NCBI RefSeq assembly: GCF_000025305.1
Contig: NC_013740.1
Coordinates: forward strand, 2,170,001-2,234,000
Direction of reading: 5' to 3'
Length of the DNA stretch: 64,000 nucleotides
Source of the DNA: Acidaminococcus fermentans DSM 20731
GTDB lineage: Bacteria; Bacillota; Negativicutes; Acidaminococcales; Acidaminococcaceae
The first letter of the stretch is position 1. Each line of letters begins with the position of its first letter. A program made the position numbers and the translations under genes. Positions 1-64,000 of the stretch are shown here, one piece after another. The notes beneath the pieces were generated by a model. That model did not search any database, was not told where the DNA came from, and saw nothing but the letters and a program-made list of their open reading frames with translations.

Positions 1-83
1 TTCACCAGTGCCAGCTGGAAGAATTTCCGCCGGCCCGCCTTGGTGGAAAGCAGTTTGATTTCCTTTTCCTGTCCTTGTGCCAT
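1..83 (-). CDS. 5' end of a minus-strand gene, product unknown (partial)
   Basis: The first 27 codons of a gene that runs off the left edge. It begins MAQGQEKEIKLLSTKAGRRK. The ATG at 83 is preceded on the minus strand by an AGGGAG sequence about ten bases away. The visible part is basic and has no recognisable domain, so no function is given. It is transcribed away from the PerR-like gene at 291. Confidence 0.5.
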   Translation of the reverse strand, partial: MAQGQEKEIKLLSTKAGRRKFFQLALV

Positions 84-202
84 ATGGTTTCACGCTCCCT
101 GCCTGATCTTGTTCTATCATTCTATTGTAACACAGCTTCCGTGGGCTGAGGATGGTCCAGTTGGTTATGGAGAACATCCGCTTGGCAAAAATACTTATTT
201 TA

Positions 203-231
203 TTGACATTTTATATATTAAAAGTTATTAT
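203..231 (+). promoter_or_regulatory. sigma-70-type promoter of the PerR-like gene
   Basis: TTGACA at 203-208 and TATTAT at 226-231 are separated by exactly 17 bases, in a very AT-rich stretch upstream of the start codon at 291. The core overlaps AT-rich partly symmetric sequence that could hold a Per/Fur box, so autoregulation is possible but not shown. Confidence 0.7.
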
Positions 232-290
232 TAAAGAAACTTCTATTTTAACAATTCTTTTCCATGATATACAGGCAAGGAGGACGTGTC

Positions 291-710
291 ATGCTGAGTC
301 CAAAGGAACTGTCAGAAATCCTGAAAGCCAAAGGGATGAAGATCACCCCCCAGCGTTTGGAAGTGTATCGGGCCTTCACCGGACCGGAGGAACACCCCAC
401 CGCCACGGAAATCTACGAAAAAGTGCGGCTGCAGATGCCCACCCTGAGTTTTGCCACCATCTACCAGTCCCTGGGCTTTTTCTGCCGGCTGCACCTGCTC
501 CAGACCATCGATGTGGGAGACGGAGTCATGCGGTATGATGTGGAACCCCGGCCCCATCCCCATTTCCGCTGCGAACAGTGCGGCAAGGTGTTCAACCTGG
601 ATTTCACCTACCACAAACACCTGGACCAGGATGTGGCCAAGAAGACCGGTTTCACCATCCGCTGCCACCAGACGTATTTTCTGGGGACCTGCAGGGAGTG
701 CCAGAAGTAG
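291..710 (+). CDS. Fur-family transcriptional regulator, PerR-like
   Basis: A 139-residue DNA-binding metalloregulator of the Fur family. The N-terminal winged helix (about 1-80) contains the SFATIYQSL recognition region. The C-terminal dimerisation domain carries two CxxC pairs (C94/C97 and C134/C137) that form the structural zinc site. H35, D83, H89 and H91 match the PerR-type regulatory metal site in spacing, and D104 is a possible further ligand. This favours PerR (peroxide sensing) over Fur or Zur. The start at 291 is chosen because AAGGAGG lies at 277-283; an upstream in-frame ATG at 264 has no such site. A terminator follows at 763. It stands alone, and its targets cannot be seen in this window. 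Confidence 0.85.
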   Translation: MLSPKELSEILKAKGMKITPQRLEVYRAFTGPEEHPTATEIYEKVRLQMPTLSFATIYQSLGFFCRLHLLQTIDVGDGVMRYDVEPRPHPHFRCEQCGKVFNLDFTYHKHLDQDVAKKTGFTIRCHQTYFLGTCRECQK

Positions 711-762
711 GAGGTTGTTGCACCAGGCGCAGCAGCCCCGTCAATTGTCAATGGCCGAAGGA

Positions 763-796
763 AAGGACCCGTCCAGAAACAGGCGGGTCCTTTTTG
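763..796 (+). terminator. Rho-independent terminator after the PerR-like gene
   Basis: A 7-bp stem, GGACCCG (765-771) with CGGGTCC (784-790), followed by TTTTT. Confidence 0.8.
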
Positions 797-831
797 AATG
801 GAAGAAATGCGTTCCGCATCTGGCATCTCGC

Positions 832-901
832 TGGCGGGCCGCCCGGCGTGCGGCCCCTACGGCATCGCAATGGGTCATTGGATTTTCATCGTCCGTGCTC
901 T
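832..901. repeat. 70-bp dispersed repeat, copy 1, with internal hairpin
   Basis: This 70-bp stretch is identical to 4269-4338. It contains a perfect hairpin, GGGCCGC with GCGGCCC around a 7-base loop, followed by CTACGG and a unique-looking tail. Both copies lie between genes. Its role is unknown; the form suggests a REP- or MITE-like element. Confidence 0.8.
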
Positions 902-923
902 GCGCTCGCACTTTTCACTTCCC

Positions 924-2237
924 TTACAGCACAAACGCCACAAGGAAGTTGTAGGCCCCGGCTGCCAGGACACTGACGGGAACCGCCCGGAGCAGCAGCT
1001 TGTTGAACAGAGTGGTCCGGTCTTCTTCTTTCGGGGTGGACCCCAGGATCAGGGAGCCGCCGGAAGAGAACGGGCTGATGGCACTGGATTGTGCGCCCAG
1101 CACCGTGCAGGCGAACAGTGCCCCGGCAGAAAGCCCTGTACTTTCCGCCAGCCCCGGAATCAGCGGGAATAACGCAGGAGCCACTACACCGGTGGTGGAA
1201 CTGAAGAAGCTCATGATGGCCGCAATGATGGAGAACGCCAGGGGAATCAGCGGCGTGGGCACATTGGCCCCCACCCAGGCGCTGAGCATCTTGATGGTCC
1301 CGGCTTTCACCGCCACCGCAATCAGCATCCCGGCCCCGGCAATCATGATGATGGTGTTCCAGGGAATCTTGGCAATGGCTTCCTTCTGAGGCGCCAGTTT
1401 CATCAGCAGGGCGATCACCGCAAAGATAATGGCCACCAGCCCCACGTCCACTTTACCCGCCATATAGGCAACGGCCGGGTTTCCGGGCACCAGGATCTTC
1501 AGCAGCGGGAAGATCAGCACTACCACCATCATCACCAGCATCAGAGTCAGGGTCTGGCTCTGGACCTTCGTAAAGGGTTCCGGTTTCTTGAAGGTGACCC
1601 CCTGGCCGATGTTCCGGTTGGCCTTGATGCCGTACCGGAACACCGTGATCAACACCAGGGAAAACACCAGGGACAGCAGGAAGATTTCCATTTCCATGGC
1701 AAAGGAATCCATGGGGGCCTTCAGTTTCAGGGCTTCATAAGCCGTATCCGACAGTCCCCGGAAAATCACCCCCAGGTTGGAAGTGGGGAAGTTACCCCCG
1801 CACAGGGCCCCGCAATTGATGGCCACGGCCCCGGTGAGTTTGTCCATTTTGGATTCATCGCAGATCAGCAGGGTAATGGGCGCCAGGAACGCCAGCACCG
1901 TAAAATAGGTGGCCCCCATCACCGACAGCACCACGGCCACACCGAACAGGGCATAGGGCAGCATGCCCGGAAATTTCCGGCAGGCGTACAGCAGAGAACC
2001 GGACATTTTTTCCAGGGTCCCGTTAATGGCCGCCACATTGTAGAACAGGGACACCGACAGAATCACGAACATGGTGCTGATGGGCCAGAAGCCGATCACT
2101 GCCTTGGGCTTCAGCCCCATGACCAGACACCCGATCAGATACGCAAAGACGATACAGAACAGCCCGGTATTCAGACTGGTTTTGTATCCCAGATAGATGG
2201 CTATGGCAATGGCCAGAATAATCGCCGCACTCAACAT
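924..2237 (-). CDS. MatC-type dicarboxylate carrier (ion transporter superfamily)
   Basis: A 437-residue membrane protein with about 11-12 hydrophobic segments. It resembles the dicarboxylate carrier MatC N-terminal family of the ion transporter (IT) superfamily. The N-terminal half ends with CGALCGGNFPTSNLGV and the C-terminal half has FFSSTTGVVAPALFP, the paired re-entrant regions expected of this fold. It probably imports a di- or tricarboxylate, driven by cations. The gene lies 21 bp downstream of the DUF6282 gene with a GGGGGAG ribosome binding site, so the two form an operon. It is a distant relative of the carrier at 6750-8015. The substrate is not readable from sequence. Confidence 0.75.
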   Translation of the reverse strand: MLSAAIILAIAIAIYLGYKTSLNTGLFCIVFAYLIGCLVMGLKPKAVIGFWPISTMFVILSVSLFYNVAAINGTLEKMSGSLLYACRKFPGMLPYALFGVAVVLSVMGATYFTVLAFLAPITLLICDESKMDKLTGAVAINCGALCGGNFPTSNLGVIFRGLSDTAYEALKLKAPMDSFAMEMEIFLLSLVFSLVLITVFRYGIKANRNIGQGVTFKKPEPFTKVQSQTLTLMLVMMVVVLIFPLLKILVPGNPAVAYMAGKVDVGLVAIIFAVIALLMKLAPQKEAIAKIPWNTIIMIAGAGMLIAVAVKAGTIKMLSAWVGANVPTPLIPLAFSIIAAIMSFFSSTTGVVAPALFPLIPGLAESTGLSAGALFACTVLGAQSSAISPFSSGGSLILGSTPKEEDRTTLFNKLLLRAVPVSVLAAGAYNFLVAFVL

Positions 2238-2258
2238 GATGATTCTCCCCCTTTGTAA

Positions 2259-3149
2259 TCAGTCCTTGGCTGCTCCCACCGGTTCATCCTGGATGCCCAG
2301 CAGCCGATAAGGAATGGTCTTGGTCATGTAGTACACCTGTTCTTCCGGGATCCCATATTCCACCAGGTAATGCATGTATTCATAGATTTCCGTTTCCCAG
2401 TCCGGATTTTCCGTCTGTCCCCCGTCCGTATCCACCATCACATGCCGGTACCCCACGGCCTGGATCAGTTCCGCATTTTCCCGGAGATTCATGTGATATT
2501 TTTTCCCTTTCCCCATGTTCTGGGCATAGCACCGTTCCAGGATCACATCATAATCCTTCACCAACCGGATCTGGTCTTCCAGCGTGTACCCGCAGACCCA
2601 CCATTCCGGATGGGTGATGACAATTTTTTCCACCCCGGCCTTCCGGGCCGCTTCCACCACCACAAAGGCCTCTTCCGGGGACACATGGGCTGTGGCCAGC
2701 ACGGCGTCGTGGTCTTTGATCAGCCCGAACACCGTTTCCAGTTCCGGGATCACCTTCCCGTCCCGGACCAGCTGGATTCCTTCATCAGGATTTTTCCCCA
2801 TTTTTTCCAGGTGCCGGCGGGCGGACTGGGTGGGCAGCCAGATGACCTTGGCTCCCAGCTTCAGGCCTTTTTCCACCGCTTCCGGATTCACCCCGCCGAT
2901 GACCTTATTCATGACCACACCACCGTACATGGTGAAGTTGGTCTTATCCCCATAAACCTTTTTCACATAGGCATTGGCGATATTCGCCCGGTTCACCGTA
3001 AAGCCCAGGTGGGATTTGATCACAAGGGCCCGGGCCCCTACCCGGACCGCCGCATCCGCCAGTTCCAGATCGTTGTAGGCCCGCAGCCGCAGATCCGGAT
3101 TGGTGTGTACATGCATATCGCAAATGCCTTTCAGTGAAACTCTGCTCAT
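2259..3149 (-). CDS. DUF6282-type amidohydrolase-like protein
   Basis: A 296-residue protein of the metal-dependent hydrolase (TIM-barrel) type. It starts with a CDMHVHTNPD metal-binding motif (residues 10-19) and has further candidate ligands in IKSHLGF, ATAHVSPEE and ITHPEWW. I recognise it as the DUF6282 family, whose substrate is not known to me. It is the first gene of an operon with the MatC-type carrier, so it probably acts on whatever that carrier imports, or on a lactone or amide derivative of it. It is divergent from the LysR gene at 3279, the likely regulator. A GGGGGAG site precedes the ATG. Confidence 0.6.
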   Translation of the reverse strand: MSRVSLKGICDMHVHTNPDLRLRAYNDLELADAAVRVGARALVIKSHLGFTVNRANIANAYVKKVYGDKTNFTMYGGVVMNKVIGGVNPEAVEKGLKLGAKVIWLPTQSARRHLEKMGKNPDEGIQLVRDGKVIPELETVFGLIKDHDAVLATAHVSPEEAFVVVEAARKAGVEKIVITHPEWWVCGYTLEDQIRLVKDYDVILERCYAQNMGKGKKYHMNLRENAELIQAVGYRHVMVDTDGGQTENPDWETEIYEYMHYLVEYGIPEEQVYYMTKTIPYRLLGIQDEPVGAAKD

Positions 3150-3224
3150 GATGCTCCCCCTTGTTATGAAAGTATTCAGAATAAATTTGCTTTTAGTGTA
3201 ACGCGGGATCAGTCATTGCAGAAG

Positions 3225-3261
3225 CCGATAAAATGCGATATATTGTATCGGTAAAACCGAT
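3225..3261. promoter_or_regulatory. Operator-like inverted repeats between DUF6282 gene and LysR gene
   Basis: CCGATA (3225-3230) is repeated inverted as TATCGG (3246-3251), and ATCGGT-AAA-ACCGAT (3247-3261) is a perfect palindrome that shares its left arm. This is typical of a LysR binding region in a divergent promoter. The palindrome lies just upstream of the LysR ribosome binding site, which would allow autorepression. Confidence 0.5.
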
Positions 3262-3278
3262 GGCAAAGGAGAAAAATC

Positions 3279-4199
3279 ATGGATCTACGGGAACTTCATT
3301 ATTTACTGGCCCTGGCGGAAGAAAAAAGCATTTCAAGGGCGGCGGAGCGGTTGTTCATGGCCCAGTCCAGCCTGTCCCAGTTTCTCAGCAGCACGGAAGC
3401 CCACCTGGGATACCGGCTGTTCATCCGCACCTCCAGCGGCATCCGGCCCACAGAACCGGGGAAACGGATGATCCGGTTCGCCCAGGACACCCTGTCCGAA
3501 TTCCACCGGGCCAAAGATGAGATCCAGGACATCGGCAACCTGAAGGGAGGCCATGTGATCCTGGGAATCAGTTCCTTCCGGGGCTCCTTCCTGCTGCCCC
3601 CGGTACTCCAGGTGTTCCAGAAAAAATACCCTGGAATCCGGGTGCAGATCGTGGAAGAGAATTCCCTGGCCCTGGAACAGCTGCTGCTCACCGGAAAAAT
3701 CGACCTGGCCCTGCTGGTCATGCCGGAAAAACGCAGCCGCATCCAGGCCCGGTTCCTGATGAATGATGAAATCTGCCTGATCACCAGCCCCAATCATCCT
3801 GTGATGGAGTGCGTCCATCAGGGACAGGCCGGGCTGCATCCCTCCCAGCTGTCCCAGTACATCAACATCCAGGATGCAGCCTGCTACGAATTCCTGCTCA
3901 GCGGCTACGACACCATCCTGGGCCGGGAAGCCAGAAGGATCTTCCTGCGCCACGGCATGAATCCCACCTATTACAACGAAAACCTGACCGCCCTGTTCGC
4001 CGCCTCCCTGGGGGCCAGCGGCCTGGGGCTGGCCTTTACCTACGCCAGCAGCCGCCAGTACTTCCACCGGGCCCAGCTGCTGAGCCTGGGCAAAGACGGC
4101 ACCTCCATCGCCCTGGGCACGGCCATGGCACCGGGACGGTACCATTCCAAAGCCACCCAGGCCCTGGACCAGGTGATTTTTGAGGTATTGGGGAAATGA
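3279..4199 (+). CDS. LysR-family transcriptional regulator
   Basis: A 306-residue LysR regulator. The N-terminal winged helix-turn-helix is clear (MDLRELHYLLALAEEKSISR; then AAERLFMAQSSLSQ), followed by a linker helix and the two-lobed effector-binding domain from about residue 90. The ATG at 3279 follows AAAGGAG at 3265-3271. It is divergent from the DUF6282/MatC operon at 3149, which it probably activates in response to a carboxylate. The effector is unknown. Downstream lie a palindromic repeat and a copy of the 70-bp repeat rather than a classical terminator. Confidence 0.85.
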   Translation: MDLRELHYLLALAEEKSISRAAERLFMAQSSLSQFLSSTEAHLGYRLFIRTSSGIRPTEPGKRMIRFAQDTLSEFHRAKDEIQDIGNLKGGHVILGISSFRGSFLLPPVLQVFQKKYPGIRVQIVEENSLALEQLLLTGKIDLALLVMPEKRSRIQARFLMNDEICLITSPNHPVMECVHQGQAGLHPSQLSQYINIQDAACYEFLLSGYDTILGREARRIFLRHGMNPTYYNENLTALFAASLGASGLGLAFTYASSRQYFHRAQLLSLGKDGTSIALGTAMAPGRYHSKATQALDQVIFEVLGK

Positions 4200-4210
4200 A
4201 AAAGGGGCGG

Positions 4211-4243
4211 CCGTAGGGGTTTGCCTCCGGCGAACCCCTACGG
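4211..4243. repeat. Palindromic repeat (perfect 11-bp arms)
   Basis: CCGTAGGGGTT (4211-4221) and AACCCCTACGG (4233-4243) flank an 11-base loop. The CCCCTACGG end also occurs in the 70-bp repeat copies and near 62990. It could act as a transcript end for the preceding LysR gene, but there is no T-tract. Confidence 0.7.
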
Positions 4244-4268
4244 CGTTGGTGTTGGAGGAACGGGCATT

Positions 4269-4338
4269 TGGCGGGCCGCCCGGCGTGCGGCCCCTACGGC
4301 ATCGCAATGGGTCATTGGATTTTCATCGTCCGTGCTCT
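4269..4338. repeat. 70-bp dispersed repeat, copy 2
   Basis: Identical over 70 bp to 832-901 and lying between two LysR genes. The perfect identity at a distance of 3.4 kb implies recent duplication, gene conversion or constraint. Confidence 0.8.
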
Positions 4339-4435
4339 TCACTCATTCAAACAATTCTGTGCTATAATCATTTGAAACACCTTTTTTTATAAATGCCCGT
4401 CCTTTGGACGGATCATAGACAGAAGGAGGCTTTTC

Positions 4436-5362
4436 ATGGATTTTCGGGAATTCCAGTATGTGGTCACCATTGCGGACTGCTGCAGCATCACCGATGCGGC
4501 CAAACAACTCTATATTTCTCAGCCTTCCCTGAGCTATGCCCTGGCAAAAATTGAAAAGGAAATCGGCCTGAAGCTGTTCGACCGTTCCAAACAGCCCCTG
4601 GTCCTTACTGACGCCGGCCAGTACTATGTCTCTGTAGCCCGGCAGTTTTTGCGGGACAAAAGCAACTTCCAGAATCATCTGGCCGACCTGAAGAACGGCG
4701 CCAACGGATCCATCAGCCTGGGGATCCCTGCGGAGCGTTCCGGCTATATGCTCCCTCCCGTACTGCCCCAGTTCCGCCGGAAATTCCCTGGTTCTTCCTT
4801 CTACATCCAGGAAGCCAGCACCACCGAACTGTTCAGCCTGCTGCGGAACAACAAAGTGTCCTTCATTGTGGTTCCTTGCAACGAAGAAGATCTTCCGGCC
4901 CACCTGAAAGCGGAATTCATTTATCCGGAAGACTTGATCCTGGTGGCCGGAAAAGATGCCCTTTCTCCCGACATGTTCCTGAATCAGGAACAGCGCATTG
5001 TGGATCTGAAAAAATTCGCGGACATGCCTTTCATCCGGATCAAAAAAGCCCATTCCGTCCACGCCAAAGTCAACCGGCTGTTCCAGAAAGCCAACATCAC
5101 CCCCAACATCCTCCTGGAGGAGGAAAGCAGCATTTCCGCCGCCCAGCTGGCAGCCGGCGGTCTGGGATTCACCATCGTCCCCGGCCGGGCCCGGGCCATC
5201 CTGGGGAAAGACTGGCAGGACTATTGCTACCGGTGCACCCCCCAGCCCATCCATTGGGAAGTCAACGCCATTTACAAAGAAAACACCTATCTGAACAAAG
5301 CGGAACGGTATCTCATCGAACTGCTGAAAGAGCATTTTGGAAACCATCAAAAAAAAGACTGA
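4436..5362 (+). CDS. LysR-family transcriptional regulator
   Basis: A 308-residue LysR regulator. The helix-turn-helix spans about residues 1-60 (MDFREFQYVVTIADCCS, then DAAKQLYISQPSLSYALAKI) and the effector domain about 90-300. AAGGAGG at 4423-4429 fixes the start. TATAAT at 4363-4368 is a likely -10 box, and a small hairpin (CCGTCC-TTT-GGACGG, 4397-4411) lies in the leader. It is convergent with the dehydrogenase gene ending at 5406 and separated from it by a bidirectional terminator. It is the nearest candidate regulator for the operator-like motif at 6671-6707, but that link is inference. Confidence 0.85.
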   Translation: MDFREFQYVVTIADCCSITDAAKQLYISQPSLSYALAKIEKEIGLKLFDRSKQPLVLTDAGQYYVSVARQFLRDKSNFQNHLADLKNGANGSISLGIPAERSGYMLPPVLPQFRRKFPGSSFYIQEASTTELFSLLRNNKVSFIVVPCNEEDLPAHLKAEFIYPEDLILVAGKDALSPDMFLNQEQRIVDLKKFADMPFIRIKKAHSVHAKVNRLFQKANITPNILLEEESSISAAQLAAGGLGFTIVPGRARAILGKDWQDYCYRCTPQPIHWEVNAIYKENTYLNKAERYLIELLKEHFGNHQKKD

Positions 5363-5387
5363 CTGGATCCACACAGTCAGTCCTTTT
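5349..5387. terminator. Bidirectional terminator between LysR gene and dehydrogenase gene
   Basis: Stem GACTGACTG (5356-5364) with CAGTCAGTC (5373-5381), an A-tract on the left and a T-tract on the right. It serves the convergent genes ending at 5362 and 5406. Confidence 0.85.
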
Positions 5388-5405
5388 TGTTCCCTGTTGT
5401 TTCTT

Positions 5406-6587
5406 TTATGCTTCCCGCTGCAGGGTATCCAGCAGATAATCCGTGAATTCTTCTGCGGTTGCCCCGTCCTTGTCCGTGGTAATCACCACTTTCCGTTCCG
5501 TCCGGGTGCAGATGTCCAGGGCCTTCACCAGCTGTTCCTTCTTTTCCGGATAGCCGATATGGCTGATCATTTCTCCCATGGCCCGGATCAGGCTGCAGGG
5601 ATCCGCGTACTGGGCCCGGTTGTGCTGGACCAGGAAGTTCCCCACCCCGTGAATGGCTTCGAACAGGGCGTATTGGTCCCCGATATTGGAGGAGCTGGCG
5701 GTCCCCAGGCCCCCCTGGTATTCCGCCGCCACATCGGTGACAATATCCCCGTACAGGTTGGGCAGCAGGAACACCTGCATCCCTTTGGTGAATTCCTGGT
5801 CCGTGATCTTGGCAGCCATGGAATCCACCAGTTCTTCCCGGACGGTGATTCCGGGATATTCCTTTTCCAGGGCATGGGCCGTCTTCAGGAAGTTCCCGTC
5901 CACCAGTTTCACGATGTTGGCCTTGGTGACCACCGTCACGTTGGTCTTCCCGTTGTTTTTGGCGAATTCAAAGGCGGCCCGACAGATCCGTTCCGCTCCG
6001 GGACGGGTCAGCACCTTGAAGTCCACCGCCAGGTCATCATCCACCTGGATTCCCTTGTTGCCCCAGATGTATTCCCCTTCGATATTTTCCCGGAAGAAGG
6101 TCCAGTCGATGCCCTTTTCCGGAATCCGCACCGGCCGCACCGCCGCATACAGCTGGAGGGCCCGACGCAACAGGCTGTTGGCGCTGACCATATTGGGCCA
6201 GGGATCCCCGGCCCGGGGCGTCACAAAGGGCCCCTTCACCAGCACGTCACAGGCTTTGCAGGCTTCCAGCACTTCCGCCGGCAGACTTTCATTCTTCTGG
6301 ACCCGTTCCTCGATGGTCATGCCGGGGATGGTCCGGAATTCCACCTTGCCGGAGGCCATTTCGTCCTTCAACAGATATTTGGCCACCCGCAGGGCCTGTT
6401 CCATGATGCAGGGCCCGATGCCGTCCCCGGGAAGGATTCCCACGGTGATGTGATCCAGCTTCTTGAAATCCTTCCGGCCGGGAGCCTGTTTGATGGCCTC
6501 GATCCGTTTGAAATCCTCCCGGATCAGCCGGCCAAACTGTTCCATGGCGTTCCGGATGCTCTGTTCCTGACGGTCTTTTTCTTCCAT
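5406..6587 (-). CDS. Isocitrate/isopropylmalate-family dehydrogenase
   Basis: A 393-residue beta-decarboxylating dehydrogenase. The order of motifs fits the family: a GILPGDGIG start of the fold, SANSLLRRALQLYAAVRPVR for substrate binding, FRENIEGEY, a catalytic lysine region (VVTKANIVK), and NLYGDIVTDVAAEYQGGLG with the metal-binding aspartates. In a region rich in aconitases, isocitrate to 2-oxoglutarate is the likeliest reaction. The cofactor loop is odd: the usual HGSAPDIAGK-type stretch is replaced by HGVGNFLVQHNRAQYADP, so NAD versus NADP and even the substrate are uncertain. The ATG at 6587 is preferred over a GTG at 6596, which sits too close to the AAGGAG site. A shared operator-like motif lies upstream. 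Confidence 0.75.
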   Translation of the reverse strand: MEEKDRQEQSIRNAMEQFGRLIREDFKRIEAIKQAPGRKDFKKLDHITVGILPGDGIGPCIMEQALRVAKYLLKDEMASGKVEFRTIPGMTIEERVQKNESLPAEVLEACKACDVLVKGPFVTPRAGDPWPNMVSANSLLRRALQLYAAVRPVRIPEKGIDWTFFRENIEGEYIWGNKGIQVDDDLAVDFKVLTRPGAERICRAAFEFAKNNGKTNVTVVTKANIVKLVDGNFLKTAHALEKEYPGITVREELVDSMAAKITDQEFTKGMQVFLLPNLYGDIVTDVAAEYQGGLGTASSSNIGDQYALFEAIHGVGNFLVQHNRAQYADPCSLIRAMGEMISHIGYPEKKEQLVKALDICTRTERKVVITTDKDGATAEEFTDYLLDTLQREA

Positions 6588-6670
6588 ATGCTGCACCTTC
6601 TCCTTTTTTCCAATACCATTTTCTGGGGGGTCATTTTCTTACCCCCGATTCTATCCGATGATTCAGGCAA

Positions 6671-6707
6671 TTTCCAATACTTCTGCTCCCATAGGAATCA
6701 TTTGATT
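6671..6707 (-). promoter_or_regulatory. Shared operator-like motif upstream of the dehydrogenase gene
   Basis: TTTCCAATACT (6671-6681), a 5-base spacer, then TCCCATAGGA (6687-6696). The same 11-mer, spacer length and 10-mer recur at 17610-17635 upstream of the amidohydrolase operon. The outer arms TTCC/GGAA are inverted. It fits a LysR-type operator shared by two units of one regulon. Confidence 0.6.
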
Positions 6708-6749
6708 CTTTCTATGCTGTGCGTCCATCCATAGAACAGAGCCAATCCT

Positions 6750-8015
6750 TTAAAAGATGATCTTGTAGAAGCCCAGGCCGGCCAGCAGGGTCAGCACCAC
6801 CAGGATGCCCAGAGCCCAGACGGTCAGTTCCATGAACAGCTTCATTTCTTCCCCTTTTTTGTCCGTCCCTTCGGTTTCATCGGCCATCAGGGTGGCCATG
6901 ATCAGCCCGCCGGTTGTGGATATGGGGCTGATGCCGGTGATGGTCCCGCCGATGACCACCATGGACCCCAGTTCAACCGGGTTCACACCCACGGATTGTC
7001 CCAGGGAAGCCACGGTGGGAAGCAGCGTGGGGAACACCACGCCCAGGCCGGAGGAGAACAGGCTCATGACCCCTGCCGTGCAGGCCATGACCGCCGGAGC
7101 GGTATAACTGTTCATGAAGGTGGACAGGGCCGCCGTCAGCAGCTTGATGCCCCCGGTCTTGATCACCAGATTCATGAGGGTACTGACGCCGGACACCATG
7201 AGCAGCACACCCCAGGGGATGGCCTTCAGGCTGTCCTTTTCCGAGGCTGCATGGCACATGAGCAGTATGGCGCTGACGGAGAAGCTGGTGAGCCCCACAT
7301 TCTGTTTGAACGCAATGACCAGCACAGCCATGACCAGGAGTCCCAGCAGGGACAGCAGCTGCTGCCCGGTGAATCCGGACAGTTTCTCTTCCGTCCCCTT
7401 TTCCGGCATCTGGATCCGGTAGCCCTTGTAGTAGACAAAAGCTGCCAGGGCGATGAGGATGCCGCTGATCATCTGGGCCGTATAGATGGACCGTACCGCA
7501 GCCACCGCATCCAGCCCGCTCTGCCGCAGCAGATCATAGGATAGCAGTCCTTCCGGGGTAATGGGACTCATGCGCCCTCCGAAACAGCCGCTGCACCCGA
7601 TGATGGCCAGCATCAGAGGGTTGTAGCCCCGGGCCCTGGCCAAAGGGATGGCAATGGCCGGCATGATGGCCAGCAAGGGAATGGACCCCGGCCCGATTCC
7701 GGTAAGCAGGGCTCCCATGAGGAAGACCGCGATGGGAATCAGGTATTTGTTGCTACCGGCCAGGCTCACGATTTTCCGGGCCAGCAGTTCGATGGTACCA
7801 TTCTTGTTCAGGATGCTGAACAACAGGGTGACGCCCATCAGGTTGATGAACAGGTTGGGCTTGAAGCCCTTCAGGATTTCCGCCGTGGGAATGCCGGCCA
7901 CCTTGCCCAGCACAAAGGCAAAGAGCAGGCAGACCAGGCCCACATTGGTCTTGCGGAAAAAGCCGATGGCGATGGCCACCGCCAGCAGCAGCAGAGAAAT
8001 GATACCCAGCTCCAT
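6750..8015 (-). CDS. MatC-type (IT superfamily) carboxylate carrier
   Basis: A 421-residue polytopic membrane protein with about 11-12 hydrophobic segments. It resembles the MatC-type carriers, with paired signature regions GIGPGSIPLLAIMPAI and FSSGLGVVFPTLLP and a GTITGISPISTTGG stretch near the C-terminus. It is the third gene of the aconitase/lactonase/carrier operon, 12 bp after the lactonase-like gene, with AAGGAGG before the ATG. The likely cargo is a tricarboxylate or dicarboxylate used by the operon's aconitase. Whether it imports or exchanges is not visible. Confidence 0.75.
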   Translation of the reverse strand: MELGIISLLLLAVAIAIGFFRKTNVGLVCLLFAFVLGKVAGIPTAEILKGFKPNLFINLMGVTLLFSILNKNGTIELLARKIVSLAGSNKYLIPIAVFLMGALLTGIGPGSIPLLAIMPAIAIPLARARGYNPLMLAIIGCSGCFGGRMSPITPEGLLSYDLLRQSGLDAVAAVRSIYTAQMISGILIALAAFVYYKGYRIQMPEKGTEEKLSGFTGQQLLSLLGLLVMAVLVIAFKQNVGLTSFSVSAILLMCHAASEKDSLKAIPWGVLLMVSGVSTLMNLVIKTGGIKLLTAALSTFMNSYTAPAVMACTAGVMSLFSSGLGVVFPTLLPTVASLGQSVGVNPVELGSMVVIGGTITGISPISTTGGLIMATLMADETEGTDKKGEEMKLFMELTVWALGILVVLTLLAGLGFYKIIF

Positions 8016-8027
8016 AATCCTTCCTCC

Positions 8028-9227
8028 TTACCGAAATACCACAGTGCAGGGGCTTTCCGTCTTCACGGTCTTCCCGGTGAAGTGGAGCTGCCCGTTTTTG
8101 CCTTCCGGCGCAAAGAACTGCAGGGTGTCACTGTCCATATTGGCCACCAGCAGCTGTCCTTCCGGCGTCAGGGTCATGAACCGGGGTGTGTACCCTTCAC
8201 AATTCGTCCACTGGGGATTCCCCAGCAGCCCCGTCTTCGGGTCGATGGTGTAGCTGACCACCGTTTCCTGGCCCCGGAAGGTCCCGGCATACCCTTCCCC
8301 TTCCGGCGGGATGCCCTCTTTGATCCGGTTGGACACATAGACCTGTTTCCCGTCCCGGCTCAGGACGATGGCACTGGCCATATTGGGTCCCACATACGTA
8401 TCCTGCAGGGTGGGGACCACCTGTCTGGCAGTCAGCTGTCCTTTCTGATCGTCGAAATCGAACACCCGCAGTGTGCTAGCTTTTTCGTTCACCAGATACA
8501 CGTGCCGATTATCCTTGCTGAACACCAGGTGGCGGGGTTCGTCGTATTTCCGGGCCTCCGCATAGGACGTGCGGGTCAGTTTGCCCGTGTTTTCGTCCAG
8601 GGCCAATACCCATACCCGATCATAGCCGCTGCCCCTTGCCTGGGTGGGGACCAACAGCCATTTGCCCGTCCGGTCCAGCACGCAGGCATGGGCGTGGGAG
8701 ATGCCGCCGGCCTTGGGGCCTTCGAAATGCTCCACGCTGACCGCTTCGCCCAGGCTCCCGTCGGCCCGGATGGGCAGGCTGGCCACCGCTCCGCCCTGAA
8801 GACTGGCCACCAGCAGGAATTGATTGTTAGGGGTCACCACGCCATACACCGGGTTCTTCCCCTGGCTGTCCACCGTATCCAGGAATTCCAGGTCCCCATC
8901 TTCTTTGATGCGGAAGGCACTGACTTCATGGGCATCCCCATGGACGGTATAAAGATATTTTTTTGTCTGGTCCAGTACCAGCCAGGCCGGGTTGTCCAGA
9001 GTCTTCGTGATGCCTTCCAGCTTCCAGTTACCTTTCTCGTCGATGGTGTAGCGGGAAATGCCCTTCCCGTGGGCATAGCGCTTCGCCGTGGTCCGGCAGC
9101 CTACATATGCAGTAGTCATTTTCTTCGTTCCTTTCTCGATTTTCTGATTCGCCATCCCTACGCCCGTCCCTGCCATGCACAGCAGCATGGTGGACAGGAC
9201 CAGGCGGAGCCAGCTGCTTTTTTTCAT
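8028..9227 (-). CDS. Exported lactonase-family seven-bladed beta-propeller
   Basis: A 399-residue protein. Residues 1-27 form a signal peptide (MKKSSWLRLVLSTMLLCMAG and following), and the rest matches the 6-phosphogluconolactonase/carboxymuconate cyclase type of propeller, whose cytoplasmic members start near the internal MTTAYVGCRT. Recognisable blade segments include SHAHACVLD and PRHLVFSKDNRHVYLVNE. The export signal suggests a periplasmic enzyme hydrolysing or forming a lactone, not the pentose-phosphate enzyme. Its ATG overlaps the aconitase stop (ATGA, 9224-9227), so the two are translationally coupled, which ties its role to aconitate or citrate uptake. The substrate is unknown. Confidence 0.7.
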   Translation of the reverse strand: MKKSSWLRLVLSTMLLCMAGTGVGMANQKIEKGTKKMTTAYVGCRTTAKRYAHGKGISRYTIDEKGNWKLEGITKTLDNPAWLVLDQTKKYLYTVHGDAHEVSAFRIKEDGDLEFLDTVDSQGKNPVYGVVTPNNQFLLVASLQGGAVASLPIRADGSLGEAVSVEHFEGPKAGGISHAHACVLDRTGKWLLVPTQARGSGYDRVWVLALDENTGKLTRTSYAEARKYDEPRHLVFSKDNRHVYLVNEKASTLRVFDFDDQKGQLTARQVVPTLQDTYVGPNMASAIVLSRDGKQVYVSNRIKEGIPPEGEGYAGTFRGQETVVSYTIDPKTGLLGNPQWTNCEGYTPRFMTLTPEGQLLVANMDSDTLQFFAPEGKNGQLHFTGKTVKTESPCTVVFR

Positions 9228-11179
9228 TTTTTATTCTCCTCTGCCAGTTTGGCCTTGTAGAACCGCAGCTTGCCGCCAGCCAGCAGGATTTCCACTTCCT
9301 GGTCCGTCAGTTCCAGTTTCACTGTGAACCGGTTCCCTTTGCTCAGGTTCTGGATTTCAATGGTTTTGTTCTTCATCTGGTCCCGCAGGTTGTCGATATG
9401 GAAAGTATCATCCAGGTCGATGCCATCGTAGGCCGCCTTGTCCACGAACACGGCCGGGATCACCCCGTGGTTGATCAGGTTTCCCTTATGGATGCGGGCG
9501 AAACTCTTGGCAATGACCATCTTCACGCCCAGGTACATGGGCGTGATGGCCGCATGTTCCCGGCTGGATCCCTGGCCGTAGTTCTCGCCGCCTACGATGA
9601 AGCTCTTGCCGTCCTTCTGGGCCCGTTTGGCAAAGTCCGGGTCATACCGGCAGAAGGCGTACTGGGCCATGGCCGGCATATTGCTCCGCATGGAGGAGAA
9701 CTGGGCGCTGGCCGGGGTAATGTCGTCGGTGGATACGTTGTCCCGGGCCTTCAGGCTGACCTTGGCTTCCAGGGTTTCTTCCGGCGGATCGGCTACCGGC
9801 AGGGGTTTGATGTTGGGGCCCCGGACGATGGAAATGTCCCGGCCGTCTTCCGGCGGCAGCAGGAACAGGTTGTCGTTGATGGGATAGGTTTCCGGTTCCT
9901 TCACTGTACCCAGCACGCTTACATCGTCCATCACTTCCTGGGGCAGGGCCAGCCGCCCCTTGATGGCCGTGGCCGCCGCCACTTCCGGGCTCACCAGATA
10001 CAGACTGGCATCCGCCGTGGAGCTGCGTCCCTTGAAATTCCGGTTGGACGTCCGCACCGAAATGCCCTTGCTGGAAGGAGCGATGCCGATGCCGCAGCAG
10101 GGGCCGCAGGCGAATTCCGTGATCCGGGCACCAGAATCCACCAGATCGGCAATGACCCCGTCCTGGAGCAGCCGCAGATAGATCTGCCGGGAGCTGATGC
10201 CCAGCACCAGACTCACATCCGGATTGATTTTATGCTCCTTCAGCACCAGGGCCACTTTTTTGAAATCACTGTAGGACCCATTGGTGCAGCTGCCGATGAA
10301 CACCTGCTGGACCGGGATTTTGGGCACATCGGCCACTTTCATCACGTTGTCCGGCATATGGGGGCAGGCCACCAGGGGTTCCAGGGCATCCAGATCCAAC
10401 TGGATTTCTTCGTCGTATCCGCATCCTGCATTCGGCAGCCATTCCGTATAATCCTGTTCCCTGCCCTGGGCCTTCAGGAAAGCCCGGACCTGTCCATCTG
10501 CCGGGAATACGGAGGTGGTGGCGCCCATTTCCGCGCCCATATTGGCAATGGTCAGCCGTTCGGGAATGGACAGGGTTTCCACACCTTCTCCCACATATTC
10601 ATAGACCTTGCCCACGCCGCCTTTCACCGTGGTCCGGCGGAGCATTTCCAGGATGATATCCTTGGCGGCGGTTCCCGGCCGGAGCCGGCCCTTCAGGTTC
10701 ACCTTCACCACCTTGGGCATTTTCATCACATAAGGGAATCCGGCCAGGGCCACGGCGATATCCATGCCCCCTACCCCGATGGCCAGCATCCCCAGGGCTC
10801 CGCAGCTGGGCGTATGGCTGTCGCCTCCCAGGAGAAGAGTTCCCGGCTTCCCGAACCGGCTGCACTGGAGAGCATGGCAGATGCCGTTCCCGGCTTTGGA
10901 CAGCACCAGCCCGTATTTCTGGGCGATGGACTGGAGATAGATATGGTCATCCGGTGTCTTGTTGTCGATCTGGAGCAGGTTGTGATCGATATAGCTGACG
11001 GACAGTTTGGTCCGCACCCGGTCCAGGTCCAGGGCTTCAAAAGCCAGATAGGCCATGACCGCATTGATGTCGTGAGTCAGGGTCTGATCCACCGTCACTT
11101 TGATTTCCTGGCCCGGCACCAGTTCCGCCGGTTCTGCCAGATGGGCCGCAAACAGTTTCTGCGTCAGATTCATTGCCAT
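9224..11179 (-). CDS. Aconitate hydratase (short bacterial type)
   Basis: A 651-residue aconitase interconverting citrate, cis-aconitate and isocitrate. The 4Fe-4S ligands are visible as IGSCTN (C298) and CGPCCG (C358, C361), with GGDSHTPSCGALG in domain 1 and the swivel-domain motif GQGSSREHAA near residue 530. The length fits the roughly 640-residue prokaryotic group rather than the 890-residue AcnA. The start is set at the ATG at 11179, which has AAAGGAG upstream; the longer reading frame from 11218 lacks a site. It is the first gene of an operon with the lactonase-like protein and a MatC-type carrier and is divergent from a LysR gene. Confidence 0.9.
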   Translation of the reverse strand: MAMNLTQKLFAAHLAEPAELVPGQEIKVTVDQTLTHDINAVMAYLAFEALDLDRVRTKLSVSYIDHNLLQIDNKTPDDHIYLQSIAQKYGLVLSKAGNGICHALQCSRFGKPGTLLLGGDSHTPSCGALGMLAIGVGGMDIAVALAGFPYVMKMPKVVKVNLKGRLRPGTAAKDIILEMLRRTTVKGGVGKVYEYVGEGVETLSIPERLTIANMGAEMGATTSVFPADGQVRAFLKAQGREQDYTEWLPNAGCGYDEEIQLDLDALEPLVACPHMPDNVMKVADVPKIPVQQVFIGSCTNGSYSDFKKVALVLKEHKINPDVSLVLGISSRQIYLRLLQDGVIADLVDSGARITEFACGPCCGIGIAPSSKGISVRTSNRNFKGRSSTADASLYLVSPEVAAATAIKGRLALPQEVMDDVSVLGTVKEPETYPINDNLFLLPPEDGRDISIVRGPNIKPLPVADPPEETLEAKVSLKARDNVSTDDITPASAQFSSMRSNMPAMAQYAFCRYDPDFAKRAQKDGKSFIVGGENYGQGSSREHAAITPMYLGVKMVIAKSFARIHKGNLINHGVIPAVFVDKAAYDGIDLDDTFHIDNLRDQMKNKTIEIQNLSKGNRFTVKLELTDQEVEILLAGGKLRFYKAKLAEENKK

Positions 11180-11299
11180 GGAAAGCACACTCCTTTGATT
11201 CCGTCTGTAAATTTTCATAGTTTCAGTAATATTTCATATTATTCTCACTTTTTCCTTGTCTATACTGTATCATGTACGCTTCCTTTTGTATAATATTAG

Positions 11300-11330
11300 A
11301 TTATGATATACTTATAATATCAAGTTATAA
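11300..11330. promoter_or_regulatory. AT-rich operator-like palindromes in the aconitase/LysR divergent region
   Basis: ATTAT...ATAAT (11300-11318) and TTATAA-N7-TTATAA (11312-11330) overlap just upstream of the LysR start. They are good candidates for the site through which the LysR protein controls itself and the aconitase operon. Confidence 0.5.
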
Positions 11331-11343
11331 GGAGTGGATGCCT

Positions 11344-12258
11344 ATGGATTCCCGCGACCTGGAATATGTAATGGCCATTGCCCGGACCGGCAGCTTTTCC
11401 CAAGGGGCCCAGATGCTGTTCATCAGCCAGCCGGCCCTGAGCCAGTACATCCGGAGGCTGGAAAAAAATCTGGGGGTGACCCTGTTCTACCGCAACCGGA
11501 ACAAGGTGGAACTCTCCCCGGCCGGCGCCTACTACGTAAAAAAAGGACAGGCCATCCTCCGACAGATGCAGGACCTGGAACAGACCATGCGCCATTGGCA
11601 GCAGGAAGAACAGCGGCAGCTGAGCATCGGAGTTTCCCAGTTCTACGGCAAATGGTTCCTGACCCCCTACCTCCAGAACATCCAGAAAAGCCTTCCCCAG
11701 TACCAGGTCCGCATCGTGGACGGGGAATCCCGGCATCTGGAGCTCCTGATGATCCAGCGGAAGCTGGACTTTGCCATCTATCCGGCGCCGGTGGTCCATC
11801 AGGAAATCCACTTCCTGCCCCTGGGAGAAGAAGAGATCCTTTTTGCCTTCAGTGAAGAGAATCCGGAGGCCATGGCCCTGCTGGCCCAAGCGGACAAGGA
11901 CGGGTTCCTGGATCTCCGGTATTACCGGCATTTTCCCTTCGTCCTGCCCAAGGAAGGACTGAAAATGCACAAGGCGGCCCTGAACATCTGCCGTCATCTG
12001 GGCTTCCAGCCCCAGTCCGTCTATTCTTCCGAGAATCTGGATACGGTCTATTCCCTGGTGAACCACAACTACGGGGTGGGATTCCTGCCCGATGTGATTG
12101 CCCGGAATTACAATCCCCGGACCAATCATGTGCGCTTTTTCCATTTCAAAAGCCGCAGCAATCACCGGACCATCGGCCTGGCCTTCCGGGAGGATTCTCC
12201 GCTCCGGGCCCTGGCTCCCAAACTGGTCCGGGCCATTAAAAAAGGGACTGCGGTCTGA
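11344..12258 (+). CDS. LysR-family transcriptional regulator
   Basis: A 304-residue LysR regulator with the helix-turn-helix at about residues 1-60 (MDSRDLEYVMAIARTGSFSQ, then GAQMLFISQPALSQYIRR) and an effector domain after residue 90. Of two nearby ATGs, 11344 is chosen because it is nine bases from AAGGAG at 11329-11334; 11338 is too close and the long frame from 11272 has no site. It is divergent from the aconitase/lactonase/carrier operon and convergent with the second aconitase, so it probably responds to citrate or aconitate. The stop codon lies within the loop of the shared terminator. Confidence 0.85.
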   Translation: MDSRDLEYVMAIARTGSFSQGAQMLFISQPALSQYIRRLEKNLGVTLFYRNRNKVELSPAGAYYVKKGQAILRQMQDLEQTMRHWQQEEQRQLSIGVSQFYGKWFLTPYLQNIQKSLPQYQVRIVDGESRHLELLMIQRKLDFAIYPAPVVHQEIHFLPLGEEEILFAFSEENPEAMALLAQADKDGFLDLRYYRHFPFVLPKEGLKMHKAALNICRHLGFQPQSVYSSENLDTVYSLVNHNYGVGFLPDVIARNYNPRTNHVRFFHFKSRSNHRTIGLAFREDSPLRALAPKLVRAIKKGTAV

Positions 12259-12274
12259 GCCACAGTCCCTTTTG
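12241..12274. terminator. Bidirectional terminator between LysR gene and second aconitase
   Basis: GGGACTG (12244-12250) pairs with CAGTCCC (12263-12269), flanked by A and T runs. It is shared by the convergent genes ending at 12258 and 12278. Confidence 0.8.
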
Positions 12275-12277
12275 TCT

Positions 12278-14563
12278 TTATTTTGCTTTTTTCATCCGGT
12301 TGTAATTGATCAGGCAGCCGGCCTTGATGATGGCCCGTTCCTCTTCCGTCAGCGGTTTGCTGTACAGGGTCAGGGGCACGGTGCCGCTTTCCTTCACCAC
12401 ATAAGCCGGAATGGTTTCCAGATCCCCGTCCAGGACCTTCCGGATTTCCGGCACGTAGATCCAGTCCCCCACTTCGAAGTCCGTGGGTTCTCCCTTCAGG
12501 TGGAAGGGCAGCATCCCCCAGTTGATCACATTGCTCCGGTACCGTTTGGTGGCGTAATCCTGGGTGATGTTGGCCAGGCCTCCGATCACCCGCTGGCAGC
12601 TGGCGGCCTGTTCCCGGGCAGATCCGTCACCGGGTTTGTTGGCATACACCATGGACCCGATTTCCGTATTGGCCAGGGTGGCACTGCCCGGCAGTCCCTG
12701 TACCCGTGCCAGCACCTTGTCCACTTCCGACAGGTCTTTTCCGGCTTCCCGGGCCAGTTCCAGTTCTTTGACGGCCTTGGTCCGTCCCACGTATTCCGGA
12801 TCCCGGCGACTCAGGGTGAATTCCGCCAGCCCCATGGGGTTGGACCGGTAGGAAGAAGTTTCCCCGGAAGGGATCAGTTCATCGGTGGTGGTCACCGGGT
12901 CCAGGATCTTGGAGCACACCTTCAGCAGGATATTGTCCCCCAGAGCCGGCATTTCCGGCCAGTCCTTGATATTGGGTCCGTAGAACAGCTCCTTTTCCGG
13001 TTCCGGATTCCCGAAGCCGTTATACACCCGGGCCTTGTAGGCGCTGTCATCGAAATGGTAGGCCGGCACGTTCCCGAACGCATCAGCGAATTCTTCTGCG
13101 GAAGTCAGCCGGCCATTGTTGGCGGCAGTGGCGGCGATGCTCCGGGCATCCATGAGGGCCACGGCAGCCATCTGGCCCTGGCCCGGTTTGGACCCTTCCC
13201 GGTTGGGGAAGTTCCGGGTGGTGTGGCGGATGGACAGACCATCGTTGTTGGGGGTATCCCCCGCCCCGAAGCAGGGTCCGCAGAAGGCAGTCTTCACAAC
13301 GGCCCCGGCAGCCATCAGATCGGTGAGCATGCCCTTTTTGGCCAGATCCATGTACACCGGCATGGAGGAGGGGTATACGTTCAGGGTGAATTCCCCGCTG
13401 CCGATGGCTCTGCCCCGGAGCAGGTTGGCGGCTTCCACCACGTTCACATAGTTGCCCCCGGCACAGCCGCCGATGACACCTTGCTGGACCTGGAGTTTCC
13501 CGTCATGGATCTTGTCCGTCAGGCTGTAGGCAGCACGGCCCTGGGCCACTTCCGCCGCTTTTTTTTCCGTTTCCCGGAGGATGTCCCCCAGATTGGCGTT
13601 CAGTTCGTCGATTTCATAGGCATTGGAGGGATGGAAGGGCAGGGCGATCATAGGTTTCACCGTGGACAGATCCACCTGGACGCAGCCGTCATAATAGGCC
13701 ACTTCCGCCGGATCCAGCTTTTTGTAGTCCCCCTCCCGGTGGTGTTCCTTCAGGAAGGCCCGGGTATCCTCATCAGTCCGCCAGATGGAGGACAGGCAGG
13801 TGGTTTCCGTGGTCATCACGTCCACCGCATTCCGGTAGTCGGTGGTCATGGAGGAGACTCCGGGGCCCACGAATTCCATCACCTTGTTCTTCACATAGCC
13901 GTTTTTGTACACTGCCCGGCAGATGGCCAGGGCAATGTCGTGGGGTCCCACCCAGGGTTTGGGGCTGCCGGTAAGGTATACGGCCACCACACCGGGATAG
14001 GGGTTGTCCCAGGTATCCTTCAGGATCTGCTTGTCCAGTTCGCCGCCCCCTTCGCCTACGGCCATGGTCCCCAGAGCCCCGTACCGGGTGTGGGAGTCGG
14101 ACCCCAGGATCATCTTCCCGCAGCCGGCGTGCATTTCCCGCATATACTGGTGGATGACGGCCATATGGGGCGGTACGAAGATGCCTCCGTATTTCTGGGC
14201 GGCGCTGAGGCCAAACATGTGGTCATCCTCGTTGATGGTCCCCCCTACGGCGCACAGGGAGTTGTGGCAGCAGGTGAGGATGTAGGGCATGGGGAAATTT
14301 TCCATGCCGGACGCTTTGGCGGTCTGGATGATCCCCACGTAGGTGATGTCATGGCTGGTCAGGGCATCGAAGCGGATTTTCAGACTGTCCATGTCCCCGT
14401 TCTGGTTGTGGGCTTTCAGGATGCCATAGGCAATGGTGCCCTTTTGGGCTTCTTCCTTTTGGATTTTCCGGCCCAGGGTTGCTTCTGCCCGGGACAGTTC
14501 TTCTTCCGGGATGATTTCGTTGCCATGGACCAGGTAGGCCCCGTTCTTGAACAGATTGATCAT
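12278..14563 (-). CDS. Aconitase-superfamily hydratase (second, 761-residue type)
   Basis: A 761-residue aconitase-superfamily enzyme of a different subfamily from the one at 9224. The three cluster cysteines are kept, in IGGCAGGNY (C367) and FCGPCFG (C428, C431). [12 protein letters not shown] is present, and the swivel domain has [10 protein letters not shown] and [13 protein letters not shown]. The first motif lacks the usual SCTN, so substrate specificity may differ. It follows the PrpF-type isomerase by 27 bp, as aconitase-like AcnD and PrpF do in the methylcitrate cycle. Citrate/isocitrate hydration, or hydration of an aconitate isomer, is most likely. A ribosome binding site AAGGAG precedes the ATG. 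Confidence 0.8.
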
Positions 14564-14590
14564 AATGAATTTTCTCCTTTTCTCTGCAGC

Positions 14591-15733
14591 TTATTTTCTG
14601 ATGTAAATGGTGCCGTCCATAATCCGGCGGGCCGTCCGCTGGACAGCCACCCCTTTTACATCCAGGTTCCCTTCTTCCCGGACTTCCAGATCAGGATAGA
14701 CGGTCATCACTCCGCTTGGGTGCCCCAGCCGGATGGCCTGCCGGCCTTCAGTCTGTCTGCCCAATGTCTTTTCGATGATGGACCCCTGTACGAAAGCCGC
14801 CACGGCAATGGAACTGGCAGCAGTCAGGGGGCAGGCTTTGTGGCACTTGAACACCGAGATGACCCGGGCGCACAGATCCATCTGGCCGGCATCCACCTGG
14901 TTCCCGGCAATATCCGTATAGGAAACCGGTGCCGTGAAGAAGCCCACTTTGGGCACCGCCGGGGAATGGGCTGTGGCATCTTCCAGATCCCTGGCAAAGC
15001 CCATTTTCACAGCAGCCGCTCCCCGGATTTTTTCCAGCAGAGCCGATACTTCTTTGTCCGCATCCACCTGTGCCGGCAGTTCCGTACCCTGGAGGCCCAC
15101 ATCTTCCGCCCGGACCAGGACCAGGGGATTGGATACATCCAGGATGGTGGCTTCGATTTTCCGTCCGTCGATTTCCAGCACATCCAGTGCTTTGCCCGTG
15201 GGCAGCAGTTTCCCCGTCTTGGCTCCTGCCGGATCCAGGAAATTCACCTTCAGTTCCGCAGCGGTTCCATCGATACCGGCAATATGGCAATCCCCCTCCT
15301 GAGCAAAAGTGTGGGTCCGGGGATCAATGGGGACGGTCACATTGATATATTTATCCGTATTCTTGTTGAGCATCCGGACGGTGGTCACCGGTTCCACAAT
15401 GGGGACCATGCCCTCTTCCACCGCATAGGCCGGCACCGCAGCGGTCATATTGCCGCAGTTGCTTTTGTAATCCACCTGTTTCTTTCCTACAATGACCTGG
15501 CCCACCAGGTATTCGATGTCCACATTGGGCAGGGCGCTCTTCCAGATAATGACGATTTTGTTGTTGGACGATACCGTCCCGCCCATCCCGTCCATCTGCT
15601 TGGGATCCGGATTCCCCATGACCTGGAGAAAAATCTCATCCCATTCCTTGGAATCTTCCGGCAGATCTTCCCGATGGAACAGGCAGCCCTTGCTGGTCCC
15701 ACCCCGCATATATACCACAGGAAACTTTCTCAT
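14591..15733 (-). CDS. PrpF-type isomerase (candidate aconitate isomerase)
   Basis: A 380-residue protein of the PrpF branch of the DapF fold. It starts MRKFPVVYMRGGTSKGC, the family hallmark, and has K59 (SSNNK) and C93 (SNCGNM). Their 34-residue spacing equals that of the catalytic Lys73/Cys107 I recall for Shewanella PrpF. Family members move a double bond in methylaconitate, methylitaconate or 4-oxalomesaconate, and PrpF also converts trans- to cis-aconitate in vitro. Beside an aconitase and a CitS-like carrier, aconitate isomerase is the best guess. The ATG at 15733 has AGAGAGG upstream; the extra 21 upstream codons read into the neighbour. Confidence 0.75.
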   Translation of the reverse strand: MRKFPVVYMRGGTSKGCLFHREDLPEDSKEWDEIFLQVMGNPDPKQMDGMGGTVSSNNKIVIIWKSALPNVDIEYLVGQVIVGKKQVDYKSNCGNMTAAVPAYAVEEGMVPIVEPVTTVRMLNKNTDKYINVTVPIDPRTHTFAQEGDCHIAGIDGTAAELKVNFLDPAGAKTGKLLPTGKALDVLEIDGRKIEATILDVSNPLVLVRAEDVGLQGTELPAQVDADKEVSALLEKIRGAAAVKMGFARDLEDATAHSPAVPKVGFFTAPVSYTDIAGNQVDAGQMDLCARVISVFKCHKACPLTAASSIAVAAFVQGSIIEKTLGRQTEGRQAIRLGHPSGVMTVYPDLEVREEGNLDVKGVAVQRTARRIMDGTIYIRK

Positions 15734-15755
15734 CGTATAAAACCTCTCTTTCTGA

Positions 15756-16638
15756 TTACAGGAACTGGAAAATAAAACTGCCCACCAGGAGGACAATGGC
15801 CCCGCCGATCCGGGAGGAAATCTGAGCGTAACTCATCAGGTCCATCCGTCTGCAGGCACCCAGCACGGCCATATCTCCTGCACCGCCCATGTTGGCCATG
15901 CACAGTCCGGCTGTAATGGCGCTTTCAATGGGATAGAAGCCCACCAGCGAACCAAAAGCTGCGGAACCGATGACACAGCCCAGGACAATCAGCAGCACCA
16001 TAATGAAATTGGCAACGCTCAGCACACCCATCATCTTGTTGAAATCGATCAGGGTGACACCGCATCCGGCCATCATGGCCCAGACCAGCCGGCTGGCGCA
16101 GAACTGCTGTACCCGGTGGCAGGCTTCCTTCGTTCGTTCCGGGATCAGGTCCAGCACATTGGCCAGGGTGGCAAATATGATCATGTAGGCAAAATTGGGA
16201 ATGGCCACTCCAAAGACCGTGGGCAGGACTTTTTTCGCCACCAGCTGGGCCAATACGAAGACTGGATTTCAGCAGGACCTTTCTTTCGATTCCCAACAGG
16301 CTTCCCACCACCTGGGCACAGATGAATACGTTCAAAAAATTGTAGGTATTCATCCATCCCTTGGAAACAGTCAGGATGTTTTTGGGCATCAGATTGTTGT
16401 ATACCAGAATCCCGCAGCCCAGGAACGCCAGCACGGCTCCGCCTCCGCAGTACTTGTTCCAAACAGGAAGCCGTTCTCCCACTTCACCGAAGATGGCACC
16501 CAGGATGAACATGACAGCGATGCCTCCAATGAACTGATTGGGAATGATGTTCAGGCAGGCAGAAATCAGAACGATTACAGAGAAAAACGTGAAAATCCGC
16601 CAGTCCATACCATAAAGCTTAAACGTGGTTTCTTTCAT
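15756..16638 (-). pseudogene. CitS-like 2-hydroxycarboxylate (2HCT) carrier, internally deleted and out of frame
   Basis: Two frames together encode the two ends of a 2HCT-family sodium:citrate/malate-type symporter. The first part starts at 16638 (MKETTFKLYGMDWRIF) and reads LNVFICAQVVGSLLGIERK to about 16250. The second part, in another frame, reads KKVLPTVFGVAIPNFAY to the stop at 15756 and keeps the C-terminal MGGAGDMAVL motif. The total is about 294 codons against roughly 430 for the family, and the first Gly-rich GGxG region is missing. One out-of-frame internal deletion of about 400 bp near 16250 would explain everything. A good AGGAGG site remains, so the remnant is still inside a transcribed operon. 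Confidence 0.75.
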
Positions 16639-16642
16639 GACC

Positions 16643-17536
16643 TTATGCCTCCTGTCCGGAATTGGAAAAGCCAAAAAGTTTTGCCGGATTTTCCACCAAC
16701 GTTTTATAAACCGTTTCTTCATCCTCTGCCATATCGAACAGAGCATCCAGCAACGCACTGTCATCGGGGCAGGGTTTCCGTTTGCTGTACCGGTTGGGAT
16801 GGGGCCAGTCCGTTCCCCACAGCAACCGGTTGGGATTGGCCTTGACGTATTCCCGGCCTATGGCCAGGGTGTCTCCATAAGTTTCCTCCCCACTGTCAAA
16901 ATACCAGCCGGAAAGTTTGACCCAGGCCCTTCCCTGATCCAGCCAGTCACAGATCATCCGGAATGCGGGATGACTGGTCCCTGTCCCTGCAGGCAGGTGT
17001 CCCCGATGGTCAAGGACCAGCTGTACAGGCAGATTCTCGAAAAATGTCCGTTTCTCCACCAGAAGATCCGGATCCATCCACAGACAGACACACCAGCCAT
17101 ATTCCGCAACCCGTTCCACCAGTCTGCGGATTTCTTCCCAATCGCCTTTATATCCGCAGTTCATGTTGAACCGGATGCCCCGTGCGCCTTTCCGGTGAAG
17201 GGCCGCCAGCTGGGAATCCATCACCTGGTTGTCCAATACCACAATGGCCCGGGTATTTTCCACACCCAGTCTCTGGACCGCATCCATGGTGCACCGGTTG
17301 TCCAGGCCATAAGCAGAAGGCTGCACCACCACACTTCGGGCAATGCCCAGTTTATCCTTCAGCAGACGGTAGCATTCCACGTCAGCCGGAGGTTGGTTTC
17401 TCACATCCCCCGGTACATAAGGGAACCGGACGGGATCATAGATGTGATGATGGCAGTCACAAGCTCCCAGCGGGATACGATTTCGGGGAAAAGTCTTCCC
17501 TCCGCAGTAAGGCACCTGCTCTCTCCGTTTTTCCAT
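16643..17536 (-). CDS. Amidohydrolase-2 family protein, LigI-like lactonase
   Basis: A 297-residue TIM-barrel hydrolase of the amidohydrolase-2 group (COG3618-like). The metal-binding CDCHHHIYDP motif is at about residues 26-35, with VLDHRGHLP in the middle and GTDWPHPN near residue 240. Relatives include 2-pyrone-4,6-dicarboxylate lactonase (LigI) and sugar-lactone hydrolases, which do not always need a metal. It heads an operon with the broken CitS-like gene, the PrpF-type isomerase and the aconitase-like hydratase, so a lactone or cyclic form of a tricarboxylic acid is a reasonable substrate. The start has GGGAGG upstream, and a shared operator-like motif lies at 17610. Confidence 0.7.
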   Translation of the reverse strand: MEKRREQVPYCGGKTFPRNRIPLGACDCHHHIYDPVRFPYVPGDVRNQPPADVECYRLLKDKLGIARSVVVQPSAYGLDNRCTMDAVQRLGVENTRAIVVLDNQVMDSQLAALHRKGARGIRFNMNCGYKGDWEEIRRLVERVAEYGWCVCLWMDPDLLVEKRTFFENLPVQLVLDHRGHLPAGTGTSHPAFRMICDWLDQGRAWVKLSGWYFDSGEETYGDTLAIGREYVKANPNRLLWGTDWPHPNRYSKRKPCPDDSALLDALFDMAEDEETVYKTLVENPAKLFGFSNSGQEA

Positions 17537-17821
17537 TTTTCCTCCCTCATTTCTTTCCGTTCAAAATCTTCCTTCTGTCAGGTATTACATTAAATGATTT
17601 TTCAAACAGTTTCCAATACTATTCCTCCCATAGGAGTTATATGATATTTTTTATGATTCATGGCAAGTTATATGTTTACTGTATGATTTTCCGGAGAACC
17701 AGCGGGCTCATCGTTGGTCGTCCATCCTTCATCGTTTTGGATGCCAAATGCCAGGCATTCGCCGTTGAACAACCCTCTGGGCGGCACTCTGCACTTGATT
17801 TCTGTCGTACAAATACAAAAA
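17537..17821. other. Intergenic region, mostly without recognised features
   Basis: About 285 bases with no convincing gene. It holds the operator-like motif at 17610-17646 and, from about 17690 to 17815, GC-richer sequence that translates on the minus strand into a short run lacking a start and any family I know. This may be a further gene remnant next to the deletion scar. Confidence 0.4.
17610..17646 (-). promoter_or_regulatory. Shared operator-like motif upstream of the amidohydrolase operon
   Basis: TTTCCAATACT (17610-17620), 5 bases, TCCCATAGGA (17626-17635), then an ATATGATAT-like tail. It is the second copy of the motif at 6671-6696. Confidence 0.6.
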
Positions 17822-17869
17822 AACACCAAAACTGTACCCCTTACCAGGTACGGTTCTGGTGTTTTTTTA
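17822..17869. terminator. Terminator-like hairpin
   Basis: ACACCAAAACTGTACC (17822-17837) pairs with GGTACGGTTCTGGTGT (17847-17862) with two imperfect pairs, followed by seven T. It ends plus-strand transcripts, and the A-rich left side would also serve the minus-strand permease remnant. Confidence 0.7.
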
Positions 17870-17885
17870 TAGCAGTACGGCTGTC

Positions 17886-18025
17886 TTACAGCCACAGGCT
17901 GGCGATGTAGGTGGCCAGCAGCCCTCCCAGGGACATGAAAACGTTGCCCAGGGACAGGGTTTTCAGCCCGGTCTTCATATCGAATCCCATGCAGTTGGTA
18001 TAGACCCAGAAAGCGGAGAATATAA
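17886..18025 (-). pseudogene. C-terminal remnant of a GntP-like permease
   Basis: The minus strand encodes FSAFWVYTNCMGFDMKTGLK and a last hydrophobic helix ending IASLWL before a TAA at 17886-17888. This resembles the C-terminus of gluconate-type (GntP) permeases. Nothing upstream continues the gene: the frame runs directly into a plus-strand GntR fragment at about 18010-18025. Only some 45 codons of roughly 440 remain. Confidence 0.55.
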
Positions 18026-18138
18026 ATCGGGTCAGGAGCTGAGCCTGACCGCCATTGCGGAACAGCTGGGCATCAGCCGCACCCCCGTACGGGAAGCCTT
18101 TCAGACCCTTGCCGCAGAAGGATTGATCACCCTCAGGA
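18006..18138 (+). pseudogene. N-terminal remnant of a GntR-family regulator
   Basis: The plus strand encodes GEYKSGQELSLTAIAEQLGI, then SRTPVREAFQTLAAEGLITL, the winged-helix core of a GntR/FadR-type regulator. It lacks a start codon with a ribosome binding site and any effector domain. At about 18130-18140 the sequence passes, in another frame, into the IlvD/Edd fragment. Confidence 0.65.
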
Positions 18139-18786
18139 AAGACCCTGGGAGCAAACCTGAAAGAGGTTTCTTTTGCTGACGGACCGGTGATCCATTCTCT
18201 GGATCATCCCAAAAAGCCAGAAGGAAGTATTGCCATCCTCTACGGCAATCTGGCTCCCAAAGGCGCTGTAGTGAAGAAAGCCGGAGTAAAGCCATCCATG
18301 TACCAGTTTACAGGGACTGCCCGGGTATTCAACTATATGGAAGATGCCTGCCGGGCCATCCAGGCAGGGGAGATCCCTGCCGGCACCGTCATCGTCCTGC
18401 GTTATGAAGGCCCCAAAGGAGGCCCCGGCATGCGGGAGCAGCACATGGTCACCTCCCTGCTGGTAGGCCGGGGCATGGATGAAAGCTGCGCTCTGATTAC
18501 CGATGGACGGTTCTCCGGTTCCACTCGCGGTCCCGCCATCGGACACATCTCTCCCGAAGCCGCTGCAGGGGGGCCCATTGCCGCTGTACAGGACGGAGAT
18601 ACCATTACCATAGACATTCCCGGGAGAAAGCTGACCCTGCATCTTACGGTCGAGGAAATCCAAAAACGGTTAACCCAGGTAAAGCTTCTCAAAAAAACGG
18701 CAACACCGGCGCTTCAGAAATATGCAGCACTGGTTACCAGTGCCGACCGGGGTGCCATTCTGGAAATTCCCGAATGCCTGAAATAA
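18130..18786 (+). pseudogene. C-terminal fragment of an IlvD/Edd-family dehydratase
   Basis: From GKTLGANL (about 18136) the frame encodes the C-terminal part of a dihydroxy-acid or sugar-acid dehydratase: SLDHPKKPEGSIAILYGNLA, then GRFSGSTRGPAIGHISPEA, ending at 18786. This is about 215 of the usual 550-570 residues; the catalytic iron-sulfur N-terminal region is gone. A GTG at 18187 could start a short protein, but it has no ribosome binding site and the product would be inactive. With the neighbouring GntR and GntP remnants it looks like a lost sugar-acid utilisation locus. Confidence 0.75.
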
Positions 18787-18842
18787 GCTTCTCAACGACT
18801 GACAACATAGAGACCATTTCTACCTTCTTGTCCTGGGTCCTC

Positions 18843-19382
18843 TCACACCCTGCCCCAATGAACCCGTTCCGGACGGGCTTCCTCCAGGGTCCTGGGCCGC
18901 TGTTTCTTGACCTCATGGCCCAGGGCCAGGATGGCTTCCACCTCCACCCCTTCCGGCAGATCCAGCAGCCGTGCCAGATACTGATGGGACGTAAGACACT
19001 GACCGTCCGCCCCTTTTTCCCCAGCCGTCATATGACGCACCTGGACCCAGCAGCTACCCAGTCCCAGTTCCGCCGCCTGGAGCATCATGGCCATCATGGC
19101 CACTGAAGAGTCTTCCACCCAGGCATGAGATTCCAGTTTCCCCATTACCACAATGGCCGCCGGCGCCTGCTCCAGCATCTGGCCAAAACGGGGTTTGCAG
19201 TGGGCCATGGCCTTCAGGATGCCCCGGTCCTCCACCACCAGAAATTCCGTACTGTGCAGGTTCTTGCTGCTGGGAGCCATCAGCCCCGCCTTCACGATTT
19301 TCTCCAGATCCTGCCGGCTTACCGGCTGTTCCGTGTACTGCCGCACACTCCGCCGGGCCGCCAAAAGATCAAAAAGTTCCAT
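18843..19382 (-). CDS. Nitroreductase-family flavoprotein
   Basis: A 179-residue FMN-dependent nitroreductase-like protein. It begins MELFDLLAARRSVRQYTEQP, where the RRSVRQY motif binds the FMN phosphate, and has APSSKNLHS and the C-terminal ILALGHEVKK region. Family members reduce nitro compounds, quinones or enones using NAD(P)H; the physiological substrate is not evident. The ATG at 19382 is chosen for its AAGGAGG eight bases upstream, ten codons inside the longest frame. It follows the amidohydrolase by about 70 bp, with a GGCGGATTT hairpin at that gene's stop, so co-transcription is only possible. Confidence 0.75.
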   Translation of the reverse strand: MELFDLLAARRSVRQYTEQPVSRQDLEKIVKAGLMAPSSKNLHSTEFLVVEDRGILKAMAHCKPRFGQMLEQAPAAIVVMGKLESHAWVEDSSVAMMAMMLQAAELGLGSCWVQVRHMTAGEKGADGQCLTSHQYLARLLDLPEGVEVEAILALGHEVKKQRPRTLEEARPERVHWGRV

Positions 19383-19449
19383 ATGCGTCCCTCCTTTTCC
19401 TCTATTATCCAATCCTTTGGCAAAATGAGCAAGGAGGGGCGGATTTTTC

Positions 19450-20592
19450 TTATCCGAAATCCGCCTGGCAGTATACGCACTTGCCCCCTTTAAACGTCAT
19501 CTGGGGCACCAGCACCTGATGTCCCGTCATGGTATGGCCGTTGATATCACAATAGGGGACCTCTTTCTTTTTCAGTCGGAACAGCGCCACATCAGCGGTT
19601 GTACCTTCTTCCATGGTTCCCAGTTCCGGACGTCCGATCAGTCGGGCCGGGTTTCCAGTGGCACAGTCCAATACCTGTTCCAACGGCATCCCGAAATCCA
19701 GGTACTTGGACAAAACCCGGGGCAGGGAATGGAGAGGCTGCAGGAAAAAGCTGGAGGCATTGTTGTCCGAACTGATCACATCCGGGACGAATCCCTGTTC
19801 TACGGCCTTCCGAGCCACCTCCAAGTCAAAATTGCTCCGCCCGTTGGAGGCATCAAAGAGTACGCCTCTTTCCCTGGCTTTCCACAGTCCCGGCAGCACC
19901 TTCCCCTTTTCGTCCAGACAGGAATGATTTCCCCGGTTCTGGTAAATATGGCAGATCACATCTCCCGACCGCAGCATGGCAGCCACTTCATCCAGGGGCA
20001 GAGGACAATCCGTCACATGGACGATGACCCTTGTGCCTGCCTTTTCAGCAATCTCCACAGTCCGCTGCAAAGATTTCCGTGCCATTTCCGGGCCCAGGAT
20101 TCCCCGGGAAAGCCGCGTTTTAAGGCCCACCAGATTGTCTTCATACCGCTGAAAGAAATCCAGAATCTTTCTTTCATCAAAATACCGGGGATCCAGATTC
20201 TCCGGATACTGGTCATTGGACTGTCCGCCGGACGCCACCAGCAGATAGTTCAGGATCCTGACTTCTGCCATGGCCATAATGCTGGCTCTGTACAGTTCAT
20301 AATTTCCGGTGCCTGCACTCCCGCCGTCCACAGCAGTGGTGATCCCCATGCAGAAAGAGGCGGCATCCCCATTGACACCATTTTCACTGCCCCGGAAACA
20401 GTAATGGGTATGATAATCGATCAGACCCGGTGTCACCAGGCATCCAGATGCATCAATGATCTGCCTGTAACCGGCAGAGCCCGCATTTACCGCGGGATAA
20501 ACGATTTTCCCTTCCACCAGGGCCACATCTTTCCTGATCAGCCGATGGGCTGCCGGATCATAGAGCAGTCCATTCCTGATTAAAAAATCCAT
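19450..20592 (-). CDS. Amidohydrolase/deacetylase-family metal-dependent hydrolase
   Basis: A 380-residue amidohydrolase-superfamily enzyme. It opens with MDFLIRNGLLYDP, followed by GLIDYHTHYCFRG (metal site, about residues 56-68), a region with VIVHVTDCP and CHIYQNRGNHS, and SSDNNASS carrying the catalytic aspartate. It resembles the deacetylase/dihydroorotase-like branch acting on cyclic amides or N-acyl compounds. The ATG at 20592 is preferred because the in-frame GTG at 20601 lies only three bases from GAAAGGA. It follows the TRAP genes across a hairpin, so it probably acts on the TRAP substrate. Confidence 0.65.
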   Translation of the reverse strand: MDFLIRNGLLYDPAAHRLIRKDVALVEGKIVYPAVNAGSAGYRQIIDASGCLVTPGLIDYHTHYCFRGSENGVNGDAASFCMGITTAVDGGSAGTGNYELYRASIMAMAEVRILNYLLVASGGQSNDQYPENLDPRYFDERKILDFFQRYEDNLVGLKTRLSRGILGPEMARKSLQRTVEIAEKAGTRVIVHVTDCPLPLDEVAAMLRSGDVICHIYQNRGNHSCLDEKGKVLPGLWKARERGVLFDASNGRSNFDLEVARKAVEQGFVPDVISSDNNASSFFLQPLHSLPRVLSKYLDFGMPLEQVLDCATGNPARLIGRPELGTMEEGTTADVALFRLKKKEVPYCDINGHTMTGHQVLVPQMTFKGGKCVYCQADFG

Positions 20593-20609
20593 ATTCAGCA
20601 CGTCCTTTC

Positions 20610-20645
20610 AAAAGACCCGGCAGAAAATGTCCTGCCGGGTCTTTT
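20610..20645 (-). terminator. Hairpin between the TRAP gene and the amidohydrolase gene
   Basis: AAAAGACCCGGCAG (20610-20623) pairs perfectly with CTGCCGGGTCTTTT (20632-20645). The short TCTTTT run on the minus strand suggests a partial terminator that lowers expression of the downstream amidohydrolase. Confidence 0.7.
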
Positions 20646-20648
20646 CTT

Positions 20649-22985
20649 TTATTTTCCGTTTTTTCTGGCCTGGTCGATGGCCTGGAGCAACTGATCCACG
20701 ATTTCACTGCCCTGATCTTTTCTGACCATGTCATAAACCACTTTGCCCTTGTCCCGCAGCTGGGCAATGACCTGAGGATCCAGAGCGACGATTTCGCATC
20801 CCGCATCGATGCAGGTCTGTTTGTATTTCTGGATGCTCTTGTCCGCCCGCCGGTTGCCGTAGGCTGTAGCAGCTGCAGCACATTCATCCACCAGTTTCCG
20901 CACATTGTCCGGCAGAGAATTGTACACGTCCTTGTTCATAAAGAAGGTAATGATGTGCCCCACATGGTTGGTTTCCACCACATACTTCTGCACTTCCTGC
21001 ACATTGTTCCCCACGATGTTCATATAGGGATTTTCTTCCCCGTCAATGGTCCCCTGCTGCAGGCCCATGAACACTTCCGTAAACTGCATGGGAGTTGCCG
21101 CAGCTCCCAGAGAATTCCAGTAGGCGATATGATACTTGTTGGTCATCACCCGGATTTTCTGACCCTGGAGATCTTCCAGTTTCGTCACTTTTTTGTTGGT
21201 GGTCAGTTCCCGGAAACCGGCGTCCGAATAACCCAGCATCTGGATGCCGCCGGCGTTGCAGTACTGATTCATGACCTTGACAAAAGGCCCATTCAGCACG
21301 GCCCGCATCTGTCCTACATTGTCAAACAGGTTGGGCATATCAAAGACCGCATACTGAGGAATGAAGTCCACCAGGTCCGTAGTCATGCCGGTACCGATTT
21401 CAATGGAGCCGCTGACCACGGCTTCGGTAAATTCCGTGGTGTTCCCCAGCTGTCCGCCGGGATACAGGTCCACCGTAATCTTTCCGCCGGATTTTTGTTT
21501 CAGCAGATGGGCGAATTCTGCGACCATCTGGTAGTTGATGGACGAATCCGCCACGGTCATGGCCGCCCGCCAATGGTATTCTCCCGGAATCTCACTGGGA
21601 TCCAGCGGCTGGATATTTTTGCCGAATTCGTCAGCATCCGCATCCAGCGCCGTACTGATATTGGAGGCCACCTTGGCCTTTTCTTTGGAAAGTGCGCTGA
21701 CCAGACCCATGGAAATGCCGGGGATGTTGGTGATCAGCATCAGGGACAGCAGGAATGTAGCCAGGAAAGGAACCGTGGCCCGGGCCAGTTTCAGCATGGG
21801 GATCTTGGTCATCCCGGATGCCACAAACAGGTTGATGCCCATGGGCGGAGTCACCATGCCAATGGCCAGGTTGCAGGTCATGATGATCCCGAAATGGATG
21901 GGGTCCATGCCCAGTGCTGTAGCTACCGGCACCATAATGGGCGTCAGGATCATGATGTTGGGAATGTTGTCGATGAACATGCCGCAAATCAGCATAATAA
22001 CGTTCATGATCAGCAGCACCACATACTTGTTGGCGGACATTGCCAGCACCGCCGTACTGATGGTCTGGGGATACCGGAGCAGGGTGATGACCTTGGCAAA
22101 AGCCGCTGCTGCCGCAATCACAAAGAGGATGTTCACATAGGTCTTGGCCCCTTCCATGAACACCTTCCCCAGGTCCTGGAACTTCAGGGTCCTGTAGACG
22201 AACAGGCAGATGAACAGCCCATAGAACACGCTGATTACTGCTGCTTCCGTAGGACTGCAGATACCGGAATAGATGGTCCCCAGAATGATGACCGGAGTCA
22301 TCAGGGCAAAGAAGCTTTCCCGGAACAGTTTCCACAGCCCCTGTTCATGGAGTTTCTGATAGCTGGCGTTGAGCTTTTCCTTGTCCTCCCCATGCTTTTT
22401 GCAGTAGATCCAGCAGTATCCCATCAGAGAAACCCCGATCAGGACGCCGGGAATGATGCCGGCAATGAACAGCTTGGAAGGCGAACAGTTGGCCGTGGAG
22501 GCATACACGATGTAGGAAATGCTGGGCGGAATAATGACCCCCAGCCCCCCGGCCACCGTTACGATGGAGGTAGCAAAGATTTTTTCATACCCCATGGAAA
22601 CCAGGAAAGGAATGGTCATGGCCCCTACGGCAGAAACCGTCGCCGGAGAAGAACCGGAAATGGCTGCGTAGAACATGCAGGTTGCCACCACCGCACAGGG
22701 GAACCCGGCCGTCTTGTTGCCAATGAAATAGCCAAAGAAGTTGAACAGCTTTTTGGAAATCCCGCCCTGGGCCATGATCATCCCGGAAACCATGAACATG
22801 GGAACGGCCAGCAGAGTAAAACTGTTGAGCCCGGAAAACATGGCCCGGGCCACGTCACTGATGCCAAAGGTAAAATGGCTGTTCAGCAGATTGGGAGCCG
22901 CTGACAGCAGGGCAAACACCCCGCCCACCGGCAGTGCCACAAAAAGGAGGAGACCCAGCAGTGCAAAAAAGAATCCGATATTCAT
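20649..22985 (-). CDS. TRAP transporter large permease (DctM) fused to its substrate-binding protein (DctP)
   Basis: A single 778-residue frame. Residues 1 to about 430 are a complete DctM: it starts MNIGFFFALLGLLLF, has AISGSSPATVSAVGAMTIPF and PPSISYIVYAS, and ends in the last helix LLSLMLITNIPGISMGLV. After a polar linker of about 35 residues (SKEKAKVASNISTALDADAD...) comes a DctP domain of about 310 residues with VDLYPGGQLGNTTEF, QKIRVM and MGLQQGTIDGEENPY. DctP normally is a separate exported protein; no signal peptide remains here. The fused domain must reach the periplasm if it works. The start overlaps the DctQ stop (ATGA). The cargo is probably a carboxylate. Confidence 0.85.
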   Translation of the reverse strand: MNIGFFFALLGLLLFVALPVGGVFALLSAAPNLLNSHFTFGISDVARAMFSGLNSFTLLAVPMFMVSGMIMAQGGISKKLFNFFGYFIGNKTAGFPCAVVATCMFYAAISGSSPATVSAVGAMTIPFLVSMGYEKIFATSIVTVAGGLGVIIPPSISYIVYASTANCSPSKLFIAGIIPGVLIGVSLMGYCWIYCKKHGEDKEKLNASYQKLHEQGLWKLFRESFFALMTPVIILGTIYSGICSPTEAAVISVFYGLFICLFVYRTLKFQDLGKVFMEGAKTYVNILFVIAAAAAFAKVITLLRYPQTISTAVLAMSANKYVVLLIMNVIMLICGMFIDNIPNIMILTPIMVPVATALGMDPIHFGIIMTCNLAIGMVTPPMGINLFVASGMTKIPMLKLARATVPFLATFLLSLMLITNIPGISMGLVSALSKEKAKVASNISTALDADADEFGKNIQPLDPSEIPGEYHWRAAMTVADSSINYQMVAEFAHLLKQKSGGKITVDLYPGGQLGNTTEFTEAVVSGSIEIGTGMTTDLVDFIPQYAVFDMPNLFDNVGQMRAVLNGPFVKVMNQYCNAGGIQMLGYSDAGFRELTTNKKVTKLEDLQGQKIRVMTNKYHIAYWNSLGAAATPMQFTEVFMGLQQGTIDGEENPYMNIVGNNVQEVQKYVVETNHVGHIITFFMNKDVYNSLPDNVRKLVDECAAAATAYGNRRADKSIQKYKQTCIDAGCEIVALDPQVIAQLRDKGKVVYDMVRKDQGSEIVDQLLQAIDQARKNGK

Positions 22986-23512
22986 TCTTTTTCCGCCCCC
23001 CTTCCCTTTTCCAGATCATTGCCGTTGTCCGCTTCCAGATTCACTTTTCCCTGGAAGACCCGGACCATCAGCTGTGCATACCGGAAGATTCCCAACAGGA
23101 TTCCAAAAGCCATAATCCGGTAAATATCCGCTACCGGAATGGCCAGAGCCGGACTGGCCTGATGGATCAAATCCGCTTTCTGAATCAGTTCCTGAGTGCC
23201 TTTGAACAGATAAGCCAAAAGAAGGATCATCACTCCGTCACAAACAAGTCCCAGGGTTTTCTGCAGACTCTCCGGCATCATAGTGGTAAAGGTATCCACC
23301 TTGATGCTCACCCCGTGGCGTACCGCACAGGGCAGGCAGTAAAAAGCCGACAGAGCCAGCAGATAACAGCATATTTCATCCGACCAGGTCAGCGCATGAT
23401 GAAAACCGTACCGCATGATTACATTGGCAAAGGACAGGCAGCACATCACAGCCAGCATAATGGCCAGGATGAGCAGTTCCAGATTTTTATCAAACCATTT
23501 GACCAGTTTCAT
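22982..23512 (-). CDS. TRAP transporter small permease (DctQ)
   Basis: A 176-residue protein with four hydrophobic segments and the DctQ signature ALTWSDEICCYLLALSAFYC followed by VRHGVSIKVD. It is the small membrane subunit that pairs with DctM. Its gene is first in the operon and overlaps the DctM-DctP fusion by four bases. It is divergent from the LysR gene at 23658, the likely regulator. The charged tail (NLEADNGNDLEKGRGAEKE) is cytoplasmic in the family's usual topology. Confidence 0.85.
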   Translation of the reverse strand: MKLVKWFDKNLELLILAIMLAVMCCLSFANVIMRYGFHHALTWSDEICCYLLALSAFYCLPCAVRHGVSIKVDTFTTMMPESLQKTLGLVCDGVMILLLAYLFKGTQELIQKADLIHQASPALAIPVADIYRIMAFGILLGIFRYAQLMVRVFQGKVNLEADNGNDLEKGRGAEKE

Positions 23513-23581
23513 TTTCTCCTACTCCCCTCTCTGAAGCAAGAATTTTCCGGAAATTTCATACTTTTATCCTATCATCTTGTC

Positions 23582-23636
23582 TGCTAGCAGTAAACGTGCT
23601 AATAATTATAGTGATAAGAAGTAATACTACTAGCAA
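23582..23636. promoter_or_regulatory. Divergent TRAP/LysR promoter region with CTAGCA repeats
   Basis: TGCTAGCA (23582-23589) is self-complementary, and related GTGCTAAT and ACTAGCA sequences occur at about 23598 and 23630. The spacing is about two to three helical turns. It is a candidate LysR operator; core promoter boxes are not clear. Confidence 0.35.
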
Positions 23637-23657
23637 AGAATGGAAAGGGGCCACATC

Positions 23658-24629
23658 ATGGATATCCAGGTTCTGGAATATATCGTAACCATCGCCGACT
23701 GCGGCAGCATCTCCAGGGCTGCTCAGAAACTGTTCATCACCCAGTCCGGACTGAACCAGCAGCTGATCAAACTGGAAAACAGGCTGGGCATCAAAATCTT
23801 TGAGCGGGACAATCATCATCTGGAAATCACCCCCGCCGGCCAGCTGATTGTGGACAGCGCCACGGAAATCCTCCGGATCCGCCGGAACACCCTGACCCAG
23901 CTCAGTGATCTTCAATCCAGCATCAGCGGCCTGATTTCCCTGGGACTGACCCATGAGCACGGCATCGATGTGTTTACTGCCATTTATCAGCAGTTCCATC
24001 AGCGTTACCCCCATATCAACTTTTCCCTGAAAGAAAAAATCGTGGCGGACCAGTACCAGATGCTGGGCCGGGGCTCTCTGGACCTGGGCATTGTCCTGAT
24101 CAAGAAACTTCCCGCCGAGATCCAGCGCACCCTGATCCGGGAAGATCTGTATCAGGAAGATCTGCTGCTGGGGATTCCTTTGTCCCACCCCCTGGCCTCC
24201 CGGGCGGTTCCTCTCAGTGCAGGGAAACCTCTCCGAGTCATTGATCTGCACCTTTTCAAAGATGACCCGTTTGCCCTGATTTTCAAGTCTTCCACCATGC
24301 GGCAGGACGTCATTGATCCCTTATTCGAAAAGAGTAGATTCTATCCCCATATCATGCTGGAAACTGCCATGAACAACGCCCTGGCCACCCTGGTCAGCCG
24401 TGGCTTCTGCTGTACCATTCTGCCCCATTCCCGGGTCCTGGCCAGCAGTCACCAGGACGAGTGTGCCTGGTTCCGCCTGCTGGAAAATCCCACCTGGTCC
24501 GTTTCCGTAGTCCGACGGAAGGATTACCGGCTGGGCGAAGCCACCCGATATCTGCTGGAACTGGCGAAACAGTACGGCCGCTCTATGGAAGAACAGTTTT
24601 CCTGTCACAGTCCCGGATACAACCGCTAA
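23658..24629 (+). CDS. LysR-family transcriptional regulator
   Basis: A 323-residue LysR regulator with the helix-turn-helix in the first 60 residues (MDIQVLEYIVTIADCGSISR, then AAQKLFITQSGLNQQLIKL) and the effector-binding domain from about residue 90. The ATG at 23658 lies seven bases after AAAGGGG; the ORF from 23640 starts six codons earlier without a site. It is divergent from dctQ-dctMP, its probable target, and convergent with the DUF1667/FAD oxidoreductase genes behind a strong bidirectional terminator. The effector is unknown. Confidence 0.85.
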   Translation: MDIQVLEYIVTIADCGSISRAAQKLFITQSGLNQQLIKLENRLGIKIFERDNHHLEITPAGQLIVDSATEILRIRRNTLTQLSDLQSSISGLISLGLTHEHGIDVFTAIYQQFHQRYPHINFSLKEKIVADQYQMLGRGSLDLGIVLIKKLPAEIQRTLIREDLYQEDLLLGIPLSHPLASRAVPLSAGKPLRVIDLHLFKDDPFALIFKSSTMRQDVIDPLFEKSRFYPHIMLETAMNNALATLVSRGFCCTILPHSRVLASSHQDECAWFRLLENPTWSVSVVRRKDYRLGEATRYLLELAKQYGRSMEEQFSCHSPGYNR

Positions 24630-24664
24630 AAAAGGCGCTGCCCATTTTCTGCAGCGCCTTTTTC
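24628..24664. terminator. Bidirectional terminator between LysR gene and oxidoreductase operon
   Basis: GGCGCTGC (24634-24641) pairs with GCAGCGCC (24651-24658), with an A-tract on one side and a T-tract on the other. Confidence 0.85.
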
Positions 24665-25039
24665 TTATCTCTTTTCCACCGTCTTTGTGGCGATCACATC
24701 CGCTCCCAGTCCCAGTACGTTGGGAATCAGCACCGTACCTGCCCTGACCGGCGCCTTTACCTGACATTTCCGGATTTCTTCCATCACTGGAAAGATCTGT
24801 TCTTTGGGAATGGCCCCCCGGGTCCGTACGCTGACCAGGGGCAGTTCTCCGCCCTCCACCAGGACGGAACTGGCAATGGTCCGTTTGGGAGCCAGCAGTT
24901 CCTGACGGGCATATTCCTCTCCCCGGGAGCACAGGTTCCCCGTTACTTTTTCCAGTACCGGTTTTCCTTCCCGGATTTCATAATCCAGCTGCAGGGTGCA
25001 CCCATTGGGGCAGACGATGCAGGTCATTTCCTTATTCAT
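24665..25039 (-). CDS. DUF1667 protein, small subunit of a GlpAB-like oxidoreductase
   Basis: A 124-residue protein with an N-terminal cysteine cluster, CIVCPNGC (C8, C11, C15), and a fourth cysteine in GNLCSRGEEYA, fitting a metal or iron-sulfur site. It belongs to the DUF1667 family, often encoded after two FAD oxidoreductases that resemble anaerobic glycerol-3-phosphate dehydrogenase subunits. The start overlaps the end of the preceding FAD gene by eight bases, indicating coupled translation. It probably passes electrons or stabilises the complex; direct evidence is lacking. Confidence 0.75.
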   Translation of the reverse strand: MNKEMTCIVCPNGCTLQLDYEIREGKPVLEKVTGNLCSRGEEYARQELLAPKRTIASSVLVEGGELPLVSVRTRGAIPKEQIFPVMEEIRKCQVKAPVRAGTVLIPNVLGLGADVIATKTVEKR

Positions 25040-26300
25040 CCAGGCTCACCTCGATTTCTCCCTCTGCTGCCATTTCCCTGCAGGGAACCGTCAGTTCAAT
25101 CATATTGGCCGGCAGCGCATTGACGATTTTCTTTCGGGCCAGTATCCGTTCTCCCTGTTTCACCACCAGCCGGGCATTCCGCTGAGGCTGCCGGACCCGA
25201 AGGGACAGCCGGAAATCCCGTTTTCCGCTGACCCGCTGGGGTACCGTATGCCCGATGTTCCGACCGCAGCGCACCGGGATTTCCGCCTCAGGCAGACCGG
25301 CTTCCAGGTACTGTCTGATTCCTTCCGCCATCCCTTCCGCTTCCAGGGAAACAAAGTCCACCAAGTCATGGACATGGAGCACGTTCCCCGCAGAAAACAG
25401 GCCGGGGACCGTGGTCTGGCAGAACTCGTCCACCAGGGCTCCCTGGGTGTGGGGATCCAGTTCTGCTCCGGCTCCCAGGGTCAGTTCATTTTCCGGGATC
25501 AGCCCCACAGAAAGGATCAGGGTATCGCAGGGGATTTCCTTCTCGGTGCCGGCAATGGGCCGCAAATGGCCGTCCACCTGGGCCACCACCACGCTTTCCA
25601 GCCGGTCCCGGCCCCGGATATCCGCCACCGTATGGCTGAGATACAAGGGGATATTGTAATCATGGAGACACTGTTCGATGTTCCGGGGCAGCCCGCTGGG
25701 GATGGGATTGATTTCATAGACCCCTTTCACATGGGCCCCTTCCAGGGTCAGCCGACGTGCCATGATCAGGCCTATGTCCCCGGACCCCAGGATGACGATT
25801 TCCTTCCCGGGCATCCGGTTCTGCAGATTGATGTAGGCCTGGGCCACACCGGCTGTCAGCACCCCTGCCGGCCGGGTCCCCGGAATGGCCAGGGCTCCCC
25901 GGGTCCGTTCCCGGCATCCCATGGCCAGTACAATGGCCCTGGCCTGGACCAGCACCATGCCGTCTTCATGGGCCGCATAGACTTTATGATCCGGCGTAAT
26001 CTGGATCACAGTGGTATCCGTCACAAAGGGGATCTTCCGCTCTTTGACCTCCTGGATGAACCGGTCCGCATATTCCGGACCGCTGAGGGTTTCCCCGAAC
26101 CGGGTCAGTCCGAATCCGTCATGGATGCACTGTTTCAGGATCCCTCCCAGCTGGTGTTCCCGTTCCAGGATCAGAATGTCTTTGACTCCCAGGTCATACA
26201 GCCGCACCGCTGCCGCCAGTCCGGCAGGCCCGCCGCCGATGATGACCACGTCCGCCTGGCGGAAGGACTGCCCTTTCTCCGCTTTTTTCACTGCTTCCAT
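25032..26300 (-). CDS. FAD/NAD(P)-dependent oxidoreductase (second subunit of a GlpA/GlpB-like set)
   Basis: A 422-residue flavoprotein with two Rossmann sites: DVVIIGGGPAGLAAAVRL (about residues 18-35) for FAD and EIVILGSGDIGLIMARRL (about 167-184) for NAD(P). LSVGLIPENEL and GLFSAGNVLHVHD complete the pattern of a disulfide-reductase-like fold without a CxxC redox pair. It starts three bases after the stop of the GlpA-like gene and overlaps the DUF1667 gene. The three proteins probably form one complex oxidising a 2-hydroxyacid or polyol phosphate. Confidence 0.8.
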   Translation of the reverse strand: MEAVKKAEKGQSFRQADVVIIGGGPAGLAAAVRLYDLGVKDILILEREHQLGGILKQCIHDGFGLTRFGETLSGPEYADRFIQEVKERKIPFVTDTTVIQITPDHKVYAAHEDGMVLVQARAIVLAMGCRERTRGALAIPGTRPAGVLTAGVAQAYINLQNRMPGKEIVILGSGDIGLIMARRLTLEGAHVKGVYEINPIPSGLPRNIEQCLHDYNIPLYLSHTVADIRGRDRLESVVVAQVDGHLRPIAGTEKEIPCDTLILSVGLIPENELTLGAGAELDPHTQGALVDEFCQTTVPGLFSAGNVLHVHDLVDFVSLEAEGMAEGIRQYLEAGLPEAEIPVRCGRNIGHTVPQRVSGKRDFRLSLRVRQPQRNARLVVKQGERILARKKIVNALPANMIELTVPCREMAAEGEIEVSLDE

Positions 26301-26303
26301 GCT

Positions 26304-27830
26304 TCATTCCTCCCCCTGTTTTTCAGGCCGCACTTCTCCCGTGAACAGCCATCCGCCTTCCCGCTGGTACCGCAGTTCTTCCGGTGCCATGCCCAGTTCC
26401 TGTTCCATCAACTGGGTGATCCGGGTCTGGCAGTAACCGCCCTGGCACCGGCCCATCATGGAACGGGTCCGGTTCTTGATGCCCGTCAGGGTATGGACCC
26501 CCAGCGGGTTGTGGATGGCCTGGAGGATCTCTGCCCGGGAAACATTTTCACACCGGCAGAATACCTGGCCGTAATCCGGATTTTCCCGGATGGCTTCTTC
26601 CTTTTCTTCCAGGCTCATCTCCGCAAAACGGCGGATCGGTTTTCTCACCGGGTCGAAATCCTGTTTTTGGGCAATGGACCGGCCCTCATTTTCCGATTCT
26701 CCCACCAGGATGGCCGCCACTCTCCGTGCCAGGGGAAGTGCTGCCGTGACCCCGGGAGATTCGATGCCCACCAGGCTGACCGTATGGGGAATGGACGGAT
26801 CCGTCATGATCCGGAAATCCATGGGTTCTTTGGTGACAGGATCACAGTTCCGCCAGCGGATGCCTACAAAGTTCCGGATGAAATACTGCCGTTCCATTTT
26901 TTTGAACATTTTCCGGCCATCCTGAAACAGCCGGTCCAGGCTCTGCTGCTGGTTGGCATAATCTTCTGGTCCCTCCGTGGTATACCAGTCCGGCCCCACC
27001 AGGATATTCCCGTCCACCGTAGGAGTGGCATGGGTCACGAAACCGCCCCGGTCATTGGGTGCCGGGTACACCGGGGTCTTCAGGAAAGCCCCGGCCTTTT
27101 TATCCAGCACGTAATATTCTCCCTTGGTCCCGATCTGAGGGACTTCCGGATACCCCATCAGCTGCCCGATTTTCACCGCATAGGCTCCGGCACTGTTGAT
27201 CACCCAGCGGCTGCACACCATGCCCCGATTGGTGACAATCTGATATACCTTTCCTTTTTCCGTCCGGCCCAGCACCTGCTGCTGCCGCGGACCATCCAGG
27301 CCTTCAATGCCGATCACCCGGGATCCGAACGAAAACCTGGCCCCGTTTTTGCAGGCATTTTCCGCCAGCCCGATGGTATACTGCATAGGGTCCAGGATAC
27401 CGGAAGCCGGTACATACATGGCAAAATTTCCTCCTGCATTGGGCTCGATCCGGTGCATTTCCTCCGGATCCACCATCCGGATGCCCCGAACCCCGTTGGC
27501 TTCCCCATTGGCCTTGAACCGGAGGATGTTCTCCCGGTCATGGTCCGTAAAGCCCACTACCAGCTTGCCGGTCCGTTTAAAGGGGACCCCCAGTTCGGCG
27601 GCCACCTGGTCGAATTCCTGGTTTCCTTCCACGGAACATCTGGCCCGGAGAGTCCCCAATTTATAGGTGAACCCGGCATGGAGCATCCCCGTATTCCGGC
27701 TGGAATTCCCGGTTGCCACATCCAGTTCCTTTTCCAGCACCAGGATCTTCAGATCGTACCGGGACAGTTCCCGGGCTATGGCACAGCCCACCACACCGGC
27801 ACCAACAACAACTGCATCATACAATTCCAT
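26304..27830 (-). CDS. FAD-dependent dehydrogenase (GlpA-like) with C-terminal 2Fe-2S-type domain
   Basis: A 508-residue flavoprotein. The DAO-type FAD domain begins AVVVGAGVVGCAIARELS and contains SSRNTGMLHAGFTYK. The C-terminal region from about residue 400 has FCRCENVS and GRCQGGYCQTRI, the four cysteines of a BFD-like 2Fe-2S domain as in anaerobic glycerol-3-phosphate dehydrogenase. L-2-hydroxyglutarate dehydrogenase relatives share the first domain. It is the first of the three oxidoreductase genes and follows the SLC13-type carrier by 15 bp, so the transported compound is the likely substrate: glycerol phosphate, a hydroxyacid, or similar. Confidence 0.8.
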   Translation of the reverse strand: MELYDAVVVGAGVVGCAIARELSRYDLKILVLEKELDVATGNSSRNTGMLHAGFTYKLGTLRARCSVEGNQEFDQVAAELGVPFKRTGKLVVGFTDHDRENILRFKANGEANGVRGIRMVDPEEMHRIEPNAGGNFAMYVPASGILDPMQYTIGLAENACKNGARFSFGSRVIGIEGLDGPRQQQVLGRTEKGKVYQIVTNRGMVCSRWVINSAGAYAVKIGQLMGYPEVPQIGTKGEYYVLDKKAGAFLKTPVYPAPNDRGGFVTHATPTVDGNILVGPDWYTTEGPEDYANQQQSLDRLFQDGRKMFKKMERQYFIRNFVGIRWRNCDPVTKEPMDFRIMTDPSIPHTVSLVGIESPGVTAALPLARRVAAILVGESENEGRSIAQKQDFDPVRKPIRRFAEMSLEEKEEAIRENPDYGQVFCRCENVSRAEILQAIHNPLGVHTLTGIKNRTRSMMGRCQGGYCQTRITQLMEQELGMAPEELRYQREGGWLFTGEVRPEKQGEE

Positions 27831-27845
27831 TTTCCATCTCTCCCA

Positions 27846-29168
27846 TCAGAACAGAATACCCTTGGCAGTCAGGCATACGGCAATCACAAAAATCAGCCAC
27901 AGCGGACCGCCAATTTTCACATAATCACTGAATTTATACCCGGCCGGCAGGATCTGCATATTCACCGGTGTCCCGATCGGCGTGGCGATGGCCATGTTGG
28001 AGGCAATGGCAATCAGGATGATGAACGGTGCCGGACTCAGACCCATGCGCTGGGCCAGAGGGATATAAATAGGGGCCAGCATGGCGGATACCGCCACATT
28101 GGACATGAACAGGGTCAGGAAGCTGCCCAGGACGAACATTACGCAAAGGATGACCTGCAGAGAGGCATCCTCCCCGCCAAAGAAGGCCAGGGTCTGTTCC
28201 GCAATCAGCTTTCCGGCACCGGTCTTCTCCAATGCCACCCCCAGGGTAGCGATAAACCCCACCGTCAGCAGCACATCCCAGCCTATATTTTTTAACGTGG
28301 TCTTGTAATCAATGGTCTTCGTCACAAACAGGATGGACGCTCCAATCAGGGCCACATTGGCAATGTTCAGGTATTTGTTGAACGGGGCAAATCCACACAG
28401 GATGAATCCCAGGATGCACAGCAGCAGGGTGAATACGGAAATCACCTGTTTCCGGGTGGATGCCTGAGGCACATTGTCCAGTTCTTCTGAACTCTGGGCA
28501 AATACATTGCCGTCATCAAAATGGGGAGAGCCGGGCTTCAGGGTTTTCTTGGTGATGGTATACCCTATGGTAGCGAAATACAGGACCATCAGTGCATCCA
28601 CCATCCACATGACGGACGTCATATCGAAAACACCCATACCGGTTTCAAACCCGGGTACCTGCATCAGGAAACTGTTGGCCGTATTCTGGGAAGTGGACCC
28701 TACCAGGGTGGTGGCCCCGCCCACGATACAGGCAATGCCGGCGGGCATGATCACCATCTTGGACCGGATTTTCCCCTTGGAACCGGCAGCCACCGCCGCA
28801 ATGATAGGCATCCACATGGCAATGCAGCCCGAATCGCTCATAAATGCGGACATCAGGGTACAAACCACAACCACCATCACGGTAAAAATCCGCTCGCTCT
28901 GGAAGATTTTCATCTTGCTCAGGGTAATCCCGATTTTCTGGGCCACCCCGGTCTGGAACAGGGCATCCCCCACAATGGTCATCCCGGCAATCATGTACAC
29001 CGGAGCTGTCCCAAACCCGCTGTAAATGGCGGACAGCTTCACACTGGGCAGACAGATTCCCATGGCCAGGGCACACAGCACTGAGGTAAGTGCCATGGGA
29101 AACACCCGGCCGATGAACAGGATCATGGTTACCACCGCAATGATCAGGCAGACTGTAATTTCACTCAT
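27846..29168 (-). CDS. SLC13/DASS-type carboxylate transporter
   Basis: A 440-residue membrane protein with about 11 hydrophobic segments. The signature pairs SAFMSDSGCIAMWMPI and TLFMSNVAVSAMLAPIYIPL are the two substrate-binding hairpins expected in SLC13/DASS carriers; each has the Ser-Asn or Ser-Asp-Ser type motif. GTPVNMQILPAGYKFSDYVK closes the C-terminal half. It probably imports a di- or tricarboxylate or hydroxyacid with sodium. The ATG at 29168 is chosen for its GGAAGGAG site. It leads the operon with the three oxidoreductase genes and is divergent from the AraC gene. Confidence 0.8.
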   Translation of the reverse strand: MSEITVCLIIAVVTMILFIGRVFPMALTSVLCALAMGICLPSVKLSAIYSGFGTAPVYMIAGMTIVGDALFQTGVAQKIGITLSKMKIFQSERIFTVMVVVVCTLMSAFMSDSGCIAMWMPIIAAVAAGSKGKIRSKMVIMPAGIACIVGGATTLVGSTSQNTANSFLMQVPGFETGMGVFDMTSVMWMVDALMVLYFATIGYTITKKTLKPGSPHFDDGNVFAQSSEELDNVPQASTRKQVISVFTLLLCILGFILCGFAPFNKYLNIANVALIGASILFVTKTIDYKTTLKNIGWDVLLTVGFIATLGVALEKTGAGKLIAEQTLAFFGGEDASLQVILCVMFVLGSFLTLFMSNVAVSAMLAPIYIPLAQRMGLSPAPFIILIAIASNMAIATPIGTPVNMQILPAGYKFSDYVKIGGPLWLIFVIAVCLTAKGILF

Positions 29169-29347
29169 GTTACCGCTCCTTCCCCATTTCGCAAAATCTT
29201 TTCCGCTTGCTCCGCCGTTCCGGCAGAGCCATCTGCCTGTTATCATAGAGTATTCTGAATTTTACCGTCAATTCATTTGGAGCATCCGGCGAGGATTTGC
29301 CAATCGGGCGGAAAATACGGATACGATTCCGCAGTTTTTCCCTGGAA

Positions 29348-29376
29348 TTTACAAAATGCTCTTTCTGGCGTATGAT
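29348..29376 (+). promoter_or_regulatory. Promoter of the AraC-family gene
   Basis: TTTACA (29348-29353) and TATGAT (29371-29376) with a 17-base spacer, 33 bases upstream of the ATG at 29409. Confidence 0.65.
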
Positions 29377-29408
29377 GGAATTAACTCCATTTTTCAGGAA
29401 GGAAGCTC

Positions 29409-30215
29409 ATGATGACACACTGTCTGTATTATGCCTACTGGGGCGATCACAATGTGAATCCCCGTCCCCATCTCCATGACCAGCTGGAAATTTACATCAG
29501 CCTGAACAATATTGGTGATTTCTTCCTGCAGGAAAAGAAATATCCGCTGCAAGTGGGCAGTCTCTTCCTGATCCATCCTTTTGAAATCCATCACGGTTTC
29601 TGCGGTGCCAATGAAACCACCAACCGCTATGCCATCCGGTTTCCTTTGGGAATCCTGAAACAGCTTTCCACGGCCGATACCGATCTGGAAACCCTGTTCC
29701 GGACCGCGCCCCAGTCCATCCAGCTGACCCACCAGGAACTGGCCCAGGTCAGCGGACTGATGGAAGGGTTGCTCCAGCCGGCTCCCAACCGCTTTGCCCA
29801 GGATATCCAGCAGAACCTTCTTCTTTTCCAGTTCATCCTCATCCTTGCCCGCATCCTGCACACCAGAGAGCCGGCCCGGCAGCCCGGTTCCGGAGAATAC
29901 AACGGCCTGGTCCAGCAGATCCTCCAGTACATCCATGGCCACTACCGGGAAGAAATTTCCCTGGAAGAACTGTCCGCCCATCTGTATGTGAGCAAATCAC
30001 GGCTGTGCAAAGTGTTCCGGGAGCACACCGGCTTCACCATCGGGAACTATCTGACCATGTACCGGCTCCAGACAGCCTGCTCCCTGTTGGAAAAAGGTGA
30101 AAAAGTAAAGGAAGTGGGCAAAGCCGTCGGGTTCCGGACCTATACCCACTTTATCCGCACATTCACCAGCAAACTGGGCCAGCCGCCCAAAAAATTCATC
30201 CGGGAGCATATGTAA
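29409..30215 (+). CDS. AraC-family transcriptional regulator with cupin-like sensor domain
   Basis: A 268-residue regulator. The N-terminal half (about 1-150) is an AraC-type cupin beginning CLYYAYWGDHNVNPRPHLHD. The C-terminal half holds two helix-turn-helix units: ISLEELSAHLYVSKSRLCKV, and VKEVGKAVGFRTYTHFIRTF followed by PPKKFIRE. It is divergent from the carrier/oxidoreductase operon at 29168, the most likely target. The sensed ligand is unknown. A strong bidirectional terminator separates it from the LarA-like gene. Confidence 0.85.
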   Translation: MMTHCLYYAYWGDHNVNPRPHLHDQLEIYISLNNIGDFFLQEKKYPLQVGSLFLIHPFEIHHGFCGANETTNRYAIRFPLGILKQLSTADTDLETLFRTAPQSIQLTHQELAQVSGLMEGLLQPAPNRFAQDIQQNLLLFQFILILARILHTREPARQPGSGEYNGLVQQILQYIHGHYREEISLEELSAHLYVSKSRLCKVFREHTGFTIGNYLTMYRLQTACSLLEKGEKVKEVGKAVGFRTYTHFIRTFTSKLGQPPKKFIREHM

Positions 30216-30251
30216 AAGGGGGGCTGTTGCTCACGCAACAGCCCCCCTTTA
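30214..30251. terminator. Strong bidirectional terminator
   Basis: GGGGGGCTGTTGC (30218-30230) pairs perfectly with GCAACAGCCCCCC (30235-30247) around a 4-base loop, with A and T tracts outside. It serves the AraC gene and the LarA-like gene. Confidence 0.9.
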
Positions 30252-31517
30252 TTCCTCCAGCATCAGCGTTCCGGAAGCATCGAAGGGCACCTTCTGATAC
30301 GCTCCGGCCAATTCTCCCTTACGGGGATCCAGGCTCTCCGCCAGGGCCCTGGTGGACCAGATATGGCGCAGGTCACCGCTGCTGTTGATGATGCAGAGTT
30401 TCAGGTCTCCCGGCGCAATCCGTCCCGCCGCCTTGATACAGGCTTTGAACACCAGCTCATCCGTATCCATGGTGGGCGGAATCCGGGCCGTGAAAGGTTT
30501 CATCCCGGTAAGGGCATTCACCACCGTCATCTTTTCATCCACCGCATCCCGCAGCCGCCGGCTGATGAAATCCCCCATACCGATGCCATTGCCATTTCCT
30601 TCCGACTTGGCCGTCAGAGACAGGATGCCCAGTTCCGTTACATCCGGACCCACATTGGGCCGGTTGTTGATGGGCCGTCCCACCACCGCCGGATCCATCC
30701 CCGTCCCGGAGATTTCCTTGCCCAGTTTCCGGCAGATCAGTACATCCATATGGGCAAAGGGAATCCGGGGCACCATTGTCTTCGCCCGTTCCAGGATTTT
30801 TGGTTCCTCCTCCCGGATTTCCTCTTTTTTCAGCACATAGACGTCAGCCAGCTGGTCATACCCGTTTTCTATGGCAGCGATCCCGCCCACCACTTTGGCA
30901 TGATCCAAGGCAGTCAGTCCCACCCGGGCCATATTGTCATTGAGATAATCCGTCCCCAGACTATGGGTCATGGCCGCCCCCACATGCTTGGCCAGACCGA
31001 TGGCCAGCATCTTCACCAGACCGCTCTGGTACCGTCCATAAATGGACGTATGGGTTTTCACCCGGTTCAGCAGCAGGATGCCGTCTGCCTCCCAGGCATT
31101 TTTGTCCAGATACACGGGCAGATCCAGTTCCGTCCGGGCAATCTCCACCACCTCCATACTGGAAATGATGGGGGCTCCCACACTGTCTTCCGTAATGCCC
31201 AGATTCCGCAGCACTTCCACCTGGCCCTCTACCGTAGCTCCCCCATGGCTCCCCATGGCCGGGACGATGAAAGGCACAGCACCCTTTTCCTTCAGATACC
31301 GGACCGCAGCCCGCATCAGAGCCACGTAATCCGCAATGCCCCGACTGCCTCCCGTGATGGCGATCCGCTGCCCCGGAAGCACCGGCAGATCCTTCTCCCG
31401 CAGTCGTTCCAACAGCATTTCTTCCGGATTCTCCAGCCGGGTCCGGTCAAAGATCGTCCGGATCTTCACCACCTCCGGGATTTCATATCCCTTCAGCATA
31501 TCTTCCAGTGAACTCAT
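30249..31517 (-). CDS. LarA-like (DUF2088) protein
   Basis: A 422-residue protein with the lactate racemase N-terminal-type fold. Family-like segments are GQRIAITGGSRGIADY, VPAMGSHGGAT, and NRVKTHTSIYGRYQSGLVKM followed by AIGLAKHVGA; several histidines could take part in cofactor or metal binding as in LarA. True LarA needs a nickel-pincer cofactor made by LarB, LarC and LarE, none of which is in this window, so a racemase or other hydroxyacid/amino-acid role is open. The ATG at 31517 has AAGGAGG upstream. It lies downstream of the RidA terminator and probably has its own promoter. Confidence 0.65.
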   Translation of the reverse strand: MSSLEDMLKGYEIPEVVKIRTIFDRTRLENPEEMLLERLREKDLPVLPGQRIAITGGSRGIADYVALMRAAVRYLKEKGAVPFIVPAMGSHGGATVEGQVEVLRNLGITEDSVGAPIISSMEVVEIARTELDLPVYLDKNAWEADGILLLNRVKTHTSIYGRYQSGLVKMLAIGLAKHVGAAMTHSLGTDYLNDNMARVGLTALDHAKVVGGIAAIENGYDQLADVYVLKKEEIREEEPKILERAKTMVPRIPFAHMDVLICRKLGKEISGTGMDPAVVGRPINNRPNVGPDVTELGILSLTAKSEGNGNGIGMGDFISRRLRDAVDEKMTVVNALTGMKPFTARIPPTMDTDELVFKACIKAAGRIAPGDLKLCIINSSGDLRHIWSTRALAESLDPRKGELAGAYQKVPFDASGTLMLEE

Positions 31518-31562
31518 GACAGTTCCTCCTTCCTGCAAAATTCCGATTCCACAGCAGGTCCA

Positions 31563-31568
31563 GTATAC
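31563..31568 (-). promoter_or_regulatory. Possible extended -10 box for the LarA-like gene
   Basis: On the minus strand TGGTATACT gives an extended -10 (TATACT) about 45 bases before the ATG at 31517. No good -35 box is seen. Confidence 0.35.
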
Positions 31569-31626
31569 CATGGAAGAATTTTCCGAAAGTACTGTGACCG
31601 GGGAAAATCCTGACAAATCGTGCAAA

Positions 31627-31678
31627 AAAAGCTGTGGAAGCAGCCAGTCCCCAAGGGGTCCCTGCTTCCACAGCTTTT
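31627..31678 (-). terminator. Terminator of the dpaL-ridA operon
   Basis: AAAAGCTGTGGAAGCAG (31627-31643) pairs with CTGCTTCCACAGCTTTT (31662-31678), a 17-bp perfect stem ending in T-rich sequence on the minus strand. Confidence 0.85.
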
Positions 31679-31689
31679 CTATTTCTGCC

Positions 31690-32076
31690 TCATTCCGTAA
31701 TCACTGCCACGCATTCCACTTCCACCAGGCCTCCCAGAGGCAGCCTGCCGATCTGGACACAGGATCGGGCGGGGAATCCTTGCTTGAAATAAGACTGATA
31801 GATTTCATTGACTTTGCCAAAATCATTCATATCCTGCAGAAAGATCGTTGTCTTGACGATCTGATCATAACAGGAACCGGCCGCTTCCAGAATGGCGCCC
31901 AGATTCCGCATGGAACAATGCGCCTGTTCTTCCAAGGAAGCCGGCATTTTCCCTGCCGCCACATCGATGCCCAACTGACCGGAAACGTAGACAGTGTCCC
32001 CGGTTTTGATTCCCTGTACATAAGGCCCCACTGCTGCCGGAGCTTCTGGGGTATTGATGATTTCTCTCTTCATCAT
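31690..32076 (-). CDS. ridA: RidA-family enamine/imine deaminase
   Basis: A 128-residue RidA/YjgF protein. GDTVYVSGQLGID and the C-terminal FPARSCVQIGRLPLGGLVEV hold the family pocket, including the substrate-binding arginine (PARSCV) and an acidic residue near the end. RidA hydrolyses reactive 2-aminoacrylate and related imines to 2-oxoacids and ammonia. The start overlaps the deacylase stop (ATGA, 32073-32076). It is the last gene of the operon led by diaminopropionate ammonia-lyase, which releases 2-aminoacrylate, so its place here makes biochemical sense. Confidence 0.9.
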   Translation of the reverse strand: MMKREIINTPEAPAAVGPYVQGIKTGDTVYVSGQLGIDVAAGKMPASLEEQAHCSMRNLGAILEAAGSCYDQIVKTTIFLQDMNDFGKVNEIYQSYFKQGFPARSCVQIGRLPLGGLVEVECVAVITE

Positions 32077-33680
32077 TTGATCACCTCTTTGCCTTTCTTC
32101 CGCAGGACCGTCCCATTCCGTCTGCCGGTATGGTTTCCTTCCGACACTTCCAGTACCCCGTTGACCATGACGTATTCAATGCCTTCCGGATACTGTGCCG
32201 GATCTGTGAAGGTCCCTTTGTCGATGACCGTGTCCGGATTGAAAACGGTGATGTCCGCATAATTTCCTTCTGCAATCTGTCCCCGTTCCTTGATATTGAA
32301 GGCATCTGCCGGTTTGCCGGTCATTTTGTACACAGCCTGTTCCAGGGTCAGTGCTTTTTCTTCCCGGACGTATTTGCCCAGGACTCTTGGAAATGCACCA
32401 TAGACCCGGGGATGGGGTTTGCCGCCCAGCAGCCCGTCCGTGCAGACGTTCATTTCCGGACGTTTCATAAAGAGCTTCACATGGTCTTCCGTCCCATAGA
32501 AGTCCACCATCCCTACGGCATTTTCTTCGTCCCGGAGCAGATCAAAGGTGGCATCATAAGGGTCCTTTTGCCGCAGCTCACCCAACTGGGTCAGGGAAAG
32601 CCCCACCGCATCCTTGTTTTTCTCCGTCTTTACACTGGTGACATAGATATTGTCCAGCCCGGCGAAATCCACAAAATTGTCCCAACCGGGAATCCCGTGC
32701 TCAATATCATAGACCATCTTTTTTCGCAGTTCCGGATCATTCAGCCGTTCGATCACCTTGTTGGTGCCGCCGTCATGGACCCAGGGCGGCAGGATGACCC
32801 CCAGCATGGTACTGCCGGCCACATAGGGATACTGGTCATAGGAAACATCGATGCCTTCTTTTTCGGCTTCTTCCAGCAGCTGCACCATCCCGTCGATTTT
32901 ATCCCAGTTTTTCCGGCCGCAGACCTTGAAATGGGAATAATGGATCTTGACCCCAGATTCTTTGCCGATCCGGATCACTTCTTTCATGGAATCCAGGATG
33001 GTATCCGCTTCACTGCGCTGGTGGATAACGAACCGGCCGTCATATTCAGCAACCACTTTGCACATTTCCACCACTTCTTTGGTCTCTCCGTATGCACAGG
33101 GCATGTAGATCAGACCGGTGGACAGCCCAATGGCTCCGTTTTCCATTTCCCGGCGGACGATTTCCTTCATTTTTTCCAGTTCCACTTCGGTAGGCTGCCG
33201 GTTGTCCAGTCCCATGGCTTCCATCCGCACATTCCCATGAGGAACCAGGTAGCATTCGTTGGGACCGGGCTTCACCCCTTCGATCATTTTCAGATAACCA
33301 GCAGTGTCTTTGTAGTGATAATCCACCTGGTCACTGTCCCCGTCCAGACCGGCCAGATTTTTCCGCCAGGGGCTGATGTACTGTTCCGGCAACGGCGCCA
33401 TGGAGATACCGTCCTGCCCCAGGATTTCCGTGGTGATGCCCTGCATGACCTTGGGCTTCACTTCCGGATCCACCAGGATCTGCAGGTCACTGTGGCTGTG
33501 GGTGTCGATGAAGCCCGGTGCCACCGCCAGCCCTGCCGCATCAATGACTTCCATGGAAGGATCCGGAGTGACTTTCCCGATTTTTACGATCCGGTCTCCT
33601 TCAACCAGGACATCTGCCTGATAGGGCTTGGCCCCGGTTCCATCCACTACCATTCCATTCTGAAATAAAATCTTTGCCAT
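32073..33680 (-). CDS. N-acyl-D-amino-acid deacylase (D-aminoacylase) family
   Basis: A 535-residue amidohydrolase-superfamily enzyme. The family opening is clear: MAKILFQNGMVVDGTGAKPY, then APGFIDTHSHSD (first metal motif, about residues 54-65), QGITTEILGQDG, HQRSEAD, and the acidic catalytic region later on. The length and ISMAP region fit D-aminoacylases, which cut N-acyl-D-amino acids; dipeptidase-like or hydantoinase-like activity is a possible alternative. The ATG at 33680 has GAGGAGG upstream; the longer frame extends into the symporter. It would deliver free D-amino acids to the PLP lyase of the same operon. Confidence 0.8.
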   Translation of the reverse strand: MAKILFQNGMVVDGTGAKPYQADVLVEGDRIVKIGKVTPDPSMEVIDAAGLAVAPGFIDTHSHSDLQILVDPEVKPKVMQGITTEILGQDGISMAPLPEQYISPWRKNLAGLDGDSDQVDYHYKDTAGYLKMIEGVKPGPNECYLVPHGNVRMEAMGLDNRQPTEVELEKMKEIVRREMENGAIGLSTGLIYMPCAYGETKEVVEMCKVVAEYDGRFVIHQRSEADTILDSMKEVIRIGKESGVKIHYSHFKVCGRKNWDKIDGMVQLLEEAEKEGIDVSYDQYPYVAGSTMLGVILPPWVHDGGTNKVIERLNDPELRKKMVYDIEHGIPGWDNFVDFAGLDNIYVTSVKTEKNKDAVGLSLTQLGELRQKDPYDATFDLLRDEENAVGMVDFYGTEDHVKLFMKRPEMNVCTDGLLGGKPHPRVYGAFPRVLGKYVREEKALTLEQAVYKMTGKPADAFNIKERGQIAEGNYADITVFNPDTVIDKGTFTDPAQYPEGIEYVMVNGVLEVSEGNHTGRRNGTVLRKKGKEVIK

Positions 33681-33696
33681 GGATCTTCCTCCTCTT

Positions 33697-35172
33697 TCAT
33701 TCCTGATCCAGCTGAATTTCCGGAGCTGCCGGTACACCATTGGCTCTCTGGAAATGCGATACCACAAAAATCACGATGAATGCCACCAGTCCGCCAGGGA
33801 CCACGGCGCTGAGCCCATAGGGAGAATGGAGCCCATAGATCCAGTAAGCGGCTACAGCCGTCCCGGAGAGAATGGACCAGAAACCTGCACTCTGGGTCAC
33901 ATTCTTACAGAAAAGTCCGCAAATAAAAGCGGCAAAAGGCCCGGCACTGCGCAGTGCGAAACAGCTCATCATCACGGCGATGATATTGGAAGAGGTCAGT
34001 GCCACTCCCAATCCGACCAGGCCCACAATGGTCATCACCACTTTGGACACCCAGATTTCTTTCTTGTCATCATGGACGCCATGCATGATGTACGGGCGGT
34101 ACACATCATTGGTGAACATGGTTGCCGTCCCGATCATATTCCCAGAAGCCGAGCTGATGGTTGCCGCCACTACGGCAGCCAGGATGATCCCCGCCACAAC
34201 CGCCGGAGCAAAGCGCATGGTGGCATCCGCCAGGGCATTTTTCTGGGGCCCGGCCGCATACCCGTCGATACAGGTGTAGGCCATCAGCCCGATAATGGCC
34301 GGAACGATGGCATAAACAGCGGACAGCATCCCCGTGATTACGGATCCCACTTTGGCCGTACGCCCGTCTTTTGCCGAACAGTAGGTCTGTACGATTTCCT
34401 GCCCTGTGGGAAAAGTCATGCAGTACATGGCGATATACCCTATGATGGTGGGCAGTCCGATTTTCGTCATGCTCAGGAGATCCATATTCTGTCCCTGAGA
34501 CCCCTTAATGGCAGCAGCTTTGGCAAACAGTGCGCTGAATCCGCCCACTTCCGGATTTTCCGCCATGACGAACATGGCAATGGCCATCCCGATGGTGATG
34601 AACAGCACATGCATCATGTTGGCCGCCGCCACAGACGCAAACCCTCCGATCATCGTATAAACGATGACCACGCCAGTAGTGACAATGGCTGCGGTCTGGA
34701 AGCTCAGCCCGGTGATTACATTGATGATGGAAGCCGTTGCGATGATCTGTGCCCCGGTAGCCATAAACAAGGCCGTAATGGAAGTAAAAGCGGTCACAAT
34801 ATGGGAAGGTTTCCCATACCGGGTCCCGATGATCTGCGGAACCGTGGAAGCAGCCGCACGCCGGAAGTAAGGGGCAATGAACGACACAAGGATGAAACCG
34901 ATCCCCCCGGCGATTACATACCAGCTGGCAGACAGACCATACTGATACACATTGGTCGCAATACCAGTGGTACTGGCCCCGCCGGTATTGGCCGCAAACA
35001 AGGTTCCTGCCAGAGCCAGGGGACCAAGGGATTTCCCGGCCATCAGGAAGTCTTCATTGCTTTGAGAAGCTTTTTGTTTGGCTTTCCGTTTGGAAACCAC
35101 CAGGCCAATTACAATGGTCATTGCCATATAGAGGAGAATGATCATCAGGGCCGTTATCTGCTTAGAACTCAT
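33697..35172 (-). CDS. Sodium:solute symporter (SSS/SLC5) family
   Basis: A 491-residue protein with about 13 hydrophobic segments. It has the SSS features DFLMAGKSLGPLALAGTLFA near the N-terminus, GLSFQTAAIVTTGVVIVYTM and a GGFASVAAANMMHV stretch. Family members import amino acids, sugars, urea or carboxylates with sodium. In the diaminopropionate operon it is probably the uptake system for the amino-acid substrate. The ATG at 35172 has GGAAGGAG eight bases upstream; the 16 extra codons lack a site. Confidence 0.8.
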   Translation of the reverse strand: MSSKQITALMIILLYMAMTIVIGLVVSKRKAKQKASQSNEDFLMAGKSLGPLALAGTLFAANTGGASTTGIATNVYQYGLSASWYVIAGGIGFILVSFIAPYFRRAAASTVPQIIGTRYGKPSHIVTAFTSITALFMATGAQIIATASIINVITGLSFQTAAIVTTGVVIVYTMIGGFASVAAANMMHVLFITIGMAIAMFVMAENPEVGGFSALFAKAAAIKGSQGQNMDLLSMTKIGLPTIIGYIAMYCMTFPTGQEIVQTYCSAKDGRTAKVGSVITGMLSAVYAIVPAIIGLMAYTCIDGYAAGPQKNALADATMRFAPAVVAGIILAAVVAATISSASGNMIGTATMFTNDVYRPYIMHGVHDDKKEIWVSKVVMTIVGLVGLGVALTSSNIIAVMMSCFALRSAGPFAAFICGLFCKNVTQSAGFWSILSGTAVAAYWIYGLHSPYGLSAVVPGGLVAFIVIFVVSHFQRANGVPAAPEIQLDQE

Positions 35173-35253
35173 TTTTCCATCTCCTTCCAAAACGACAGCC
35201 TGCGGAATCCTGGCAACCATCCGCTCTGCAGCATCCGCAGGCTGGACTCTCTC

Positions 35254-36438
35254 TTATTTCATCAGAGCTTTCATCACTCCGTAATAGCAGTCCGTCACTT
35301 TGATCAGCTGATCCACTTCCACGTATTCGTTGACTGTATGGGCCAGATTTTCCTGGGACGGTCCCAGGCCAAAGGTCTTGATGCCTGCCTCTCCAGCATA
35401 ATGGCTGCCGTTGGTGCAGAAATTGTACTGGGTCACTTCCGGAGCATACCCCCGTTCTTCCAGTTCCTGTTTCACGGCCTGGACAAAATCAGCATCCTTG
35501 GCATACAGCCAGCCCGGGAAGAACCGTTCTCCTTCGATTTCCGCACCGGTGTAGCATTTTTCTTTCCCCACCGCATAGGAAACCTTCACTTTCAGTTCAG
35601 GATCTTCCGCCATCAGTTTTTCCAGCAGTTCCTGGATGGGTTTCAGCACACTTTCCTTGGTTTCCCCCACCAGCAGCCGGCGGTCATAGGAGGCCTTGCA
35701 GTATTCCGGAACCACGGAAGCACCGGGATACGGTTCAGATTTGATATCCACCAGCTCCAGGATTCCTTTGCCCAGGACAGGATGTTCCGGCGGCACCAGG
35801 GTACGGATGGCCTGGATTACCCCGGCCATTTTATAAACGGCGTTGATGCCTTTTTCCGGATTGGCACTGTGGCAGGGTTTCCCAAAAGTTTCCACCACAA
35901 TTTCCGCACGGCCCCGCTGTCCCACTTTCAGATTGCACCGGGAGGCTTCCCCGATGACCACGATATCCGGCTTCACATAGTCACTGATGGAACGGGAAGC
36001 CACTCCTTCAAAACATTCTTCGTGGACCACCCCGTCCACATAGATTTCTCCGGCAAAACCCCGGTTGGTGTCTTTGGCAAAGGCAATGGCGGCTGCCGTA
36101 TACCCGGCAATGGCTCCCTTCATGTCCGTGGTTCCCCGGCCATAGATCTTTCCCTCATGGATTTCCGCTCCAAAAGGAGGATGGATCCACTCTTTTTCAT
36201 TGGTCACCGGCACCGTATCCATATGACCATCGAACAGCAGCTTTTTGCCCGGACGTTTGCCCTTGATGCAGGCAATGAAATTCCCGTATTTGTCCACATG
36301 GATGGAATCAAATCCATTGGCTCTGCAGACTTCCTCCAGCACTTTGGCAGGCCCGTCTTCATGGCCGGAATAACTCTTCTGCTGTACCAGTTTCTGACAT
36401 AAAGCGATGGCCTGTTCCTGGGTTTCTTTATTGATCAT
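35254..36438 (-). CDS. YgeY-type M20 peptidase/amidohydrolase
   Basis: A 394-residue zinc hydrolase of family M20. FDGHMDTVPVT supplies the first metal histidine and aspartate, GRGTTDMKGAIAGY the bridging aspartate, and VVHEECFEG the catalytic glutamates. The arrangement fits the YgeY group, which in E. coli is encoded directly beside diaminopropionate ammonia-lyase (ygeX). It probably cleaves a peptide-like or N-acyl substrate to release an amino acid for the lyase. The ATG at 36438 is supported by AGGAGG. It follows dpaL by 28 bp. Confidence 0.85.
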   Translation of the reverse strand: MINKETQEQAIALCQKLVQQKSYSGHEDGPAKVLEEVCRANGFDSIHVDKYGNFIACIKGKRPGKKLLFDGHMDTVPVTNEKEWIHPPFGAEIHEGKIYGRGTTDMKGAIAGYTAAAIAFAKDTNRGFAGEIYVDGVVHEECFEGVASRSISDYVKPDIVVIGEASRCNLKVGQRGRAEIVVETFGKPCHSANPEKGINAVYKMAGVIQAIRTLVPPEHPVLGKGILELVDIKSEPYPGASVVPEYCKASYDRRLLVGETKESVLKPIQELLEKLMAEDPELKVKVSYAVGKEKCYTGAEIEGERFFPGWLYAKDADFVQAVKQELEERGYAPEVTQYNFCTNGSHYAGEAGIKTFGLGPSQENLAHTVNEYVEVDQLIKVTDCYYGVMKALMK

Positions 36439-36466
36439 TTTGCATTCCTCCTGTAACTGTATACTG

Positions 36467-37663
36467 TTATTTTCTGGGATACGTTCCATCCCAAACGATG
36501 TGCCGATAATTTTCCTGATCCGTTGCTCCTTCCGTGCTGAAGAACAGGATGCGGGAATCCTGATCCAGCTGAAGCTGTTCCTTCAGAGAATGGAGTTCCG
36601 GATTCCGCAGGATTTCACTGACCGCCCCAAAGGCAGCGGCTCCGCTTTCCCCGGAAATCACCCGGGGATCCCCGCCTGCCGGATTGCCCAGGATCCGCAT
36701 TCCCTGGGCGGCAGCATAATCCGGGCAGGAGAGAAAGAAATCTGCATAATCCTTCAGGACCTGCCAGCCGATGCTGCAGGGTTCCCCGCAGGCCAGTCCG
36801 GCCATGATTGTCCGCATGGATCCGGTGACCGGATGGAGTTTTCCGTCATGAGCCCGGGCGGTCCGGAAAAGACAATCGGCCGCATTGGGTTCCACAATGG
36901 CAATGATGGGTTTTTCCGATCCATACAGAGAGGAAAACAGTCCGGTAATAGCGCCTGCCATGGATCCGACCCCTGCCTGGAGAAAGATATGGGTGGGCTT
37001 TTCCGGCAGCTGCTCATAGGCTTCCAGTCCCATGGTCCCGTACCCCTGCATAATCCAGCGGGGGATGGATTCATACCCTTCCCATGCCGTATCCTGGACC
37101 ATGACCCAGCCCTTTTCCTCGGCCTGCCGGTTGGCCAGGCGGACTGCATCATCGTAATTCAGATCTGTAATGGAAGCCTCTGCCCCTTCAGCCCGGATAT
37201 TCTCCAAGCGTTCCCGGGCGCTCCCTTCCGGCATATAGACCACCGACTTCTGCCGGAGCTGCCGTGCCGTCCAGGCTACCCCCCGGCCATGGTTTCCGTC
37301 CGTAGCCGTCACAAAGGTAATGTCTCCCAGTGCTTTGCGGGAAGCTTCCGCAGTCAGGAACCTGTAATCCACTTCCTCCATGGGTTTTCCCAGCCGGTCT
37401 GCCAGATAATGGCCCATGGCATAGCTTCCGCCCAGAACCTTGAACGCATTCAGCCCGAACCGGTAGGATTCATCTTTTACATAAATATTTCCTACCCCCA
37501 GTTCCCTGGCGGTTTCCTGAAGACAGGCCAGAGGCGTTTCCTGATAGACAGGAAAACTCTGATGGTAAGCTTTGACCTTTTCTTCCACCGGCTTGCTGAG
37601 AAAGGTCAGATCTGTTTTCTGTGTTCCATGGTCCAAAGCGACCATGGCAAATTTCTGTTCCAT
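36467..37663 (-). CDS. dpaL: Diaminopropionate ammonia-lyase
   Basis: A 398-residue PLP enzyme of fold type II. It converts 2,3-diaminopropionate (either enantiomer in the family) to pyruvate and two ammonia. RFGLNAFKVLGGSYA gives the PLP lysine at K75, TATDGNHGRGVAWTA the phosphate and substrate loop, and QAGVGSMAGA the glycine loop. The length matches the E. coli enzyme (about 398). It is the first gene after a near-consensus sigma-54 promoter and is followed by YgeY, a symporter, D-aminoacylase and RidA, so the operon should feed amino acids into pyruvate. Confidence 0.92.
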   Translation of the reverse strand: MEQKFAMVALDHGTQKTDLTFLSKPVEEKVKAYHQSFPVYQETPLACLQETARELGVGNIYVKDESYRFGLNAFKVLGGSYAMGHYLADRLGKPMEEVDYRFLTAEASRKALGDITFVTATDGNHGRGVAWTARQLRQKSVVYMPEGSARERLENIRAEGAEASITDLNYDDAVRLANRQAEEKGWVMVQDTAWEGYESIPRWIMQGYGTMGLEAYEQLPEKPTHIFLQAGVGSMAGAITGLFSSLYGSEKPIIAIVEPNAADCLFRTARAHDGKLHPVTGSMRTIMAGLACGEPCSIGWQVLKDYADFFLSCPDYAAAQGMRILGNPAGGDPRVISGESGAAAFGAVSEILRNPELHSLKEQLQLDQDSRILFFSTEGATDQENYRHIVWDGTYPRK

Positions 37664-37698
37664 ATGACGACCCCTTTCTGTTGATTCGCCTTTATATA

Positions 37699-37716
37699 TT
37701 GCAAATACCGTGCCAA
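37699..37716 (-). promoter_or_regulatory. Sigma-54 (-24/-12) promoter of the dpaL operon
   Basis: On the minus strand TTGGCACGGTATTTGCAA matches the RpoN consensus TGGCAC-N5-TTGCA with the invariant GG and GC ten bases apart. Transcription would start near 37689, about 26 bases before the dpaL ATG. The adjacent gene encodes a sigma-54 activator. Confidence 0.9.
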
Positions 37717-37747
37717 CTTTTTTTCGTTTTTTCTCTACACAGAAAAA

Positions 37748-37788
37748 GCACAGATAAATTCCGGGATCTCCCCCGTTTTTATCTGTGC
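37748..37788 (-). terminator. Terminator of the sigma-54 activator gene
   Basis: GCACAGATAAA (37748-37758) pairs with TTTATCTGTGC (37778-37788), followed on the minus strand by TTTTTCT. It separates the activator transcript from the dpaL promoter. Confidence 0.75.
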
Positions 37789-37834
37789 CAGATGCAATTT
37801 TCACCCCGCCTGTCACTCTGCAGGGGTTTTATTT

Positions 37835-37889
37835 TTATCATTTTGATAAGTATTTCTTCTCATTTTGAGAAAATTTCTCATTATAAGAA
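37835..37889. promoter_or_regulatory. Three tandem enhancer-like palindromes for the sigma-54 activator
   Basis: TTATCATTTTGATAA (37835-37849), TTCTCATTTTGAGAA (37857-37871) and TTCTCATTATAAGAA (37875-37889) are 15-bp palindromes with centres 22 and 18 bases apart. They lie about 140-180 bases upstream of the -24/-12 promoter, the usual place for an upstream activating sequence, just after the activator's stop codon. Confidence 0.75.
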
Positions 37890-37897
37890 TTTCTATT

Positions 37898-39688
37898 TTA
37901 CAGTCCGTACTGCTGGATCTTCCGGTACAGGGTTGCCATCCCGATACCCAGTTTCCTGGCCGCCATGGCTTTCCCGGCCGTATGGTTCCCGCATTGGAGA
38001 AGGGCCTGCCGGATGGCATTCTTTTCCAATTCCCGCAGAGAAAGGATCTGTCCCGCCCCGGTTTGTTTTCCAGGACCATTTTCTGTCGGCGCCGCTGCTT
38101 CCCGGCTCCCGGTACGGATATCTTCCGGCAGCATGGAGACATCCAGCGTCCCATCCTCGCCCATGAGATTCACCATGTATTCCACCGCATTTTCCAGTTC
38201 CCGGACATTCCCCGGCCACCGGTACCCCTTCAGGGCATCCATGACCTCTTCCGTGAGACGAGGTGCCTTTTTCCCGAATTTCCGGGCAAACCGCTGACTG
38301 TAGAAAAGGGTCAGATCTTCGATATCTTCCAACCGTTCCCGCAGAGGAGCCACCCGCAAAGGGATCACATCCAGACGATAGTACAGGTCTTCCCGGAACC
38401 GCTTCTCCCGGACCATTTTCTTCAGATCCTTGTTGGTGGCCGCAATGACCCGCACATCGATATCCATCAGCTGATTGGATCCGATCCGTACAATCTTCCG
38501 TTCCTGGAGCACCCGCAGCAGTTTGGACTGGAGATACAGGGGCATGTCCCCGATTTCATCCAGGAAGATGACCCCTTCATTGGTCAGTTCGAATTTTCCC
38601 ATCCGTCCATTGGGATCCGCTCCGGTAAAGGCCCCCTTCACATAGCCGAACAATTCACTTTCCATAATGGATTCCGGGATGGCCGCACAGTTCAGGGCAA
38701 TGAACCGCTTGTCCCGCCGGTCGCTTTCCCGCCAGATGGACGTGGCCACCATTTCCTTCCCGGTACCGCTTTCGCCGGTGATCAGCACCGTAGAGGTACT
38801 GCGGGCCACCTTGCTGATTTCTTCCTTCAGTTTCAGGGTAGCCGGACTGGAGCCCAGAATGCTGGTTTTGTCCACCGCCGGCAGTGCTGCTGTTTCAAAA
38901 TACCGCTCTTTGATTTCCCTGCTGCGGTAAAAAATCAGGACGCTCTGGTAATCCCGGGTTGGCTGCGGCACCGGCAGATAGGTCCCCATGAGCCGGTACT
39001 GCCGTCCCAGGGCCGTCAGGCTGTATTCCGTATATTTGGCCAGATTATCCCCGGTGGCTTCCAGAAAAATCCGCTCGCCGGCCAGGTTGGGCGTTTCCAG
39101 TTGTTCCATGGCAGCCCGGTTGCAATCCGTCACCCGAAAATCCTTCCCCAGGATCAGGATTCCCTGCTGGATATGCTCCAGGGTGGCATTCAGGGTGCTC
39201 AGCAGTGCTTCCCGCTGAAGAGCCCGTTCCCGCTCCATGGCTTTGACGGAAATGAAGTCGGCAATCTGTTCGATCAGTTCCAGGAACAGCGTTTCATTTT
39301 CCAGGATATGCAGTTTCTGTTCCCGGCTGCTTCCCACCAGGCCGATGACCCCGATGGGATGGCCTTCCGCCAGGATCGGCATGGCCAGTTCGATTTCTTC
39401 CGGACAGTTGAGAAAATTGGGACAGCCCTGGCAGACCAGTTCTTCCCCGGGCTGGTAAATGACCCTGCGTTTCCCGGTTTCCAGTACCTTCCGGTACACA
39501 TGGCCTTCCTGGGCCATACTGGCATCCACCCCTGCCGCGAACATGCCGGTCCCGGCGACCCGGTACAGGTTGTCGTCCACCACTTCCACATCCACCCCGG
39601 CGATTTTCGAAATGATCCCCGCGTAAGAAGCCACCGTCCGCTGGATGTTCCGGAGCCTGGACCGGATTTCGTCCCCTGCTTTTTCCAT
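37898..39688 (-). CDS. Sigma-54-dependent enhancer-binding protein, YgeV-like
   Basis: A 596-residue activator. The N-terminal sensory part (about 1-170) carries a C86-x2-C89-x5-C95 cluster (CQGCPNFLNC), and a PAS-like domain follows (about 170-280). The AAA+ domain has GESGTGKE (Walker A), GAFTGA (sigma-54 contact) and GVIFLDEIGDM (Walker B). The C-terminus is a Fis-type helix-turn-helix (AARKLGIGMATLYRKIQQYG). The layout and cysteine cluster recall E. coli YgeV, encoded next to ygeX-ygeY. Its target is almost surely the -24/-12 promoter of dpaL. A palindrome like the enhancer sites overlaps its own promoter. Confidence 0.9.
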   Translation of the reverse strand: MEKAGDEIRSRLRNIQRTVASYAGIISKIAGVDVEVVDDNLYRVAGTGMFAAGVDASMAQEGHVYRKVLETGKRRVIYQPGEELVCQGCPNFLNCPEEIELAMPILAEGHPIGVIGLVGSSREQKLHILENETLFLELIEQIADFISVKAMERERALQREALLSTLNATLEHIQQGILILGKDFRVTDCNRAAMEQLETPNLAGERIFLEATGDNLAKYTEYSLTALGRQYRLMGTYLPVPQPTRDYQSVLIFYRSREIKERYFETAALPAVDKTSILGSSPATLKLKEEISKVARSTSTVLITGESGTGKEMVATSIWRESDRRDKRFIALNCAAIPESIMESELFGYVKGAFTGADPNGRMGKFELTNEGVIFLDEIGDMPLYLQSKLLRVLQERKIVRIGSNQLMDIDVRVIAATNKDLKKMVREKRFREDLYYRLDVIPLRVAPLRERLEDIEDLTLFYSQRFARKFGKKAPRLTEEVMDALKGYRWPGNVRELENAVEYMVNLMGEDGTLDVSMLPEDIRTGSREAAAPTENGPGKQTGAGQILSLRELEKNAIRQALLQCGNHTAGKAMAARKLGIGMATLYRKIQQYGL

Positions 39689-39734
39689 AGAGAATACGCT
39701 CCCTTCTCTTTCGCTGCCCTTATTCTACTGTTTT

Positions 39735-39749
39735 TTCTCAAAAAGAGAA
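39735..39749. promoter_or_regulatory. Fourth activator-type palindrome, in the activator/symporter divergent region
   Basis: TTCTCAAAAAGAGAA has the same TTCTC/GAGAA arms as the enhancer palindromes near 37864. It overlaps the presumed -35 region of the activator gene (its -10, TAGAAT, is the complement of 39722-39727), which would fit autorepression. Confidence 0.65.
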
Positions 39750-39831
39750 AGGGTGCTGCTGCACCGCCCCCCGCTTTGTAAAATTTGCGTAATGTTTTTG
39801 TGAAATATATGTAAATCTCTTTCTCTTTTTC

Positions 39832-39853
39832 GTGTATAATAATTTTTATACAC
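39832..39853 (+). promoter_or_regulatory. -10 box and operator-like palindrome before the DAACS symporter
   Basis: GTGTATAA (39832-39839) and TTATACAC (39846-39853) are perfect inverted arms, and TATAAT (39835-39840) lies within the left arm. A repressor bound here would block transcription. The shape is loosely like an ARG box, but the regulator is unknown. Confidence 0.5.
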
Positions 39854-39877
39854 AAAAACTTTAGGAGGAGACTCATC

Positions 39878-41083
39878 ATGTGGAAAAAATACCAAAGTAT
39901 ACCGTTGATCTACAAAATGGTAACAGGCATGGTGCTGGGCATCCTGGCCGGCTGGTCCATGGGACCTGATGCCGTCTGGTTCCAGCCGCTGGGGAAATTT
40001 TTCCTCACCTGTCTCAAATGCATCGCCATGCCGCTGGTCATCGTAAACCTGATCGCCGGCATTTCCAATCTGGACAGTCCGGAATCTTTCGGTCGTATCG
40101 GCGGACGGATCATCTTCTATTACATTGCCACCAGTGCCGTGGCCATGGTGGTGGGTATGGTCATTTCCCTGATCATCCAGCCCGGCGTCAACCTGCCTCT
40201 GGAAGGGACCTACAAAGGGGTCGTGGGTGAACTGCCCACCATCAGTTCCACTCTGCTGGCCCTGATTCCCGGCAACGTGTTCAAAGCCATGATGGAAGGC
40301 CGGTTCGACCAGATTGTCTTCGTCAGTGCCGTCACCGGCATCGCTCTCCTTCTGCTGCCGGAAGCTCCCCGGAAACGGCTGGCCACTTTCTTCCAGGATA
40401 TGTCCGACCTGATGGGAAAGGTGGTATCCATTGTGATGATCCTGGCCCCCTATGGGATTTTTGCCCTCATTGCCGTTTCCGTCGGCAAATACGGCAGCAA
40501 GATCTTCGGCACCCTGGCCAAATACATCGGCAGTGTGTACCTGGGGATCTTTGCCATGTGTTGTCTGTATGCCACCCTGGTATTCCTGTTCACCCGGATT
40601 ACACCCCGGGAATTCTTCCGGAAAGCCAGCCGGATCATGGTCACCGCTTTCAGCACCTGTTCCAGCACCAGTTCCATCCCCATCAACATGGCCTGTGCGG
40701 AAAGCCTGGGCGCCCCTAAAAAAGTGTACTCCTTCACCATTCCTCTGGGTGCACAGATCAATAAGGACGGAACCTGCGTCTGCCTGACCACGGTATTTAT
40801 TATGACGGCCCAGGCCATTGGTGCTCCGCTGGATCTGGGACTGATGCTGAAAGTGCTGATCCTGGGCCTGATCCTCACCACCGGCAGCGGCGCCGTGCCC
40901 AGCGGTATGCTGGTCATCCTGGCCATCCTGTTGGAAAGCCTGGGATTCCCGTTGGAAATCGTGGGTCTTGTAGCCGGTGTCCACGCTTTCAACGATATGG
41001 GCATGACCATGATCAACTGCCTGGGAGACCTGGCCGGAACGGTGATCGTAGGGAATGCGGAAAAGAAACGGATAAGTGCCTGA
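39878..41083 (+). CDS. Dicarboxylate/amino acid:cation symporter (DAACS)
   Basis: A 401-residue GltP/SstT-type symporter. It has the serine-rich re-entrant loop CSSTSSIP, the TM7 motif PLGAQINKDGT (usually NMDGT), and TTGSGAVPSG in the second hairpin. Eight helices and two hairpins are expected. The cargo is glutamate, aspartate, a C4-dicarboxylate or a small neutral amino acid; the K in place of M in the NMDGT motif argues against a standard glutamate carrier. The ATG is preceded by AGGAGG at 39863-39868. It is divergent from the YgeV-like activator and may share its control. Confidence 0.85.
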   Translation: MWKKYQSIPLIYKMVTGMVLGILAGWSMGPDAVWFQPLGKFFLTCLKCIAMPLVIVNLIAGISNLDSPESFGRIGGRIIFYYIATSAVAMVVGMVISLIIQPGVNLPLEGTYKGVVGELPTISSTLLALIPGNVFKAMMEGRFDQIVFVSAVTGIALLLLPEAPRKRLATFFQDMSDLMGKVVSIVMILAPYGIFALIAVSVGKYGSKIFGTLAKYIGSVYLGIFAMCCLYATLVFLFTRITPREFFRKASRIMVTAFSTCSSTSSIPINMACAESLGAPKKVYSFTIPLGAQINKDGTCVCLTTVFIMTAQAIGAPLDLGLMLKVLILGLILTTGSGAVPSGMLVILAILLESLGFPLEIVGLVAGVHAFNDMGMTMINCLGDLAGTVIVGNAEKKRISA

Positions 41084-41099
41084 GAAAATGAACGGCCAC

Positions 41100-41150
41100 A
41101 AAACAACACCATCCTGTTTGCCAATCAGGCAGACAGGATGGTGTTGTTTT
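41100..41150 (+). terminator. Terminator of the DAACS symporter gene
   Basis: AAAACAACACCATCCTGT (41100-41117) pairs with ACAGGATGGTGTTGTTTT (41133-41150), an 18-bp perfect stem with T-rich end. Confidence 0.9.
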
Positions 41151-41285
41151 GTCTGTATTATTTTGTAGAAGCCTTGATCAAAGCCTTAAAGAAGCCCATG
41201 CAGATTTCTGTATCACAGAATTTCTCTTTGTCCATGATGAATATAAAGAAGATCTTGCATACTTTTCCTACCATTTCCCTTACAA

Positions 41286-41314
41286 TTTTCACTCACTTCA
41301 CCATATGTTATACT
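41286..41314 (+). promoter_or_regulatory. Possible promoter of the alpha/beta hydrolase gene
   Basis: TATACT at 41309-41314 with a weak TTTTCA at 41286-41291 (17-base spacer), 40 bases before the start codon. The rest of 41151-41285 shows no gene. Confidence 0.45.
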
Positions 41315-41354
41315 TTATTCAGAATCTTCAATTTTATCTTCAGGAGGTCAAGCC

Positions 41355-42203
41355 ATGCCATTTATTACAACCAACGACAATGTTTCCATTTACTACGAAA
41401 TCCATGGGGAAGGAAAACCCTTATTCATGCTGCCCGGATGGACCTGTTCCACCAAATTCTGGAAATACAATGTGGACGAACTTGCCCGTCATTTCCAGGT
41501 TGTCCTGATGGATATGCGGGGCCATGGGGAATCAGAAAAAGTACTCCACAGCCACCGCATTTCCCGATATGCCATGGATGTAAAGAATCTGCTGGATGCC
41601 CTGGACCTGAAAGATGTGACAGTACTGGGTTGGTCCATGGGCGCCTCCATCCTCTGGAGTTATATCGAATTATTTGGAAACTACCGGATCGACAGCCTCA
41701 TCTGCGTAGATCAGTCCCCAGCCCAATATGTGAAATCCGATTGGCCCTGGGGACAGAAAGCCTGTTTTGATGTGGAAACCTTCATGAAAACCTGTTTTGC
41801 GGCCAAAAGCGATCCACGGGGCGCCGCCGAAGGACTTGTCAGTGCCTGTCTGAAACACGCACCATCAGCAGAAGACCGCAATATGCTGGTGGATGAAATC
41901 TGCAAATGCCCTCCCTATGTGCGGATTGAAATCATGCGGGACCACACCAACCTGGACTGGCGGGATTTCCTGCCGCATATCAACATCCCCACCCTGGTCT
42001 GCTGCGCCCGGGAAAGCAAGGTCTTCGATGTACACGGAAGTGCCTGGGTCGGGGAACACATCCCCGGTGCCCAAACCGTAATCTTTGAGGACTGCAGCCA
42101 TATGCTGTTCTGGGAAAAACCGGAACAGTTCAATCAGTGTGTTACAAAATTCATTGAGAATATAAAAAATGGTAAATTGCAAGTTGAATTTGAACAACTA
42201 TAA
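41355..42203 (+). CDS. Alpha/beta hydrolase-fold esterase or lactonase
   Basis: A 282-residue alpha/beta hydrolase. The oxyanion region is FMLPGWTCSTKFW, the nucleophile elbow GWSMGA has S94, an acid follows in the later strands, and the histidine lies in CSHMLFWEKPEQF. The class is esterase/lactonase/haloperoxidase-like; the substrate is unknown. AGGAGG lies eight bases before the ATG. Its last codons (KLQVEFEQL and stop) lie in the terminal inverted repeat of the adjacent IS30-type remnant, so the natural C-terminus was replaced by insertion. The catalytic core is intact, so the protein may still work. Confidence 0.8.
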   Translation: MPFITTNDNVSIYYEIHGEGKPLFMLPGWTCSTKFWKYNVDELARHFQVVLMDMRGHGESEKVLHSHRISRYAMDVKNLLDALDLKDVTVLGWSMGASILWSYIELFGNYRIDSLICVDQSPAQYVKSDWPWGQKACFDVETFMKTCFAAKSDPRGAAEGLVSACLKHAPSAEDRNMLVDEICKCPPYVRIEIMRDHTNLDWRDFLPHINIPTLVCCARESKVFDVHGSAWVGEHIPGAQTVIFEDCSHMLFWEKPEQFNQCVTKFIENIKNGKLQVEFEQL

Positions 42204-42859
42204 TCAAGAAACACACTCAATAGCATAAACTTCATCGAGGAATGCATCAAATAGCTCTGACGGCGTATGGTAGCCTAAAACACGACGTGGGCGCTGGTTC
42301 AGCGTATCTGCCATGTTCAGGATATCTTCATTAGAGAACCGCTCCATGGACATGCCCTTTGGGTTAAAATCCCTCAGCAAGCCATTGTGGCGTTCGTTTT
42401 GAGCCCGCTCCCATGAGCTGTACGAATGTGTAAAGTACATCTTGGTGCCGAGACTCTCGAACTGTGACAAGTTCTCAAACTCAGGACCGGTTATCGTCTT
42501 AAAAATCTGGCTGAAGCGCTTTTCCTGACTGCACTTTGCCATACACTGAGGGGCACGGCCGTGCTTGCTTTTTCGATCCGGCGTCCACACCGAAGTTCAT
42601 AGAAAACAGTCGTGTGAGCACATCCTATCGCGGCAGCGATACTGCGAAGGGAGAGCCCCTGGCGATGCAGAGCCTGAATCATGCCACGTTTCTCCAAAGA
42701 AAGATGGCGGCCGGGTGTATGTACGTCCTCACTTGTGTTAGAATGGATGTGATTCATAGTGATTGCCCCTTTATTGATGATTTCTCGCAAAACCATTTTA
42801 ACATGAAGCTTCACTATGGATTTTTATTTTTAGATTACCTGTTCAAATTCATTTTACAA
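42177..42859. mobile_element. Decayed IS30-family insertion sequence
   Basis: Terminal inverted repeats are visible: the left end (42177-42205) and the complement of the right end (42834-42859) share TTGYAARWTGAATTTGAACA. The element is 683 bp, against about 1.0-1.2 kb for intact members, because the transposase has lost its middle. No clear target duplication was found. Confidence 0.75.
42204..42757 (-). pseudogene. IS30-family transposase, frameshifted and internally deleted
   Basis: The N-terminal helix-turn-helix (RHLSLEKRGMIQALHRQGLS, then IAAAIGCAHTTVFYEL) starts at the ATG at 42757 after AAAGGGG. The frame shifts at about 42585 and continues as TPDRKSKHGRAPQ. It then jumps to the C-terminal domain, FKTITGPEFENLSQF through the stop at 42204. 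About 180 residues are missing, and the catalytic DNG before the conserved EF is lost. The product cannot be active. An intact copy elsewhere could still act on the ends. Confidence 0.85.
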
Positions 42860-42868
42860 CCGACAAAA

Positions 42869-42913
42869 AAAATGTTGTCTAGAAGTCAAAAATAACTTCT
42901 AGACAACATTTTT
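42869..42913 (-). terminator. Terminator of the ABC transporter operon
   Basis: AATGTTGTCTAGAAGT (42871-42886) pairs perfectly with ACTTCTAGACAACATT (42895-42910); on the minus strand it is followed by eight T. Confidence 0.9.
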
Positions 42914-42931
42914 ATGGATTTTTGGAATAAC

Positions 42932-44038
42932 TTATACCAGCTGTCTTCTGGCCCTTTCTTCTTCTTTGCCAGGGTCTTCTTCCGGATACCACATGACTTT
43001 CACCAGATTGACCCGGCATTCTTCTCCTTCGGCGAAGGTGATCCGATGAGGAGTCTGAACTTTTAGGAGCTGATCTCCCATACGGACCAGATACTGGGTG
43101 GAATCAGTGAGGAAAATCCGGCTTTCGATCTTTCCCCTGAAGCCTTTTGTCCGATTCAGGTCTATTTCATTGGGTCGGGTAGCAATGACCATCTCCCGGT
43201 CCACATTCTCCGGGATGGGCAAATCCAGGGTCTGTTCCGAATCCCCCCGTACATATACTTTATCGTCCTTTAAATAAACGTGTAAAAATGTGGATTGTCC
43301 CAGGAAACTATGGACAAACCGGTTGCACGGCCGATTATACAGATTCTCCGGAGTATCGATCTGGACGATATTCCCCATGTCGCAGACCATCATCCGGTCG
43401 GAAATGGCCATGGCTTCGCTCTGGTCATGGGTCACGAAAATAATGGTGAACCCGAATTTCTGCTGGAGGTTCTTGATTTCAAAACGCATGCTTTCCCGGA
43501 GTTTGGGATCCAGGTTGGACAAAGGTTCATCCAGCAGCATGACCTTGGGATTGGTAACGATGGCCCGGGCCAGGGCAATCCGCTGCTGCTGTCCTCCGGA
43601 AAGATCACTGGGATAGACTTCTTCCATCCCATCCAGACTAGTGTGATGCAGGGCCTCTTTCACCCGCTGCACGATCTCCGCCTTGGGCAGTTTTCGGATC
43701 TGCAGGGGAAAAGCCACATTTTCAAAGATATTCATATGTGGCCAGACAGCGAAGGCCTGGAACACCATTCCCAAGCCCCGTTCCTCGGGAGGCACATAGA
43801 TATTTTTATCTTTTACCGAAACAGGACGGCCGCACAGTTCGATTTCACCTTCCGACAGGTCTTCAAATCCGGCAATCATCCGCAGCGTGGTGCTTTTACC
43901 GCAGCCTGAAGGCCCCAGGAAGGAAAAGCACTCCCCTTCCCGGACCGTCAGATTGAAATCATTGACAGCGGTTATTGTGCCCAGTTTTTTGGTGGTAAAA
44001 CGTTTGGTCACGTGCCGCAGCACAATCTGGTCAGTCAC
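42932..44038 (-). CDS. ABC transporter ATP-binding protein (second ATPase of the iron-type importer)
   Basis: A 368-residue ATPase of the FbpC/PotA type. GPSGCGKST (Walker A), SGGQQQR (signature), LLDEPLSNLD (Walker B) and the switch THDQSEAM are all intact. The C-terminal TOBE-like region (about 240-350) is typical of this group. It is the last gene of a four-gene operon and differs from the other ATPase at 45753, so the importer may use a heterodimer. It starts three bases after the permease stop. Confidence 0.88.
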   Translation of the reverse strand: MTDQIVLRHVTKRFTTKKLGTITAVNDFNLTVREGECFSFLGPSGCGKSTTLRMIAGFEDLSEGEIELCGRPVSVKDKNIYVPPEERGLGMVFQAFAVWPHMNIFENVAFPLQIRKLPKAEIVQRVKEALHHTSLDGMEEVYPSDLSGGQQQRIALARAIVTNPKVMLLDEPLSNLDPKLRESMRFEIKNLQQKFGFTIIFVTHDQSEAMAISDRMMVCDMGNIVQIDTPENLYNRPCNRFVHSFLGQSTFLHVYLKDDKVYVRGDSEQTLDLPIPENVDREMVIATRPNEIDLNRTKGFRGKIESRIFLTDSTQYLVRMGDQLLKVQTPHRITFAEGEECRVNLVKVMWYPEEDPGKEEERARRQLV

Positions 44039-44041
44039 GTT

Positions 44042-45769
44042 TTACACCCCCTTCTTATCTTTGGTAATCTGCGTAACGATGAAATTGCAGATAATGATGA
44101 TGCAGATGGCTACAGCAGCCAATGCCGATGCCTGAGGAATCTGCCCGCTATCCCGCAGGGCGAAGATCTGTACCCCCAGGGTCCGGGTATAGGGCCCATA
44201 CAGTAAGATGGAAGTGGTCAGTTCCCGCATGGAAGGCAGGAAAATCAGGAAGAACCCGGCCACCATAGCCGGACGGATCAACGGCAGGGTAATGTCTTTC
44301 AAAGATTCCGTATGAGAGGCCCCGCAGGCACGGGCCGCTTCTTCCAGAGATGGATGGACCTGCTGCAGGGAAGCAGAGGCACTCTTCATAGAAAAACTCA
44401 GATACCGGGCCATATATGCCACCAAAATGATCCAAATGGTGTTATACAGGCTGATGCCCAACTGCCCGGACCAGGAGAGGATGACCCCAATGGCCAGCAC
44501 GGTCCCGGGGATGGAATAGGGCAGTACGGACAGCATTTCCAGGATTTCCTTTCCTTTGGGTTTGATCTTGATGACCACATAAGCAATCATCACACCCAGG
44601 AACATACAGAGAATCCCGGCACTGATGGACAGGAACAGGGAGTTCTGGATGGCATCCATGGTCTGCTTGCTGGTAATGATATTGTGGAAATTATCCAGGG
44701 TGAAATTCGCTGGAATCAGCGGCAGTCCATAAGCTTTTACCAAGCCTTCCAGGAAAATCATGATAAGAGGAACCAGCACGATGAGTACCAATGTCAGCAC
44801 AGCCAACAGCAGAAGAGGATATTTTGCTCCCCGGAGCTTGATCAGAGTGGGCCGCATGCTCTTACCCTTGATGATATCGTAAGACCCGCTGGAAAGGACC
44901 ACTTTCTGCAGGATCAGAGCCATAGTGACCACAAAGACCAGAAGGATGGAAAGGGCCGCCCCCTGCCGAATCCCCTCAAAACTGCCTCCTGCCCGATCAA
45001 TATAAGCATAGATTACTGTAGGCAGGGTGTAAATCTGTTTGGAAAATCCCAGAATAGCTGGCACCCCAAAATGGGCGAGAGAAGAAATCAGGATCAGCAG
45101 GGCACCTGCGGAAATAGCCGGAGTCACCAGAGGGATGGTAATCTTCCGGATGACCGTTCCTTGGCTGGCTCCGGCGATCCGAGCACTTTCTTCCAGAGTA
45201 GGGTCCATCCGTTCCAGAGCACTGACCACCTGCATGAACACAAAGGGGAAATAATACGATACCTCAACGAAAATGATGCCACCCAGCGAATTGATGTTAA
45301 ATGGCGGCGTTGTCAGATGGAAGGTATTCATCAGCCAGGTGTTCACATAGCCGCCTCGTCCTGAAAGGAGCATATCCCAGGCCATGGCCCCAAAAAAAGG
45401 TGGGAACATATAGGGAATCATAAACAGGGCCCGCATCAGGTTCTTGCAGGGGATATCGCTGCGTCCCAGCAGCCAGGCATAGAAGAGTCCGATGATCGTT
45501 CCCACCACTGTCACACTGAGACCGATGATGACCGTATGGGTCATGGCACTGATATTGTCCTGGCTGAAAACAACAGTCTTGAACATCTCGATATCCAGAC
45601 GGCCTTCGTAAAAGAAGGCATTGTAGACAATCATGAAAATAGGGATAAAGACGATGACAAACAGCAGCACAAAGCTGACCAGAGTCATGGCCTTGTCCAA
45701 GCTGAAAGTTTTTCCATCCAGGGCCGCCAGATCAGACGTGCCCTGACGAGTTCTACGCAGATTCATCAT
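44042..45769 (-). CDS. ABC transporter permease with two fused transmembrane domains
   Basis: A 575-residue FbpB-type permease made of two homologous six-helix halves. Each carries a coupling (EAA) loop: EESARIAGASQGTVIRKITI in the first half and EEAARACGASHTESLKDITL in the second. It forms the pore of the importer without a separate partner. The ATG at 45769 (or 45766) follows AAGGAGG, and the gene overlaps the upstream ATPase gene by 17 bases. The substrate is set by the lipoprotein at 46902. Confidence 0.88.
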   Translation of the reverse strand: MMNLRRTRQGTSDLAALDGKTFSLDKAMTLVSFVLLFVIVFIPIFMIVYNAFFYEGRLDIEMFKTVVFSQDNISAMTHTVIIGLSVTVVGTIIGLFYAWLLGRSDIPCKNLMRALFMIPYMFPPFFGAMAWDMLLSGRGGYVNTWLMNTFHLTTPPFNINSLGGIIFVEVSYYFPFVFMQVVSALERMDPTLEESARIAGASQGTVIRKITIPLVTPAISAGALLILISSLAHFGVPAILGFSKQIYTLPTVIYAYIDRAGGSFEGIRQGAALSILLVFVVTMALILQKVVLSSGSYDIIKGKSMRPTLIKLRGAKYPLLLLAVLTLVLIVLVPLIMIFLEGLVKAYGLPLIPANFTLDNFHNIITSKQTMDAIQNSLFLSISAGILCMFLGVMIAYVVIKIKPKGKEILEMLSVLPYSIPGTVLAIGVILSWSGQLGISLYNTIWIILVAYMARYLSFSMKSASASLQQVHPSLEEAARACGASHTESLKDITLPLIRPAMVAGFFLIFLPSMRELTTSILLYGPYTRTLGVQIFALRDSGQIPQASALAAVAICIIIICNFIVTQITKDKKGV

Positions 45770-46847
45770 GATCCTCCTTTCTGGCTTCATAATACCGGGG
45801 TTGAAGGAAACGCAGGCCCACTTCCTGGCCTTCCTCTGCCTTATTGTTCTGCATCACATCCAGTGCATTGACCTGCATCCGGATTTCCCGATTTCCCAGC
45901 TGGATGAAATATACGTACTCACTGCCCAGGAACACGCTTCGGGTAACTTTTCCACGGACAGGGGAACTGTCATCAAAAATCATATCATTGAGACGCACTC
46001 CCATTTCCATGGGTCTTCCACTTGCAAAGATTTCCTGGGGGCATTCATCATAGAGGAACTTTTCTCCGGCTACCAGATAGGTATGTCCATTTTCCCGTAC
46101 CAGGGGGAAGAAGTTCGAGACTCCGATAAATTCAAAGACAAACCGATTAGCCGGTCTCAAGATGATGTCCTCATCCTCGCCGATCTGGCACAGATTCCCA
46201 TCCCGGTCCATAATGGCCATCCGGTCGCAAAGCTGAAGAGCCGCTTCCTGGTCATGGGTAATATAGAGGATGGTGGTCCCGATATCGTGCTGAATCAGAC
46301 GGATTTCCGTCAGCATTTCTTCCCGCAGCTTGGCATCCAGGTTGGTAATGGGTTCATCCATGACGATGACTTCATCACTGCTCACCAGGGCACGGGCAAT
46401 GGCCACCCGCTGCTGCTGCCCACCGGAAAGCTGGCTGGGCAAATGTTCCTCATACCCCAGCATCCGCACCTGCTCCAGGGCATGGTGGGCTCTTTCTTTC
46501 ATTTCTTGCTTGGGTATTCTCATTTTCTTCATGGGATACAGTACGTTTTCCAGCACGGTCATATGGGGCCACACCGCATAATCCTGGAACACCACCCCGA
46601 TATGACGGTGTTCCGGAGAGACGTCGATGCCTTTTTCCGCATCGAACAGGCAGCGGTCTCCTACATAAATGGATCCTGTCTCCGGTTTGATGAATCCCAA
46701 CAGACAGCGGACCAAAGTTGTCTTCCCGCAGCCAGAAGGGCCGACCAGACACATGATCTGGCTTTCTTCCACTGTTAGAGAAAGATCCTTGAAAATACAT
46801 TTTTTCCCATAGTGGAAGGTAATATGATTGAACCGAACATCGGCCAT
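45753..46847 (-). CDS. ABC transporter ATP-binding protein (first ATPase)
   Basis: A 364-residue ATPase with GPSGCGKTT (Walker A), SGGQQQR (signature), VMDEPITNLD (Walker B), THDQEAAL (switch) and a C-terminal TOBE-like region. It is only distantly related to the ATPase at 42932. It lies between the binding-protein gene and the permease gene, overlapping the latter. One of the two ATPases may be a duplicate, or they may form an asymmetric pair. Confidence 0.88.
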   Translation of the reverse strand: MADVRFNHITFHYGKKCIFKDLSLTVEESQIMCLVGPSGCGKTTLVRCLLGFIKPETGSIYVGDRCLFDAEKGIDVSPEHRHIGVVFQDYAVWPHMTVLENVLYPMKKMRIPKQEMKERAHHALEQVRMLGYEEHLPSQLSGGQQQRVAIARALVSSDEVIVMDEPITNLDAKLREEMLTEIRLIQHDIGTTILYITHDQEAALQLCDRMAIMDRDGNLCQIGEDEDIILRPANRFVFEFIGVSNFFPLVRENGHTYLVAGEKFLYDECPQEIFASGRPMEMGVRLNDMIFDDSSPVRGKVTRSVFLGSEYVYFIQLGNREIRMQVNALDVMQNNKAEEGQEVGLRFLQPRYYEARKEDHDESA

Positions 46848-46865
46848 ACTTTCACCTCCTGAAAA

Positions 46866-46896
46866 AACGGACGGCAGCCTGTCCTGCCGTCCGTTC
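46866..46896 (-). terminator. Intercistronic hairpin after the binding-protein gene
   Basis: AACGGACGGCAG (46866-46877) pairs with CTGCCGTCCGTT (46884-46895) and is followed by six T on the minus strand. It would attenuate transcription into the ATPase and permease genes, leaving more binding protein than membrane parts. Confidence 0.7.
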
Positions 46897-46901
46897 CGAC
46901 G

Positions 46902-47939
46902 TTATTTTTTCTTGAAGATGGCATCGAATTGATCCAGCACGTTCTTGGCATTGGCTGCCAGTTTCTCCAGGTCCACCTTCATGGCATTCTTGGCGATTTC
47001 CTCAATGGTCACACCCTTCTGTTTCACATCTTTGCGGACAGAAAGCATATTGTTTTGTACCAGGACTTCCTGTCCTTCTTTGGAAAGGATGAAGTCATAA
47101 AGTTTCTTGGCATTGGCTTCGTTTTTGGCTCCCTTTACCAGAGCGATGGGACTGTAAATGGAGATGATGTCCTGTTTCGGATAGACAAATTCGATGGTGG
47201 ACCCTTTGCTCTTCAGGTTTTCCGTGACATAATCCAGGCACATCCCTACTTTATAGGCACCGGCTGCAATCTGGTTGTGGGTTGCAGTAGTCCCGGACTG
47301 GAGTTCCGTGCCGTTTTCCTTCAGTTTTTCAAAATAGGCCTTTCCGTACTTGGAATTGGAAATCAGGGCCCCTACGGCGTATTTGGTGGTTCCCGCCGTA
47401 CCGGGATCCGTCATGACAATCTGGCCTTTCCATTTGGGATCCAAAAGATCATCCCAGGTCTTGGGCGCTTCTTCTTTGGAAACCTTCTGAGGATTGTAGG
47501 CAATCCCCATATTCATCATCCGGGCACCGGTATAATAGCCTTCCTTATCAATAAATACCGGATCGATGGCCTTGGCTTCCGGAGAACTGTATTTCTGAAG
47601 GATGCCCATTTTCTTAAAACCGATGTAGTCGGCCGGATCCCCTACCCAGATTACATCTGCCGCTACCTGGCCGGATTTCGCTTCCGTGGCGATTTTCGTA
47701 ATAACTTTCCCGGTTCCGGCGAAGTAGTAATCCAGTTTGATGTCCGGGTATTTCTTTTCAAACGCTTTCTTCACAGCATTCAACTGGTCTTCCTGCATAG
47801 AGGAATACAGCATCACCGTATTCCCTGCGGATTTCTTGTCCTGTTTGGAACCGGGAATCGCCCCGCCCCCACCGCAGGCACTGATTCCTGCTGCCAGCAC
47901 GCACAGCATCCCTACAGACAGCCACTTCTTCAGATTCAT
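46902..47939 (-). CDS. ABC transporter substrate-binding lipoprotein (iron/FbpA-type)
   Basis: A 345-residue exported lipoprotein; the signal ends AAGISAC with the lipid-bearing cysteine at C22. The mature part is a class-II periplasmic binding protein like FbpA, with VMLYSSMQEDQLNAVKKAFE, AADVIWVGDPADY and WKGQIVMTDPGT. Relatives bind ferric iron, but also phosphonates, thiamine or sulfonates. The tyrosine pair typical of ferric-binding proteins is not clearly seen, so the cargo may be organic. It is the first gene of the four-gene importer operon. Confidence 0.8.
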   Translation of the reverse strand: MNLKKWLSVGMLCVLAAGISACGGGGAIPGSKQDKKSAGNTVMLYSSMQEDQLNAVKKAFEKKYPDIKLDYYFAGTGKVITKIATEAKSGQVAADVIWVGDPADYIGFKKMGILQKYSSPEAKAIDPVFIDKEGYYTGARMMNMGIAYNPQKVSKEEAPKTWDDLLDPKWKGQIVMTDPGTAGTTKYAVGALISNSKYGKAYFEKLKENGTELQSGTTATHNQIAAGAYKVGMCLDYVTENLKSKGSTIEFVYPKQDIISIYSPIALVKGAKNEANAKKLYDFILSKEGQEVLVQNNMLSVRKDVKQKGVTIEEIAKNAMKVDLEKLAANAKNVLDQFDAIFKKK

Positions 47940-48148
47940 GGTAATTCAGCCTCCCTTATTGGAATCTCTTTGCCGGGCAAAGTACTTTATGTGCTAATTT
48001 TACCATATTTTTACTGAATATTTACATGTTTTTTACAATTCAAATAAAATCATCCAATAGTGTATAGTATTTAACAACCACAAAACTACATTTCTCACTT
48101 CTCAAAAAGCCACCCTCCAACAGTCCTTTTGCATAATAACTTAAGCAT
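47940..48148. other. AT-rich leader region of the ABC operon
   Basis: About 210 bases without a gene. It should hold the minus-strand promoter; several TAAAAT and TATACT-like boxes occur but none is decisive. AACTACATT at 48084-48092 matches a half-site of the IclR-region repeat at 51084. Confidence 0.4.
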
Positions 48149-48208
48149 AAAAAAGGCTGTGCATGAATCCCGGAGATTCTCTGTCCGTATCCTTGCACAG
48201 CCTTTTTT
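48149..48208 (-). terminator. Terminator of the NRAMP-like/ureohydrolase operon
   Basis: AAAAAAGGCTGTGCA (48149-48163) pairs with TGCACAGCCTTTTTT (48194-48208), a 15-bp stem with a 30-base loop and T-tract in both directions. Confidence 0.8.
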
Positions 48209-48214
48209 ATTCCT

Positions 48215-48688
48215 TTACTTTTTCTTCATCCGGAAGCAGAAGGTGCAGTGATGATCTTTGTACATGATATGGTCATGTACACATTCCAGGTCTTCATTGT
48301 ACCCTTTGCAGATGGCGGGGTCGATATTTTCGCAGTAAATGCGGCCGTATTTTTCTTCCCCCGCATCCATCCAGGTCTTGGCGAATACACAGCGGTCAAA
48401 ATCCTGGTTGATTTCGTCTTTGCCATATTCTGTGTCATACCCGAACAGTTCACTGCGTTCCATGTCATAGTTGGGCAGATAGGCATCCAGATCATTTTTC
48501 TGGCCCCGTTGAGCAGCCCGGCGGGCAATATCTTTACCCCGGGCTATTCCCCAGTCGATAACGCTTTGTTTCAGGATTTCCAGGCCTTTTTCCCCAAATT
48601 CTTTTTCCAGATTCTTTGCCAGGATGGAAAAAAAACGGGCAAACAGAACGAACATGGAAACCGGTTCATCCATTTTTTGCGGTTTCAA
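48215..48688 (-). CDS. L-2-amino-thiazoline-4-carboxylate hydrolase-family protein
   Basis: A 157-residue helical protein that I assign to the ATC hydrolase (AtcB-like) family. Its C-terminal third is cysteine- and histidine-rich: RCVFAKTW, then YCENIDPAICKGYNEDLECV and HCTFCF. Characterised relatives open the ring of aminothiazoline carboxylate to N-carbamoylcysteine. Many family members are of unknown activity. It is the last gene of the operon with the ureohydrolase and the NRAMP-like carrier. A carbamoylase-type amidase, the partner enzyme class in that pathway, is encoded just across the IclR gene. Confidence 0.65.
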   Translation of the reverse strand: MKPQKMDEPVSMFVLFARFFSILAKNLEKEFGEKGLEILKQSVIDWGIARGKDIARRAAQRGQKNDLDAYLPNYDMERSELFGYDTEYGKDEINQDFDRCVFAKTWMDAGEEKYGRIYCENIDPAICKGYNEDLECVHDHIMYKDHHCTFCFRMKKK

Positions 48689-48762
48689 GTTTTACACTCC
48701 CCTTTTTTATGTCCCAGGGTCTGCTGCAGATACAGCAGGACCCTCAACCAGAACAATCGTAT

Positions 48763-49746
48763 TTATTTGCTTTCTTTGATATGCTGAGCCAGGCCGTTCA
48801 GATAGTACAGGAATGCCCAGTTAACCACATGGGCCGCCGTCTGCAGGGTGAACACTTCCGGATAGGTTTCCACAAAGTCAATGCCTTTCGCCCCTGCCAG
48901 TCCTGCTTCATGGAGCATCATCAGCAGTTCATAAGAAGTCAGACCACCCATGTCCTGGGGTGCCTGAGGCATGTTGGCTGCATCCAGACTGTCTGCACAT
49001 ACGGTAATGTAGATATATTCCGTATCCTTGCTGACTACTTCCAGGGCTTTGGAAATGGAAGCCTTCCAGCCATCTTCATGGACATCGATGGCCCGGATGA
49101 CCGTTGCGCCATATTTTACGGCATTGTTGTATTCTTCCCGATGGTTTCTGGGTCCACGGATCCCGATATGAGCGATCTTGGTGGGATCCATGTTGGGATC
49201 ATTGTAGACCCGATAGAAAGGAGAACACCGGGACAATTCATCATCACCGAAATGGGAGTAGTTGTCCAGATGGGCGTCAAAGTGGAGAACGCCTACTTTC
49301 TTCGGATACCGTTTGGCGATTTCACTGATGATGGGATAGGCAATGCCATGGTCCCCGCCAATGGTAATGGGGATAATTTTGGCATCAGCCAGTTTGCCAA
49401 TCCGCTCCCGGATGGATTTGAAGGTAAAGTCATAGTTGCCATTCTGGGTGGCAATATCCCCGGAATCAGCCACATTGAGGTAATCAAAGCAATCCAGGTT
49501 GTAGTCAGGCAGGAAGCCGGTATACCGGATGGACGCAGAGCGGACTGCTTTGGGGCCTTCCGTAGTGGAAGAATACCCGCCGATGGTACAGCCTCCTTCC
49601 CAGGGTACCCCAACCACTGCGGCATCGATTTTTTTCAGATCGTCATCATTTTCAATGACGGACAGGTTCAACCAGGAAGGTACTCCGCTGTAAATCATAT
49701 TGGGCAGGAAATTGGGATCATAAATCGTAGGTTTACTTTCTCTCAT
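48763..49746 (-). CDS. Ureohydrolase (agmatinase/arginase) family protein with altered metal site
   Basis: A 327-residue ureohydrolase. GGDHG (H133) and DAHLD (157-161) supply four of the usual six ligands of the binuclear manganese site. The third motif, normally SxDxDxxDP, reads TVCADSLDA: C250 stands where the first bridging aspartate should be, D252 is kept, and the proline is A256. The enzyme may use another metal or have changed function. The family hydrolyses guanidino groups of agmatine, guanidinobutyrate and similar. It sits between the NRAMP-like carrier and the ATC-hydrolase-like gene in one operon. Confidence 0.75.
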   Translation of the reverse strand: MRESKPTIYDPNFLPNMIYSGVPSWLNLSVIENDDDLKKIDAAVVGVPWEGGCTIGGYSSTTEGPKAVRSASIRYTGFLPDYNLDCFDYLNVADSGDIATQNGNYDFTFKSIRERIGKLADAKIIPITIGGDHGIAYPIISEIAKRYPKKVGVLHFDAHLDNYSHFGDDELSRCSPFYRVYNDPNMDPTKIAHIGIRGPRNHREEYNNAVKYGATVIRAIDVHEDGWKASISKALEVVSKDTEYIYITVCADSLDAANMPQAPQDMGGLTSYELLMMLHEAGLAGAKGIDFVETYPEVFTLQTAAHVVNWAFLYYLNGLAQHIKESK

Positions 49747-49791
49747 TTCAAAACATCTCCTTATAAATCTACCAAAGAGGCCAATGCCTTT

Positions 49792-51021
49792 TTAGAACAA
49801 ACTGATGATGCTGCTGACTCCCAAGATCAGGGAGATGATAAAGATGGCAGTTCCCAGAACGTTTTCCAGCGTACTGTTGGCAAATTCTCCCATAATTCTC
49901 CGGCTGGCGGTCAGATAAATGGTCACACCCACCACAACGGGCAATACCACACCATTGACCATCTGGGCAGCCATAATCAGGGCAATGGGGTTAAATCCCA
50001 TCCCGGCAACGATGATGCCGGTAATAAGAACCAGGAAGTTGGTCACGGTGTACCGTTTGTCACTGCGGTTGGTTTTCCAGCCAAACAGACCGGCCAGCAC
50101 ATAGGAAACACCCATGGGCGTGCAAACAGCGCTGGACACCCCGGCGGCCACCAGGCCGATGGCCATGAAGGGTTTGGCAAAAGTCCCCAAAGTCGGTTCC
50201 AACTGGATGGACATGTCCATGGCATTCCGGACCGGCATTCCCAGCATGACCGTTGCCGCCGTAACCATGATGGCTCCGGTTACGATGCCCCCGATGATCA
50301 TGGGGATATTGGTCCCGAACCGGCAGAGAGGCAGGTCATCAGTAGAATGCCAGGTTCTCTTGGCGGAGGCCGCATGGAGGAACATGTTGTAAGGCACTAC
50401 CGTGGTCCCGATCAGGGACAGACAGGTCATCAGTCCGCCCTTGGGAATGTTGGGGACACAGCCAGCCAGCAGTTTTCCCAGGTCCGGCTTCACCACGAAC
50501 ATGGTGACCAGGAATACCACAGCCATGATGATGACGCAGGCTCCCAACAATTTTTCCAGGTATTTCAGGGCATCTCCGGCGAAGCTCAGGAGCAGGAGGA
50601 TGCAAAAGCCCCAAACCGGAGCAATGATCCGGGTGGAAATCCCGGTCAGGGCGCTGATTCCAATGGCCGTCCCTGTCAGGTCCCCGCTCATGTAAGCGAA
50701 CCCGCCAATAGTGATGGCCACGGCCACCAGACCGCACAGCAGATTCCGCAGTACAGGACGGTTTTCAAAATCCTTGACCAGGTTCTGAGCCAGCCCCATC
50801 TGGGTCACAATACCCAGGCGGGCTGCCATGCCCTGCATGACAATTACTGCAATAACTGAAAAGATGATGCACCAGAACAGCTGGAACCCATAATCAGCCC
50901 CGGCTTTCGTGGAACTGGTAACCGTCCCCGGTCCGATAAAGGAGCCGACGATCAGGAAGCCAGGCCCCAATGCCCCCAATTTTTCCTTTAGGGTAAACTG
51001 CTTTTCTTTTTTGTCCGCCAT
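49792..51021 (-). CDS. NRAMP-related transporter lacking the canonical metal-binding motifs
   Basis: A 409-residue LeuT-fold protein with about 11 helices, clearly NRAMP-like (LGPGFLIVGSFIGPGTVTSS near the start). In metal-carrying NRAMPs the first helix has DPGN and the sixth MPH. Here they are GPGT (30-33) and VPYN (209-212), so three of the key metal-binding residues are gone. It is therefore unlikely to carry Mn or Fe. Its operon with a ureohydrolase and an ATC-hydrolase-like gene suggests an organic, perhaps guanidino or ureido, substrate; magnesium is an alternative seen in some NRAMP relatives. Confidence 0.75.
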   Translation of the reverse strand: MADKKEKQFTLKEKLGALGPGFLIVGSFIGPGTVTSSTKAGADYGFQLFWCIIFSVIAVIVMQGMAARLGIVTQMGLAQNLVKDFENRPVLRNLLCGLVAVAITIGGFAYMSGDLTGTAIGISALTGISTRIIAPVWGFCILLLLSFAGDALKYLEKLLGACVIIMAVVFLVTMFVVKPDLGKLLAGCVPNIPKGGLMTCLSLIGTTVVPYNMFLHAASAKRTWHSTDDLPLCRFGTNIPMIIGGIVTGAIMVTAATVMLGMPVRNAMDMSIQLEPTLGTFAKPFMAIGLVAAGVSSAVCTPMGVSYVLAGLFGWKTNRSDKRYTVTNFLVLITGIIVAGMGFNPIALIMAAQMVNGVVLPVVVGVTIYLTASRRIMGEFANSTLENVLGTAIFIISLILGVSSIISLF

Positions 51022-51083
51022 ACTTCTCTCCCCCTCATTGGTAAAATCCTACGCCGCATTACCCTAGTTACTCGCTCTTGTTT

Positions 51084-51118
51084 AACTACATTGTCGTTTT
51101 TTATTTCGCATTGTAGTT
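51084..51118. promoter_or_regulatory. IclR-type operator candidate
   Basis: AACTACA (51084-51090) and TGTAGTT (51112-51118) are inverted arms 21 bases apart, in the AT-rich region between the divergent NRAMP-like gene and IclR gene. Confidence 0.55.
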
Positions 51119-51213
51119 TTGTGTATTTTTATACCACCATTATTTCTGTTTGTCAATCAAAATCTTTTGTGCTACTCTAATAAAGAAAAAATCGCTGCCA
51201 AGGGAGGTCGTTT

Positions 51214-51993
51214 ATGGAAAAAAAGTTACAAAAGCCCATTCAGTCCATCCAGCGGGCTGTACAGATTCTGGACTGTTTCACGCCTACGGATCCCAGTCTG
51301 CCCCTGTCAGCCATCAGCGAAAAAACGGGACTGAACATCAATACCACCCGGGGTCTGGTCAACACGTTGGTAGAAAGCCAGCTGCTGCTGCGGGACAGGG
51401 AAACCGGTTATTATAAACTGGGATATTACTTCGTTACCAAAGCTTCCATGATCCACCAGGATATCGACCGGTATGTGGAACTGTTCAAACCTCTGGTCGA
51501 TGCCATTGCAGAAAAATATCACTTCTCCGCCAGTCTCCAGATGGTGTACCAGAATCAGATTTTCAGTGTCTATTGTACCTATCCCACCAAGCAGGCCTAT
51601 TACATCGTTATGAGTGAATACACAGATCTTCCCCTCCATGCCACCAGTTCCGGAAAACTGCTTCTGTTGGATGAAGTGACCCATGGAAGGAAAGAAATGT
51701 TGGGTCAATTGGATTTCAAGGCTTTCACACCTTCCAGTATCCGTTCCAGAGAACAGTTGGAATCCCAGCTGAAAGCCATCCAGAAAAACGGCTATTCCAC
51801 GGAAATCGAAGAATTTGTCAATGATGTGGGCAGCCTGGCAGTGCCCCTCTATGATGAAAAAGGCCGGCTGCTGCTGACTATCAGTGCCACCTTCTTTGTA
51901 AAATCCCTTCCCCAGCTCAAAAACGATCTGCTGAAGGATTTCCAAAAAGCCATTGATACCTGGAAACAGGCCATGAGAAAGGAGATGCCATAA
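51214..51993 (+). CDS. IclR-family transcriptional regulator
   Basis: A 259-residue IclR regulator. The N-terminal winged helix (about 10-75) has SIQRAVQILDCF and LSAISEKTGLNINTTRGLVN. The C-terminal ligand-binding domain has LPLHATSSGKLLLL and the family's late VPLYDEKGRLL stretch. GGGAGG precedes the ATG at 51214. It is divergent from the NRAMP-like operon and its TAA overlaps the ATG of the amidase gene, so it is co-transcribed with one enzyme and probably controls both units. Confidence 0.88.
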   Translation: MEKKLQKPIQSIQRAVQILDCFTPTDPSLPLSAISEKTGLNINTTRGLVNTLVESQLLLRDRETGYYKLGYYFVTKASMIHQDIDRYVELFKPLVDAIAEKYHFSASLQMVYQNQIFSVYCTYPTKQAYYIVMSEYTDLPLHATSSGKLLLLDEVTHGRKEMLGQLDFKAFTPSSIRSREQLESQLKAIQKNGYSTEIEEFVNDVGSLAVPLYDEKGRLLLTISATFFVKSLPQLKNDLLKDFQKAIDTWKQAMRKEMP

Positions 51994-53216
51994 TGGATAA
52001 CCTGAAAGATATCTGGTCAGCGCTTTTCCAAGCCCTTTCAGCCTTCGGCTATGAAGAAGGCCAGGGTACCACCCGTCTTTCCTGGTCAAACCCTTTCCTG
52101 GAGGCCCAGAAATATCTGCATAGTTACGCAGAAGCTGCCGGACTCCAATGCCAGCGGGACGGCTGGGGTAATCTGCTCATGACTGTACCGGGAGAAACTG
52201 GCCTTCCGCCGGTGTATACCGGTTCCCATCTGGATACCGTTCCCCATGGAGGAAAATATGATGGAGCCCTGGGGATTACGGTCCCTCTGGCCATTGCCGC
52301 AGCCTGGCATCAGGCAGGATTCCGTCCCCGCCGCCCTCTGACCATCATTGCCTTTGCCGAAGAAGAAGGCACCCGATTCGGACCCCCATGCATGGGCAGC
52401 CAAGCTATGGCAGGAAAGCTCCAGGGAAAAGATCCTGGCAGTTTTATCACAGCAGAAGGCCAACCCCTTCCCCAACTGCTCCAGGAAGCCGGACTGGAAG
52501 GGGATCCCTTTGCCCCGCATCTGCTTCCGGGGAAATGTTTTGTGGAAATGCATATTGAGCAGGGCCGTGCCCTGGAAGATGCCAAACTGCCTCTGGGCAT
52601 TGTTTCCGCCATTGTAGGAATCCGGCATTTTATAATCCGGGTCCAGGGCCAGGCCAACCATGCCGGCACTACCGCCATGAAAGACCGGCATGACGCCCTG
52701 GCGGCAGCAGCTGCAGAAATCAGTGAAATCCATCAGTGCGCCCTGACATCCAACAATCAGTATGTAGCCACAGTCGGACATATCCGGGTGTCTCCCGATG
52801 CAGGAAATGTCATTCCAGGAGAAGCAGAGTTCTCTCTGGAAATCCGTGCGGAGGAAGATTCCACTATGGATTGTGTCGTTTCTGCCTACAAGGATTTCTC
52901 ACGAAACCTGGAGAAACAATATGGCGTCCGATTTCTGTGGAATCAGCTGGATCAGATTCCGCCCCTGCCCATGGACCGGAAAATCATGGAACTTTTTCAA
53001 TCGTACGCTCAAAAAGAAAGTGTCCGTTTTCAGATACAACCCAGTTGGGCAGGCCATGATGCCATGATCCTGGGCCACGAACTGCCCACTGCCATGCTGT
53101 TTGTCCCCAGCAAAAACGGCATCAGCCATTCTCCCGAAGAATTCACTTCAGCAGAAGATATTGGACAGGCAGCTTCCGTCCTGGAGAAAGTGCTGACCCA
53201 TCTGACCAGAGAATGA
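51993..53216 (+). CDS. Hydantoinase/carbamoylase-family amidase (M20-type)
   Basis: A 407-residue zinc amidohydrolase of the allantoate amidohydrolase/N-carbamoyl-L-amino-acid hydrolase group. TGSHLDTVPHGGKYDGALG gives the first ligands, FAEEEGTRFG the catalytic glutamates, and EMHIEQG and ANHAGTTAM the dimer-domain residues; PSKNGISHSPEEFT carries the last histidine. It releases ammonia and CO2 from carbamoyl compounds. The start overlaps the IclR stop. Alongside the ATC-hydrolase-like protein it could be an N-carbamoylcysteine amidohydrolase; allantoate or another ureido acid is equally possible. Confidence 0.85.
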   Translation: MDNLKDIWSALFQALSAFGYEEGQGTTRLSWSNPFLEAQKYLHSYAEAAGLQCQRDGWGNLLMTVPGETGLPPVYTGSHLDTVPHGGKYDGALGITVPLAIAAAWHQAGFRPRRPLTIIAFAEEEGTRFGPPCMGSQAMAGKLQGKDPGSFITAEGQPLPQLLQEAGLEGDPFAPHLLPGKCFVEMHIEQGRALEDAKLPLGIVSAIVGIRHFIIRVQGQANHAGTTAMKDRHDALAAAAAEISEIHQCALTSNNQYVATVGHIRVSPDAGNVIPGEAEFSLEIRAEEDSTMDCVVSAYKDFSRNLEKQYGVRFLWNQLDQIPPLPMDRKIMELFQSYAQKESVRFQIQPSWAGHDAMILGHELPTAMLFVPSKNGISHSPEEFTSAEDIGQAASVLEKVLTHLTRE

Positions 53217-53244
53217 GGATGGAGGTTTTTCCAATCATTCCTTG

Positions 53245-53289
53245 AAAAAAGAGCGAGGATACCGTACAAAGGGTATCCTCGCTTTTTGA
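53245..53289. terminator. Bidirectional terminator between amidase and M20D genes
   Basis: GCGAGGATACC (53253-53263) pairs with GGTATCCTCGC (53272-53282), with A and T tracts outside. Confidence 0.9.
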
Positions 53290-53335
53290 ATTGTTTTTTC
53301 TTTTCCTTACATGAGCCCAAGATGCACGCAAAAAA

Positions 53336-54514
53336 TCATTTCTCCTGAAAAGCGTCCCAAACTGTTTGTGCCAGCACCTGCGCTCCAGTGGCAATTCCCT
53401 TTTCATCAAAAACGATGCCGCTGTTATGCAGGGGACGATGAGATTTCTCATCCGCATTGCAGGTCCCTATGCGGAACAGCGCCCCGGGAAGAATTTCCAG
53501 GTAATCCGCAAAATCCTCAGATCCCATGGAGGCTTTCTCCAGTTCTATTACATGGTCTTCGCCCAGTACTTCCTTCCCCGCTTGGGCGATCCGGTCAACT
53601 ACATTGGCATCGTTGATGACAGGGGGATTTCCCTTCTGATACTCCACTTCACAGGTTCCGCCAAATCCTTCGGCAATGGAAGGCAACAGTGTTTCCAAAC
53701 GATTTTGGATCAACGTACGTACAGAGGGATCCAGAGAACGGACCGTCCCTTCCAGCACCACCTTGTCCGGTATCACATTGGGGGCCGTTCCTCCTGTAAT
53801 CTTTCCAATGGTGATAACACCGGAATCCAGCGGCGCTATATTCCGGGATACAATGGTTTGCAGGGCCGTCAGGATGTAGCCCGTAATGCAAATCGGATCT
53901 ATGGATTTATGGGGATGTGCCCCATGACCACCTTTCCCATGGACAGTCACTTTCAAAGAGTCACTGGCGGCCATGGAAGGACCTTTCCGTATGCCAATGG
54001 TACCGCCGGGAATTTCCGGCCAGGTATGGAGTCCGATAATGAATTGTGGATGATATTTTTCAAAAATCCCTGTGTCAATCACGGACTTGGAACCGTTGAG
54101 TTTTTCCTCTGCCGGTTGGAAAATCAGCAGTACTCTGCCAGTAATATCATTTTCAGCCTTTTTCAGCAGTTTTGCCGCATACAGAAGAGCGGTCATATGC
54201 AGGTCATGCCCGCAACAGTGGGCGATACCTGCCTTTTTTGAAGCAAAGGGCAATCCGGATGCTTCCTGGATGGGCAGCGCGTCGATATCCGCCCGCAGCG
54301 CTATGCACTGGGGCTCTTTCCCCTGACCGATGGATGCCACCAAGCCTGTTTTCAAACCAGTATCCAGAATGGGGATTCCCCATTCCTGTAGTTTCCTACG
54401 AATTTTTTCCGTAGTTTCGGTTTCTTCATACCCCAATTCCGGATACTGATGACATTCTCTTCGAAACGCCACTGCTTCCTTGATTTCCGTATCGGTCAAA
54501 ATAAACTTTTTCAT
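53336..54514 (-). CDS. M20D-family amidohydrolase (aminoacyl-hydrolase type)
   Basis: A 392-residue metal hydrolase like IAA-amino-acid and N-acetyl-amino-acid hydrolases. CHQYPELGYEE, ALRADIDALPI, GIAHCCGHDLHM and FQPAEEK give the binuclear metal ligands and catalytic glutamates. The family cleaves N-acyl amino acids or small peptides. The start overlaps the GltS-type gene stop (ATGA), so the carrier and this enzyme are coupled; the enzyme probably releases an amino acid such as glutamate from the imported compound. Confidence 0.85.
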   Translation of the reverse strand: MKKFILTDTEIKEAVAFRRECHQYPELGYEETETTEKIRRKLQEWGIPILDTGLKTGLVASIGQGKEPQCIALRADIDALPIQEASGLPFASKKAGIAHCCGHDLHMTALLYAAKLLKKAENDITGRVLLIFQPAEEKLNGSKSVIDTGIFEKYHPQFIIGLHTWPEIPGGTIGIRKGPSMAASDSLKVTVHGKGGHGAHPHKSIDPICITGYILTALQTIVSRNIAPLDSGVITIGKITGGTAPNVIPDKVVLEGTVRSLDPSVRTLIQNRLETLLPSIAEGFGGTCEVEYQKGNPPVINDANVVDRIAQAGKEVLGEDHVIELEKASMGSEDFADYLEILPGALFRIGTCNADEKSHRPLHNSGIVFDEKGIATGAQVLAQTVWDAFQEK

Positions 54515-55854
54515 GCCGGATCCGCCTTTCCTTTCACCCTAAAGAAGAGTATCCCTGCCAGAATAAATGCCACCAGGGCAGCGGAAACACCCCCTATATA
54601 AAGCATGGGACTGCTCAGGAACAGCATGGGGCCCATGGTGGTATTGGGCAGCTGGTAGAAGGATCCCAGGGTACTGGAACCGGAAATACTCTCACTGGTC
54701 ATGGTATCCCCATCAGGATCCAGGACTTTGATCAGCAGCAGGCCGGTTGCCAAAGTCCCGGTGCATTGCCCATAGATTCCCATAGCTACCTCAAACCAAT
54801 GATCTCCATACCATTTTTTGGAAAGATACACGGAAAAGAAAGCCGTCAATCCGCACAGGATAATGGTAGACACAACAATAGGAACGAAATAGGCTTTTAA
54901 GACGCTGATCCGGATGGTTGCCACCGCCACCACAATCATATATTCCAGTGCCAGCCCGGAAATCCGTTTCATGGAAGGACGGTCAATATACTGTCCCCAT
55001 TTTGTTTTCCCCAGAATAGGTCCTACAATGGCCCCCATCAGAAGGCACATGGTATACAAAGGAATCCGCTTCCAGAAAGGGATAATGGCGATCAGACCAA
55101 TCCGTGTGATATAGGAAATGGCAATGATAACGCCGACAATCATAAACTGAAAAGCAAAAGGATCCAGAGCTGAAGGACTGCACACTGCAGCGGCCATGGA
55201 AGGACGGCTTCCCTTTTCAAGCAATCCGGAAGAATGGGTCAGTTTGTCGATTTCTGCCTGATCTACTTTATGACTGGTCCATCCTCTGGAAGCCCCATAG
55301 TTGATCAGGAACATCCCTCCGATAACGGCGGCGAACATCCCAATGGTAGCATAGGTCATGGCAATCCCCATGGCATCGCTGATTCCTTCAGATCCAAAGG
55401 ACGCCCCAATGATTCCAGCAGAACCGTGTCCTCCATAAAAACCGGTGACAGGCAACAGGCCCAGCCACATGGGCAGATCCTGCATAAACGGAAGCAATGC
55501 CACAATTATGGCCAACCCCACAAGGATCTGCATCATATGCATGGTCCCGGCAATAACTGTTGTGGATAAGATGTCTCTTCCCAGTTTGCCCACAGAATTT
55601 CCTAAAAATGAAGTGGCAAAGATGAAGCAGAAAGCAAAATTAATCCATTGCCCGATTCCTTTGCTGTAATGCAGACAAATGGGCGATACTTCCCCCAACA
55701 CCTGGGGCCCCAACAGCAGACCCAGGATTCCGGCAATCAGAGATGCCGGAATAAAATACCGTCTGAAAAAAGCAATCTTCACCCGCAGTGCAAACCCCAG
55801 ACACAGCAGAAAGCTGACTGTTGCAATATCAATGGCAATATCTGTCAAGTTCAT
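54511..55854 (-). CDS. GltS-type (ESS family) sodium:glutamate symporter-like carrier
   Basis: A 447-residue membrane protein with about 10-12 hydrophobic segments. It resembles sodium:glutamate symporters, with the first signature TGFYGGHGSAGIIGASF and the second YGQCTGTLATGLLLIKVLD at the equivalent positions of the inverted halves. The second half lacks a clear GGHG, so it may be a divergent member with another acidic or acylated amino-acid cargo. It is the middle gene of a creatininase/carrier/M20D unit; the gap to the creatininase gene is 37 bp. Confidence 0.75.
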   Translation of the reverse strand: MNLTDIAIDIATVSFLLCLGFALRVKIAFFRRYFIPASLIAGILGLLLGPQVLGEVSPICLHYSKGIGQWINFAFCFIFATSFLGNSVGKLGRDILSTTVIAGTMHMMQILVGLAIIVALLPFMQDLPMWLGLLPVTGFYGGHGSAGIIGASFGSEGISDAMGIAMTYATIGMFAAVIGGMFLINYGASRGWTSHKVDQAEIDKLTHSSGLLEKGSRPSMAAAVCSPSALDPFAFQFMIVGVIIAISYITRIGLIAIIPFWKRIPLYTMCLLMGAIVGPILGKTKWGQYIDRPSMKRISGLALEYMIVVAVATIRISVLKAYFVPIVVSTIILCGLTAFFSVYLSKKWYGDHWFEVAMGIYGQCTGTLATGLLLIKVLDPDGDTMTSESISGSSTLGSFYQLPNTTMGPMLFLSSPMLYIGGVSAALVAFILAGILFFRVKGKADPA

Positions 55855-55891
55855 TTTTCACTCCCCCTCCCGCCCAAACGGAGACGTTAGC

Positions 55892-56623
55892 TTACTTGTA
55901 GTAGGCCTTGATAAACTTCAAAATCCTTGCCAGACAGGCCTCCACGATTTTTTCGCCCTTTTCTCTGGTAGCAACCGTTGCATCCCCTACCGTTCCGTTG
56001 TAAGTTTTATCCGTAAATTTTCCCAACGTGATAAAATCACTGAATTCAGAGCTGGTATGAGGATCTACACAGGTTTCTCCAGCTTCATCCACCAATTCAG
56101 GGAACAGATACAACATTACAGATGTTCCGCATTCACTGGCATGGCCATTGCACATGTACCCTTCATACTGGCAGATTCCTTTGTTGTGGACAGTAGCAAA
56201 ACGCCACCAGTCAACTTGAGCCATTTTAAAATCATACTGTTCCATGTATTTTTTGGACAAATAATTGACTGTATCCACATTCCCTGCGTGGCCAGTGATA
56301 AATAAAATTTTCTTGGCTCCATCTTTCAGTACTTTCCCCAGGATATAATCCAGATAGTCTTCCAGAATCTTCCGAGGCATGGCAAATGTGCAGGGAAAAG
56401 AAGCCAGCGCAGAAGATTCTCCGGCTTCAATAGTCGGTGCAATCAAAGCATCCGTCTCCTCGGCAACCAGTTCAGCAATCCGTTTGGCCACCAGCAGATC
56501 CGTTCCCATGGGCAGATGAGGCCCGTAGACTTCACAAGCGCCTGTAGGAATGATAACCAGAGGATCCTTTTCCATTCTTTCCAAATATTGTTTCCCTGGC
56601 ATTTTTCTGATATAATTTTGCAT
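55892..56623 (-). CDS. Creatininase-family amidohydrolase with altered metal motif
   Basis: A 243-residue creatininase-like protein. The family motif ExHGPHLPxxTD reads EVYGPHLPMGTD, so E31, H36 and D42 are kept but the metal-binding histidine is Y33. The second region TGHAGN supplies H112 and the HASECGTS stretch a glutamate. Members hydrolyse cyclic amides (creatinine) or formamides (MftE and ArfB relatives). The first gene of the operon with the GltS-type carrier and the M20D enzyme, it probably handles a cyclic or acyl amino acid derivative. It is divergent from the LysR gene at 56787. Confidence 0.75.
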   Translation of the reverse strand: MQNYIRKMPGKQYLERMEKDPLVIIPTGACEVYGPHLPMGTDLLVAKRIAELVAEETDALIAPTIEAGESSALASFPCTFAMPRKILEDYLDYILGKVLKDGAKKILFITGHAGNVDTVNYLSKKYMEQYDFKMAQVDWWRFATVHNKGICQYEGYMCNGHASECGTSVMLYLFPELVDEAGETCVDPHTSSEFSDFITLGKFTDKTYNGTVGDATVATREKGEKIVEACLARILKFIKAYYK

Positions 56624-56786
56624 AATCTTTCAGTCCTTTCTTGCTTTCTGTTTCATTTTTCTCTTTTGTTTGTCGTCTTATTATTATTTTTGTATATTAT
56701 TTATCATAGAGTCTTTTGAACAACAACTAAATTCTATTTGTTGCATGTATTATTGCGTTTTATGCATCAGTAGAAAGGATTCTGTC

Positions 56787-57674
56787 ATGGATATTGCAAA
56801 CATCCACAGTTTTGTAGTTCTGGCTGAACTGCTCAGTTTCGCCAAAACGGCAGAAAAAGAACATATTTCCCAGTCCACACTCAGCCGTCGGATCCAGTCC
56901 CTGGAAAAAGGACTGAATGTCCAACTGTTCCAACGGGATACCCGCAATATAAAATTGACGGAAGCAGGAAAAGAATTCTACTTCCAAGCCAACAAATTGT
57001 TGGAGCAGTACCACCTGGCCATCAGTTTGACCAAAAAAGCAGTAGGCGGATATTCCCGAAAACTCCGGATCGGTATTGGTTACTATGAGCATTTTTTCCT
57101 TATGCCGTTTATTGGGCAGTTTTCTGCCAGCCACCCAAACATCAAAATCAATCTGTATCAATTTGTCTATGAAACACTCCTGGAATATTTTATCCGGGGA
57201 AATCTGGACATCATTCTGACCAGCGACCAATTCCTTTCCTCGATTTCCGAAAACGCCTACAAGAAGCAACTGCTTTGGCAGGACAGCTGGAGTTTGATTC
57301 TTTCCCGGGACAACCCTTTGGCTGCATATCCTTTTATAGACCGAAAACAATTGCGGGACCAGACCATCATCACCATGTACAACGGGAGCAGCAAAATGAT
57401 CCGGAACATCTATCGGAATCAGGATTTTACCGAGCCATTCCGTACCGTAATCCAGGTCAATTCCTTTGCTGCCAAAATCGCCCTGGTAGATGCCAATATG
57501 GGGATTGGTTTTGTTCCCTCATTTATAAAAACGGAATCCTACAAAAACGTTCTCCTAAAAAAGATCGTTCCTGCCTATAATCCTCGCAAATTTTATGTTT
57601 TATGCAATTCCTACAACTACGACCAGGCTGTATCAGACTTTTTCAGGCGGTGTCAGGAACACTGGCAAAAATAG
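56787..57674 (+). CDS. LysR-family transcriptional regulator
   Basis: A 295-residue LysR regulator: MDIANIHSFVVLAELLSFAK then TAEKEHISQSTLSRRIQSLE in the DNA-binding domain, and an effector domain from about residue 88. The ATG at 56787 follows AGAAAGGA; the longer frame from 56670 begins in the AT-rich intergenic sequence and lacks a site. It is divergent from the creatininase/GltS/M20D operon and probably regulates it. The base composition is more AT-rich than in the LysR genes at the left of the window. Confidence 0.85.
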   Translation: MDIANIHSFVVLAELLSFAKTAEKEHISQSTLSRRIQSLEKGLNVQLFQRDTRNIKLTEAGKEFYFQANKLLEQYHLAISLTKKAVGGYSRKLRIGIGYYEHFFLMPFIGQFSASHPNIKINLYQFVYETLLEYFIRGNLDIILTSDQFLSSISENAYKKQLLWQDSWSLILSRDNPLAAYPFIDRKQLRDQTIITMYNGSSKMIRNIYRNQDFTEPFRTVIQVNSFAAKIALVDANMGIGFVPSFIKTESYKNVLLKKIVPAYNPRKFYVLCNSYNYDQAVSDFFRRCQEHWQK

Positions 57675-57686
57675 ACAAAATAAAGC

Positions 57687-57722
57687 ACAAAAAAGCACTG
57701 CGGCGTACGCAGTGCTTTTTTA
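57687..57722. terminator. Bidirectional terminator between LysR and GntR genes
   Basis: AAAAAGCACTGCG (57690-57702) pairs with CGCAGTGCTTTTT (57708-57720), followed by further T. Confidence 0.9.
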
Positions 57723-57730
57723 GTAATTGA

Positions 57731-58360
57731 TTATTTTCCCAAACTCCGCAGAGCTGTTTCTCGGGATCCTTTTAAATGGAACAGCATGGCATCTCCTGCC
57801 TTATCCCTTTCTCCCATAAAAATCAAATCAATGATCTTCTGATGTTCCTTGGCTGCTTCCTTGTGCCGTTCCCAGATATCACTCCCGGACAGGACCCGGA
57901 TTCTCATATGCTGATCAAAAATATGAGCCAGCATATTGCGAAAGTAAAGATTGGAACATCCTTGTGCCAGAAGTCGGTGGAACCGGTCATCCAGTAAAGC
58001 GAACTGCTCCGGGTCCGGTGCAGACTCTATTAGTTCCTCAGATTTATCCCTTATCTCATGCAGTTTCTTTAAATCCAGATACTTCAGATCCTTTCGGATA
58101 ATGAAAGGTTCCAAAAGCATCCTGGCTTCAAAACTTTGGTTGATTTCATTGATGGTCAATGGTCTGACCATCACCCCTTTTTTGGGGAGAACCGTAACCA
58201 GCCCCTCCTGTTCCAGCCGCGTCAGAGCTTCCCGGATAGGTGTTCTGCTGACCTGCAGTTCTTCCATCAGAGCAGTTTCATTCAAAAAGCCATTGCTTTC
58301 ATACTGGCATCGTAAGATTTTGTTTTTGATTGCATAATAGGCCTTGTCCCGCAAACTCAT
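57731..58360 (-). CDS. GntR-family regulator (FadR/FCD subfamily)
   Basis: A 209-residue regulator. The winged helix is MSLRDKAYYAIKNKILRCQY with LMEELQVSRTPIREALTRLE and GLVTVLPKKGVMV. The all-helical FCD domain follows, with the metal/ligand histidines in DDRFHRLL and further on in HQK and FHLKGS. Several upstream in-frame starts exist; 58360 is chosen because the family pattern begins there, with GGAG close by. It is divergent from the TRAP/enolase-superfamily operon and is almost certainly its regulator, releasing DNA on binding the imported acid. Confidence 0.8.
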   Translation of the reverse strand: MSLRDKAYYAIKNKILRCQYESNGFLNETALMEELQVSRTPIREALTRLEQEGLVTVLPKKGVMVRPLTINEINQSFEARMLLEPFIIRKDLKYLDLKKLHEIRDKSEELIESAPDPEQFALLDDRFHRLLAQGCSNLYFRNMLAHIFDQHMRIRVLSGSDIWERHKEAAKEHQKIIDLIFMGERDKAGDAMLFHLKGSRETALRSLGK

Positions 58361-58396
58361 CATGGCTCCGCTTTCACCTCTGTCCTGCCATTCTCT

Positions 58397-58404
58397 TGTA
58401 TACA
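58397..58404. promoter_or_regulatory. GntR operator candidate
   Basis: TGTATACA is a perfect palindrome between the divergent GntR gene and the TRAP operon. An ATATAT...ATATAT inverted pattern lies just downstream (58410-58434). Confidence 0.45.
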
Positions 58405-58437
58405 TCAGATATATTTCAATTATACTGGATATATCCT

Positions 58438-58466
58438 TTGGATGCAAAAAGAATCTATGCTAGAAT
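58438..58466 (+). promoter_or_regulatory. Promoter of the TRAP dctPQM operon
   Basis: TTGGAT (58438-58443), a 17-base spacer, TAGAAT (58461-58466). It lies 67 bases before the dctP start and next to the GntR operator candidate. Confidence 0.65.
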
Positions 58467-58532
58467 CGAACTAGGAAAAATGAACGGAATTTTTAGAATC
58501 TTTTATATGCTTTTAAAGGGGAGGAATCTGTA

Positions 58533-59546
58533 ATGAACATCAAAAAGACACTTGCCGCTTTGTGCCTGGCATCACTGGCTGTATTTACTCTTACCGGCTG
58601 CGGATCTGAAGAAGGCGGAAAATCAAAGAGCAGTGAAGGAAAAGTCCAAATGGATCTGGCTACCGCCTACTCAGCAGATTCTCCTGCAGGAAAAGCCATG
58701 AAAAAATTCGTAGAAGATGTAAAGAAGAAATCCAACGGCAGCATTGAAATCAATTTGTTCACAGATGGAACTTTAGGGAATCCCAAAGACAACTATTCTT
58801 CTGTAGCCAGTGGCGACCTGGACATGACGATGTCCGGTTTGGAAGGACTTGACTTGTATGCTCCAGAATACACATTCCTGGATGCCCCCTTCCTGATGAA
58901 AGATTTGAAACAACAGCAGGCAATCTTGAACAGTGGAATTGGCGATAAGCTCAAAGCCATCTATAAGAAAAATGGTTTTACCACTCTGGGTTTCCACAAC
59001 CGGGATGTTCGGGAATTGGCTGGGACAAAGCCCATCAAGACACCGGCCGATCTGCAGGGTCTGAAACTTCGTCTGCCCGGCATGAGAGTCTATGTGGATA
59101 CCTGGAGCCAACTAGGTGTAAGCTCTACCACCGTTGCCATGAATGAATTGTACACGGCTCTGCAGACCAAGGTGGCTGAAGCCTGCGAAGGCGGCTATGA
59201 ACAGATGGCTACGCTGAAATTGTATGAAGTCCAGCCTTACATCATGGAAACCAACCATGTATATGAATTTGTTGGACTCTTCATCAACAATAAAGCTTTT
59301 GAAAAACTGAGTCCTGAACAGCAGAAAATCCTGCAGGAATGTGCCAAGGAAGACCTTGCCTATGCTGACAAGCTGGCTGAAGAAAGCCGCCAGGAATACA
59401 AAAAGCAGTGCCAGGACAAGGGAATGAAAGTGCTGGAAGTTGACCAGGCTGCTTTCCGCAGTGCACTGGAAAATTATTACAAGGAACAGTTCAACAGCAA
59501 ATGGACGGTCACCACTTACGATGAAGTCATGAAATACGCCAAATAA
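58533..59546 (+). CDS. dctP: TRAP transporter substrate-binding lipoprotein (DctP)
   Basis: A 337-residue exported binding protein. The signal ends TLTGC, with the lipid-bearing cysteine at C23, so it is a lipoprotein. The DctP fold shows in INLFTDGTLGNPKDNY, DLQGLKLRLPGMRVY (with the conserved carboxylate-binding arginine) and MNELYTALQTKVAEACEGGY. It captures a carboxylate, probably a sugar acid given the enolase-superfamily enzyme in the operon. GGGGAGG lies upstream of the ATG. It is separate from its permease, unlike the fused DctM-DctP at 20649. Confidence 0.9.
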   Translation: MNIKKTLAALCLASLAVFTLTGCGSEEGGKSKSSEGKVQMDLATAYSADSPAGKAMKKFVEDVKKKSNGSIEINLFTDGTLGNPKDNYSSVASGDLDMTMSGLEGLDLYAPEYTFLDAPFLMKDLKQQQAILNSGIGDKLKAIYKKNGFTTLGFHNRDVRELAGTKPIKTPADLQGLKLRLPGMRVYVDTWSQLGVSSTTVAMNELYTALQTKVAEACEGGYEQMATLKLYEVQPYIMETNHVYEFVGLFINNKAFEKLSPEQQKILQECAKEDLAYADKLAEESRQEYKKQCQDKGMKVLEVDQAAFRSALENYYKEQFNSKWTVTTYDEVMKYAK

Positions 59547-59556
59547 TCTACAACAG

Positions 59557-59591
59557 AAGGGTGCCGCACCAAAGGGTACGGCACCCTTTCT
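59557..59591 (+). terminator. Intercistronic hairpin after dctP
   Basis: AAGGGTGCCG (59557-59566) pairs with CGGCACCCTT (59579-59588), followed by a short T/C run. It is probably a partial terminator or stabiliser that favours dctP expression over the membrane genes. Confidence 0.65.
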
Positions 59592-59614
59592 CGCAGATAA
59601 GGAGGGATTCTCTT

Positions 59615-60157
59615 ATGTTCCATAAAATAGCACGAGGCTATTTGAAAACTGTTGAAGGAATTTGTATAACGCTTTTATTCATCATTTTTTTGCTGATGGT
59701 TATCCAGGTTGTCTGCCGTCTCTTTACCATTGGCCAGAATTTTACGGAAGAACTGGCCCGCATCTGTTTTTGTCTGATGATCTTTCTGGGAGCTCCCCTG
59801 ACGCTGGCAGAAGGCGCTGATATCTGTGTGGATATGGTGGTCAACAAATGCCCTGCAAAGCTGCAGAAGGCCATCAATATCCTGATCAACATTCTGACAT
59901 GTGTATTTTCCGTACTCTGTCTCAAAAGCCTTCTGGTCCTGATCCGTACCAACGCAGGAGTTTCAGCGGTAGCACTTCCCTGGATTAAAATGAACTGGAT
60001 CTATTCAGCCATGTGCGTAGGATTCGCTTTTCTCTTTGTGGTCGCTATATGCAAAATCGTCGCTTTGTGCAAAGGCTGCCCGGATACCATGGATATCAAC
60101 AAAGAAGAAAAAGCGCTTGCCCGAAAAAAAGAAAGCGAGATGAATTTGGGAATATGA
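59615..60157 (+). CDS. dctQ: TRAP transporter small permease (DctQ)
   Basis: A 180-residue protein with four hydrophobic segments and the DctQ signature NFTEELARICFCLMIFLGAP followed by GADICVDMV. AAGGAGGG lies nine bases before the ATG at 59615; the 18 upstream codons of the longest frame cover the hairpin. Its stop overlaps the DctM start (ATGA). Confidence 0.9.
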   Translation: MFHKIARGYLKTVEGICITLLFIIFLLMVIQVVCRLFTIGQNFTEELARICFCLMIFLGAPLTLAEGADICVDMVVNKCPAKLQKAINILINILTCVFSVLCLKSLLVLIRTNAGVSAVALPWIKMNWIYSAMCVGFAFLFVVAICKIVALCKGCPDTMDINKEEKALARKKESEMNLGI

Positions 60158-61452
60158 CTACGAATACAATTATCCTGATGCTCCTTGTTTCCATGCTGGC
60201 TCTCTTCCTGCTGAAAGTCCCCGTTTACATCAGTATGTCCCTGGCAGGATGTGCCGTCCTGGCTACCCGCTTTGGCATGAAATGGAGCCTGCTCAGCCAA
60301 TATCTTTATACAGGGGTGGATTCTTTCACACTTCTTTCCATTCCACTGTTCCTGTTGGCCGCCAAAATCATGAATACGGGCAGCATCACCAAAAAGCTTT
60401 TTTCCTTTTGTATGAAAGTTGTCGGCTGGCTGCCTGGTGGTCTTGGCCATGTAAATGTCCTTTGTTCCGTAATTTTTGCCGGTATGTCCGGTACAGCAGT
60501 TTCTGATGCCGGCGGACTGGGATCCATCGAAATCAAAGCCATGAACGAAAATGGATTTGATAATGATTTTTCCTGCTGTGTCACAGCGGCATCTTCAACA
60601 TTGGGACCCATTATCCCCCCTTCCATTCCTCTGGTTGTCTATGCAACCGTATCTGGAGCTTCCGTAGGTGCCCTGTTTATGGCTGGAATCATCCCTGGCC
60701 TGGTCATGGCCATTTTGATGATGGTACTGGTCAGTGCTTATGCCATTCTACGGCACTATCCCCGTACCAAATTTCCCTCTGGAGGAGAATTTTTTACCGC
60801 TCTTAAAGACGGATTTCTCCCGCTGATGGCTCCTGTTATCCTGTTGGTAGGAATTTACGGCGGTGTCTTCACCCCTACAGAAAGTGCCGCCATTGTGGTT
60901 TGCTACAGCCTGTTCCTGGAAATCTGCATTTATCGTGAACTGACACTGGAAAAATTTATTTCCATCCTGAAAGAAACCTTCCGGGATTCTGTGACCATTG
61001 CTCTGATCATTGCCGGCGCCACCTTCTTTGGTTACGTGGCAACCCGTGTACGGATTCCCCAGCTGATTCTGAAAGAAATGACAGGGTTGGTTTCCTCTCA
61101 ATTTATGCTGCTTTTACTGATCAATATTTTCCTGTTGGTTATTGGCTGTTTCCTGGAAACCGCTTCCGCCATCACCATTGTTGTACCGCTGATTATGCCT
61201 CTCCTGAAAGCGTACCATGTAAACTTTACGCAGTTTGGCATCATCATGGTATTGAATCTGATGATTGGGCTGTTGACGCCGCCTTTTGGCCTGGTCTTGT
61301 TCGTAGTCAGCAAGATTGGTCATATATCTGTAGGTCATTTCTCAAGAGCACTGCTTCCCTGGCTGGCCTGTCTGCTGATTGCCTTGATGCTGATTACATT
61401 TGTCCCATCCATCAGCCTGTGGTTTCCCACATTTCTGGGAATGACTGTATAG
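60154..61452 (+). CDS. dctM: TRAP transporter large permease (DctM)
   Basis: A 432-residue membrane protein with the DctM motifs MSGTAVSDAGGLGSIEIKAM and GPIIPPSIPLVVYA, and GVFTPTESAAIVVCYSLF in the second half. It forms the transport channel with DctQ. It ends normally after the last helix (LMLITFVPSISLWFPTFLG), which gives a useful comparison for the C-terminal fusion in the other TRAP system. The start at 60154 overlaps the dctQ stop; the upstream part of the longest frame reads through dctQ. Confidence 0.9.
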   Translation: MTTNTIILMLLVSMLALFLLKVPVYISMSLAGCAVLATRFGMKWSLLSQYLYTGVDSFTLLSIPLFLLAAKIMNTGSITKKLFSFCMKVVGWLPGGLGHVNVLCSVIFAGMSGTAVSDAGGLGSIEIKAMNENGFDNDFSCCVTAASSTLGPIIPPSIPLVVYATVSGASVGALFMAGIIPGLVMAILMMVLVSAYAILRHYPRTKFPSGGEFFTALKDGFLPLMAPVILLVGIYGGVFTPTESAAIVVCYSLFLEICIYRELTLEKFISILKETFRDSVTIALIIAGATFFGYVATRVRIPQLILKEMTGLVSSQFMLLLLINIFLLVIGCFLETASAITIVVPLIMPLLKAYHVNFTQFGIIMVLNLMIGLLTPPFGLVLFVVSKIGHISVGHFSRALLPWLACLLIALMLITFVPSISLWFPTFLGMTV

Positions 61453-61461
61453 GAGGACGCT

Positions 61462-62625
61462 ATGAAAATCACTTCTGTGAAAGGGATCCAGCTGCGCTGT
61501 CCCTGTGAAGAAATCCATGATGCTTTAAGCACTTCTATTGCCCGACAGGCCTTTCTGATCCGTATTGAAACTGATAAAGGAATTTGGGGAATTGGGGAAG
61601 CCTTTTCCTTTGGAGCTCCCCTCAATGCACTTCAGACGTTGCTTGATCAGCAAATTGCCCCCATTATCCTGGAAAAAGAAGCAGAAAACATCGAAGAGCT
61701 CTGGCAAACCATGTACTGGCGTACATTGGCCAATGGCCGCCGCAGTCTTACTATGGCCATTATTTCCGGCGTTGATACCGCTCTCTGGGATATTTTGGGA
61801 AAAGCCGCCCACATGTCTGTCAGTCATCTCTTGGGATTGGCTTTTCAAAAGATTCCCACCTATGCCAGTGGTGGCTTTTATGCTCCTGGCAAAGGACTTG
61901 ATGGTCTTCGGAAAGAACTGTCTTCCTACCGTAAAAAAGGCTACAAAGATGCCAAAATCAAAATTGGCCGTACCTCATCCAATCCTTTTCTGGATTATAT
62001 GGATAATAAAAATGACAAAGTCAGTGAAGAAGAGGACTGGCAGCGCATTCAGGCAGCTCATGAAATCATGGAAGATGGCATGTTAATGGTGGATACCAAT
62101 GCCACCTGGACGGCAGACCAAGTAATTCAAAATGCTCCCAAGCTCCAGGCTTACGGAGTAAAGATTATCGAAGAACCTCTGCCATTCGAAGATGTGGACG
62201 GCTATCGCAAAATTGCTGATGCCGTGCCTTCTTTAGTCATCGCTGGCTGTGAAACACAGCAGGGTCTCAAGAACTTCCAAAATCTGCTGAAAGAAAATCA
62301 GATTGATATCCTTCAACCCGATGTAGGCTGGGCCGGAGGTATTTCTGAAGTCAAAAAAATCGGTGCCGCAGCCTTGGCGGCCAACAAAAAGATTTCTCTC
62401 CACTGCTTTGGTTCTGCTGTGTTGTTTGCCGCCAGTCTCCAAACAGCCGCCGCCATGAGCAACACCATTGCCATGGAATCAGAAGAAAATCCCAATCCGC
62501 TGAAAACAGATATCTTGAAAACACCCTTTCAGACCGATCCTGAAATGAATTTTTTCGTTCCGGACGGACCTGGACTAGGTATTGAAGTTGACTGGGAGCG
62601 CATTGAAAAATATATCGTAAAATAG
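61462..62625 (+). CDS. Mandelate racemase/muconate lactonizing enzyme family (sugar-acid dehydratase-like)
   Basis: A 387-residue enolase-superfamily enzyme. The catalytic set is visible: a KxK pair at K165/K167 (AKIKIGR), metal ligands D211 (VDTNATW), E237 (IIEEPLP) and E264 (AGCETQ), and the D287/H314 dyad (QPDVGW, LHCFG). The KxK plus His-Asp pattern is that of the mandelate racemase subgroup, which includes many acid-sugar dehydratases and racemases. Last in the TRAP operon, ten bases after dctM, it should act on the imported sugar acid or hydroxyacid. The exact substrate is not readable. Confidence 0.85.
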   Translation: MKITSVKGIQLRCPCEEIHDALSTSIARQAFLIRIETDKGIWGIGEAFSFGAPLNALQTLLDQQIAPIILEKEAENIEELWQTMYWRTLANGRRSLTMAIISGVDTALWDILGKAAHMSVSHLLGLAFQKIPTYASGGFYAPGKGLDGLRKELSSYRKKGYKDAKIKIGRTSSNPFLDYMDNKNDKVSEEEDWQRIQAAHEIMEDGMLMVDTNATWTADQVIQNAPKLQAYGVKIIEEPLPFEDVDGYRKIADAVPSLVIAGCETQQGLKNFQNLLKENQIDILQPDVGWAGGISEVKKIGAAALAANKKISLHCFGSAVLFAASLQTAAAMSNTIAMESEENPNPLKTDILKTPFQTDPEMNFFVPDGPGLGIEVDWERIEKYIVK

Positions 62626-62630
62626 AAACA

Positions 62631-62682
62631 AGCCGTGAAAGATGCCATTCATTTCTATTGGTGCCTTTCACGGTTTCATTTT
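62631..62682 (+). terminator. Terminator of the TRAP operon
   Basis: CCGTGAAAG (62633-62641) pairs with CTTTCACGG (62665-62673), extended by GCC/GGTGC inner pairs, followed by a T-rich run. Confidence 0.75.
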
Positions 62683-62850
62683 TGCAACAAGTTTTGCGAC
62701 AAACGATGACCTAATTCCATTTCTATTTTCTTTTCCAAGACCTCAAAATCCCATTCATGCCGGAAAAATGCCCAATAATGACCTCCTTTTTCCAGTTGGG
62801 AAGGAATTTTTCTGTTGGATAAGGGAAAGAATCCCCCAGTGATCCTTGCA
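62676..62850 (-). pseudogene. Possible remnant of an unknown gene beside the IS3 element
   Basis: The minus strand has an open frame of about 58 codons with protein-like sequence (EKGGHYWAFFRHEWDFEVLE) ending at a TGA within the terminator. It has no start codon. The rest of the gene would lie toward the IS3-family element at 63010. The family is not recognised and this may be chance. Confidence 0.25.
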
Positions 62851-62970
62851 AAATCTTACAGAAAGATGGTGATTCCATGAAAACCTCTACCACTGTGGCC
62901 CAGGATCTGGGCACGTGGCTGGAAGAACAGGCACTGCATGCTGCTGTTCTTGAGCTTATAGACGAATACC

Positions 62971-63001
62971 GGGCGGGGCGACGGGCCTGCGTCCCCTACG
63001 G
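62971..63001. repeat. Diverged member of the CCCCTACGG palindromic repeats
   Basis: A GC-rich, partly self-complementary stretch (GGGCGGGGCGACGGGCCTGC then GTCCCCTACGG) that resembles the 832/4269 repeats in layout. It abuts the left end of the IS3-family element. Confidence 0.4.
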
Positions 63002-63176
63002 TCCTATACTGTCCCCATAAGTGTGGACACTTTTTAAGAGTAGCACCTGCCCACAAAATTGGACAGGCTACAATTTGAATCCTTTAAAATTGGCGTGCTC
63101 ATTTTGGACCCAACCTATTGAACACAATCATATGCATGTGGTATCCTCAAATCCAATAAAGCCAAGGAGAATCCAC

Positions 63177-63581
63177 ATGAGCAGAAAACTTTTTACTGAG
63201 GAGCAGATTGCAGCGTTGCGCCAGAACCCTTATGTGTATAGCGTAAGCCGCTCTACCCTGGTCCTGAGGAAGTCCTTTAAAGAAATCTTTTACACCGAAT
63301 ATATGGAAGGAGTCTATCCTAAAGACGTCTTCAAAAAATACGGCTTTGACCCTGCTGTGCTGGGCGAAAGACGCATTGGCGGTGCTCTCCAGCATATCAA
63401 AGAGGAATATGCCAAATATGGTTGTTTCTATGAAGGCAGGAGACCCGCCGACAGGTCTGACACCGCCGCCAAGGTCAAGCCTGAAGATGACATTAAGGCC
63501 CTCAGACATGAAGTTGAATACTTGCGGCAGGAAGTGGAATATTTAAAAAAAATTTCCGCGATCAAGAACACAAAAAGGTAG
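63177..63581 (+). CDS. IS3-family transposase OrfA
   Basis: A 134-residue DNA-binding protein: MSRKLFTEEQIAALRQNPYV at the start, a helix-turn-helix region around FKKYGFDPAVLGERRI, and a C-terminal coiled-coil or leucine-zipper-like stretch (LRHEVEYLRQEVEYLKK). AAGGAG at 63164-63169 fixes the start at 63177. Near its end, A-AAA-AAA at 63545-63551 permits a -1 shift that joins it to OrfB through KNFRDQEHKKVGSLLMN without a stop. Confidence 0.8.
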   Translation: MSRKLFTEEQIAALRQNPYVYSVSRSTLVLRKSFKEIFYTEYMEGVYPKDVFKKYGFDPAVLGERRIGGALQHIKEEYAKYGCFYEGRRPADRSDTAAKVKPEDDIKALRHEVEYLRQEVEYLKKISAIKNTKR

Positions 63582-63592
63582 GTTCTCTGCTC

Positions 63593-64000
63593 ATGAACGA
63601 TTCCTCTTGTGTGTTCGAAATCATAGAAAAGACGGTAAGTACCAGCGAGAACAGACTTTCCATCAGCAGTTTATGCAAGATGGCAGGCGTGTCCCGAAGC
63701 GGTTATTATGCCTGGGTAAAGGCGGAAGCATTTCGGCAGGCCCAGCAAGAACAGGACCGCAAGGACTTTGAACTGATCCTTGCCGCTTACAAAAGACGAG
63801 GGTACAAGAAGGGCGCCCGCAGCATCTATATGGAGCTGCTCCACATGGATCCGCCCGTCATTATGAATGTGAAGAAAATCCGTCGTCTGATGAAAAAGTT
63901 CCACCTGCTTTGCCCCATCAGGAAGGCGAATCCCTATCGGCAGCTGGCGAAAGCCCTGAAGACCAATACGGTGGCCGATAATCTGCTGCAGCGCCAGTTT
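63593..64000 (+). CDS. IS3-family transposase OrfB (partial, cut by window end)
   Basis: The first 136 codons of the catalytic protein. It reads ISSLCKMAGVSRSGYYAWVK and then RRGYKKGARSIYMEL, the HTH-like region before the DDE domain. No stop or frameshift is seen up to base 64000. The frame is open upstream of the ATG at 63593 back to the slippery site, so the active product is probably an OrfAB fusion. Confidence 0.8.
   Translation, partial: MNDSSCVFEIIEKTVSTSENRLSISSLCKMAGVSRSGYYAWVKAEAFRQAQQEQDRKDFELILAAYKRRGYKKGARSIYMELLHMDPPVIMNVKKIRRLMKKFHLLCPIRKANPYRQLAKALKTNTVADNLLQRQF

Follow-up and report, generated by a model that had tools for sequence, protein, structure and literature searches.

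A TRAP transporter in which the permease and the substrate-binding protein are parts of one polypeptide chain is encoded in the window analyzed here, a stretch of 64,000 nucleotides of the Acidaminococcus fermentans DSM 20731 genome (NC_013740.1, positions 2,170,001 to 2,234,000). A single open frame of 778 codons, with an ATG start and no internal stop, specifies DctM followed by DctP (Table 1). The fusion is confirmed as real, full length and unusual, and the protein is very probably part of a functional DctPQM-type carboxylate importer, with DctP covalently tethered 1:1 to the outer end of DctM.

Table 1. Features of the DctM-DctP fusion locus (window coordinates) and of second-family loci (locus:coordinates)
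Feature	Coordinates	Strand	Basis and remarks
DctM-DctP fusion gene	20649..22985	-	778 aa; stop included
DctM domain, residues 9-423	21717..22961	-	Pfam PF06808, 340 bits; conserved ISGSSPATV and VTPPMGIN motifs
Last DctM transmembrane helix, residues 397-420	21726..21797	-	AlphaFold2 model; would lead outward by SiaM topology (PMC9971032)
Inter-domain stretch, residues 424-474	21564..21716	-	Native DctM tail, then polar leash
DctP domain, residues 475-754	20724..21563	-	Pfam PF03480, 256 bits, essentially full length; Arg is residue 612
DctQ gene, directly upstream of fusion	22982..23512	-	Pfam PF04290, 82 bits
Metallo-dependent amidohydrolase gene, downstream, conserved with TRAP operon	19450..20601	-	NF009060, 581 bits; synteny
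LysR-type regulator gene, divergent, conserved with operon	23640..24629	+	Profile match; synteny
Strong hairpin between fusion stop and amidohydrolase start	20610..20645	-	-27.4 kcal/mol, z -5.7 versus shuffles
Three-DctP TRAP chain	L106:3956-8380	+	Pfam
Three-DctP TRAP chain	L115:3971-8530	+	Pfam
LysE-type exporter gene	L099:7361-7951	-	Pfam
LysE-type exporter gene	L103:6351-6980	-	Sequence resemblance
LysE-type exporter gene	L106:2378-3061	+	Sequence resemblance
LysE-type exporter gene	L115:2296-2973	-	Sequence resemblance
LysE-type exporter gene	L037:4160-4765	+	Pfam

The first-pass annotation of this DNA had described one frame with a full DctM, a polar linker of about 35 residues and a full DctP without a signal peptide, and the profile and hydropathy analyses bear this out with a slightly longer linker. 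The PF06808 match spans positions 3-412 of 413, that is, an essentially full-length DctM. The DctM end of the fusion aligns with native DctM ends (for example, ...VPALSMALPNAIG-stop), and the DctP part resumes at the mature N-terminus of separate DctP proteins, so that the added leash comes to about 38-40 residues. The highest mean hydropathy over 17 residues of the linker is 0.26 (0.26-0.65 across Acidaminococcus, with no fused protein exceeding 0.9); ahead of separate DctP domains (n=83), the median is 2.2.

The stop of the DctQ gene and the start of the fusion share 4 bases (ATGA), and the operon has no DctP gene besides the DctP domain of the fusion. The downstream hydrolase resembles in sequence PDB entries named amidase and dihydroorotase, and its conservation beside the transporter suggests, as a reasonable guess and no more, that the substrate is a carboxylate whose amide or ester bond would be hydrolysed after uptake. 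The hairpin ahead of the hydrolase gene, to which a pattern scan assigns a T tail on the + strand, is a possible terminator or attenuator and may lower amidohydrolase expression. Elsewhere near the fusion locus, the window contains apparent gene remnants (15925-18786), namely, an incomplete match to a 2HCT transporter (15925-16764), a short piece of the GntR HTH type (17859-18179), and a C-terminal-only IlvD piece (18187-18786). At two other loci of the genome, the IlvD piece is matched by frames 580-586 codons long.

The order LysR (divergent), DctQ, DctM, DctP, amidohydrolase is kept in all five Acidaminococcus loci, and the same order, with unfused genes, is found in contigs assigned to Candidatus Enterocloster excrementipullorum (L065), Synergistaceae (L069 and L070) and a Clostridia bin (L072), and is kept more loosely in further contigs. 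The unfused orthologues are up to 78% (DctM) and 75% (DctP) identical to the fusion, and their DctP is a separate gene immediately downstream of DctM and bears a lipoprotein or secretory signal of its own. The DctM and DctP trees agree, and in both, the fused Acidaminococcus clade nests among unfused rows. Because the same operon is unfused in other gut bacteria, the Acidaminococcus-type fusion arose in the Acidaminococcus lineage, and because the DctM tail ends approximately at the unfused end and DctP resumes at the mature start, the event itself can be reconstructed as the loss of a stop codon and of the signal peptide, with the mature DctP kept. A putative divergent fusion with an internal TAG (L011) was rejected, being instead a separate DctM and a lipoprotein DctP in the same frame with one stop between them, and candidates L044 and L045 likewise proved to be separate genes. 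Shikimate dehydrogenase-like or 3-dehydroquinate dehydratase-like genes, recognized by sequence, flank related unfused DctQMP operons in L011, L044 and L046, a setting that suggests that transporters of that branch take up quinate or shikimate.

Further fusions were sought with one scan of genome contigs and with searches of the class, the phylum and one family, seeded from two fusion families. Members of the second of these families come from Lachnospiraceae (Blautia, Roseburia, Hespellia stercorisuis DSM 15480 and [Clostridium] aminophilum among them) and from a small number of Negativicutes (family code f20 and a Selenomonadaceae bin, L119); the first-pass annotation had proposed to look for the architecture in other Negativicutes. 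In the DctM tree (114 rows), three changes of state are needed to account for fused and unfused rows. A topology that places every fused row in a single clade is rejected (p-AU 1.9e-43), with the DctP tree in agreement, so the second fusion is independent and the DctM-DctP architecture, as judged from the trees, arose at least twice. Unfused loci inside the second group (L123, L125 and L165) may represent either re-separation or a further fusion. About 13 of the 299 sampled genomes of the one family searched carry an M-P or M-P-P frame; in that family, fusion is uncommon but not rare.

The tandem DctP forms of the second family are the most interesting part of these findings. Several chains contain two DctP domains and two contain three (L106, 1475 aa; L115, 1520 aa), and Pfam bears this out, with a single DctM match plus two or three to DctP in each chain; further tandem chains occur in L099, L108, L109, L112 and L152-L158 (Lachnospiraceae and related bins). 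The copies within one chain are 75-94% identical and are joined by short polar linkers in which hydropathy reveals no signal-like segments. An AlphaFold2 model of the two-DctP chain L099, built from 14 rows, had a mean pLDDT of 63.5 and was set aside. In Synergistaceae, DctM of L070 is followed by a pair of neighbouring, separate DctP genes (L070:5614-7576, +), an unfused counterpart of the tandem form. In Blautia massiliensis GD8 (L098, L151), a frame change breaks the second DctP into a 967-aa frame and a separate 153-aa frame, which could reflect either a sequencing error or decay. A LysE-type exporter gene adjoins the second-family fusion operons in 5 of 5 loci inspected, identified by Pfam in L099 and L037 and by sequence resemblance in the others.

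The first-pass annotation maintained that the binding domain must lie outside the membrane and that this constrains the topology of the DctM C-terminus. The former is expected to hold, and the latter concern falls away: in a solved TRAP structure, that of SiaQM, both ends of the M subunit lie outside (N-out, C-out; PMC9971032), so a C-terminal DctP would find itself on the correct side without rearrangement, and the tethered domain is predicted to be external by default, no unusual topology being needed. The AlphaFold2 model of the fusion has a mean pLDDT of 87.9, dropping below 50 in linker residues 436-446; the DctM part matches the IseQM and SiaQM folds (9pym, 7qha), and the DctP part matches solved DctP proteins with an rmsd of about 2 Å. 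The output came without interdomain error and is thus silent on docking of DctP onto DctM. Arg612 is the equivalent of the carboxylate-binding SiaP R147, an arginine that is kept in 50 of 50 fused DctP domains, and in DctM, the ISGS-PATV and TPP-G-N positions likewise persist in the fused domains.

In the scenario that we favor, for which topology and the elevator mechanism are borrowed from homologues while the frame, domains, key residues, purifying selection, operon and evolutionary direction come from the comparisons reported here, DctQ and the DctM part would form an elevator transporter. The chain would emerge from the last DctM helix on the outer side of the membrane and run via the polar leash of some 40 residues into a Venus-flytrap DctP, which would capture the substrate, dock on its own DctM/DctQ and release it there, uptake being driven by a cation gradient. 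The fusion would have replaced a lipid-anchored (or secreted) DctP once encoded immediately 3' of DctM. The altered stoichiometry predicted by the first-pass annotation follows from the single chain, and the likely gain lies in a DctP that is locally concentrated and supplied at a fixed ratio of 1:1, inasmuch as the interaction of free binding protein with QM is weak: a KD of about 65 uM was measured for HiSiaP and HiSiaQM, and a different method gave an estimate of about 1 uM (PMC10942642). By a rough calculation in which the domain can roam a half-sphere 6 nm in radius, its concentration is about 3-4 mM; the tether would thus compensate for weak docking, its price being the loss of excess free DctP. 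Changed kinetics are plausible, and the observation that a longer linker slows transport in GlnPQ (PMC8025302) is consistent with such leashes serving in delivery. Transport by the fusion, with one chain serving itself to kinetic benefit, is what we infer; given that the unfused orthologues are lipid-anchored in several species, the fusion may also simply have swapped one anchor for another.

Could the frame itself be an artefact that conceals a stop and a new start with a signal peptide, which the first-pass annotation placed at about 21690? The same frame is open, without internal stops, in all 5 Acidaminococcus genomes that have the locus (the source and 4 others), and the inter-domain segment contains no signal-like stretch. 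What the other 4 Acidaminococcus genomes contain is limited to more distant relatives (about 40-45% identity); hence, every copy of the locus found in the genus is a fused one, and the absence from close relatives that would have spoken for an error is not observed. The five fusions are 82-97% identical in each part, and synonymous sites are near saturation in most pairs (pS up to about 0.88 in DctP), with pN of about 0.02-0.12 in DctM and DctP and dN/dS of 0.01-0.09 where computable, values that point to purifying selection on the fusion; the linker evolves faster than the domains (pN up to 0.22), yet stays in frame. Outside the genus, the otherwise matching operon has separate genes, which marks a lineage-specific fusion rather than an error. 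The source genome forms one contig (2,329,769 bases) and, according to the A. fermentans VR4 genome paper, was finished with three kinds of data, Sanger, 454 and Illumina; the paper counts five TRAP systems with 12 genes and, in the passages covered, mentions no fusion (PMC3035267). Recurrence in five genomes, together with purifying selection, excludes an artefact, and with the independent genomes refuting it, we assign this explanation a negligible probability.

Two other readings accept the frame and dispute the tether or its function. In one, the product is a polyprotein: one chain is translated, its last DctM helix takes the part of a signal sequence, and signal peptidase or another protease cuts the leash and frees a soluble DctP, much as in the cytochrome b-c1 precursor (FbcH) of Bradyrhizobium. 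The signal-like orientation of the last DctM helix and the Ala/Ser-rich stretches of the polar leash lend this idea some appeal, but the hydrophobic signal segment of separate DctP proteins is missing from the linker of every fused protein, the leash varies among species with no evident conserved cleavage motif, and the two or three DctP domains of the second family are strung together by short polar linkers lacking signal-like segments, so that we consider cleavage unlikely. The other reading holds that the fusion is degenerate or repurposed, its DctP no longer feeding the transporter and serving as a sensor or scaffold or persisting as a decay product. The truncated appearance of the nearby genes at 15.9-18.8 kb would be in keeping with decay; against it stand the low dN/dS in both domains, the retention of the binding arginine and the DctM motifs, the conservation of the operon and its regulator, and the lack of another DctP gene in the operon, all of which make this quite improbable.

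A functional importer with a tethered DctP bears on a more general question. TRAP transporters are strictly dependent on the binding protein, and supply ratio, local concentration and docking kinetics are hard to vary experimentally; with natural chains of 1, 2 and 3 DctP domains, and with matched unfused orthologues reaching about 78% identity, the question of stoichiometry and tethering becomes directly testable. The fusions also amount to a second way, besides lipidation, of holding a TRAP binding protein at the membrane, both in the Gram-negative-type Negativicutes and in their Gram-positive relatives.

The first-pass annotation considered the M-then-P order unusual, and indeed, the open papers searched (a scope that left aside older subscription reviews and domain-architecture databases) contain no description of DctM-DctP or tandem-DctP TRAP proteins. 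Among the top matches listed, plasmid-borne TRAPs match in two or three pieces, the annotated ones mostly as separate permease and binding-protein genes, a result that, with searches begun from two fusion families, is no proof of the absence of fusions elsewhere. Of the features of the DctP-type TRAP family (TC 2.A.56), a full-length DctM, a DctP with the carboxylate-binding Arg and a DctQ encoded alongside are all found here, and the usual separate, soluble or lipid-anchored DctP gives way to a single frame without a signal peptide; as the family's components and folds are all represented, the fusion seems best classified as a variant architecture of that family. The protein does not belong with the DctQM-fused TRAPs, DctQ being its own gene, nor with the TAXI-TRAPs, given that its binding domain is DctP (PF03480) and Q is separate.

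The separate-PQM systems, such as SiaPQM of Photobacterium profundum and Vibrio cholerae, share with the fusion the same three components and folds, the Q gene directly upstream and the binding Arg, but in those systems, DctP is not part of the DctM chain, has a signal peptide and is not fixed at 1:1. Q-M fusions make up a small proportion of TRAPs, and Q-P fusions are rarer still (PMC8276074); the QM-fused systems (HiSiaQM, IseQM and the TAXI-TRAPs) and the rare Q-P fusions likewise combine TRAP components in one chain, whereas here, DctP sits on the DctM C-terminus and DctQ is separate. The TAXI-GltS fusions described in Lachnospiraceae (PMC12344293) likewise belong to gut Firmicutes and link a binding protein covalently to a secondary transporter of the elevator type, but the permease is of the GltS family and the binding protein is TAXI, at the N-terminus. 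The ABC importers OpuA and GlnPQ (the latter with tandem domains; PMC8025302) similarly tether one or several binding domains to the permease, although they are ATP-driven and their permease is unrelated to DctM; moreover, the tandem domains of GlnPQ differ in specificity (PMC8025302), whereas the tandem DctP copies of one chain are 75-94% identical. On balance, we think it probable that the fusions constitute a distinct class of TRAP transporters in gut anaerobes, with permanently tethered DctP, at least two origins, and 1-3 DctP per permease, the number being set by the domain count, as in GlnPQ.

Follow-up and report, generated by a model that had tools for sequence, protein, structure and literature searches.

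The closest described relatives of the carrier studied here belong to the Nramp family PF01566, and published work is cited below for the parts of each paper that were available to us. Cellier 2022 and 2023 (PMC9606685, PMC10606218) describe within this family an 'orphan' outgroup without the Mn and H+ features, which is mimicked in silico by the substitutions A131Y, G135N, A228T, M-to-V, H231Y, D42G and N45T (PMC10606218). In the accessible text of a 2026 preprint on BfraNramp (PMC12873925), the Nramp-related groups besides the NRMT-like and YcsG/MntG groups are called 'entirely uncharacterised'.

For cousins of the carrier, the literature divides into reports of Mn import and reports of 5-oxoproline uptake. 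Overexpression of Bacillus subtilis YcsG, encoded in a nitrogen operon, raised cell Mn (PMC10448178), and loss of Acinetobacter baumannii MumT, encoded in a urea-metabolism operon, lowered it (PMC5050338); both are distant relatives of the carrier. Corynebacterium glutamicum PxpT, also a PF01566 member, is needed for growth on 5-oxoproline, and its authors note in the available part of the paper that metal transport by PxpT could not be excluded (PMC13274462). Annotation pipelines call such proteins divalent metal transporters, and the carrier described here passes the broader NCBIfam model NF037982 (75 vs cut-off 50).

Layout of the locus

The window, by which we mean the whole stretch of 64,000 nucleotides analysed, comes from the genome of the gut bacterium Acidaminococcus fermentans, a single contig of 2,329,769 bases. 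The features of the carrier locus are as follows:

49792..51021, minus strand: NRAMP-like carrier, 409 aa (open reading frame, Pfam, alignment and AlphaFold2 model)
48763..49746, minus strand: Cys-type ureohydrolase (PF00491), 327 aa (Pfam, 190 bits)
48215..48688, minus strand: ATC_hydrolase-family protein (PF14196), 157 aa (95 bits, gathering score 28.1)
51214..51993, plus strand: divergent IclR-family regulator (Pfam)
51993..53216, plus strand: M20 hydantoinase/carbamoylase-family amidase (TIGR01879, 321 bits, cut-off 204)
51128..51156, minus strand: putative sigma-70-like promoter of the carrier operon, TTGACA-17-TATAAA (match to the consensus only)
51085..51117, minus strand: imperfect inverted repeat ACTACAATG...CAATGTAGT shortly after the -10 box, a candidate IclR operator

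Carrier, ureohydrolase and ATC-family genes follow one another in this order on the minus strand, separated by 45 and 74 bases, and the start of the amidase gene overlaps the end of the IclR gene. An earlier note on this DNA had named a ureohydrolase, an ATC-hydrolase-like protein, an IclR regulator and a carbamoylase-type amidase as neighbours, and the Pfam and NCBIfam scores bear out all four. The putative promoter and the inverted repeat lie between the two divergent units, and the repeat is kept in three of four aligned Acidaminococcus sequences. Control of the carrier operon by a guanidine riboswitch was considered and rejected because no match was found in positions 44000-58000 of the window (E-values up to 1) or, at gathering scores, in the eight closely related loci described below.

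Two other neighbours were considered and set aside. The ABC system at 42932-47939 lies on the same strand, and its binding protein has a BLAST match in only one of the eight loci (L037, 99%), so it is not taken as one unit with the carrier. The creatininase-family gene at 55892-56623 was rejected as a part of the pathway, scoring 110 against an NCBIfam cut-off of 235 and having no BLAST match in the eight loci.

Beside the carrier locus, an M20 amidohydrolase, a GltS-like permease (no Pfam match) and the creatininase-family protein form one minus-strand run (53336-56623). A hairpin at 48127-48231, lying after the ATC-family gene and before the gene of the downstream ABC binding protein, is probably a terminator; its matches are weak and only to plant and animal miRNA models.

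The carrier lacks the canonical metal site

Pfam Nramp (PF01566) matches the carrier at 277 bits (gathering score 29.8), and the protein scores below the NCBIfam cut-offs for MntH (181 vs 430) and TIGR01197 (115 vs 272.5). TM1 reads GPGT at residues 30-33, where metal NRAMPs have DPGN, and TM6 reads TTVVPYN at residues 206-212, where they have A-x-x-M-P-H, which agrees with the replacement of DPGN and MPH by GPGT and VPYN claimed in the earlier note. With G30, T33, T206, V209 and Y211 at its positions, the canonical DxxN, A/CxxM and MPH metal site is absent. In the alignment, D/N and M/H occupy these TM1 and TM6 positions in 11/11 MntH rows, and D occupies the TM1 position in both NRMT rows.

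The nearest carrier from a named species, Acidaminococcus massiliensis, is 96% identical. Because the GPGT/TTVVPYN residues are kept in all ten rows of the carrier's clade, which spans Bacillota and a Spirochaete, the motif loss is not due to chance in one gene, and that explanation is ruled out. Six proteins of the genome match PF01566; DPGN together with MPH is found in none of those that are readable, and the sixth match, which is weak (L006), has neither.

In the AlphaFold2 model of the carrier (pLDDT 88.2), helix breaks fall at residues 29-30 and 208-209, exactly at the two motifs. The model aligns with DraNramp (6c3i) at Z 51.2, with 375 residues at 2.0 A, and, after the solved NRAMPs, with the amino-acid carriers AdiC, ApcT and Asc-type at Z 27-31. 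Model and Pfam match together place the protein in the NRAMP (LeuT-type) fold; the predicted fold says nothing on the substrate.

Position of the carrier within PF01566

The earlier note had proposed a phylogeny against NRAMP and NRMT proteins. In our tree, built without 11 of the 20 MntH_B rows, the weak match L006 and the repeats of the query and L042 rows, the carrier clade falls outside both MntH and NRMT. It groups with other GPGT/VVPYN orphans at a support of 88/75, which is below the 95/80 mark. PxpT-type rows form a separate clade (100/100), and the carrier is not among them.

The suggestion that this may be a little-described NRAMP branch therefore holds for function and not for sequence: the branch is functionally uncharacterised, and our literature search found no assay of the carrier's clade, but as a sequence group it has already been described in the available parts of Cellier 2022/2023 and of the 2026 preprint. 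The GPGT/VVPYN signature is already published and what is new here is the gene context; a literature search for Nramp proteins with a ureohydrolase or with a hydantoinase found no report.

One further residue sets the clade apart. Asp114 in TM3 is present in 10/10 clade rows of the multiple alignment, where the other GPG-type rows have Asn (21/21). Asn is found in all four PxpT rows and, four residues after a Tyr, in 10/10 orphan rows, from which the carrier differs. The same column holds Glu in 13/13 MntH and NRMT rows, but in pairwise alignments the residue facing Asp114 is Asp for one MntH row and Glu for one NRMT row, and because of this disagreement the exact MntH counterpart of Asp114 is unsure. 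Judged from sequence, Asp114 could hold a cationic substrate group or a proton. It can also be read as a metal-binding point, because the TM3 Glu of BfraNramp contacts Mn (PMC12873925).

Sister carriers and their neighbours

Haloarchaeal plasmid relatives are 36-42% identical to the carrier over about 93%, and have GPGT in TM1 and T-T-V/I-V-G-Y-N in TM6. In the three loci opened (L085, L086, L088), all plasmid operons, the NRAMP-like carrier gene abuts HyuA/HyuB genes, that is, hydantoinase/caprolactamase-family A and B genes; an Asp/Glu racemase-family gene is present in one. A fourth plasmid locus that was opened, from Pseudoalteromonas, is without a hydantoinase-type neighbour, and the Alteromonas-type orphan loci show, by eye, no evident enzyme link.

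Within the A. fermentans genome itself, the L004 and L005 carriers lie beside a LamB/YcsF protein and two carboxyltransferase-domain proteins (Pfam CT_C_D and CT_A_B), which we read as PxpA, PxpB and PxpC. A PxpA/PxpB/PxpC-type (5-oxoprolinase) locus of this genome (L098, C1:2076000-2093000) has two tandem PxpT-type carriers. Another stretch (L099, C1:2289000-2305000) encodes a tandem pair of GPGA-type NRAMP-like carriers with TM6 STHAAI..YG, near which open reading frames resemble, by eye, a LacI-type regulator, a DapA-like protein and a glutamine-amidotransferase-like peptidase.

Elsewhere, the L068 carrier lies beside a PxpB/PxpC-type pair and the L045 carrier beside a D-glutamate cyclase. 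The L069 carrier (Fournierella) has both a D-glutamate cyclase and a PxpB-type protein beside it (Pfam), and L072, from an Oscillospiraceae MAG, resembles it by eye. The carriers of L069 and L072 show yet another variant of the site: they are of a GPGS type and have an Asp in TM6 (VPD). Taken together, an organic-nitrogen neighbourhood is common, not universal, among GPG-type proteins.

Linkage with a Cys-type ureohydrolase

When 84,980 species genomes were scanned with the clade alignment, 16 loci were returned. In eight of them the carrier is 68-96% identical to that of the window: three from Acidaminococcus and one each from an uncultured Oscillospiraceae, Fournierella, Lachnospiraceae ACC2, Treponema vincentii and a Firmicutes MAG. 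All eight have a divergent IclR gene upstream and, directly downstream of the carrier, a ureohydrolase 69-97% identical to that of the window. The earlier note had asked for a count of neighbouring ureohydrolases and named absence of conserved linkage as its refutation; with linkage in 8/8 close homologues, that refutation failed. The ATC-family gene is found in four of the eight loci and the M20 carbamoylase in four; the neighbour lists of these loci, and those of the LIV-side loci below, come from BLAST with the proteins of the window and of L058, by which diverged homologues can be missed. Loci whose carrier is 32-40% identical have the ureohydrolase in 0/8 cases, two of them (L047, L052) lying on contigs under 8 kb.

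Among 61 related genomes, the five that have the carrier (at least 84% identity) are also the five that have the ureohydrolase (at least 71%). Within the genus, both genes are present in 5/9 genomes and neither in 4/9 (Fisher p 0.008, uncorrected for shared descent). Searches with the ureohydrolase in 100 genomes of the family of Treponema, 344 genomes of the order of the Lachnospiraceae genome and 394 genomes of the order of Fournierella returned the starting genome only, so the module is rare and patchy, and the linkage counts rest on few lineages (six genera for the NRAMP type). Viral contigs scanned for the ureohydrolase gave no match. Among plasmids the search gave 75 records, all below 60% identity; one of these loci was opened and used as an outgroup.

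The ureohydrolase keeps GGDH and DAHxD, and its SxDxD motif reads T-x-C-x-D. With ligand residues that we assign, as an assumption, from arginase, the kept metal-ligand positions are His133, Asp157, His159, Asp161 and Asp252, and the bridging Asp is replaced by Cys250. This Cys is found in 10/10 aligned rows, and C[AS]D in 23/23 in-family rows of the ureohydrolase tree; of the outgroup rows, two of three have SFD and the third is without a call. The Cys-type lineage comprises the window gene (48763-49746), L037-L044, L057-L059, L090-L097 and L108-L110. The model of the protein is of moderate confidence (pLDDT 73), and its fold matches guanidinase (9fek, Foldseek TMq 0.81), metformin hydrolase and guanidinopropionase. 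The protein thus has the arginase fold and the PF00491 match of the superfamily and lacks its set of six ligands. With a canonical ligand missing, it may turn out to be something other than a ureohydrolase; a new metal site or chemistry in this lineage is possible from the alignment. A literature search by title found no paper on ureohydrolases with a Cys ligand, and the lineage poses a second, separate question.

Exchange of the carrier with a LIV-type ABC importer

The other loci of the Cys-type ureohydrolase lineage adjoin LIV-type ABC importer genes in 13/14 cases, the exception being L097. The most telling locus is L108, whose genome belongs to a different genus within the family. In it, genes for an M20 carbamoylase and an IclR regulator (50.6%) are divergent from LivJ-H-M-G-F, an ATC hydrolase (72%) and the ureohydrolase (57%). 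This is the layout of the window with the transporter exchanged and the last two genes in reverse order. LIV genes, ATC hydrolase and ureohydrolase also occur together in L109 and L110, which come from a second family of the order; L109 has an IclR gene as well. L058 has in one run carbamoylase, LivJHMG, ureohydrolase, LivF and ATC hydrolase. ATC-family homologues are linked in 4/14 of the LIV-side loci. The two transporters are mutually exclusive: LIV genes are found in 0/8 NRAMP-type loci and the NRAMP gene in 0/14 of the others.

The ureohydrolase tree, from which the copy of genome G002 was left out, unites the nine NRAMP-linked rows in a single clade (100/99). This clade lies inside the LIV-linked rows, and its sister is L108 (100/100), so that the distribution needs no more than one switch from the ABC importer to the carrier.

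The LIV side also bears on the solute. Its LivJ proteins are nearest to amino-acid-binding proteins and score below the cut-offs of urea-ABC models. In the alignment they keep an acidic residue at the position where Atu2422 (3ip5) has one, which presumably contacts the amino group of the ligand. Downstream of the ureohydrolase, L092 and L096 have an N-methyl-amino-acid oxidase (above the NCBIfam cut-off), and L057 and L094 an ornithine-cyclodeaminase/pyrroline-carboxylate-reductase-like protein (below cut-off). The similarities of LivJ and these neighbours together suggest that the solute is an amino acid with an amidino or carbamoyl group.

Discussion

We conclude, with a probability of about 0.7, that the carrier imports a small amino-acid-like organic nitrogen compound and not a metal ion. 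The earlier note had likewise ranked an organic-nitrogen carrier above a manganese importer, and this ranking is supported by the ureohydrolase linkage in 8/8 loci, the exchange with LIV importers and the tree position outside MntH and NRMT.

From the observed sequence, phylogeny, linkage and exchange, and from the predicted fold, we infer the following for transport, its direction, substrate, coupling and regulation. A secondary carrier of the NRAMP (LeuT-type) fold would be a single-gene replacement of LivJHMGF for the same enzyme set. The imported compound would be cut inside the cell by the co-transcribed Cys-type ureohydrolase, and in the loci with an ATC-family gene the PF14196 protein and the M20 carbamoylase may process cyclic or carbamoylated forms; the divergent IclR regulator probably senses the compound. 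Substrate binding is expected in the unwound stretches GPGT and TTVVPY, and Asp114 may hold either a positively charged group or a coupling proton.

A guanidino or ureido label for the substrate is drawn from the neighbouring genes. The class is likely that of amino acids with an N-amidino or N-carbamoyl group, or of their cyclic forms; guanidino acids similar to creatine and guanidinoacetate, and 2-amino-thiazoline-4-carboxylate, are guesses at candidates. For the conversion of the latter we take the gene names to be AtcB and AtcC. The pathway of the ATC family leads from 2-amino-thiazoline-4-carboxylate through carbamoyl-cysteine to cysteine (review PMC10821248, available part); the ureohydrolase has no place in it, so we do not commit to the ATC pathway.

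The main rival, that the carrier supplies Mn2+, Ni2+ or another metal cofactor to the co-transcribed ureohydrolase, is in our view unlikely. It draws on the fact that ureohydrolases are Mn or Ni enzymes, on the position of Asp114 at the MntH/NRMT TM3 Glu in the multiple alignment, and on the Mn phenotypes of YcsG and MumT, which stand against the organic-nitrogen reading, as do four genomes (G456, G457, G462, G463) that carry the carrier gene and no other PF01566 member. Furthermore, giving EcoDMT an NRMT-like site does not abolish its Mn transport (PMC8806188), so loss of DPGN/MPH alone does not exclude metals. However, the carrier has none of the metal-site residues D, N, M and H, its sister carriers have other hydrolases as neighbours, and for the uptake of metals the genome offers a ZnuA/MntC-type protein and two matches to FeoB. 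The main argument is the exchange itself: relatives pair the same enzymes with a LIV amino-acid importer, which a metal supplier would not replace, and a carrier that stands in for such an importer is hard to square with a metal importer. A Mg2+ transporter of the NRMT kind, suggested by EleNRMT being the nearest solved chain by sequence after BfraNramp and by the T of the NRMT TxxA/T motif in TM6, is extremely improbable and was rejected because both motif and tree disagree: NRMT requires DxxG in TM1 and TxxA/T in TM6 (PMC8806188), where the carrier has GxxT and TxxV, and the tree sets the two apart.

Two other readings keep an organic solute. As in its PxpT-type cousins, the solute of the carrier could be 5-oxoproline and the link to the ureohydrolase of secondary importance: PxpT/YcsG is needed for 5-oxoproline use (PMC13274462) and pxp-type genes adjoin several GPG-type branches; but the window operon is without a pxp gene, two PxpT-type genes are already present in this genome at a PxpABC-type locus, and Asp114 stands where all PxpT rows have Asn, which makes this quite unlikely. 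Exchangers such as AdiC occur among the LeuT-fold APC carriers and linkage alone gives no direction, which would allow an exporter or exchanger of a pathway product (an amine, an amino acid or urea, for example); we hold this to be very unlikely, as the carrier occupies the position of an ABC importer that works with a binding protein.

Extending the organic-nitrogen reading to the whole family is more tentative, and we would put the odds somewhat against it. The whole GPG-type part of PF01566 may consist of lactam, ureide and amidino-acid carriers, with the metal NRAMPs as one specialised branch among organic-solute carriers; in the carrier's clade a single change from Asn to Asp in TM3 would have adapted a lactam/ureide site to a substrate whose amidino group is positively charged, and the carrier would then have displaced a five-gene LIV importer before a new, Cys-ligated ureohydrolase class.

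The exchange between NRAMP and ABC types makes the substrate question testable through the soluble binding protein of the ABC version. If confirmed, the organic-nitrogen reading would provide a substrate for a part of PF01566 that the 2026 preprint, in its available text, calls entirely uncharacterised, and would bear on the origin of metal transport from an amino-acid-carrier fold.

Comparison with known systems

Of the described groups, the orphan outgroup is like the carrier in supplying the nearest rows to its clade in the tree and in sequence: the carrier has all but one of the mimicking residues given in the accessible text of PMC10606218, and G30/T33 in TM1, T206/V209/Y211 in TM6 and Y110 in TM3 are all present. 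It differs in TM3, where the carrier clade has Asp and the orphans Asn, and in gene context, as no other orphan locus read is linked to an IclR regulator and a Cys-type ureohydrolase. The haloarchaeal carriers linked to HyuA/HyuB, unlike the carrier, have no ureohydrolase and have Asn at the Asp114 position.

PxpT/YcsG (MntG) is likewise a PF01566 member in an operon with organic-nitrogen hydrolases, and PxpT-type rows share the GPG of TM1; they have GGSVGGY in TM6, in contrast to TTVVPY in the carrier, and their partners are PxpABC-type. Outside the family, the pair of guanidine carrier and guanidinase in comammox Nitrospira (PMC11410670, available part) is alike in gene order, its APC-superfamily permease gene immediately preceding the gene for the ureohydrolase, but is under guanidine-I riboswitch control, for which neither the window stretch nor the eight loci gave a match. 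Finally, the LIV-type (HAAT) importer of L108 and L058 shares with the carrier its operon place, its enzymes and, in L108, its regulator, and probably carries the same solute, although it is unrelated to the carrier, is encoded by five genes and is driven by ATP.
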